This document shows positions 1-33,517 of a DNA stretch of 33,517 nucleotides, one piece after another. The DNA comes from Methanobacteriota archaeon (GTDB lineage Archaea > Thermoplasmatota > Poseidoniia > Poseidoniales > Poseidoniaceae). The notes under the pieces are model-generated. The model saw only the letters and a list, made by a program, of their open reading frames with translations. It did not search any database and was not told where the DNA came from. Every line of letters starts with the position of its first letter. Within the stretch, counting starts at the first letter, position 1. The stretch is taken from contig PAQE01000020.1 in NCBI GenBank assembly GCA_002709705.1, positions 27,081-60,597 on the forward strand, written 5' to 3'. The translations under genes were made by a program, and so were the position numbers.

Positions 1-175
1 CAGAAGAATAATGTGAAACAACTCCCTTTTGGGCAACTATCGCATCAGCATGCGATATTGATTCAATCAATTGGTCTAAATTTTCCAGTCCGTTGACGGG
101 AAAATCAGAAACTCCGTGATCGATTGGAATCCAAACGCCATTTCCTTTCGGTAGTAGCGTCTCTTTATCGCTCAT
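1..175 (-). CDS. Partial (N-terminus only): DhnA-type class I aldolase / ADH synthase family
   Basis: The first 58 codons of a minus-strand gene lie here; the rest is beyond the left edge. The start is the ATG whose complement is at 173-175. The peptide reads GNGVWIPIDHGVSDFPVNGL and then ADAIVAQKGVVSHY. The P-x-D-H-G-V-S pattern followed by an A-D-A-x-x-x-x-K-G segment is typical of the archaeal DhnA family. That family includes class I fructose-bisphosphate aldolase and 2-amino-3,7-dideoxy-D-threo-hept-6-ulosonate synthase, the first step of the alternative archaeal route to 3-dehydroquinate. The catalytic lysine would lie in the missing part, so the two activities cannot be told apart. Confidence 0.7.
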   Translation of the reverse strand, partial: MSDKETLLPKGNGVWIPIDHGVSDFPVNGLENLDQLIESISHADAIVAQKGVVSHYSS

Positions 176-215
176 GATTCTACCCAGTGAGTGGTTTATT
201 ACAAGGCTTTGCTTT

Positions 216-890
216 CTATTTTGAGAGGTGGGTTTTGACCGCCCATTCAACCAAAGCAGCTTCTGCTTTTGCAAGATGTTCTTGTAATGTAGAGCGAGGA
301 ATTTCTGATAATTCGGAAAGTTCTTTCTTGCTAATTTGTCTGGGATTTTTATAATATCCAGATTGGACGGCTAGAATGGCGATTTCTAGTTGCTTAGGAG
401 TCAAAATTTGTTTAATGCTATCTTCTATTTCGGCAACGTCTACAACATTTACATTATCAGGTGGCAACATTACTCTTGCAGCCTTTAGGAATCCGCTAAC
501 TCCATCAGGCAGGCCTCGAATTGTGATTTGAGCCCCCTCTTCGCCGATTACATATGGAGGGATGACGTGCAAACTATCGAAATTAATTGCAGCCACTGAG
601 AGAGGATGTTTGTTCCAAACAACAACATATCCTTGCATTCCCGTTTCAGGAAGAGGGTAAGGGTTTAGTGGGCCCTCAACTTCTAGGTATGAAATATCAT
701 TCAAATCTTCAGGACCCCTTTGTTCTTTGAAATTAATTTTTACTAGTTGGCGAACTCCGATTTTCGTGACCTCCAAATGAGCTACAACCTCGAAAGTGGC
801 AGCCACTTTAGTGATTAAACCCATATCCGAAGCTAGTATGGAATCAGCATTCCACTTCAACTGGACTTCTCGCACAAATCGCCCTTGCAT
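216..890 (-). CDS. HTH_10 (bacterio-opsin activator type) transcriptional regulator
   Basis: A 224-residue protein with a C-terminal HTH_10 DNA-binding domain at about residues 160-215. Hallmarks are LTPKQLEIAILAVQSGYYKNP, the segment ISKKELSELSEIPRSTLQEH, and a final helix ending in EAALVEW. The N-terminal 150 residues form a mixed alpha/beta sensor-like region of the kind found in archaeal Bat-type regulators; no ligand can be assigned. The ATG at 888-890 is supported by a TATA-like CCTATATGG at 912-920, centred 26 bases upstream, which fits a leaderless mRNA. It is divergent from the ABC exporter genes with only 63 bases between starts, so local control of that transporter is a reasonable inference. 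Confidence 0.88.
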   Translation of the reverse strand: MQGRFVREVQLKWNADSILASDMGLITKVAATFEVVAHLEVTKIGVRQLVKINFKEQRGPEDLNDISYLEVEGPLNPYPLPETGMQGYVVVWNKHPLSVAAINFDSLHVIPPYVIGEEGAQITIRGLPDGVSGFLKAARVMLPPDNVNVVDVAEIEDSIKQILTPKQLEIAILAVQSGYYKNPRQISKKELSELSEIPRSTLQEHLAKAEAALVEWAVKTHLSK

Positions 891-953
891 CTGTTATACT
901 TCAAATGTGGGCCTATATGGAAAGACCCTAATAACCGAAATTAAGACCGTAAC
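891..953. promoter_or_regulatory. Divergent promoter region (regulator / ABC exporter)
   Basis: This 63-base spacer separates two divergent start codons. A near-palindromic CCTATATGG (912-920) lies 26 bases before the regulator start. A second AT-rich element, CTAATAACC (928-936), lies about 20-27 bases before the transporter start at 954. The two basal promoters nearly overlap, so a protein bound here could affect both genes. No clear operator repeat was found. Confidence 0.5.
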
Positions 954-1643
954 ATGTTGGATATGCCATTGATGGAGATTAACGGATTGGAGAGGCACTA
1001 CGATATGGCTTCCGGAGTGGTCAAAGCCCTCGATGGAATAGATTTAGAAATTGAAAAAGGAGAGAGAATTGTTCTTCTGGGTCCATCTGGTTCAGGAAAA
1101 ACAACACTACTGAATTGTGTGGCCGCCTTGGACAGTCCGACCGCAGGCAATTACTCATTCGCTGGGAAGAGTGTACCAAGAGAAAAGTCCGAAGAAATGA
1201 CGACATTCCGCAGAGAAAACATAGGATATGTCTTCCAATTTTTTAATCTGCTTCAAGATTTGACTGTCTTAGAAAATATTCTCTTAATCCAAGAATTGTC
1301 TGGTGGTAGGGATAAAGACAGGGCGCTGGAATTGCTGAAATTAGTTGGCCTAGAGAGCGAAGTGGATAGGTTCCCTGCTGAGATAAGCGGAGGCCAACAA
1401 CAAAGAGTAGCAATCGCTAGAAGTCTTGCTAAAAGCCCCAAATTACTTCTCGGAGATGAGTTGACTGGAAATCTTGATTCCAAAACATCGGAAATGGTGA
1501 TGGAAGTTCTTGTCAAAGCATGCGAATCAGAAGATATTACAACAATTATGGTTACGCACGATGAAAAATTGTCTCAATATGCTACTCGTGTAATCAGGCT
1601 AGATAGTGGAAAAATAGTTTCAGATGAGAAGGTCAATCAGTGA
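954..1643 (+). CDS. ABC transporter ATP-binding protein, LolD/MacB type
   Basis: A 229-residue ATPase of the LolD/MacB (FtsX-associated) family. Motifs in order: Walker A GPSGSGKTT (about residues 43-51), Q-loop YVFQFFNLLQD, signature ISGGQQQRVAIARSL, Walker B LLLGDELTGNLD and the switch histidine in MVTHDE. In the Walker B stretch the usual D-E-P-T-G-N-L-D has leucine in place of proline; the catalytic glutamate is kept. It would power the permease encoded 9 bases downstream, probably for moving a lipid, lipoprotein or peptide, or for remodelling the cell envelope rather than classical import. ATGs at 963 and 972 are alternative starts, and the true N-terminus may be up to 6 residues shorter. 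Confidence 0.93.
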   Translation: MLDMPLMEINGLERHYDMASGVVKALDGIDLEIEKGERIVLLGPSGSGKTTLLNCVAALDSPTAGNYSFAGKSVPREKSEEMTTFRRENIGYVFQFFNLLQDLTVLENILLIQELSGGRDKDRALELLKLVGLESEVDRFPAEISGGQQQRVAIARSLAKSPKLLLGDELTGNLDSKTSEMVMEVLVKACESEDITTIMVTHDEKLSQYATRVIRLDSGKIVSDEKVNQ

Positions 1644-1652
1644 GGGTTACGA

Positions 1653-4103
1653 ATGTCAGTATTGCTAACCAAGAGATTGGCCAGGAGCCTCTGGCGAACC
1701 AAGCTACGCCTATCGGCTGTGGTATTTATGGTAGCAGTCGGCGTTTTTGCAGGTATTTCTTTTGGAACATATGCGAATGCTGCAACCTCACTTTATGATG
1801 GAATATATGATGGCGAAGAGGGAATAAATCTTGCAGATATATGGGTGGATAATCCTAGTGGGATTTGGAATGAATCAAGCTCGCAAAACATCTGTTCAAG
1901 CATAGAAAATAGTTGGCCGGAGTCAGTTTACGAATTAGAGAACTGTGAATCTCGATTGATCCTAAATGGAATGATGTTTATTGCAGATTCTGATGGCGAA
2001 GAAAAAGCAATTCCGGCTGTTTGGCATGGCATTGATGAGGGATTGATTGACAAGGTTTGGATGCCAACATACAGTGAATTATCTTCTGGACGAACTGCTG
2101 AAAATCCAGATGAAATTGTATTGGATAGCCACGTTGCTAAAGCTCTAGAGATTCAAGTTGAAGATACGATTCAGATAAGTTCAGGATATGGAAAATCAAC
2201 CTACAAAGTCGTTGGAATAGGCTTCCATTCTATGCATCTATATTTTGCAACAGAGGGGTCTTCAATTCCTGCTGAAGCAGGTACATTTGCTACTGGTTAC
2301 ATGACAAGTGAGGGTTTAGAGGGATTGGCGAATTTGAGTGCAGGTTCATCAAACATAATTCTGATCGATGTGGAAGGTTCGCCAGCATATGATCTCCAAT
2401 CGACCACTGAAATAAACGAGAATCCCGAACTGACCAATCTAGTAAATGATATCTCAGCATTGATGTATGAAGTTGACGAATCTCCTGTGAGTGTATATGA
2501 TCGTTCAGGAGTATTTTCTGTTGAAGTATTACGTGCAGATGCTGAGGGGGCATCGAAGATGTATCCTTACGTTACGGGTATGATTGCGGCAATTGCAGGA
2601 ATCACGATATTTCTCAGTTTACAAAGATTGATTCAATCTCAGGCAAAGGAAATCGCAGTACTTCGAACATTGGGTGTTCCGAAGATGGCGATTATGCCAG
2701 GATACATTATTGCGCCTTTGTTTATTGGATTATTTGGGTCTTTAATCGGTGTGTTGCTAGGAATTTATGTTGGCGCCCCAGGTATGCTTTCATTTTATGA
2801 GGATATTATTGGATTACCAATAAAATATGAGGCAGATTTCGAATTGGTTTCTCAAATAGTAATTATTGCCATGATAATTGTATTGCTTGCAGGCATAAGG
2901 CCTGCTTGGCAGGCTTCGCGTTTACAACCTTTGAAAGTATTTAGAGGCCAACATGAAGTGAAAGTATCATCCCGTAAGTTGCAAAGGCTAACCTCAAAAC
3001 TTCCTGCAACAGTAGGTCTCTCAATAAGGTCAAGTTTGCGTAAACCAATGAGAGTTGGATTCACATTTTTTGCAGTAGGAATTTCGATGTTGTTATTCGG
3101 TGCAATGCTTTTCATGATGAATTCAATGGAAGACAGTCTGCTTGGAAATATCAAAGATAAACAGTCATGGGATGTTCAAGCATCTGCACCTATCGGTGGA
3201 GAGGATGCAGTAATTGAATGGGTTGAGAATAAGGAAGGCAAGTACGAGTTGTTAATCAATTTCCCAATAGGCTTGGTTGATGACAATCGAGAATTAATGG
3301 CATATGGGTTAGATGATTTTTCAACTTTAGATGACAAATCATCAATGATTGCAGTAGAATTGTATGATGGCAAATTACCCTCTTCCAACAATGGCATTAC
3401 TCAGGTACTTATCGATCAGGGTACATCTGAATTCTTGGGTTGGGATAGTGGTGATGAAGTTTCAATCATGGTAGGCAACACTATTCACAATGTTGAAGTT
3501 ACAGGTGTCACCAAAGGTGAGGTTTCTCGTACTATATATTTCCACAGAGCAGACTTATCCGAATTGACTGGAATTGAATCCACATCACTTCTGATTCAAT
3601 TTTCCGATGATTCTTCTTTGGATGGTTTGTCAAATATCACGGTTGGATATAGTCTGAAGAGTGATTCGATTAAAACATTCGAATCTCTACTCGAGCAACA
3701 GCAACAGTTTATCGCTTCAGTACAGTTTCTAGGAATCATTATTGCGGTTGCAGTTTTGTTCAATACTTTGTTGATGAATCTAGCTGAAAGAGATACTGAA
3801 TTGGCAACCTTGCGAGTATTGGGTGCACCAATGAAGAAAATTGGCAAAATGATGTTTTGGGAGCACCTTGGCATCGGCCTAATCGGTGGAATTTTGGGTG
3901 CTATTTTCGCCTTCTTTGGAACTGTATTGCTAATACAATCACAAGTTCAATGGGCATTTTATTTCACTATTGAACCACAATTTGCTGCTACATTTACAAT
4001 TGTTGGAATTATAGTTGGAATCTCGGTAGCTTTGACGCCTGTTGGTATGTGGAGAATAAGGAAAATGGATTTGGTTGACAAAGTCAAAGATTTGTCACAA
4101 TAG
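1653..4103 (+). CDS. FtsX-type ABC permease with duplicated FtsX domain
   Basis: An 816-residue inner-membrane permease. It has an N-terminal membrane segment (about residues 20-44), a large extracellular domain, three membrane segments at about 305-425 (first FtsX domain, including AKEIAVLRTLGVPK), a fifth membrane segment near 465-490, a second extracellular domain, and three more segments at about 690-805 (second FtsX domain, including DTELATLRVLGAP). The paired E-x-A-x-L-R-x-L-G coupling-helix motifs show an internal duplication, so one chain may give a whole eight-helix permease. A Shine-Dalgarno-like GAGGG at the end of the ATPase gene precedes the ATG. The two genes form an operon. The substrate is unknown; MacB/LolCE-like mechanotransmission is inferred from the family. 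Confidence 0.9.
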   Translation: MSVLLTKRLARSLWRTKLRLSAVVFMVAVGVFAGISFGTYANAATSLYDGIYDGEEGINLADIWVDNPSGIWNESSSQNICSSIENSWPESVYELENCESRLILNGMMFIADSDGEEKAIPAVWHGIDEGLIDKVWMPTYSELSSGRTAENPDEIVLDSHVAKALEIQVEDTIQISSGYGKSTYKVVGIGFHSMHLYFATEGSSIPAEAGTFATGYMTSEGLEGLANLSAGSSNIILIDVEGSPAYDLQSTTEINENPELTNLVNDISALMYEVDESPVSVYDRSGVFSVEVLRADAEGASKMYPYVTGMIAAIAGITIFLSLQRLIQSQAKEIAVLRTLGVPKMAIMPGYIIAPLFIGLFGSLIGVLLGIYVGAPGMLSFYEDIIGLPIKYEADFELVSQIVIIAMIIVLLAGIRPAWQASRLQPLKVFRGQHEVKVSSRKLQRLTSKLPATVGLSIRSSLRKPMRVGFTFFAVGISMLLFGAMLFMMNSMEDSLLGNIKDKQSWDVQASAPIGGEDAVIEWVENKEGKYELLINFPIGLVDDNRELMAYGLDDFSTLDDKSSMIAVELYDGKLPSSNNGITQVLIDQGTSEFLGWDSGDEVSIMVGNTIHNVEVTGVTKGEVSRTIYFHRADLSELTGIESTSLLIQFSDDSSLDGLSNITVGYSLKSDSIKTFESLLEQQQQFIASVQFLGIIIAVAVLFNTLLMNLAERDTELATLRVLGAPMKKIGKMMFWEHLGIGLIGGILGAIFAFFGTVLLIQSQVQWAFYFTIEPQFAATFTIVGIIVGISVALTPVGMWRIRKMDLVDKVKDLSQ

Positions 4104-4166
4104 TACGAAATTAGATTGTAATTATAGGCGATGGAAATAAGTCCCAGTTTGTTCTAGGGCTCCACA

Positions 4167-5945
4167 ATGGACCTAGGTTCTTGGCTGATGGTAGGGTTCC
4201 TCGGAGGAGCATTCCTCTTTGGAATTTGGTTTATGTTAGTCAGAGAAGATGACCGCAGTTCACGGACTATGACCATTCATCGTCAAGATTTAACGCGTCG
4301 CGGTTCTCCTGATTTTTCTGCTGCTCACAACGAATTCGATCGTAAGTTAGCGGAAGTAGAGCGCCACCTCGCTTCTAAGCGAAGAGATGAGCGGGCTATT
4401 TTACTAGCAGAGGAAGAAGTTCGCAAGAAATTAGCCGAGGAAGCCGCTGCTAAATTGATGGAAGAAGAAAAGGCAAGACTTGCTGAACTGGAGGCAGAAG
4501 AAGCACGTAAGAAGGCTGAGTATGAGGCAGCTCGTGAAGCAGAGCTAGAAGAGGCCAGAAAACTCGCTGCCGAGAGAGAAGCGGAGAGAATCGCAGAAGA
4601 AGAGCGTCTGGCTGCGGAGAGGGAACTCGAAAGACAGCAAGATTTGCAAGAAGCTGAAGAAGAAAGACAAGCAGAAATTGCTGCCCAAGAAGAATCCGAA
4701 GCACTTGAGGCGCAAATGGCTTCAGAACAAGCGGAGAGAGAACTTGAAAAGCGTCTAGACAGAGAGGGCGCAAAGACATCGGAAGTACAAGTTTCTCTAA
4801 TGTGGGATAATTACAACGATTTGGATTTGCATGTATTATGTCCGTCTGGTGAAAGAATCCATGGCGGTAACAAAGTTTCAGAGTGTGGAGGCGAATTGGA
4901 TGTTGATGCCAATGTACGCCCGGAAACCAAGAAACCGGTGGAGAACATTGTTTGGCCTGATTTCAAAGCCCCTCCTGGTGAATACAAGGTATATGTCCAC
5001 CATTACAAGAAGCACAAGAAGCGACGTTCCAAGGACCCTACTAAATTCAGAGTTGTAGTTAACGCCGGCGGTGATGTGAAGCACTATGAGGGCGAATTAT
5101 CATCAGGTGACCCAATTATGTTGGTTAGTGAATTTAATCTCGAAGCGCCTGAAGAACGAGGCACAGATGAAGAGATTGAGGTGGCGCTAATCGCCCAGGA
5201 AACTGAGAGAATCGCCGAAGAAGAGCGTATCGCTATCGAACTTGAAGAGCAAAGGCAAATCGAATTGGCTGAAGCAGAAGAGCAGCGTCTAGCAGAAATT
5301 GTTGAAAACGAAGCTGCAGAATTGGAATCGATAAAGGCCACCGAGGAAGCAATGAAAGAACTCAGGTCAAGATTAGAGAGAGAAGGTGCAAAGTCTTCTG
5401 ATGTTCAGATTTCTCTAATGTGGAACAATTACAACGACTTAGATCTACACGTAGTATGTCCATCAGGTGAAAGAATCCATGGTGGTAACAGAGAGTCTGC
5501 GTGTGGTGGCGAGTTGGATGTTGATGCCAATGTAAGGCCAGAAACCAAGAAACCAGTCGAGAATGTCGTTTGGCCTGAAGGAAAGGCACCAGGTGGTACA
5601 TACAAGGCATATGTTCACCACTACAAGAAGCACAAGAAGCGACGCTCAAGAGATCCGACATCCTTCAAGGTCGTTTGTAATGCAGGTGGAGAGATTCTAG
5701 AATATGAGGGCGAGATTACTAGCGGCGACCCAATTATGCTAATTTGTGAATTCTCAATTGATGACCCAGAAACAAGGGCTGCTAATGCTAAGGAAGCCAA
5801 GGACAAACTTGCGGCTCTTGACAGTGGCGAATGGGATGGCTCAGAAGAGTCTGATGAAGAGCCTGTCGAGGAGACAATGCCTGAAACTGATGATGAGCCG
5901 GTTGTAGAAGCTCCAGATATACTTGGAGACCTTCTAGATGATTGA
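4167..5945 (+). CDS. Membrane-anchored coiled-coil protein with two DUF2135-like domains
   Basis: A 592-residue protein of unknown function. Residues 4-26 form one membrane helix followed by basic residues, which suggests that the bulk faces the cytoplasm. Residues about 50-200 are a long Glu/Ala/Arg-rich coiled coil. Two homologous domains follow at about 194-325 and 400-531, separated by a second coiled coil, with an acidic tail at the C-terminus. Each domain has SLMWxNYNDLDLHV, CPSGERIHGGN, GGELDVDANVRPETKKPVEN, a P-G-x-Y-K-x-Y-V-H-H-Y segment and a basic KKHKKRRS loop. The W-x-x-x-x-N-D-L-D-L-H-V and G-x-L-D-x-D-A-N patterns resemble DUF2135 of YfaP-like proteins. Its stop codon directly abuts the purP stop on the other strand. 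An AAATAA-rich element at 4134-4141 could be its TATA box. Confidence 0.85.
   Translation: MDLGSWLMVGFLGGAFLFGIWFMLVREDDRSSRTMTIHRQDLTRRGSPDFSAAHNEFDRKLAEVERHLASKRRDERAILLAEEEVRKKLAEEAAAKLMEEEKARLAELEAEEARKKAEYEAAREAELEEARKLAAEREAERIAEEERLAAERELERQQDLQEAEEERQAEIAAQEESEALEAQMASEQAERELEKRLDREGAKTSEVQVSLMWDNYNDLDLHVLCPSGERIHGGNKVSECGGELDVDANVRPETKKPVENIVWPDFKAPPGEYKVYVHHYKKHKKRRSKDPTKFRVVVNAGGDVKHYEGELSSGDPIMLVSEFNLEAPEERGTDEEIEVALIAQETERIAEEERIAIELEEQRQIELAEAEEQRLAEIVENEAAELESIKATEEAMKELRSRLEREGAKSSDVQISLMWNNYNDLDLHVVCPSGERIHGGNRESACGGELDVDANVRPETKKPVENVVWPEGKAPGGTYKAYVHHYKKHKKRRSRDPTSFKVVCNAGGEILEYEGEITSGDPIMLICEFSIDDPETRAANAKEAKDKLAALDSGEWDGSEESDEEPVEETMPETDDEPVVEAPDILGDLLDD
4746..5142 (+). 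repeat. Internal direct repeat, copy 1 (DUF2135-like domain)
   Basis: This segment and the one 618 bases downstream encode near-identical domains, from the R-E-G-A-K segment to the S-G-D-P-I-M-L segment. Long stretches also match at DNA level, for example the KKHKKRRS loop codons. Substitutions are mostly synonymous or conservative, which points to a duplication kept under selection. Confidence 0.85.
5364..5760 (+). repeat. Internal direct repeat, copy 2 (DUF2135-like domain)
   Basis: Second copy of the duplicated domain, offset by 618 bases from copy 1. Differences include a changed stretch between the two conserved cysteines and a few conservative replacements; the N-D-L-D-L-H-V and D-V-D-A-N-V-R-P cores are unchanged. 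Confidence 0.85.
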
Positions 5946-7058
5946 TTAGGATAATATCATTTCAAGACAGTCATTTTCGATGGCTTTCTTGATTGAACGA
6001 GCAATTCGTCGCCCAGTCGACATGAAAGGCTCGTTGATGTCGCTGTAAGGTGAACCTCCAACGAACGGGTTTGAACCTGCAACGATTCTTGCACTGATTT
6101 CAAACACTCTGAATTCGAGTTTGTCTGTAACGATTGTCTCTAAGCAGAATGACCCAATCATTCCCCTGGAACCTTCTTCCAATTCAAATGAAGCAGCTAC
6201 AGTTCCTTCCGCCATCTCGAAGGCTCTTGGAAGCAAACTCTCTCGAATTACGACAGGTTGGTTTCCAGTTACAACAAACGAAGGCTCCAGGCTCATTTCA
6301 CGCAGATCTCTTAGACTTCCTAATTTGTAAAATTCATCTACATTGGACTCGTCTCTTCTATCCATGCTCATCAGTTCTAATCTTCCTAGATTCTTACCCG
6401 CATTCGAGCCACGTCCCTGAACTTGGAAACCATCATCTGCTGTAGGGTCGAAGAAGAAGTGAAGGTAATATCTACAGCCTAGCACATATTCTTGAATGGT
6501 ATATTCTTCTTCTAACTTGACATTTCTTCTGAAATCTCGATAATCTCTTGCGATGAAATATCCTTCTCCACCTTTGGCGCCTGCATATTTTACAATCACA
6601 GGACCATTGATGTCGTGTGGGTCATCAATTACCTTGGGCATGGAACAACCACCCTGCTCAAGCCATTGTCTCTGCCTTTCTCTACTGCTTTCCCAGTGCA
6701 GAATACCACGGTTTCCGAAAGTAGGAACTTGTAGATTCTTGAAGTTTTGACTTCCGAGATATTCAACCAATGAACCATGAGGGACAATAATGACATTATT
6801 TTCCCTGAACCAATCGGCGTGGTCTAACATTTCTTGGTAGTTGTCTAGCATCAACCACTCATCTGGGTCTGCTCCAGGGAATGCTGAGTAGAATCTACGT
6901 CTGTTTTCGCCGACTGCTATACCAAGAGTCCTGAACCCTTCTTGCCTTGCTCCATGAAGGATTTGCAGCGATGAATGTGATGCGACTACACCGATTGTGA
7001 TGTTGTCATGGTCGTAGTTTTTGAGCCAAGTCCGCAAAAGTCCTATGTCTACGCCCAT
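5946..7058 (-). CDS. purP: PurP: FAICAR synthetase (formate-dependent, archaeal)
   Basis: A 370-residue ATP-grasp enzyme matching archaeal 5-formaminoimidazole-4-carboxamide ribonucleotide synthetase in length and order of motifs. This enzyme makes FAICAR from AICAR, formate and ATP in the archaeal version of purine synthesis. Recognisable blocks are an N-terminal IGVVASHSSLQILHGARQEG, VPHGSLVEYLG, PVIVKYAGAKGGEGYFIA (nucleotide-binding core), YTIQEYVLG, and the C-terminal FRVFEISARIVAGSNPFVGG and GSPYSDI. The ATG at 7056-7058 has a TATA-like element about 26 bases upstream, which supports this start and a leaderless mRNA. It is convergent with the DUF2135-like gene, with no spacer. Confidence 0.92.
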   Translation of the reverse strand: MGVDIGLLRTWLKNYDHDNITIGVVASHSSLQILHGARQEGFRTLGIAVGENRRRFYSAFPGADPDEWLMLDNYQEMLDHADWFRENNVIIVPHGSLVEYLGSQNFKNLQVPTFGNRGILHWESSRERQRQWLEQGGCSMPKVIDDPHDINGPVIVKYAGAKGGEGYFIARDYRDFRRNVKLEEEYTIQEYVLGCRYYLHFFFDPTADDGFQVQGRGSNAGKNLGRLELMSMDRRDESNVDEFYKLGSLRDLREMSLEPSFVVTGNQPVVIRESLLPRAFEMAEGTVAASFELEEGSRGMIGSFCLETIVTDKLEFRVFEISARIVAGSNPFVGGSPYSDINEPFMSTGRRIARSIKKAIENDCLEMILS

Positions 7059-7079
7059 GTCGACGGCTTCAGTGTCTTA

Positions 7080-7088
7080 CTAATATCC
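7080..7088 (-). promoter_or_regulatory. TATA-like box of purP
   Basis: On the minus strand this reads GGATATTAG, centred about 26 bases before the purP ATG. That is the expected distance for an archaeal TATA box on a leaderless transcript. Confidence 0.5.
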
Positions 7089-7196
7089 ATTACGCAAATA
7101 CACTACTTTTTGCTTTGAAATTTCCATCACAAAACACTTGCGAAAGAGCGAATTCTTTCCGTCAAGGTTTCAAGCCCTGCCTTCTCTGCATTGAAT

Positions 7197-8279
7197 ATGA
7201 GCGGGAAGACTCCCAGTAGTCGGATGACCTATGGTAACTATCTCCAATTAGACGAATTATTGTCATTACAATCAGGTCCTGAAGGCCATAGTCCTGCGCC
7301 ATCAAACCATGAAATGCATTTCATCGTGACACATCAAGCATTCGAACTTTGGTTTAAGCAGATCAACAGAGAGTTGGGAGATGTATTGGCACTAATGAAC
7401 GTTCCAGAGGTTGATGAGAAGCAAATTCCAGTAATCGTAAGTCATCTTGAACGCTGTTCAGAAATATTCCGTCTACTAGCCTCTCAATGGAAAGTTATGG
7501 AGACCCTTTCACCCCAAGATTTCTTGGCATTCAGAGACCGTCTTGGCACATCCTCAGGTTTCGAAAGCTGGCAAATGCGTACTTTAGAGATGCTATTGGG
7601 ACTAGAATCTGAGCAGAGAATTGGTGGAATGGACCCTATGAAACATAATCGTAAGTTGCATTCTGAAGGTAAATTAAGTGATGCAGTAATGCAGGAAATG
7701 AATCGAATTGATGGCATGCCTTCTTTGAATGAAGTTTTACTGAGGTGGCTCTCTAGAACCCCTGTTAATGGCGTATCTGGTGACGAAGGAGTACTCCGTG
7801 ATTTCGTTGAATCCCATCTATCATCTATGAAGAAGCACGGTGAGTCAGTAATCGCTCACATGGTTAAGATAGGACATGGCTCAGAGGAAACAATTCGTCC
7901 CAGAATTGAGGCAGGAATAGAGGGAGCTAGAAAATTCCTGTTACCAGAGGGAGAAGTTTCAGCAGCAAGAGCAGGGCTCCTCTTCATCGAATCATATCGG
8001 GAATTGCCCCTTCTTTCCTGGCCAAGGAGGTTAATCGACTCAGTAGTCGACTTAGAAGAATCAATGCTTCTATTCCGTTCTCACCATGCTAGAATGGTTG
8101 AGAGAATGATTGGTCGCCGGATGGGCACTGGAGGTTCAAGCGGCGTTGATTACCTAGATATGACACTGAAATATAGAATATTTACAGACTTATGGGCTGT
8201 AAGAACGATGCTGATCAAGCGCGATGCTTTAGAAAATCCTGGCAATCCTGAATTTTATGGATTTGCTTCAGAATACTAA
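7197..8279 (+). CDS. kynA: Tryptophan 2,3-dioxygenase
   Basis: A heme dioxygenase of about 360 residues that opens the indole ring of L-tryptophan to N-formylkynurenine. Diagnostic blocks are TYGNYLQLDELLSLQ, HEMHFIVTHQAFELWFKQ (with the active-site His-Gln and Phe), SSGFESWQMR, and the C-terminal HHARMVERMIGRRMGTGGSSG, which holds the proximal heme histidine and the substrate-contacting TGGSSG. All key residues are present and the length is normal. The ATG at 7197 is preferred over an in-frame TTG at 7191. No kynurenine formamidase or kynureninase gene is adjacent. It is convergent with rpoK, with a one-base gap. Confidence 0.94.
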   Translation: MSGKTPSSRMTYGNYLQLDELLSLQSGPEGHSPAPSNHEMHFIVTHQAFELWFKQINRELGDVLALMNVPEVDEKQIPVIVSHLERCSEIFRLLASQWKVMETLSPQDFLAFRDRLGTSSGFESWQMRTLEMLLGLESEQRIGGMDPMKHNRKLHSEGKLSDAVMQEMNRIDGMPSLNEVLLRWLSRTPVNGVSGDEGVLRDFVESHLSSMKKHGESVIAHMVKIGHGSEETIRPRIEAGIEGARKFLLPEGEVSAARAGLLFIESYRELPLLSWPRRLIDSVVDLEESMLLFRSHHARMVERMIGRRMGTGGSSGVDYLDMTLKYRIFTDLWAVRTMLIKRDALENPGNPEFYGFASEY

Positions 8280-8280
8280 G

Positions 8281-8535
8281 TCACTGATCGTGAGGATCGG
8301 TGTCGATTGGAATTAACTCGTTGTCGTATTCGTACATCGCAATCTTTAGCGGGTCTAGAACGAATCTAACTGATGCTTCTTCCATTCCGTAAAGTGAAAC
8401 TAATTCTGCCTTAAACGCTTCACGAAGGACATCTTCAGGAGCATTAAGTGGTGCGCCCATTCCGATTTGTAGAGCTCTTGCTCCAATAATTCTAGCGCGC
8501 TCAAAGCGGGTGTGGGGATTTTTTGGCTTGACCAT
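8281..8535 (-). CDS. rpoK: RNA polymerase subunit K (Rpb6/omega) with enlarged middle
   Basis: An 84-residue protein. [21 protein letters not shown] is the signature of archaeal RpoK / eukaryotic Rpb6, a small subunit that clamps the largest polymerase subunit and helps assembly. [17 protein letters not shown] matches the conserved second half. Between them lie about 28 residues ([20 protein letters not shown] onward) where typical archaeal RpoK has a short loop, and the C-terminus ends in acidic DTDPHDQ rather than a basic tail. A Shine-Dalgarno-like GAGGTG lies 5 bases before the ATG, so this gene is probably not leaderless. Identification is firm; the function of the insert is unknown. Confidence 0.85.
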
Positions 8536-8612
8536 TGTGACACCTCATGCACAGTTCGTGCGAGTTTTGCGACCATCGTCCTGTTTTTGAACCCTACGCA
8601 ACCGGTATCGGT

Positions 8613-9524
8613 TCATTCTTCCTCTGAATAATTAGAAAAAACAGAATCCTCAACCACTGAATCTTTGATTGAAGCATTTTGGATATTGATATTCGTCTGC
8701 GTAGGTTTACGCATCACTTGGAATAATTGATATGTTGCAGGAAGTGATATCATGAGCAGTAGTATTGTGATAATTATGACAGTTGAACCGCTTACGTAAT
8801 CGTCTTCAGTTCCTATTGAATCTACGCCTCCATCGGGAATGTAATCGTTTGCAGGTAGCGATGAACCCGAAATCAAAGCTATGTACCCCGGTTTGGAAAG
8901 AACAATCACGAGTTTATCTCCACTAATATCTACCGAGTTCGATTGTGAATAATTCGTGTAATTTGTGACTAGATTGGTCAGGTTTTCATCTTCGTGCAAT
9001 GTCCAAATATCGATTGACATATTGGTGAAATTACCCTCTAGTGAGATGTTACCGTCCAATAGTGTTACATTCGAAATCCCAGAATAATTCGAATCATATT
9101 CAGAAACCAGTGTATTCAATTCTCTAGATTGAGTTGGTCCAGCAAATATGTAATGGCCATCTACTGCAAGTGTAGGATAACCCCACAAACCGTATACTTC
9201 GAGGAATCTCTCCTTGGACGCTTCTAACCAAAAGTCATCGCTAGACGATGGCCTGTGACTAAGGATGATTGAGGAATCATCGGTGGCGTTTCGCAATTGG
9301 TCCTCGACAGCGGGGCATTCTTCACACCAATCTGCTCCGTAGTACTCGATTATGTGACTAGGGCGTGAAACACAAGTTTGGTTTTCTTCTTCGCAATTCA
9401 AGTCGATTACCAAAACATCGGCGATATACCCTTCAGAGTGCGCACCAGGAATGCCATGTGCATTTGAGAGGCTCGGCAAAAATACAACCGTCGCAAACAG
9501 GCACGCAACCAGTATTGCCCTCAT
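8613..9524 (-). CDS. Secreted, membrane-anchored thioredoxin-like protein
   Basis: A protein of about 303 residues with an N-terminal signal peptide (ILVACLFATVVFLPSLSNAHG). A thioredoxin-like domain follows with the redox motif W-C-E-E-C in YYGADWCEECPAVEDQL and a probable cis-proline loop GYPTLAVDG. Next come an Asn/Thr-rich extracellular region and one C-terminal membrane helix (STVIIITILLLMISLPATY) with a short cytoplasmic tail. The ATG at 9522-9524 is preferred over a GTG at 9536 because the TATA-like box at 9549-9556 is then about 28 bases upstream. The gene is divergent from ctaA. A role in thiol redox chemistry or copper/heme handling for cytochrome oxidase assembly is inferred from that position only. 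Confidence 0.78.
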   Translation of the reverse strand: MRAILVACLFATVVFLPSLSNAHGIPGAHSEGYIADVLVIDLNCEEENQTCVSRPSHIIEYYGADWCEECPAVEDQLRNATDDSSIILSHRPSSSDDFWLEASKERFLEVYGLWGYPTLAVDGHYIFAGPTQSRELNTLVSEYDSNYSGISNVTLLDGNISLEGNFTNMSIDIWTLHEDENLTNLVTNYTNYSQSNSVDISGDKLVIVLSKPGYIALISGSSLPANDYIPDGGVDSIGTEDDYVSGSTVIIITILLLMISLPATYQLFQVMRKPTQTNINIQNASIKDSVVEDSVFSNYSEEE

Positions 9525-9548
9525 ATCATGGCGCACGAAGTCCGGTTT

Positions 9549-9556
9549 GTTAAAAG
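9549..9556. promoter_or_regulatory. TATA-like element centred between two divergent genes
   Basis: GTTAAAAG, with its core at 9550-9555, is centred about 28.5 bases from the ATG of ctaA (9581) and 28.5 bases from the ATG of the thioredoxin-like gene (9524). No other AT-rich element exists in the 56-base spacer, so the same box may serve both directions. Confidence 0.5.
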
Positions 9557-9580
9557 GGAGCCTCTAGCCCCCTAGAATCA

Positions 9581-10627
9581 ATGGAATCCAAATGGTTCCT
9601 CCGACCCTCTACGTTGCCTCTCGCGATTGCGATTATGGCGATGATGATTATAGTAGTAGGAGGTACGATCAGAATCTATGATGCGGGTGAGTCCTGTCCG
9701 GACTGGCCTAAGTGTTTTGGAACATGGGGATTTGATGTATCACAGGAAGATCAAGGCATATGGTATGATGAGACTGAGGAATATGATAGCCGGGGTCCTG
9801 ATCATCGTTACACTACCTTTGAGATTTTTATCGAATGGATACATCGTTTACTAGCTAGTTTGATGGCAATACCAGTGTTGGCTAATTTCCTAATTATTCT
9901 GAAGCGTAAGGAACTCTATGGTTCATCACTAGTCAAGATATCGTTCTTTACAGGTATTTTGCTTACAATACAAGGCATTGCAGGTGCGATAACCGTCCGT
10001 TTTGATAACGCTGACTGGTCTGTAGCACTACATTTGGGACTAGCATGTTGTTTCGTGTTCATATTGTTGTGGCAATTTTTTGCAATGAGGAAGTTAGAAG
10101 GTGCGAACTGGAAGGTTTTCTCGGTTCCCAAACGATTCAAACAGAATGAGTATAAACGTTATACAATACTCACAGCATCCATATTTTTGCTATTGATTTT
10201 GGGAGCGTGGGTTTCATCATCTCCTAATACAAATCAAGGTTGCTCAATAGGATTCCCTGACGGATGGCCAAAGTGCCAAGGCGATATTTTGCCAAGTTTA
10301 GATAACAGTGGCATTTTGATCCAGATGGTTCACCGAATGGGCGCAGGAGTGGTAGGGGTTGCACTTATTTTTGGTGCAATAAAATTCAAAGAAAATGCTA
10401 GAGAAGAAGGAGTTCACAATGCTTATTCTAAATGTCTTGATACAGCAGTGGCATTTTGGTTAGTCAATGTTTTCGTCGGTGGCCTGTACATCGTTTATGC
10501 CAAGATGGGTGATTTCCCTGAGGGGCTATCATTACTTCATCTAGTCTTGGGAGTTGCAAGTTTCCTAAGTGCATCTATAGGCTTGATGTTGTTGCGGTTA
10601 AGCGAAGAAGGTGCCGAGGATGAATAA
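9581..10627 (+). CDS. ctaA: Heme A synthase (CtaA/COX15 family)
   Basis: A 348-residue membrane protein with about eight helices in two homologous halves. It oxidises the heme O methyl group to make heme A for cytochrome c/quinol oxidases. The first half has GGTIRIYDAGESCPDWPKC, then EWIHRLLAS and LHLGLACCF, which carry the heme-ligand histidines. The second half repeats this with SIGFPDGWPKC, VHRMGAGVVG and LHLVLGVASF. A cysteine pair occurs in each external loop (C-P-D-W-P-K-C; and G-C-S-I-G before W-P-K-C), as in Bacillus-type enzymes with redox-active disulfides. The ATG is leaderless with a TATA-like box 28 bases upstream. It overlaps ctaB. Confidence 0.92.
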   Translation: MESKWFLRPSTLPLAIAIMAMMIIVVGGTIRIYDAGESCPDWPKCFGTWGFDVSQEDQGIWYDETEEYDSRGPDHRYTTFEIFIEWIHRLLASLMAIPVLANFLIILKRKELYGSSLVKISFFTGILLTIQGIAGAITVRFDNADWSVALHLGLACCFVFILLWQFFAMRKLEGANWKVFSVPKRFKQNEYKRYTILTASIFLLLILGAWVSSSPNTNQGCSIGFPDGWPKCQGDILPSLDNSGILIQMVHRMGAGVVGVALIFGAIKFKENAREEGVHNAYSKCLDTAVAFWLVNVFVGGLYIVYAKMGDFPEGLSLLHLVLGVASFLSASIGLMLLRLSEEGAEDE

Positions 10628-11696
10628 TCAGCCCGGATTACTAACAATTTACTTGCAATTAATGAAATTACGAGTAGTTGTGCTGTTGCAGATAACTGCA
10701 ATATGTGCAATCCTCGCTCATGATTTGATGGTAAGAAGCGACGCAATACCAGGTGATCGAACGTGGCTCGATACACTTCAATCATCTTTAGTGACGTTAC
10801 TAGGTGGTACCTTGGCCGCAGGTGGTTCAAATGCAATCAATATGGTGTATGACAGGGATATTGACCCTGGAATGTCACGAACAAGAACTAGACCTATTCC
10901 AAATGGCTGGATTTCTCCTAAACATGCACTGATATTCGGAATTTGTATGGCTACGCTGGGTACAGCGGTATTCATTCCTATTCATTGGAAAGCAGCCTTT
11001 TGGTCGTTATTTTCTGTACTGTTTTACGTTTTCATTTACACAATATGGCTGAAAAGAAGAACTCCTCAAAACATAGTTATTGGCGGTATTGCAGGTTCAA
11101 CTCCTCCATTGATTGGCTGGATAGTGGCTGCATCAGCAAATATTCCTGATAATATGAACCCTTTCGACTTAGCGTCGCCAATCCCGTGGATGTTATTATT
11201 GCTGATTTTCTTTTGGACGCCCCCTCATTTCTGGGCTTTAGCATTGTATCGAAGTGGCGAATATGATAAGGTCGGAGTTCCCATGCTACCGGATGTTAAG
11301 GGAGCGGAACGTACACTAAAAGAATCCAAAATATACTGCGTTTTATTGTTCCTCATTGGTTCTGTGCCTTGTTTTTGGCCTGAATATGGATTGCCTTTAG
11401 CTTGGGCATTTATTTCCGGTTTCCTGACATTGTGGTATTCGATATCTGTATGGAGAATAAATCCCAATGAAGAATTGGATGCAGATGGAAGGATGCCTCT
11501 AGCATTTGCATCATTTATGCGTTCTCTTGGTTATCTCGCGTGGATGTTTATCGCGTTCGTATATATCGCTGCAGTACCAAGTGAGCAGATTTGGTACTTC
11601 TCTTTCGGTTTCATTTTAGCAGTGCCAATTGTTAATCTGTTTGTAATCAAATGGAAAAATTCCAATTCACAGAGGAAAGTACTGAATGCGGAGTGA
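10620..11696 (+). CDS. ctaB: Protoheme IX farnesyltransferase (heme O synthase)
   Basis: A polytopic UbiA-family prenyltransferase of about 358 residues that attaches farnesyl to heme B, giving heme O, the substrate of CtaA. The diphosphate/Mg-binding motif is NAINMVYDRDIDPGMSRTRT, followed by RPIPNGWISP. The second conserved loop is YTIWLKRRTPQNIVIGG, then PPLIGW and FFWTPPHFWALAL. The ATG at 10620 overlaps the end of ctaA by 8 bases, which implies translational coupling; a GTG at 10611 in the same frame is a weaker alternative. Together with ctaA it completes the heme B to heme A route, so a heme-A terminal oxidase should exist elsewhere in the genome. Confidence 0.94.
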   Translation: MNNQPGLLTIYLQLMKLRVVVLLQITAICAILAHDLMVRSDAIPGDRTWLDTLQSSLVTLLGGTLAAGGSNAINMVYDRDIDPGMSRTRTRPIPNGWISPKHALIFGICMATLGTAVFIPIHWKAAFWSLFSVLFYVFIYTIWLKRRTPQNIVIGGIAGSTPPLIGWIVAASANIPDNMNPFDLASPIPWMLLLLIFFWTPPHFWALALYRSGEYDKVGVPMLPDVKGAERTLKESKIYCVLLFLIGSVPCFWPEYGLPLAWAFISGFLTLWYSISVWRINPNEELDADGRMPLAFASFMRSLGYLAWMFIAFVYIAAVPSEQIWYFSFGFILAVPIVNLFVIKWKNSNSQRKVLNAE

Positions 11697-11706
11697 TTGC
11701 ATTAGG

Positions 11707-11789
11707 CGCGGCGAGGGGGATTCGAACCCCCGTGGGAAGACCCATCGGATTAGCAATCCGACGCAATGGCCAGGCTATGCGATCGCCGC
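11707..11789 (-). tRNA. tRNA-Ser (anticodon GCU), class II
   Basis: Read on the minus strand, the acceptor stem is GCGGCGA paired with TCGCCGC (7 of 7 pairs), followed by a discriminator G. The anticodon arm is TCGGA-TTGCTAA-TCCGA with anticodon GCT. A long variable arm (TGGG-TCTT-CCCA) marks it as class II, and the T arm is GGGGG-TTCGAAT-CCCCC. No intron interrupts the anticodon loop, and the CCA end is not encoded (CCT follows the discriminator). The GCU anticodon reads AGC and AGU serine codons. Confidence 0.96.
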
Positions 11790-11840
11790 AAGCAGTCGGC
11801 CCACTTTGCTATTTGAGATAAAACAGACGGTCTGTAATTC

Positions 11841-14792
11841 TTAGTTGAAGAAATCTTGGAATTCATCATCTAAATCTGCAGGTGCATTTGCAGCACGCCT
11901 TGCCATGACTCTCTTCATACGCTTTCTCTTCTTCAAAATCAATGGAAGGCCAACGAAATTGATAATCACTGTAAGTAGCATTACCATTCCAGCAATTTGG
12001 AAATTTTCGATTGTCATGTAGTCTTGTAAATCGCCCAACCATTCCACGCCATACGGTGGCTCTGGCTCTGGTTCAGGTTCAGGTATCCTGTATTCGTTGT
12101 ATTGCCAATATTGGTCTTCAATGTAGACTCTTTCCACATTTTCAGATGGATAGTCCACAAAGGTGAATTCGTTACCTACGCTGTCTAATGGCGTTAGAAT
12201 GTAGTAATATGTTCGGTAAGGAGCAATTCCATCAAATTCTGTTCCGGATTGAGTGAATGTGCCTTCTTCTCCTGGTATGTTTACTAGTCCAGTCGCAATA
12301 GGTTCGATATATCTCAAATCTACATCGTTAGGTCTCTGTTCAATTCTGTACATGTTCCATGAAATATTTCCTTCAGGTTCATTATCTGGCCATGTCCACT
12401 TTAATGTGACTTCATAGCACCGATGCCAATCATTGTACAAGTCGAAACAAGAAGAATCGTTATTGTAGCTCACAGTCGCTCTCAATTCAGATACTTCTGA
12501 ATTAGGGTCAATCGCATCTCCGCATGTTAGGCCAGGTGCTCCGTTGGCAAGTGATACCTTTGCTGCCAAAAAGTCAGGTTCGCCAGTCCTATCGGTTGGA
12601 ATAATGGCGTATGATGAACAGATTCCAGTTTCTAATTCTCTTTCATCAATCCATGAATTAGCCGTGCCCTCAAGACTTGCTGATAATCCACCTTGCATCA
12701 AACCATTCCAAATGAATTCACTGCTAGTAACAGCAGGGTCAGGGAAGTAGGTGGAGGCTGTTATCGGACTGGTAACTCTGTATATTTTCCAACCTCCAAA
12801 GTAAGGATTTTCTATGTCTCCGGTTGCATTCCAATCCAGTCTCATTTGTCCATCTGGTAGAAGAGTAAGTTCTGGAGATGAGAGGTTTATTTCAGGTGCA
12901 GGCAAATCTCCGACTAGGAGTAAGTCCATGTTTTGATCAATATGTACTCTCAGAGTGTCATTGTCAATCAATTGGTAGTAATTGCCAGAATCTAGGGGGT
13001 CCCAATCTAGCTGATTATAACCTAACAATTGGTGCATTGCAATGCTGTCTCTAGGTACATTGTCTGGAATTAGTTTGGTCAAATTGATATCGAACTCCAT
13101 CCAATCCATCCCAGCACTCTGTTCTTCAGTTGTGGGAACTACATCGATAGAGAATCTAAGTAAGGCTTCCAAACCTTCTCCAGGCCCGTAATTTACACCA
13201 GCCAAAGGATAGTCATACTCGACAACGCCCTTGGCATGAGTACGTGTTACCGCTGAACCATTCAACCAATCTCCTTGGCTGATGTCAGTGCTATTGAAAA
13301 TGGTGATCAATGTGGTTGCTGATTCTAAGTTATTCAATGAATCAAAGGCTCTTATTTGTATGAAATGATCTCCTAAACCAAGGTTGCTTGCGGGTATGGT
13401 TACTTCTTGTCCTTCTGCAATCAATTGTATTCCAGCACGATACCATTTGTAGGTTAGTGGTCCTGCTGCTGTTGACGAGGTTCTTGCGCTGAATGTGATG
13501 TTGTCTGCTGTGTTATAGGTGCCATAGAAGTTACTTTGCTCAATAATTGGATCGATGTCGCCGACAATAACTTGCGCCTGAACATTTAGGATGTTATCGG
13601 AAGGTTTGGCATCCAATCCTTCATTGAGTGCTTCGCTGACGAATACTTTCAGCTTCTTGTCACCTAATTCATTTAAATCGAAAATGCATGTTTCTTCATT
13701 TCCAGGAAGAATCTCAGACGGCAGGCAATCTTCCTCCGATTCAGTTTGTTCATCCAAGTCCATTACTGTGAACCTAACTAATGGTTCTACTACTGTATGA
13801 TTTCCTATATTCGAAATAGTAACTGCTACGCTATCATTTCCATAGAAATACTCCGCAGATGTAGGTGCGTTGAGCGGGAACATAGAAGAAATTTGCAAGT
13901 CGACGGTATCATCAAAAATAACCTCTATGCTTTGGTAATCATTGAATGAATTCATGTCGCCGGAAGGAGTTCCTATGGAATTTAGAATACCGAATTGCAT
14001 TGTATATGTTCCTTCTGAGTCGAAGTTTAACACCGGTAAATTTCTACTGAAAGCAACAGTTCCCCAATTTGGTAAATTGGTGTAAGTCGTGGAAGAATTT
14101 GCACGCTCAACACCTAGGGAATCGAATAATTTCCATCCAAGGTCTGCTTCTAAACCGCAAGAGCCACAAGAACTTACAATTCCGTCCATTGACATTTGAT
14201 AATCTGTATCGGTATTTAGGATGTATTTGCCATTATATTCTGCCAAATTATCTAGTTGAGAGATTAGATCTTGCTCACCAATACTAACATCAACTAATTT
14301 TCGGGCTAAATTGAAGTTGAATATCGCAACATCGTTTGAAGTGACTGTATCAGAGTCTATGAATCTATAAACAATGGTATAGGGGCCTTCATCTCCAAAA
14401 GAATTGAATGACTGCGTAAAGGTGTAATTAATCGATGCGCCGATGGGGAGAGATTCAATTGAACCAATCCCGTAATCTTCTCTGTCATTGTAACAATCGA
14501 ATTCTGTTTGGAACCCTTCACACACGAACCATTCTATTGAACGACTTTCAGTGTTGTAGAAGAAACCTGTATTTGTGACCTGTACTTCAATGTTCAAAGG
14601 GTCCCAGGCTGTCATGTAAATATCCGGACGAGGCGAAATTGATGTTGTAATTTCATAATCACCACTAACGGATGCTGTAGCTGTAGGTGCTAACAAAATC
14701 CCACCTAGTGATGACAAAACCATTAGCGCAACTAAGCCAATACTCTTCTTCGAAGAGTGCAGTCTGGATACAGCATGCGCGCTGGACATCAT
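11841..14792 (-). CDS. Large secreted, C-terminally anchored surface protein
   Basis: A protein of about 983 residues. A signal peptide (SIGLVALMVLSSLGGILLA, cleavage after PTATA) leads to a long extracellular beta-rich body. Early parts look like repeated CARDB-type adhesion domains. A PKD/Ig-like domain follows (PLTYKWYRAG), then two fibronectin-III-like domains with phrases such as WKIYRVTSPI, ISWNMYRIEQRP and YRTYYYILTPLDSVGN. A Pro-Glu repeat linker (PEPEPEPEPP) precedes one membrane helix and a basic cytoplasmic tail rich in K and R. Cysteine pairs suggest disulfides. The ATG at 14790-14792 is preferred over a TTG at 14816 because a TATA-like box lies about 26 bases upstream. Role: cell-surface adhesion or an S-layer-associated component; ligand unknown. 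Confidence 0.82.
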   Translation of the reverse strand: MMSSAHAVSRLHSSKKSIGLVALMVLSSLGGILLAPTATASVSGDYEITTSISPRPDIYMTAWDPLNIEVQVTNTGFFYNTESRSIEWFVCEGFQTEFDCYNDREDYGIGSIESLPIGASINYTFTQSFNSFGDEGPYTIVYRFIDSDTVTSNDVAIFNFNLARKLVDVSIGEQDLISQLDNLAEYNGKYILNTDTDYQMSMDGIVSSCGSCGLEADLGWKLFDSLGVERANSSTTYTNLPNWGTVAFSRNLPVLNFDSEGTYTMQFGILNSIGTPSGDMNSFNDYQSIEVIFDDTVDLQISSMFPLNAPTSAEYFYGNDSVAVTISNIGNHTVVEPLVRFTVMDLDEQTESEEDCLPSEILPGNEETCIFDLNELGDKKLKVFVSEALNEGLDAKPSDNILNVQAQVIVGDIDPIIEQSNFYGTYNTADNITFSARTSSTAAGPLTYKWYRAGIQLIAEGQEVTIPASNLGLGDHFIQIRAFDSLNNLESATTLITIFNSTDISQGDWLNGSAVTRTHAKGVVEYDYPLAGVNYGPGEGLEALLRFSIDVVPTTEEQSAGMDWMEFDINLTKLIPDNVPRDSIAMHQLLGYNQLDWDPLDSGNYYQLIDNDTLRVHIDQNMDLLLVGDLPAPEINLSSPELTLLPDGQMRLDWNATGDIENPYFGGWKIYRVTSPITASTYFPDPAVTSSEFIWNGLMQGGLSASLEGTANSWIDERELETGICSSYAIIPTDRTGEPDFLAAKVSLANGAPGLTCGDAIDPNSEVSELRATVSYNNDSSCFDLYNDWHRCYEVTLKWTWPDNEPEGNISWNMYRIEQRPNDVDLRYIEPIATGLVNIPGEEGTFTQSGTEFDGIAPYRTYYYILTPLDSVGNEFTFVDYPSENVERVYIEDQYWQYNEYRIPEPEPEPEPPYGVEWLGDLQDYMTIENFQIAGMVMLLTVIINFVGLPLILKKRKRMKRVMARRAANAPADLDDEFQDFFN

Positions 14793-14813
14793 GTTGTCCT
14801 GCCGCCCGCCCCT

Positions 14814-14821
14814 CAAATATC
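14814..14821 (-). promoter_or_regulatory. TATA-like box of the surface-protein gene
   Basis: On the minus strand this reads GATATTTG, centred about 26 bases before the ATG at 14792. It fits a leaderless transcript and makes the longer TTG start unlikely. Confidence 0.5.
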
Positions 14822-14913
14822 AATCGGTGACAAGTGCCTGTTTTACTTCAATTAAAGAGATTGAGAATTATAGGGGCGACATCCTCTTGACTCTTGAGTG
14901 CACCCCCTTATTC

Positions 14914-15993
14914 ATGCAGGGGGCTCAGCACTCGCGTAAATCTCCAAACCAAGGAGAAGAAGCGGTTGTGGCAGTCGTAGAGTTCCTCTCTGCCTTTACT
15001 TTATTCTTGATGATTCTGACGGCGTTCATGTCATTGGCACAATTGGAGTTAGGTAGTAACGACCCATATTCAGATTTAGTTGATCGTTCTGCAGTTGATG
15101 GATTAGATCGACTAACCAACGGAGAGGGTTGGTATGTGCCTTATGTTGATGGCGTAAGAGACCAAGCAAACGCTACAGAGGATTGGCATCTAATCCCGGT
15201 TACAAAACTGTATGAAGGAGTGCTCCAACCGGGAATAATCAGTGACGGATTATTAGATTTAGAAAGAGTTGATGCTCTCTCGAATGTTAGTATCGAGGCG
15301 ATGACTGGAGGATTGGGGCTTTCTGACGACCTACAAGTTAGATTGTTAATTCAAGTAGAGTCCTCTACAAATTCGTCAAAAATTGGGCAGGTACTTTTCG
15401 ATGGTGGTTCTGACAGGTCAACAGCTAGCACCTCTTCTGTGGCAAGTAGAACCTTCATCAGCGGAGAAGATGTGATTTCAGTCAGTCTTGAAGTCCATGA
15501 TGGTGGTAAAGCACCAAAAGTTCTCAGAATCACTGAAATTTCTCCAAGGCCTGCGAGTGGTGCGCCAGAATGGATAGAAGTGCAAAATTACAATGGTTTT
15601 GCATTATCCCTCAAGGGATGGTCTTTCGAGCGTAGTGGGACTGCAGGGTCAAGCGATTACCTTTACAAGGAAGGCGTAATTCCTGGAGGAGAAATTGCTC
15701 TATTCAGCGGAGATCCAGCATCGCAAGAAGTCGGAAATGCAAGCGTAGTCTATGATTTAGGCTCAACAGGTTTCCTCGGAGTGGGTTCAGTAAATGGTCT
15801 TGATGACAATACTGGTAGGTTGAGACTATTGTTCGCAGAAGAGGATGAAGGACAAGGCGTTCAAGTATGCAAAATAGAATGGAGTGCGTCATCTGGGATT
15901 CTACTTGACAACACAATTGTTTGGAATGGAGGACCTCCTTCACAATCCAGTTCATGGAATGTTTCAGATTCTCCAACACCGGGTGATGCTTGA
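14914..15993 (+). CDS. Pilin-like membrane protein with C-terminal lamin-tail domain
   Basis: A protein of about 359 residues. The N-terminus has a short charged stretch (SRKSPNQGEEA) and then a 20-25 residue hydrophobic helix, VVAVVEFLSAFTLFLMILTA, much like archaeal type IV pilin or class III signal-peptide proteins with a glutamate near the helix start. The middle is an uncharacterised extracellular region. Residues about 205-359 form a lamin-tail (LTD) fold: LRITEISPRPASG, EWIEVQNYN, LSLKGWSFER and a closing WNVSDSPTPGDA. LTD domains often occur in secreted archaeal and bacterial surface proteins. The ATG at 14914 is chosen because the in-frame ATG at 14791 overlaps the divergent gene start and its extension has no signal-like sequence. 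It lies 44 bases before the KaiC-like cluster, which may be cotranscribed. Confidence 0.75.
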   Translation: MQGAQHSRKSPNQGEEAVVAVVEFLSAFTLFLMILTAFMSLAQLELGSNDPYSDLVDRSAVDGLDRLTNGEGWYVPYVDGVRDQANATEDWHLIPVTKLYEGVLQPGIISDGLLDLERVDALSNVSIEAMTGGLGLSDDLQVRLLIQVESSTNSSKIGQVLFDGGSDRSTASTSSVASRTFISGEDVISVSLEVHDGGKAPKVLRITEISPRPASGAPEWIEVQNYNGFALSLKGWSFERSGTAGSSDYLYKEGVIPGGEIALFSGDPASQEVGNASVVYDLGSTGFLGVGSVNGLDDNTGRLRLLFAEEDEGQGVQVCKIEWSASSGILLDNTIVWNGGPPSQSSSWNVSDSPTPGDA

Positions 15994-16037
15994 GTGTTTT
16001 TGGCGTATCGTTCATTTAGTGTGATTGATTGGGTGGT

Positions 16038-16829
16038 ATGTTAGCCATGCAACCTGCAACAGTTTACACCCGCGACCGTTGTATTACGGGCATCCATGGA
16101 ATGGATGAAATTCTGCGAGGCGGAATCCCTTACGGTTCAACAGTTTTAGCAGCAGGAACCTGTGGTTCTGGAAAGACAACTCTTGGCATGGAGTTCCTTG
16201 TCCGTGGTGCTTTAGCAGGAGAGGCATGTGCTCACTTTACTGCAACAGAGCCTAGCGTCAAATTACTAGAAAACATCCGTCAATATGCCTTTTTCGATAT
16301 GAATATGATTGACAGTGGGTTGATCAATGTATTCGATATGGACGTTTTGTATTCTTGGCTTGGACTAGACAAAGCATCGTTCGACTTGGACGATGTTCAC
16401 GCACTAATCAAAGCGATTGTCGACATCGTTAACACGATTGGTGTCACAAGGTTGGTAATCGATTCTGTAACCACCCTTTGTTACAAGATTAAGAGTGAGC
16501 AGTTGATTAGAGATTTCTTGTTTACTTTGGGGAAGAAGTTAGCAACTTTAGGATGCACAACAATTTTGATTTCTGAGATTACATCAGCTACCGAAAATGC
16601 ACATTGGTCCTCATTTGGTGTAGAAGAGGCGATTGCTGACGGAATCATCGTGATGGGCGACGTAGAACGAATGGGCCATTTGCTTAGATTCTTGCAAGTC
16701 GTTAAAATGAGAGGTACTTCACATAGCCGCGCTAAACATGCGATAGAGCTAACACCCCTCGGAGTCATGCTGACTCCAATGCTAAAATGGGGTGCTGTTA
16801 GCGACAAGACAAACAGATGGGGGTCCTGA
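16038..16829 (+). CDS. RecA-superfamily KaiC-like ATPase (P-loop intact)
   Basis: A protein of about 263 residues with one KaiC/RadA-like domain (COG0467 type). It opens with CITGIHGMDEILRGGIPYGS, a Walker A GTCGSGKTT at residues 40-48 (Lys46), and Walker B RLVIDSVTTL. It ends with KMRGTSHSRAKHAIEL, the usual KaiC-type C-terminal strand. The family includes KaiC, FlaH/ArlH of the archaellum motor and many uncharacterised archaeal signalling ATPases. The ATG at 16038 has GGGTGGT directly before it and is preferred over a TTG at 16029. It is first in a tight set with two related genes (gaps of 2 and 13 bases). No DNA-repair feature is seen; the role is unknown. Confidence 0.87.
   Translation: MLAMQPATVYTRDRCITGIHGMDEILRGGIPYGSTVLAAGTCGSGKTTLGMEFLVRGALAGEACAHFTATEPSVKLLENIRQYAFFDMNMIDSGLINVFDMDVLYSWLGLDKASFDLDDVHALIKAIVDIVNTIGVTRLVIDSVTTLCYKIKSEQLIRDFLFTLGKKLATLGCTTILISEITSATENAHWSSFGVEEAIADGIIVMGDVERMGHLLRFLQVVKMRGTSHSRAKHAIELTPLGVMLTPMLKWGAVSDKTNRWGS
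16819..16823 (+). promoter_or_regulatory. Shine-Dalgarno-like GGGGG deciding the start of the next gene
   Basis: GGGGG lies 8 bases before the ATG at 16832. The third gene of the cluster has the same arrangement (GGGGG at 17417-17421, 8 bases before 17430). This favours 16832 over the overlapping ATG at 16817. Confidence 0.55.
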
Positions 16830-16831
16830 TT

Positions 16832-17416
16832 ATGTATGAATTGGATCAAAGAATCGCTGAGCAATTAACCGAGGTCAGCCTCAATTCCTCAATCCAAGTT
16901 AGATGTGGAAATTCGAATGCGTTCATGGTTACTGCTTCCACAATGATTCCACTAATGCAGATGTTCGAAATGGGTGGCGTCTACATTTGCGCTACTCGTG
17001 GCGCAGTCGAGATTATCGAAGCATTCGAGGCAATTGGTGTTGATGTTTCCAACATTCAATTCGTAGATTTGGTTTCTTCAGGAATTTTGGGAGGCACAGA
17101 AGTACCTTACAGCAATATTACATTCGTTGACAGTCCAATCATGTTAGAAAGCGTGCTGCTGAGAACTCTTTACATCTTAAGAATCTCAAACAATGAAAGG
17201 AATTTCGTTCTTATTGATTCAGTCAATGCATTAGCGATTTACAATGAAGAGAGAATGCTGGCGGAATATCTTCACACCTTCATCAATACCTTTAGACAAA
17301 GAGAAGTATTGTCTGTCATTCTAAATATTCCAGACCAGGTGCCGCCAACGGTTCTTTCCAATCTTGACCTGTACTGTACCGACTTAATTGATAGAGGGCA
17401 GGTTGTAATTCATTGA
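16832..17416 (+). CDS. KaiC-like protein without a P-loop (probable pseudo-ATPase)
   Basis: A protein of about 194 residues that follows the fold pattern of its upstream neighbour. GVYICATRGAVEIIEAFEAIG matches the beta-strand/helix after the P-loop, and NFVLIDSVNALAIYNEERML matches Walker B and the helix after it. The region where Walker A should be reads CGNSNAFMVTASTMIP, with no Gly-Lys-Thr/Ser, so ATP binding by the normal route is not expected. It is also shorter, lacking the N-terminal strand and C-terminal strands. It is translated 2 bases after the active paralogue. Likely a regulatory or structural partner of the ATPase; haloarchaeal RecA-like proteins without a P-loop are a possible parallel. 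Confidence 0.75.
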   Translation: MYELDQRIAEQLTEVSLNSSIQVRCGNSNAFMVTASTMIPLMQMFEMGGVYICATRGAVEIIEAFEAIGVDVSNIQFVDLVSSGILGGTEVPYSNITFVDSPIMLESVLLRTLYILRISNNERNFVLIDSVNALAIYNEERMLAEYLHTFINTFRQREVLSVILNIPDQVPPTVLSNLDLYCTDLIDRGQVVIH

Positions 17417-17429
17417 GGGGGTTGATTAG

Positions 17430-18233
17430 ATGAGTAAGCAAATCAAATTCAGTCCTGATGATGAAGAATTCTTTGGTAGCGTTGGAAGTTTTGGCGTTCC
17501 AAAGTTCGATAATGCGATGAATGGGGGCGTCCCAAGAGGATTCTTGGTGGTCGGTTTTACCGAAACTGGTTCAGGTTTAGAATTGTTTGCAAAGCAACTG
17601 ACATCTCCTGCTGAAGAGCCAGACAATACAATCTTGATTTCTACAAACGAGAGTCAATTGGAGATTGCAAGGGTTTTCAATAAGTACAAGTGGCCAACAG
17701 ATATCGCTGTCAGAACTCTAGGTGAAGAATACAACGCTAAGGTTCTTGAGAAGGAATTGCTTGCTAGCCGTTACCGCCTTGAAGGCTTCAAGTTACCAGA
17801 TATCCAGCGTTTAGCTCAAACTAGGTTTGTAGATGATGACACTCAGGATTTCTTGACAGAGATGACTAACGAGATTATGGCAATGGGTCCTTACTTCAGA
17901 GCGGTCATTGATTCACTTGATTTCTTCATGCAAAGAGAAGATCAGAGCAGAGTAGTTGCGATGTTGCGTATGATGCAAGCACACACTCAAATCCACCGTG
18001 GAATATTGTTCGTCACTGTTTCAAAGGACACCATCACTCCTGCAATTAAGCAAGAAATGGCTGCTATTGCCGACATGGTTTGTGACTTCAAGGTAAGAAC
18101 AATTGGTTCCGATTTCGAAACCTCGATGACAGTCTCTAAGTTCAGAAATGCTCCCGAAAACTTGTCAATTATGGTTTTCAGAGTCACTCCAGAAGAAGGA
18201 ATTACTCCAGAAACTGTCGAGCGCATTGCCTGA
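17430..18233 (+). CDS. KaiC/FlaH-like protein with degenerate Walker A
   Basis: A 267-residue RecA-fold protein. It starts with FGVPKFDNAMNGGVPRGF, the standard entry of KaiC domains, then VVGFTETGSGLELFAKQL at the P-loop. The catalytic lysine position is Leu50 and the following Ser/Thr is Glu51, so hydrolysis should be lost, although the glycine loop shape remains. The Walker B region is RAVIDSLDFFMQ. The C-terminal strands resemble the first gene of the set. A GGGGG 8 bases before the ATG is its ribosome site. It ends the cluster; a 185-base spacer follows. The role is unknown; a complex with the active paralogue is inferred from gene order. Confidence 0.8.
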   Translation: MSKQIKFSPDDEEFFGSVGSFGVPKFDNAMNGGVPRGFLVVGFTETGSGLELFAKQLTSPAEEPDNTILISTNESQLEIARVFNKYKWPTDIAVRTLGEEYNAKVLEKELLASRYRLEGFKLPDIQRLAQTRFVDDDTQDFLTEMTNEIMAMGPYFRAVIDSLDFFMQREDQSRVVAMLRMMQAHTQIHRGILFVTVSKDTITPAIKQEMAAIADMVCDFKVRTIGSDFETSMTVSKFRNAPENLSIMVFRVTPEEGITPETVERIA

Positions 18234-18385
18234 TACGCTATGTGTGGATATTTACTCCATCTGGCGGTTACTGAATGGTTTACCCAAAGCCCATTTAACG
18301 CTGTAGCATGCGAATAAGAATTCGTTTCGCCCGCTCTTTAAAAGCCAATATTCGATTATTTCCAGTATGATTTTTAGGGTGCCCT

Positions 18386-18395
18386 AATTTTATCT
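18386..18395 (+). promoter_or_regulatory. TATA-like box of the M28-ZIP fusion gene
   Basis: AATTTTATCT is centred about 28 bases before the ATG at 18419, which supports this start and a leaderless transcript. The 18234-18418 spacer also has an earlier TTTAAAA at about 18340. It has no gene that I can see. Confidence 0.5.
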
Positions 18396-18418
18396 AGGGC
18401 TCGCTTTACGCCACCAAC

Positions 18419-20692
18419 ATGGGGCCGTCCTCAGACCGTACGTTGACCATTGTCGGTTTGATTTCAGCTATTGTTCTATTATCGAGTTTAACATACGAAT
18501 ATCTTCTTCATGAAGAAAATGAGATTTCCTTTTCAATAGATAATTCGGACATGATTGAGGACATCGATAGAATTGCATCATTTGGCCCAAGAGTAGCAGG
18601 TTCTGCTGAAGAAAATCTTGCAACAGAGTACATAAGCCAACGATTTATCGAAATCGGCCTTGAAAATGTTAAGGTTGAGGAATTTCAGGTAACAGGTGCT
18701 TGGTTTGTTGATGCAGACCCTGACGAGCATCAAATATTGATGCATGCGCAATTAGAGCAGGGATTGCAAAATGGCCCAGGATTGCCTGACGGAACTGCAG
18801 GTTCTGGAAGAATTGCTATTGAAGAAACAGGTCATTTAAACCATATAGAGGCTTTTACTTATCTAGGATATTCAGGCGCTAATCACAAGCATGACAACAT
18901 GCTTACCTTCCTTGGAAACGGTTCAGCAGAGCAATTCGAGAGTATTGGTGATTTAACCGACCTCGCTGTAATGATTAATTATGATAATTCACGAAGTCTC
19001 GCTGAGATTTACAAAGACTCCATAGATCGAAATGCTGGTGTCGTAATGATATATTCAGAAGGGGTTGAAACTCCACCTTTCCGTTCAGTAACGGTCAAAG
19101 AAAATGGAGAAACTGTTCCGTTTCCTGATGCTTACGATGGACAATATGCAGACTCACTGATTCCATACATATACATCTCTGAAAGTGTCGCAATGGTGTT
19201 TCATGATTATATCGAACAGGCGGAAAGCGATTCCACAATATTTGCATCATTGGATGGATTTTGGGAAGGAAATAATGTTGGCACCAGGAGTGTAAAAGTC
19301 GTAACTGGAGAACTTCCAGGTAAAGGAGAAGGTGAGATTTTAGTTGGCGCTCACCATGACTCTGTTTACATTAGCCCTGGGGCAGTTGACAATGCTGTTG
19401 GCGTGTCACAACTTTTCGAAGTTGCTACACAACTAAGCGAACTTAACCTAGACTCAACTGTTAGATTTGCGACATGGGGTGGCGAAGAGCTTGGTTTGCT
19501 TGGCAGTCAAGCCTACATAGAATCCAATCAAGAATACATAGAGTCTCTCGATTTGTACATCAACCTAGATTCAACAAATCTCAATCCATCCAAAGGGCTT
19601 GGCACTCTTGGAATTGAAACATCTGATGCTAACCTTGTTGATTCCATTTCTAAAATCCAGAGTTCAGTGTTGAATAATGGGGAATGGAATGAATATGATG
19701 CGACTGTCCAAGTAAACCCACAAGGTAACAGTGATCATCGAGCGTTTAATCAATTTGGTACGACTACAATAGGATTTTATGGATGGGAATATGAAGAATA
19801 CCATCGCCAAACCGATGTGCCAAGCGTTATTCATCAAGAGAGTTTAGCATTAACAGTAGAAATTGTCCTACAAGTCCTTGTTACTCAAGGTGGTCATGAA
19901 AGCGTGGAGGAACCGCTCATCCAAATCTCCGGCTTGGAGGGTGAATCAGAATCATGGGTCTTTCCTTTTGTTCTAGCTCTATTGGCTGGGCTAGCAACTG
20001 GAATCGGTGGATTGATTGTGTTTGTTGTGAAAGAAATCAGTCAGGAAATGATGGCTTTTTTACTAGCGATGGCTGCTGGTGTGATGTTGTTGGTTTCTGT
20101 CCTTGATTTGTGGTTTGGCCAGGCGTTGGAAAATGGTTTCCTACCTATCACTATTTCATTTGGTATTGGCATGGCGATCGTTTATGCGGTGGGTATGTAC
20201 ACTACGAAAGGTGAGGATATCTCGGAAATGACAAAAGAGCGAAAACTGTACAAATCCGGCATCTTAACTGCTATTGCCTTAGCAATTCATAACTTTCCAG
20301 AAGGGCTAGCAATGGGCGTTGCTGTCCTCGAATCAGCTCAGTATGGTGTTGTGCTCATGGCTGCTATTGCCTTACACAACATACCAGAAGGCATCGCAGT
20401 AGCTGCACCAATTCAAGCAGGGGGCGGGGGGCGGCTGAAAGCAACACTTATTGCAATGGCGACTGGTTTTACAGAACCATTGGGAGCCTTGTTTGCCTTG
20501 TTGATTTTAGGACCAATATTGACGCCATTCATGGTTGGGTGTTCGCTCGCATTTGTCGGGGGAATAATGACGGTTGTTGCTTACAACGAATTAATACCCC
20601 AAGCGATGGAACAAAATCGTCCGAGGCACCTTGTTGTAGGGGCGGTATTTGGGGCTGCAGTAATGCAACTTAGCCTACTATTACTTGGTTGA
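18419..20692 (+). CDS. M28 zinc metallopeptidase fused to a ZIP metal permease
   Basis: A single 757-residue ORF with two families. Residues 9-27 form a membrane anchor. Residues about 40-490 are an M28 peptidase. The five expected co-catalytic zinc ligands and the general base are visible: His312 (GAHHDS), Asp324 (GAVDNAVG), Glu356/Glu357 (GGEELG), Asp384 (NLDS) and His440 (NSDHRAF). Residues about 512-757 are a ZIP transporter of the GufA/ZupT type with eight probable helices, including the paired metal-site motifs HNFPEG (624-629) and HNIPEG (653-658). The peptidase should lie outside the cell and the ZIP domain in the membrane. ZIP proteins import Zn and related metals. Both halves look intact, so the fusion may tie peptide breakdown to metal uptake (inference). 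The reading frame is unbroken through the junction and through a G-rich stretch near 20420. Confidence 0.9.
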   Translation: MGPSSDRTLTIVGLISAIVLLSSLTYEYLLHEENEISFSIDNSDMIEDIDRIASFGPRVAGSAEENLATEYISQRFIEIGLENVKVEEFQVTGAWFVDADPDEHQILMHAQLEQGLQNGPGLPDGTAGSGRIAIEETGHLNHIEAFTYLGYSGANHKHDNMLTFLGNGSAEQFESIGDLTDLAVMINYDNSRSLAEIYKDSIDRNAGVVMIYSEGVETPPFRSVTVKENGETVPFPDAYDGQYADSLIPYIYISESVAMVFHDYIEQAESDSTIFASLDGFWEGNNVGTRSVKVVTGELPGKGEGEILVGAHHDSVYISPGAVDNAVGVSQLFEVATQLSELNLDSTVRFATWGGEELGLLGSQAYIESNQEYIESLDLYINLDSTNLNPSKGLGTLGIETSDANLVDSISKIQSSVLNNGEWNEYDATVQVNPQGNSDHRAFNQFGTTTIGFYGWEYEEYHRQTDVPSVIHQESLALTVEIVLQVLVTQGGHESVEEPLIQISGLEGESESWVFPFVLALLAGLATGIGGLIVFVVKEISQEMMAFLLAMAAGVMLLVSVLDLWFGQALENGFLPITISFGIGMAIVYAVGMYTTKGEDISEMTKERKLYKSGILTAIALAIHNFPEGLAMGVAVLESAQYGVVLMAAIALHNIPEGIAVAAPIQAGGGGRLKATLIAMATGFTEPLGALFALLILGPILTPFMVGCSLAFVGGIMTVVAYNELIPQAMEQNRPRHLVVGAVFGAAVMQLSLLLLG

Positions 20693-20873
20693 TAATATTC
20701 TTTCGAAGCCCATTCGAATAGCGTTCATACATTGGGTATCTTATCGTCGACAAACACACGAAGAATCCCTAGTTTGAATGACCAGACAAGTGTTTGGATG
20801 AAATTTCTTCTTGGCTGGGAACACTGTAATGTTTAATTCATTCAAGGTATTCGAGATAATAATTGTGAGGAAA

Positions 20874-21233
20874 ATGTCCATTTTCATCAATAGCGAAGCG
20901 AAACAGAGATTCCAAGGCTTTTGGTTTGGATTAGGAATTCCTATTTTAGGTGGATGGGGAATATCTCTATTTTCATTGATTCTTTTAACAAATAGGAATT
21001 TGGGTATTGCGGGTAATCCATACAGCCCAATGACACATATTGTCATCATACTTTGGATCTCGGGGCACCTACTAATGTGGCCATTATTGTCATGGTTGAT
21101 GATTCGTCGAGCGAAAAAAACTGGGAATTTACATTGTGAAAAAGGTTCTCGTTTATCGCTGAAGTTGGCTATTGCCTGGATTACTTTCATCGTTTCTGTT
21201 GGAGCCATTCAAGCACTTTTAGGAGGTGCGTGA
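20874..21233 (+). CDS. Small membrane protein of unknown function
   Basis: A protein of about 119 residues starting MSIFINSEAKQRF, with three likely membrane helices: FGLGIPILGGWGISLFSLILL, THIVIILWISGHLLMWPLLSWL and LKLAIAWITFIVSVGAIQALL. A GTGAGG ribosome-site-like stretch precedes the ATG at 20874, which is preferred over an in-frame ATG at 20829. TTTAATTC at 20832-20839 may be the TATA box. Its stop directly abuts the next start, so the two are an operon. I do not recognise the family. A minus-strand ORF over the same bases has no such features. Confidence 0.65.
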   Translation: MSIFINSEAKQRFQGFWFGLGIPILGGWGISLFSLILLTNRNLGIAGNPYSPMTHIVIILWISGHLLMWPLLSWLMIRRAKKTGNLHCEKGSRLSLKLAIAWITFIVSVGAIQALLGGA

Positions 21234-21698
21234 ATGTCATCTGATATCTCTAAAATTTTAGAGGATAAAGTAATGGTAAAATGTCCTTCTTGCGACATCG
21301 ATCTAGCAGCCCCGTTGAACTATTTTGGAAAGGTTCTCTGTCCCGCCTGTAAAGAAAAGTTCCCGGTCAACTCTGAAGATAATTTAGAGATTGAAATCAA
21401 TGATGGAGTTTTCTGGAAGGGGTTTTTTGCACCCTTGTGGCCTACAATTATAGTTGTCTTATTGGCAATGACTGGTATTCTTTCAAGTAATTCTTCCCCA
21501 GACCTAACGGGCTTAATCTGGTTCATGTGCTCACTTATTTTATGGCCCATAATCGGTTTTAGTATAGCGAAAAGTCGTGGGATTTTTGTGAAAAGTTTCC
21601 GCGAAGGGGCGCGCAATTCTGCGATTGCAGCAATAATTGTTGGAGGGTTAATTTGGCTTTGGTTCCTCAGCTTTATTGCTGGTGGAGTTACTAACTGA
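21234..21698 (+). CDS. Zinc-ribbon membrane protein of unknown function
   Basis: A 154-residue protein. Residues about 17-45 form a zinc ribbon (VKCPSCDIDLAAPLNYFGKV followed by CPACKEKF), two C-P-x-C knuckles 21 residues apart. Three hydrophobic segments follow (PLWPTIIVVLLAMTGIL, LTGLIWFMCSLILWPIIGFS, AIAAIIVGGLIWLWFLSFIA). A GGAGGTG ribosome site sits in the end of the previous gene. The layout of an N-terminal ribbon then helices resembles small membrane proteins of unclear role in many archaea. The joint expression with the previous small membrane protein suggests they act together. Confidence 0.75.
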   Translation: MSSDISKILEDKVMVKCPSCDIDLAAPLNYFGKVLCPACKEKFPVNSEDNLEIEINDGVFWKGFFAPLWPTIIVVLLAMTGILSSNSSPDLTGLIWFMCSLILWPIIGFSIAKSRGIFVKSFREGARNSAIAAIIVGGLIWLWFLSFIAGGVTN

Positions 21699-21764
21699 GT
21701 TGCATGAAATTTGAAATTGCAAAGCGATTTATTGGTCGTTTAGACGCAACTTTACGGGTTGGAA

Positions 21765-22505
21765 TTATTCAGGCTTATTTGCCTTGAATCGACTTGACAT
21801 TCCAGGGAATAGTAATCTTGCCTTCACTTTCTCGAATCCTAAATCTTTCATGATACCCTTGTAGTAAGAGTGAGTCCCATAATGCGTGTATGTTCTTGCT
21901 AACCATTTCCATGGATGATTAGGATCCTTAGTAACTATTCTAGCAACCCATTGTACGAAGGTCGCCATGTACAACCTGCCGAATAATCCATGTAGCCAGT
22001 TGGCCTTTCCAGCATCACAAATCACCAATTGCCCACCTGGTTTCAAAACCCTGAATATCTCTTCTAGGCCTTTCCTTTTGTCTTTGAAATCCCTAAACGA
22101 AAATAGACAGAAAACTCTGTCAAAAGTATTGTCGGGAAGCGGTATGTCTTCAGCAATTGCTTCGACATAACTAGCCTGCGATTCACCACGCTCCGTGCGA
22201 ACTTTGTCGACTCGCTTTTTGCAAACTTTCAGCATTTCAGCACTAGGGTCTAGGCAGGTTAAATCCATGCCAATAATATCCACGGCGAACGAACCAGGTC
22301 CGCAGCCAACCTCCAGAACTTTCATACCTGGCTTAGCGTGACTTCGGACATGTTTTCTCATTCCTTTATCGAAACCCAGAGTCATTATTTTGTTGACTTT
22401 ATCATAGACGGGAATGGTGGCTTCGAGTTGCCTCTCCAGTTCAGTCCACGCCTCTTCGTCGATTCCGGAAGGATCGAAACCACCTGTGCTAGAGCGGTCG
22501 GCCAT
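21765..22505 (-). CDS. UbiE/MenG-type quinone C-methyltransferase
   Basis: A 246-residue class I SAM methyltransferase. VYDKVNKIMTLGFDKGMRKHV matches the hallmark Y-D-x-x-N-x-x-M-T-L-G-x-D of UbiE/MenG. SAM-binding motif I is VLEVGCGPGSFAVD, with CLDPSAEML next and a post-motif RVLKPGGQLVICDAG. The family methylates demethylmenaquinone (or ubiquinone precursors). In an archaeon with heme-A respiration genes, menaquinone is the likely product. It is transcribed away from the ATP synthase operon with a 133-base shared upstream region, and is convergent with the zinc-ribbon gene. Generic small-molecule methylation cannot be excluded. Confidence 0.8.
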   Translation of the reverse strand: MADRSSTGGFDPSGIDEEAWTELERQLEATIPVYDKVNKIMTLGFDKGMRKHVRSHAKPGMKVLEVGCGPGSFAVDIIGMDLTCLDPSAEMLKVCKKRVDKVRTERGESQASYVEAIAEDIPLPDNTFDRVFCLFSFRDFKDKRKGLEEIFRVLKPGGQLVICDAGKANWLHGLFGRLYMATFVQWVARIVTKDPNHPWKWLARTYTHYGTHSYYKGIMKDLGFEKVKARLLFPGMSSRFKANKPE

Positions 22506-22638
22506 GATTGCCGGTCATGGATTTGGGCTTTGACGGTTTGGTGGGGTTACCATGAATTTCGCCTCGAGAAAATTCGACTTTGGCACCACATGGGTTATGA
22601 ACCCGTTCTGAGTCGGGCGGGATACCAAGGGTGATACC

Positions 22639-22956
22639 ATGGGTATGGCAAATGTACTTCAGAGCATCAAAGATGCAGAAGAGGCAGCAGATGCAAAAAT
22701 TGCTGCATCGAAAGAAGAAGCGGCTAAAATCATTGCAGATGCAAGAAAAGAAGCCGCAGATATCATCCAAAACGCTCAGGATGGAGCAGTCAGTTCGACC
22801 GTAAAAACACTTGATTCGGCACGAAGTAAAGCCGGCAAGGAAGCAGAAGGTGTGCAGGCTGAGGGCGCTAAGGTTGTTGAAGGGATTCAATCTTCAGCAG
22901 GCGATCGCCAAGCAGCAGCAGTCCAACTAGTAATTGATTCTCTGATGTCCAACTGA
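22639..22956 (+). CDS. atpH: A-type ATP synthase subunit H
   Basis: A 105-residue Ala/Glu/Lys-rich coiled-coil protein (AEEAADAKIAASKEEAAKII), matching subunit H/G of the A1Ao peripheral stalk, which pairs with subunit E to hold the catalytic head still. The ATG at 22639 follows a GGTGAT ribosome-site-like stretch; an ATG at 22645 is possible. It is the first gene of the operon. In the leader a GGGTT-ATG-AACCC hairpin (22592-22604) and a GAAAATTCG TATA-like element (22567-22575) can be seen. Confidence 0.82.
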   Translation: MGMANVLQSIKDAEEAADAKIAASKEEAAKIIADARKEAADIIQNAQDGAVSSTVKTLDSARSKAGKEAEGVQAEGAKVVEGIQSSAGDRQAAAVQLVIDSLMSN

Positions 22957-22966
22957 GGTGTAATTA

Positions 22967-25006
22967 ATGCTGAGTACAGTCGAAATGTCCCGCCTTACCA
23001 TGGCAGGGTCGAGTAATAATCTCGACGAAGCACTTCGAATATGTGCAGATCTAGGTAATGTTCACATCAAGCCTTATTCTGGCGATACTGATGGAATCAC
23101 TGTTGGAACACCACATCCGGATGCAGATGATATATCCGCACTTTTGGCCAAAGTCCGTTCAGTTAACTCAGCCTTGAAATGTTCAAACAAACAAGGACCA
23201 GTGTCCTCAAAGAATGTAAAGGATGCGATTTCTGGAAGTTTCCCAGAAAAGGTTGATTCCATTACAGAAATTATCGCTAAAAAATCAGATGCTGAGAACG
23301 AGATTTCCAAACTTTCAGAAAGAGTGGCAATCTTAACCACTATTGCTCCTCTTGATCTTCCAGTTGAGTTGATGACTGAAATTGCGTCTGTTGACGTATA
23401 CCTTGGAGAAACCTCCAAGGCAGGTAAGGCTGCTCAGGTATTTGGTGAATTGAGTTCCAGAGTAGAGATGCACATTGCAGGCAATGTCATCGCAGTAGCA
23501 TGCCAAGGCAAAGATGGCGCTGAAGTTCAAATGGCATTGGGCGAATTGGGCGCAAAATCAATTCAGATTCCGACCGGTAAGGGCACACCCTCCAAGCTGC
23601 TAGACCAAGCATCCAAGGACATCAATATTCTCGAGAGAACAGTTGCAGATTGTGATTCAGAAATGCAGTCTTGGACAAATGCTAACGGTAGAATGTTGAT
23701 GGCAGTTCAAGAACATCTGGAAAGAGAATCTGAGATTCTTACTGGCCACACTCTATGTGCTACAAGTGCTCACGCATTCGCTCTAGAGGCATGGCTACCT
23801 ACATCTGAAGCAGATGCTGCTAGAAGTGTACTATCTAAGGTCAGTTCACACTTGTCAATTGAGGCATTTGTAGATGACCACCATGGACACGGCCACGATG
23901 ATGACCATCATCACCACGAAACCGAATATCCACCTATTGAATATAACAACATGGCAGCTACAAAGCATGCATCACTTCTAACTAACTTAGTTGGTAGGCC
24001 AAAATATGGAACACTAGATCCAACTAGTATCATTGCATTCACCTTCCCAATCTTCTATGGATTGATTTTGGGAGACGCAGGATATGGTCTTGTAATCATG
24101 CTGTTGGCATTATTCTTGAAGTCTAAGATTGGCCATGATCCTGCCGGAGCTGTAGCATCACGAATTTTGATGAACATGGGTATTGCGACCTTCATAGTTG
24201 GAGTTCTTACAGCAGAAGCATTTGGCTTCGTTATCGAAAAGTGGGATGCCTTCGTATGGCTATACGAGCCAATGTACAGCGGTACCAAGTATGCACTTCA
24301 GGACACTGTATTCATCGAGTGGTTTGGATTATCTCACACCTACCTTCCTTTCCATAGAGCAGGTGGCGCCCTACAAGATTACATTCTGTTGTCCATCTAC
24401 CTTGGATGCGCTCATCTATTGCTTGGTTTCATTATTGGATTCATCAATGTGTTCAAGGCTCACGGAATTGTTGCAGCCTTCTTCGAAAAGGGTTCCTGGC
24501 TACTAATCTTGATTGGTGGCTCCGCACACATCTTGAGATTCATTACAGATGACAGTTACGGAACATTCGAAGGCTCAATTTGGTCGATGATGGTGATTGT
24601 TGGCGTATTGTGTCTAATTATTGGTCTGGCAGTGTACGAAGGCTTCGGATGGCTTGGTGGAATGATTATGGGTCCAATCGAGACATTCGGCCTACTCGCA
24701 AACACTCTATCGTACCTGAGAATTATGGCAGTTGGTGTAGCCGGTGTCAAGATTGCTGAAATCGGTAATGAGATGGGCTTCCATGGCATGGCAGATGCCA
24801 TCTCTTCAGGCGATTATTTAATCGCATTTGCATTATTCTTCTTGTGGATAGGCGTACAAGTATTCGCTTTAGCACTTGGATTATTATCTCCAAGTATCCA
24901 CGCTATCCGTCTGCACTTCGTTGAGTGGATGGGTAAGTTCCATGACGGCTCCGGAGAGGAGTTCCAACCATTGGGTGGCCGTCCTCTACATGTGGAGGGC
25001 CACTAA
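22967..25006 (+). CDS. atpI: A-type ATP synthase subunit I (a)
   Basis: A 679-residue stator subunit that carries the ion half-channels beside the c-ring. Residues 1-300 form the cytoplasmic two-lobed arm with coiled-coil segments. Residues about 340-650 hold the membrane part, including FYGLILGDAGYGLVIMLLALF and LLANTLSYLRIMAVGVAG, whose arginine is the expected ion-path residue. Unusually, the two parts are joined by a His/Asp-rich linker at about residues 304-317 (DDHHGHGHDDDHHHH). A GAGGTG ribosome site precedes the ATG. Confidence 0.94.
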   Translation: MLSTVEMSRLTMAGSSNNLDEALRICADLGNVHIKPYSGDTDGITVGTPHPDADDISALLAKVRSVNSALKCSNKQGPVSSKNVKDAISGSFPEKVDSITEIIAKKSDAENEISKLSERVAILTTIAPLDLPVELMTEIASVDVYLGETSKAGKAAQVFGELSSRVEMHIAGNVIAVACQGKDGAEVQMALGELGAKSIQIPTGKGTPSKLLDQASKDINILERTVADCDSEMQSWTNANGRMLMAVQEHLERESEILTGHTLCATSAHAFALEAWLPTSEADAARSVLSKVSSHLSIEAFVDDHHGHGHDDDHHHHETEYPPIEYNNMAATKHASLLTNLVGRPKYGTLDPTSIIAFTFPIFYGLILGDAGYGLVIMLLALFLKSKIGHDPAGAVASRILMNMGIATFIVGVLTAEAFGFVIEKWDAFVWLYEPMYSGTKYALQDTVFIEWFGLSHTYLPFHRAGGALQDYILLSIYLGCAHLLLGFIIGFINVFKAHGIVAAFFEKGSWLLILIGGSAHILRFITDDSYGTFEGSIWSMMVIVGVLCLIIGLAVYEGFGWLGGMIMGPIETFGLLANTLSYLRIMAVGVAGVKIAEIGNEMGFHGMADAISSGDYLIAFALFFLWIGVQVFALALGLLSPSIHAIRLHFVEWMGKFHDGSGEEFQPLGGRPLHVEGH

Positions 25007-25045
25007 TATCACAGTCCCAAATGGACAAAATAGGAGGAAAAAAGA

Positions 25046-25342
25046 ATGAAAGCAAGAAGTATGAAGATGAGCCTAAGAGCACTAATCGTCCTCATGAGCA
25101 TCGCTATGCTAGCACAAGGTGTACTAGCAGCAGCTGAAGCATATGATGGATGGGGCAAGTACATGGGATCTGGAATCGCACTAGGACTAGCAGCAATCGG
25201 TGCTGGATACTCTCAAGGTAGTATCGGAAGCGCAGCTGTTGGTATGCTAGCAGAAGACGGATCAAAGTTCGGTCCAGCTCTAATCTTTACTGCATTGCCA
25301 GAATCTATCGTGATTCTAGGTGCACTACCACTGTTCCTATGA
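25046..25342 (+). CDS. atpK: A-type ATP synthase rotor subunit K (c), single hairpin
   Basis: A 98-residue proteolipid. A leader-like N-terminal hydrophobic stretch (RALIVLMSIAMLAQGVLA) precedes the mature hairpin. Helix 1 is GIALGLAAIGAGYSQGSIGS and helix 2 is ALIFTALPESIVILGALPL with the ion-binding glutamate in L-P-E-S. One hairpin carries one carboxylate, so the ring has a full set of sites. The C-terminus stops 12 residues after that glutamate-serine pair, a little shorter than usual. A strong AGGAGG ribosome site lies upstream. Confidence 0.9.
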   Translation: MKARSMKMSLRALIVLMSIAMLAQGVLAAAEAYDGWGKYMGSGIALGLAAIGAGYSQGSIGSAAVGMLAEDGSKFGPALIFTALPESIVILGALPLFL

Positions 25343-25354
25343 GCAGTAATGGCT

Positions 25355-25389
25355 ACCTCCGAGAGTAATCTCGGTGTGGTGCCGGAGGT
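25355..25389 (+). promoter_or_regulatory. Hairpin masking the atpE ribosome site
   Basis: ACCTCC (25355-25360) can pair with GGAGGT (25384-25389), which is the Shine-Dalgarno sequence of atpE. Inside it, GAGA-GTAA-TCTC forms a stem with a GNRA tetraloop. The alternative short form CCGAGA/TCTCGG (25359-25374) leaves the ribosome site free. The structure lies directly after the c-subunit gene. Confidence 0.6.
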
Positions 25390-25395
25390 GAAAGA

Positions 25396-25959
25396 ATGAC
25401 GCTAGAACAACTCGCAAAGGATATTTCCGCTTCAGCAGAAGCGGAAGCTAAAGCCACCATTAAGGCGGCTAAAGAAGAAGCGAAGGCCATACTAGCTGAG
25501 GCTAAGGCTCGTGCGGAATCTATCGAAGATGATGCATCGGGTAAAGCGAATAAGGAAGCAGACCAAATCGCTCGCGAAATGGTTGCATCCGCTCGCCAGG
25601 CCAATCAGAAAGACATCCTTGTCGCCCGCAGGGCAGAGTTAGATGCTACATTAGCAACAGCCTGCTCTAAGTTAGGTGATGCAAGTCTTGCTGGACGTGC
25701 AAGTCTATTGAAGAGTCTTGTAAAGAAAGCAAATTCACTTGGTGAAGGAAAGATGGTCTTACGCCCGACAGCAATCGACAGTGCTGCCTTGCAGGATGCC
25801 GCAAAGGGATTCACAATGGGAGAAGAAATCGATGGCTTGGGCGGCTTTATACTGGAAGCCGAGGATGGAACACTTTCGTTTGATTTACGCTTTGACACTT
25901 TGTTGAAAGCAGCATGGATTGAACAGAGAGCAGCAGTTAATGAGACCCTATTCGGATGA
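25396..25959 (+). CDS. atpE: A-type ATP synthase subunit E
   Basis: A 187-residue peripheral-stalk protein. The first half is an Ala/Glu/Lys coiled coil (AEAEAKATIKAAKEEAKAIL) that pairs with subunit H. The C-terminal half (about residues 90-187) is a globular domain that binds subunits A/B, ending in GGFILEAEDGTLSFDLRFDT, as in the family. The ATG lies 6 bases after GGAGGTG, which can be locked in a hairpin. Confidence 0.9.
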   Translation: MTLEQLAKDISASAEAEAKATIKAAKEEAKAILAEAKARAESIEDDASGKANKEADQIAREMVASARQANQKDILVARRAELDATLATACSKLGDASLAGRASLLKSLVKKANSLGEGKMVLRPTAIDSAALQDAAKGFTMGEEIDGLGGFILEAEDGTLSFDLRFDTLLKAAWIEQRAAVNETLFG

Positions 25960-25983
25960 TAATCAATAAAGGAGTCAAGTGAT

Positions 25984-27024
25984 ATGCCAATCTTCGGAAA
26001 TAATACTGCATACGTGGCAGCGCGTGCCAAGTCTCGCAAGTCGAGTCTAATGGACCGCACTAGGCTACGGCAGTTAATCCAACAATCTCCTGATCAGTTG
26101 ACCGTCGCAGTGGCGGACAATGGTTACAGGACTGAAATCGACCTATATGCTGGCCATTTCACTGGTGGCGACCTGGTCGAGGCTGCACTTACACACAACC
26201 TACAGAAGGAACTGTCCAATATCATGAGCCTGTGCAACGGTAGAACCCGTGCATTAGTAGAGATTTACAGCGGTAGGTTCCGTTACCAAAATGCTAAGGT
26301 AGTACTTCGTGCAATTACTAACGAAGTAGATGTGAAGAAAGTGGCACATTCAATCCTGCCTGAGGAGAGTGAAATCAACGTCCCTTGGCTGAAAATCATT
26401 GAAGAGTCTAAGACAATTCGTGATGCAGTAGGGCAAATGCGCAGACTTCCATTTGGAAAAGCGCTACTTGCTGTTGGCGAAGAAGAAGGATTGCAAAAGT
26501 ATGAAGATGCACTTGACAGACACTATTTCAAGCACTCACTGAAAATGCTTCAAGGAGGGGCTCCAGAGATTCGTCTTTTACGAAATCTCATGGCTAGTGA
26601 AATAGATCATCGAAATATAATCAATATACTCGAAGGACAAGCATTTGGATTGTCCACTGAGGAAATCACACAGGCGCTCATCCCAGGTGGCCGTCTGATC
26701 AAGGAAAGGAGTTACTCTCAAGCCGCTGGCGGCAGAGATGGGCTTCTTGAAGTACTACGCCAGTCGAATAAATTCGACTTAGATGGTTTCCAAATGACTC
26801 TCTCTGAATCTGATGAAGAGAGAACGTTGGACCCTGTCATCACCTGGTTGCGCAGTCGTGAAAGCGCCCAGATGAAGCGTATGAGCTACCTCCATCCAAT
26901 CTCCGCGTTGCCGGTTATACACTATGTGTCGGCAAAGATTCAGGAAATTGAAGATCTACGTTTCATTGTCAGAGGCCGTATGGCTGGATTGGCAACTGAA
27001 GTGCTGGAGGCACACGTTCTTTGA
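25984..27024 (+). CDS. atpC: A-type ATP synthase subunit C (V-type d-like)
   Basis: A 346-residue soluble subunit that links the central shaft to the c-ring. The all-helical sequence has the family's usual spread: AYVAARAKSRKSSLM at the N-terminus, NAKVVLRAITNEVD in the first third, LLRNLMASEIDHRNIINIL in the third quarter, and LPVIHYVSAKIQEIEDLRFI, then RGRMAGL near the end. AAAGGAG upstream is its ribosome site. Confidence 0.9.
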   Translation: MPIFGNNTAYVAARAKSRKSSLMDRTRLRQLIQQSPDQLTVAVADNGYRTEIDLYAGHFTGGDLVEAALTHNLQKELSNIMSLCNGRTRALVEIYSGRFRYQNAKVVLRAITNEVDVKKVAHSILPEESEINVPWLKIIEESKTIRDAVGQMRRLPFGKALLAVGEEEGLQKYEDALDRHYFKHSLKMLQGGAPEIRLLRNLMASEIDHRNIINILEGQAFGLSTEEITQALIPGGRLIKERSYSQAAGGRDGLLEVLRQSNKFDLDGFQMTLSESDEERTLDPVITWLRSRESAQMKRMSYLHPISALPVIHYVSAKIQEIEDLRFIVRGRMAGLATEVLEAHVL

Positions 27025-27034
27025 GGTGTCATGA

Positions 27035-27334
27035 ATGGAAATCGCAGTAGTAGGCAGTCCCGAGTTCACACTCGGATTCCAATTGGCTGGCATTAGTACC
27101 TTGTATAACCCAGAAGGCGAGGAAGAAACTTCCAAAGTTTTCAGGGATTTACTCACAACGAAGGGTGTGGGAATCGTGGTGGTCGACTCCGCGGTTCTGT
27201 CCGCCCTACCTGAGCGTCTGCGTGACAGACTCTCAGAAAGTGTTACTCCGACGGTTCTAGGAATTGGAACTGAGGAGGACACGACCCTGCGCGAAACAAT
27301 TCGCAAGGCGATAGGAGTTGACCTTTGGAAGTGA
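27035..27334 (+). CDS. atpF: A-type ATP synthase subunit F
   Basis: A 99-residue Rossmann-like subunit of the central stalk that works with subunit D in torque transmission. It starts [20 protein letters not shown], the family signature, followed by [11 protein letters not shown] and a C-terminal helix [12 protein letters not shown]. The start at 27035 follows a GAGGTG ribosome site. The stop codon is inside the loop of a hairpin that leads into atpA. Confidence 0.9.
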
Positions 27335-27340
27335 TTCCAA
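27325..27340 (+). promoter_or_regulatory. GNRA-capped hairpin at the atpF/atpA junction
   Basis: TTGGAA-GTGA-TTCCAA is a perfect 6-pair stem with a GTGA (GNRA) tetraloop. The loop contains the TGA stop of atpF. The ribosome site of atpA (GGAGG, 27351-27355) lies 10 bases downstream, outside the stem. Confidence 0.55.
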
Positions 27341-27363
27341 CCAAATCCAAGGAGGAAGAGGAA

Positions 27364-29103
27364 ATGAGCAATGAAGGAGTAATTTACCGAATTTCTGGTC
27401 CGGTTGTAACAGCAACTGGAATGGAAGCCGGAATGTATGATGTGGTTCGTGTAGGACACGAAGGTCTCATGGGTGAGGTCATCGAGTTACACGGCGATAA
27501 AGCAGTCATTCAGGTGTACGAAGATACCAGCGGTATTCGCCCAGGCGAACCGGTATTGAATACACGTGAAACACTGTCTGTCGCACTAGGACCTGGACTG
27601 TTAACCCAAATCTATGATGGTATTCAGCGACCGCTGGCTACTCTCGAAGAAGTCATGGGCGTATTCATCACTAGAGGTGTTGATGCAGATGGATTCGACA
27701 CGGAAAAGAAGTGGAAATTCGAAGCCACTGTTTCCAAGGGTGATGAAGTTGTCAGCGGCCAAGTGATTGGTACAGTTCAAGAAACAGAGACAATCGTTCA
27801 CAAGATTATGGTTCCACCAGGAAAAGGTGGCACAGTCAAGGCAATCTCTTCTGGAGATTACAATGTAGCAGAGGATGTTTGTACGCTTGAAGATGGAACT
27901 ACTATGCAGATGATGCAAAAGTGGCCAGTCCGTACTCCTCGTCCATATCAACAGAAGTATGCACCAGATACTCCACTGATTACCGGTATGCGTATCCTCG
28001 ACTTCCTCTTCCCACTAGCGAAGGGTGGCGCAGCAGGTATTCCTGGTCCGTTCGGGTCTGGAAAGACAGTTACTCAGCAATCTCTAGCAAAGTACTCCGA
28101 CGCACAGATTGTTGTCTACATCGGATGTGGAGAGCGTGGTAATGAAATGACAGAAGTACTGGATGAGTTCCCTCACCTAATAGATCCAAACACTGGTAAG
28201 CCTTTGATGAACAGAACTGTCATGATTGCAAACACATCAAACATGCCTGTTGCTGCTCGTGAAGCATCAGTATACACGGGAATCACAATTGCGGAATATT
28301 TCCGTGACATGGGGTACGATGTAGCTTTAATGGCAGACTCAACCAGTCGATGGGCAGAAGCAATGCGTGAAATCTCCTCTCGTCTGGAAGAAATGCCTGG
28401 TGAAGAAGGATATCCTGCTTATCTTTCAAGCAGAATTGCAGAGTTCTATGAGCGTGCTGGACGTGTTCAAACTCTGAATGGCGACGATGGGTCAGTCACA
28501 GTTATTGGAGCGGTATCACCGCCTGGTGGTGACATCTCAGAGCCTGTTTCACAGGGTACACTTCGTATCGTGAAGGTATTCTGGGGATTAGATGCTGGTC
28601 TGGCTAGACAAAGGCACTTCCCTGCAATCAACTGGCTTTCTTCTTACAGCCTTTACCCTCCGTCACTAGACCAATGGTTCCGTGACGAGATTGGACAGGA
28701 TTATCCTGAAATTAGAACTGCTATCAGTAGTTTGCTTCAAGTAGAAGCTGAATTGCAAGAAATTGTACAGTTAGTCGGTTCTGATGCATTACCTGTTGAC
28801 CAACAACTAACTCTTGAAGTTGCACGTATGATTCGTGAATACTTCTTGCAACAGAATGGTTTCCATGAAGTGGACGCTTTCTGTTCAGTTGATTTACACT
28901 ACAAGATGGCCAAGGCTATCTTGACCTTCCAGGAGTCTGCAAAGAGTGCAATGGCTGCTGGAGCAGAACTACAGGATGTTGTGAATGTTCCTGCTAGGAC
29001 TGAATTAATGCGTGGCCGTTTCGAATCTACTTACACCGAAGAAATCGATGGACTCGTGAACAAAATGAATGAAGAAATCGCAGCAGCGATTGAGGAGAAC
29101 TAG
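27364..29103 (+). CDS. atpA: A-type ATP synthase catalytic subunit A
   Basis: A 579-residue catalytic subunit. It starts [20 protein letters not shown], then has the family's non-homologous region (about 120-210), the Walker [10 protein letters not shown], the catalytic [25 protein letters not shown], and the conserved [19 protein letters not shown]. Length and motifs are normal. The ATG at 27364 has GGAGG 8 bases upstream, so it is preferred over an in-frame TTG at 27325 that would overlap atpF and lie in a hairpin. Confidence 0.96.
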
Positions 29104-29114
29104 GAGGAATAGAA

Positions 29115-30494
29115 ATGTCTGGAAAGGAATATCGAACAATCACTGACGTCAAGGGACCTCTGGTCTTCTTGAATAAAACTGAACCTGTAGCATTTGGAGA
29201 AATCGTAGAGCTACGTATGAATGATGGATCAATAAAGAACGGGCAGGTTCTTGATACCTCTGACGAACTAGTAATCGTTCAGGTTTTCGAAGGAACTGCC
29301 GGTGTTGACCTAAACACTGGTGTGAAATTCATGGGTGACGTGTTTAAGTTGCCAGTTTCTAATGACCTTATTGGCCGAATTTTGGACGGCGCAGGCCGAC
29401 CAAAAGACGGAGGGCCTGAAATTGTTGCAGAAGAAGATGCAGATATCATCGGTGCTGCTATCAACCCTTACTCTCGCCAGAGCCCACACGATTTCATACA
29501 AACCGGAATCAGTGCAATCGATTGTTGTACAACTCTTGTTCGTGGGCAAAAGTTGCCAATTTTCTCTGCATCAGGTTTGCCACACAACGACATTGCTCTG
29601 CAAATTGCACGTCAAGCAAAACTAAAAGATTCTGATCAAGAATTCATCGTAGTATTCTGTGCAATGGGAATCACCTCTGAAGAATACAATTTCTTCCGTA
29701 GTGACTTGGAGCGAACTGGAGCGCTAGAAAATGCTGTACTGTTCGTAAATCTTGCTGACGACCCTGCTGTCGAGAGAATCATTACCCCTCGTCTGGCACT
29801 CACAGCAGCAGAATATCTTGCATTCGAGAAGGATTATCACGTACTGGTTATCTATACTGACATGACCAACTATTGTGACGCACTTCGTCAAATTGGTGCT
29901 GCTCGTGAAGAAGTACCTGGGCGTCGTGGTTACCCTGGTTACATGTATACTGATCTTGCAATGCTGTACGAGCGTGCTGGAATCATTAAGGATAAGAAGG
30001 GAAGTATTACACAATTCCCAATTCTAACAATGCCTGGTGACGATATTACTCACCCAATTCCTGACCTTTCAGGATATATTACTGAAGGACAGATTGTTAT
30101 CTCGCGTGAACTGCACCAAGCAGGTATCTATCCACCAATTAACGTATTACCATCCCTGTCTCGTTTGATGGGTTCATGTATTGGTGCCAAAACAACCCGA
30201 GAAGATCACAAATCTGTATCTGACCAAATGTACGCAGCTTATGCGCAAGGTCGTGAACTACGTGGTCTTGTAGCAATTGTAGGTGAGGATGCACTAAACG
30301 AGCGTGATAAGCAATTGCTTGACTTCTCAGGTGTATTCGAAGACAAGTTCCTAAGGCAATCTCGTGACGAGGACCGTTCAATCGATGAAACTCTTGACCT
30401 ATGTTGGACATTGATGTCTGAAATCGACACCAAGTACCTTGTACGTCTTGACCAGAAATGGATTGAGAAGTACCATCCTGATAACAGGGAGTAA
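29115..30494 (+). CDS. atpB: A-type ATP synthase regulatory subunit B
   Basis: A 459-residue non-catalytic partner of subunit [21 protein letters not shown] replaces a functional P-loop, as is normal for B. Other blocks are [39 protein letters not shown] and [16 protein letters not shown] lies 8 bases before the ATG. Confidence 0.96.
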
Positions 30495-30529
30495 AACCAA
30501 CTTAGTGGAGAAAAAGGAGGTGAAATCAT

Positions 30530-31147
30530 ATGGCACTGGACATTACACCAACCCGTAGCGAATTGATTAACCTCAAGCGTCGTATTAAGCAAACCAAGAA
30601 TGGTTACAAGTTGCTAAAGATGAAGCGTGATGGATTATTCCACGAATTCAGAACCTTACTTTCTGACATGATTAAGGCAAAGAGAGAGTTAACAGAATCA
30701 TATGTTCTTGCGAAGTCTAGAATCGACCTTGCAAATGCTATTGAGGGTGGATTGAAAGTTCGCTCCGCTGCAATTGCTAACTCTGCATCTCCTGAAGTTG
30801 AGGTCGAGCGCAGAAACATCATGGGTGTGGTTGTTCCATCCGTTTCAGGAACCAATCTAAAGCAAGCCTTTGGTGAAAGGTCAATTGGTTTCACCGGTTC
30901 TTCGCCATACATCGATGAAGCTGCGGATTCATTTGGAAGTCTGATCGAGAGAATGGTCAAGGCTGCAGAAATGGAAGCGACACTGAAGCGACTTTTAGCT
31001 GAAATTGAAGCGACTAAGCGACGTGTAAATGCTCTTGAGTTCAAGGTTATTCCTGAATTAGAAGAGGCTAGAGTTTTCATTCAACTAAGACTTGAAGAGA
31101 TGGAAAGGGAAGAAACATTCCGTCTTAAGCGATTCAAGAATAAGTGA
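30530..31147 (+). CDS. atpD: A-type ATP synthase subunit D (central shaft)
   Basis: A 205-residue mostly coiled-coil subunit that forms the rotating shaft in the A3B3 head. It begins MALDITPTRSELINLKRRIK, followed by GYKLLKMKRDGLFHEF, and ends in a long helix ALEFKVIPELEEARVFIQLR, then EEMEREETFRLKRFK; these are the family hallmarks. An AAAGGAGGTGA ribosome site is strong. It closes the H-I-K-E-C-F-A-B-D order seen in many euryarchaea. Confidence 0.95.
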   Translation: MALDITPTRSELINLKRRIKQTKNGYKLLKMKRDGLFHEFRTLLSDMIKAKRELTESYVLAKSRIDLANAIEGGLKVRSAAIANSASPEVEVERRNIMGVVVPSVSGTNLKQAFGERSIGFTGSSPYIDEAADSFGSLIERMVKAAEMEATLKRLLAEIEATKRRVNALEFKVIPELEEARVFIQLRLEEMEREETFRLKRFKNK

Positions 31148-31182
31148 TTTACACCCGATTCATTCATTGAGGTCGGTTGTCA

Positions 31183-31198
31183 CCCAAGCAACATTGGG
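31183..31198 (+). promoter_or_regulatory. Small hairpin before the S2P-like gene
   Basis: CCCAA-GCAACA-TTGGG is a 5-pair stem. Its 3' arm overlaps the GGGAGG ribosome site (31196-31201) of the following gene. Confidence 0.35.
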
Positions 31199-31208
31199 AG
31201 GCTTACTT

Positions 31209-33517
31209 ATGTCTGAAGAAGAAGTCATTCCTGCTCACAAGGACTCTTGGAGTCGACGTGAATTATTACAGCGAGTACTCTCTAGATACTGTCATGTTTT
31301 GGAAGATATTGGCGGAAGAACCCCTACATATTTGGTTGCTGAAAAAAAAGACGAAGATATGCATGAAGTACTCAATGCCATAAACCAGCATTTAGGAAAA
31401 CTAAGTTACAGCGCCAGATTATATCCTGACGATCCATGGATTTTACAACTTATTCCTCATCCTACAAACCAGTGGCCATCTCCGAAGTTTTTTGCCTCAA
31501 TGTGGCTTCTTTCTTTGCTGACCACTTTACTCGCGGGAGAAATGTGGATGGAAGATGCTAGGCCAAAAGATGGCTGGTTCTTCTCAAATGTTACTCTTGA
31601 TGCTTTTGTTGGCTATACTGTGCCGTTATTTGGTGCGTTGATTTTTGCTTCATTTGTTCAAAAATGGGTTGCTGCGCAAAAAGGAGTACACTTACCTCAC
31701 CTTTTCCCAATACCAGGTCCAGCAATGGTTTGGTGGCCATTTGGAATCCTTGGTTTTGCATCCTTACCTAGAAGCGATGCCCGATTATGGCCAGACCGCT
31801 CATCATTAGGTAATTCGGCACTAGCTGCACCATTGGTAATGATTCTATTAGGAATGGTATTCACGTTTTTAGGGCTAAAACTAACTCCGGATGTAGTTCC
31901 TCTTGCTTCGGCTCCTCTGTCAATTGAATTGCCGTTATTAATCCAATTAATTGGATTGAGTGTTGAAGGAGAAATTGCGATGATTCTCAAAACTTCGTGG
32001 GCTCATCCCCTAACCAGGGCGGGAATGACATTGACATTTATTGGTTGGATTGCACTATTACCTATTCCTACATTCCCCGGTGGGAGGATACTCATCGCGA
32101 GGATGGGAATACCTGAAGCGAGATCAGGTTCAACTCAAGTTTTACTATTGATGGTGGTTCTATTGTTTGCGTTCTTATTTGGAGCATTTGCGAGCTGGAG
32201 TATCTGGGTTCCTGTGGTCGCTTTGTGTGCATCATTATTGATTACAAAAGGTAGCGACCCCCGACTTCCAATTATTCTTGATGACTTCAAAGGTCTACCG
32301 GATGTTGACCACAGAAGAATAGGAGTTATTCTATTCCTTTCATTCATGTTGGCTCTTCCAGCATCAATCCCCTTCTATGAGGATGAAGGTTGGGATGATG
32401 AAATCAAGTGGAAAATCGGTGAAGATGAACTGAAAATAAAGGATGGTTGGTTCAATCAGACAATTACTGTAAGTAACCCCTCACTAGTTGTACATAAATG
32501 GAATATCGCATACGTTGATGGTTTATTCGGAGAATCAGATTTAGTCAATATCGATTGTAAATCAGGCGAATCTGTGAATACCTCGTGTTTCGGAGATATC
32601 GATCCTCTTGAAACAATAAAACTTGAGTTTAATTTCCAATGGTTGGAGGAATGGAACTCTACTTCTATGGAATTAATTTGGCAAGTAGATGATAGGATTC
32701 TTTCCCACGATGTAGTTCCAAACCAGGGTATTTTTCCGGTTGGTTCATGGGAATTTAACGGAGACTTGGATGACCCAAAATCCTGTATTGGACTGAATAC
32801 AGTTTCACAAATATCGATCAATGTCTCAGCATTACCTAATTTCGCTACTTGGGATAACTTAGACAATGACGGTAATGTTACAGTTGGCAAAGACTCTCCT
32901 GAAGTTTGCATAGACGCATTGTCGGGTGATGATATGTCATGGTTACAGGAACTTGAGTTCCGTATTAATCAGGTTCAATACAAAGCAGATTATTTCGCAG
33001 AAAATGTAGTAGTTATTCCAGATGAAGGCGTAATCTTAGACCAAAATGAATTAATGTTTAGTCAATCGATTTTGGCTCTAAATCATGAAGGCGATTGTCT
33101 TGAACTTGGGACCCCATCTCCTCCATTGGCTATCGATAATGGTACTCGCATGTGGAATATGTCCATACTACCTGTAGCGATTAACCATCTTGAGGAGTCA
33201 AATGAATCGATCCGTCTATTCGCTGAAGATGGCTCAGTGATAGCCGATTGTCAAAATATACACACTCCTGAATATTTTAGTGTCAAAAATGGGCCACTTC
33301 TAACCATTGGAGTTGGAGATGATAGAACCCAAAATTGGTTAGGCAGCGTTCAAGTCGAAAATGATCAAATCATTATTGAGAACCTTGACTCTAGCGATGT
33401 TTCATTGAATATCGAATTTGATGGAGATGGCCCTCAATGGAATGTATCTAATGACATAGTTCTAATTTCAGGTCAGGTAACTAATGTGTCTGCAATTGCT
33501 CCCGAAACCGGAGTATC
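31209..33517 (+). CDS. Site-2-protease-like membrane protein with lost catalytic motifs (partial)
   Basis: An open reading frame without stops for 769 codons that runs off the right edge. Residues 1-85 match the soluble N-terminal domain of EGY-type/archaeal M50 proteins. The block SPKFFASMWLLSLLTTLLAG is a typical first helix, and GVHLPHLFPIPG with a later HPLTRAGMTLTFIGWIALLPIP fits the S2P core. The expected H-E-x-x-H (about residues 148-152) reads S-F-V-Q-K, and the N-x-L-P-x-x-x-L-D-G motif reads A-L-L-P-I-P-T-F-P-G, so all metal ligands seem absent. After about residue 392 comes a long extracellular beta-rich region with many N-x-S/T sites. A GGGAGG ribosome site precedes the ATG. It lies 61 bases after atpD, so readthrough from the ATP synthase operon is possible. 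Confidence 0.78.
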   Translation, partial: MSEEEVIPAHKDSWSRRELLQRVLSRYCHVLEDIGGRTPTYLVAEKKDEDMHEVLNAINQHLGKLSYSARLYPDDPWILQLIPHPTNQWPSPKFFASMWLLSLLTTLLAGEMWMEDARPKDGWFFSNVTLDAFVGYTVPLFGALIFASFVQKWVAAQKGVHLPHLFPIPGPAMVWWPFGILGFASLPRSDARLWPDRSSLGNSALAAPLVMILLGMVFTFLGLKLTPDVVPLASAPLSIELPLLIQLIGLSVEGEIAMILKTSWAHPLTRAGMTLTFIGWIALLPIPTFPGGRILIARMGIPEARSGSTQVLLLMVVLLFAFLFGAFASWSIWVPVVALCASLLITKGSDPRLPIILDDFKGLPDVDHRRIGVILFLSFMLALPASIPFYEDEGWDDEIKWKIGEDELKIKDGWFNQTITVSNPSLVVHKWNIAYVDGLFGESDLVNIDCKSGESVNTSCFGDIDPLETIKLEFNFQWLEEWNSTSMELIWQVDDRILSHDVVPNQGIFPVGSWEFNGDLDDPKSCIGLNTVSQISINVSALPNFATWDNLDNDGNVTVGKDSPEVCIDALSGDDMSWLQELEFRINQVQYKADYFAENVVVIPDEGVILDQNELMFSQSILALNHEGDCLELGTPSPPLAIDNGTRMWNMSILPVAINHLEESNESIRLFAEDGSVIADCQNIHTPEYFSVKNGPLLTIGVGDDRTQNWLGSVQVENDQIIIENLDSSDVSLNIEFDGDGPQWNVSNDIVLISGQVTNVSAIAPETGV

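Follow-up and report, generated by a model that had tools for sequence, protein, structure and literature searches.

Large ectodomains are not foreign to ZIP metal permeases: the eukaryotic ZIPs ZIP4/LIV-1 carry a large extracellular N-terminal domain, unrelated to M28 peptidases, on the ZIP permease. M28 domains joined to a multi-helix membrane part are present in ERMP1/Fxna, Pff1, and GPAA1, whose membrane parts are, to our knowledge, neither ZIP permeases nor iron-regulated. The ectodomain of transferrin receptor 1 (TfR1) is of the M28 type and has no peptidase activity. Marine Group II archaea, which inhabit iron-poor surface water, rank among the most abundant archaea of the plankton, and no description of their iron uptake was found in the open-access literature searched. 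Among permeases and partners linked to iron, ZupT of E. coli carries iron and cobalt besides zinc (PMC3852070), and in marine algae iron is taken up by a ZIP together with Fea1 (PMC7676907). Here we analyzed a gene of Poseidoniales (Marine Group II) that encodes an M28 domain and a ZIP permease in one chain. The preliminary description of this DNA, made from the letters alone, had known of no description of the architecture; we likewise found no precedent in the open-access literature, where absence is weak evidence. What we rate as new is a putatively iron-controlled ZIP importer with a novel, M28-type ectodomain.

The gene lies in a window of 33,517 nucleotides, by which we mean the whole stretch of DNA that was analyzed. 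A single uninterrupted reading frame encodes, in this order, a membrane anchor, an M28 ectodomain, and an eight-helix ZupT-type ZIP permease (Table 1). The M28 half was matched by Pfam with an E value of 1.7e-33, and the Zip model (PF02535) matched residues 605-751 above its cut-off (E 2.7e-24). The ZupT model of NCBIfam covers residues 511-756 (E 1.3e-57) with 195 bits against an equivalog cut-off of 252, and a match to BbZIP spans residues 503-751; judged from these matches, the permease half is a ZIP member, yet no strict ZupT equivalog. The metal sites of both halves, already noticed in the preliminary description, are complete in the window protein. The M28 site holds its five ligands H312, D324 (bridging), E357, D384, and H462, along with the base E356 and D314 of the HxD motif. 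The ZIP site consists of H624-N-x-P-E628-G, H653-N-x-P-E657-G, and E686 in helix 6.

The joint structure predicted by AlphaFold2 (mean pLDDT 82.8) comprises the N-terminal helix, an alpha/beta ectodomain, and eight membrane helices, with a pTM of 0.63 that makes the modelled placement of the ectodomain on the permease uncertain. In Foldseek searches, the ectodomain matched the M28 aminopeptidase 2ek8 (E 1.1e-24, TM-score 0.76 by target) and, more distantly, the transferrin receptor ectodomain 1de4 (E 2.8e-18). The alignment with a standalone M28 paralogue of the same genome begins at the N-terminal helix region of the fusion. The expected topology has the N-terminus inside and the ectodomain outside, with ZIP helix 1 entered from the outside, and a leaderless transcript would be expected for the gene.

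Table 1. Features of the M28-ZIP fusion locus, in positions of the window
Feature	Coordinates	Strand	Basis and remarks
Operator-like palindrome TTAGGGTGCCCTAA	18374..18387	+	45 bases 5' of the start codon
Putative TATA-like element TTTTAT	18388..18393	+	Abuts the operator, 26-31 bases before ATG; proposed from sequence only
M28-ZIP fusion gene, 757 aa	18419..20692	+	Open reading frame, Pfam; shared by 41/319 Poseidoniales genomes
N-terminal membrane helix, residues 6-34; anchor or signal anchor, N-terminus predicted inside	18434..18520	+	AlphaFold2 helix and sequence
M28-type ectodomain, predicted extracellular, residues 42-490, with inserted PA-like region	18542..19888	+	Foldseek
Peptidase_M28 match, residues 295-486; ligands H312, D324, E356/E357, D384, H462	19301..19876	+	Pfam
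Linker between the halves, residues 491-513	19889..19957	+	Low confidence, pLDDT <60 around 491-510 (AlphaFold2)
ZIP permease of ZupT type, eight membrane helices, residues 514-756	19958..20686	+	Pfam, NCBIfam, AlphaFold2
H-N-F-P-E-G motif, ZIP helix 4, residues 624-629	20288..20305	+	Sequence
H-N-I-P-E-G motif, ZIP helix 5, residues 653-658	20375..20392	+	Sequence

A search for proteins with both domains recovered the fusion, in one frame, from 41 of 319 Poseidoniales genomes, a count that takes in one genome (G017) whose contig stops within the fusion gene. The carriers belong to both families and include MAGs as well as single-cell assemblies; their proteins are about 757-783 aa long, contain no internal stop, and diverge down to about 48% identity. 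Since the same architecture appears in one frame across all these genomes, MAG and single-cell, an artefact is ruled out and the fusion proposed in the preliminary description is confirmed as genuine. The opposite reading, in which assembly or annotation merged two adjacent genes through a missed stop or frameshift, has practically no probability left, refuted as it is by relatives from dozens of independent assemblies that yield an identical frame. Every member of the fusion's ZIP clade (at least 65% identity) in the 319 genomes is fused; neither a standalone gene of this clade nor a split pair was found there, and the short frames are contig-edge truncations only. The standalone ZIPs of Poseidoniales represent a different lineage of about 30-35% identity and about 280 aa. 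Sampling 390 genomes of the phylum, we found no fusion outside the order; the nearest ZIPs there (37-41%) stand alone. Viral contigs gave no match, and a viral origin was rejected on that ground.

Two other configurations were encountered during these searches. Archaeal ZIPs of ~590 aa from other members of the phylum (L091:2428-4194 and L092:2566-4359, both on the minus strand) bear an unrelated large N-terminal secreted domain and a His-rich loop. In another genome, a remnant (L035:5998-6075, equal to G003:C1:178777-178854) that resembles fusion residues 722-747 (73%) and contains one stop lies just 5' of an intact fusion, as from a decayed tandem copy.

We scrutinized the upstream regions of the fusion genes. 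Of 31 distinct regions, 27 contain an exact palindrome, TTAGG-N4-CCTAA, at −44 to −47 from the start codon; its arms are conserved, the N4 spacer is free, and the surrounding flanks are non-homologous. The remaining four regions (L038, L041, L043, L087) lack a clean box. The palindrome matches the core of the DtxR/IdeR operator consensus, 5'-TTAGGTTAGCCTAACCTAA-3' (PMC7762939). In 27 genomes of the genus, TTTAGG-N4-CCTAAA was present at 63 sites versus 10 for the reversed control, and in 12 further fusion-bearing genomes at 47 versus 2. The shorter pattern shows no enrichment when the window's genome is taken by itself (7 versus 6); what supports an operator is therefore the position in promoters and the recurrence over many genomes. 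The box was absent within 200 bases 5' of 20 standalone ZIP genes and within 200 bases of 2 ABC-3 genes, and none was found at 22 standalone M28 loci. A DtxR-family protein of about 223 aa with both Fe_dep_repress domains is encoded in 22 of the 27 genus genomes, and none was found in the window's own genome, which is 77% complete. A DtxR/IdeR-type repressor may act on the palindrome.

The box recurs in front of other genes whose starts lie 20-105 bases downstream. Repeatedly found behind it were flavodoxin, Fea1, a lipoprotein of the transferrin/phosphonate-binding family, glutamyl-tRNA reductase (hemA), a short Cys-rich protein, and a TSP3-type protein, along with the FTR1 iron permease in one genome. 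Transferrins are the best solved relatives of the transferrin-family lipoprotein (E about 2e-17). Among its D/Y/Y/H iron ligands, Y, Y, and H are kept in 21 of 21 sequences and D in 19 of 21, being E otherwise; the anion-binding Thr is kept, and Lys or Gly occupies the Arg position. Flavodoxin, Fea1, FTR1, the transferrin family, and the heme gene form an iron signature, suggesting that the box marks iron-starvation genes.

Several families in this set are widespread. Transferrin-family (PF00405) lipoproteins occur in 253 of 319 Poseidoniales genomes, including the window's (L117:414-1544, minus strand; G000:C34). Many of the frames are about 700-750 aa long with two matches, and two-lobed forms are likely; among solved structures, ovotransferrin and serotransferrin are the best relatives of the family. 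Lipoproteins of the Fea1 family, known from algae as a periplasmic protein inducible by low iron, are found in 99 of 319 of these archaeal genomes, behind the same box as the fusion, and the window's genome has two copies (L112, L116). At seven loci (L129, L130, L131, L150, L155, L173, L175), an iron-type box sits between divergent flavodoxin and zinc-type dehydrogenase genes, and in several of these genomes a DtxR gene lies ~10 kb off on the same contig.

The link to Fea1 was also apparent in gene content. Fea1 is present in 33 of 41 fusion genomes versus 66 of 278 others (Fisher p 2.8e-12), and in a within-genus permutation the expected mean was 16.6 and 0 of 20000 permutations reached 33; the permutation controls for genus only, and all co-occurrence counts are limited by incomplete genomes and by common descent. 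The transferrin family was found in 37 of 41 versus 216 of 278 (p 0.07), and its co-occurrence was dropped as evidence because the family is too common in the order to discriminate.

We then compared the two metal sites across the fusion proteins. In one clade (L077/L082, L079/L080/L083, L081/L086, L087), the last M28 histidine is lost throughout; L077/L082 have asparagine for the first M28 histidine, and all the other members have lost the bridging aspartate. L085, which lies outside this clade, shows D to N, catalytic E to G, and H to N changes, an independent loss. At the ZIP site, H624, N625, E628, H653, N654, E657, and E686 are invariant in all members scored, bar one N to T change (L037). 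The dN/dS ratio of close pairs is 0.03-0.16 in both halves, ligand-less ectodomains included. Both halves are thus under purifying selection, and the reading frame is kept even in ligand-less members. The ligand-less ectodomains are therefore kept for something besides M28 chemistry. In these members peptidase chemistry is dispensable and a docking or structural role is favored, at least there; in the intact majority, the window copy included, catalysis would be possible. The catalytic role envisaged in the preliminary description agrees with the full set of ligands in the window copy, and is weakened as a purely catalytic role by the subclade that keeps a broken-site ectodomain. One genome (G255) has two fusion genes, one per clade (L085 and L086), with broken M28 sites and with ZIP residues intact where sequenced.

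The flanking DNA of the fusion is non-homologous between most genomes, and the neighbors vary by genome. A conserved metal operon was mostly absent; the fusion behaves as a unit of one gene plus promoter. Exceptions with a transferrin-family neighbor are L082/L088/L097, and in G286 one stretch contains the fusion, a transferrin-family gene, a GSDH-family lipoprotein, ferrochelatase, Fea1, an ABC ATPase, and a permease. In the window, three consecutive KaiC-like ATPase genes (16029-18233) directly precede the fusion and are not kept beside it in relatives; a 991-aa protein without Pfam match is encoded at 11841-14816 on the minus strand. Comparison of window positions 11657-11705 and 18374-20692 with positions 3757-7960 of L039 revealed syntenic DNA of the same genus, in which the fusion and its promoter alone occupy different places. 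This suggests frequent relocation or transfer of the gene with its promoter. Between G211 and G065, which belong to different families, DNA identity over the fusion gene is 97%, suggestive of inter-family transfer; part of the flank is similar too, and bin contamination is thus an alternative.

Which metal the permease carries, and how the two halves work together, can be read in several ways. According to the preliminary description, the protein imports zinc, with an external zinc peptidase that could either liberate zinc or amino acids from metal-binding peptides or present zinc to the channel. In its favor, each half is classically a zinc protein, zinc is the metal for which ZupT is best known, and the window copy has all M28 ligands. 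Against this stand the operator, the regulon, and the Fea1 co-occurrence, which indicate iron starvation, and the M28 ligands missing in several members. The ABC-3 (ZnuB/MntB-type) permeases provided a further comparison. They are found in 9 of 39 genomes with a standalone ZIP versus 166 of 280 others (p 2e-5), as expected of standalone ZIPs that replace the ZnuB-type zinc/manganese permease as an alternative uptake system, and it is these ZIPs that lack the operator. The fusion is no such substitute: ABC-3 permeases are present in 31 of 41 fusion genomes versus 144 of 278, a positive association overall and not significant within genus, and replacement by the fusion was rejected. We therefore hold the zinc reading to be quite unlikely.

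Import of manganese, or of manganese and iron together, under an MntR-like member of the DtxR family is less probable again. The DtxR family does include manganese regulators and sensors, and ZIPs can carry manganese; however, the box is common to flavodoxin, Fea1, FTR1, transferrin-family, and heme genes, and the candidate repressor is longer than the short MntR types. The lowest chance of these three functional alternatives goes to two uncoupled activities, an amino-acid-feeding surface aminopeptidase and a metal permease, anchored together and fused for co-expression. Co-expressed proteins are commonly fused, and standalone anchored M28 paralogues exist in nearly all Poseidoniales, but mere co-expression fits poorly with a fusion that is strictly conserved in two families without split copies, with iron control, and with retention of peptidase-dead ectodomains under purifying selection.

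We consider it probable that the gene encodes an iron-starvation-induced single-chain surface importer, most likely of Fe2+, whose M28/PA-type ectodomain captures, frees, or docks iron carriers. The identity of the repressor, Fe2+ as the main substrate, the topology, and the role of the ectodomain are deduced from sequence and its context in the following scheme. At low iron, a DtxR/IdeR-type repressor would leave the palindrome beside the TATA region. The chain would pass from inside to outside by its N-terminal anchor, place the M28-type ectodomain outside, and continue into the ZupT-like permease, which would import mainly Fe2+; ZupT-like permeases also carry zinc, cobalt, and perhaps manganese. 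At the permease mouth, the ectodomain could work with the co-regulated Fea1 and transferrin-family lipoproteins, trimming or opening iron-carrying peptides or proteins where the peptidase site is intact and docking or binding carriers where it is broken.

A bolder version, which we regard as doubtful, is a prokaryotic counterpart, in Poseidoniales, of transferrin and its receptor: transferrin-family and Fea1 surface lipoproteins would bind ferric iron and dock on the M28-fold domain fused to an Fe2+-importing ZIP. It is attractive because the fold is shared, transferrin-family proteins are co-regulated, and catalysis is lost in some members. The best sequence and structure matches of the ectodomain are bacterial aminopeptidases rather than the TfR/GCPII (M28B) branch, and the transferrin receptor is absent from the list of sequence hits; a receptor-like role would be convergent. 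If true, delivery and membrane passage would be united in one chain, and an ancestral peptidase would be seen turning into a receptor. More generally, these results delineate a testable iron-starvation regulon for an uncultured order, consisting of the operator, flavodoxin, Fea1, transferrin-family proteins, FTR1, and M28-ZIP. ZIP ectodomains are of unclear purpose in many organisms, and an M28 ectodomain under apparent iron control, with dead versions, offers a natural series for asking their role.

Compared with known systems, the permease half resembles ZupT of E. coli and BbZIP (SLC39-like) in its eight helices, the HNxPEG motifs in helices 4 and 5, and the helix 6 glutamate. ZupT and BbZIP have no enzyme-like ectodomain, whereas the fusion's ZIP clade is always fused and has an iron-type operator. 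The ectodomain is like M28 aminopeptidases with a PA insert (Aneurinibacillus 2ek8, B. subtilis YwaD/BSAP) in its fold over the whole length and, in most copies, in its di-metal ligands; those enzymes are secreted without a transporter, whereas some fusion members lack the ligands. With TfR1 it shares the fold family (1de4), a membrane anchor, a presumed role in iron uptake, and catalytically broken members, but TfR1 has no permease and works as an endocytic receptor, and bacterial aminopeptidases are closer relatives of the archaeal domain. Finally, unlike the ZIP (Irt1) and Fea1 of Ostreococcus, which are separate eukaryotic proteins without an M28 domain, the archaeal protein is a single chain; as in that marine plankter, a ZIP and a Fea1-type iron binder would serve together under iron starvation (PMC7676907).
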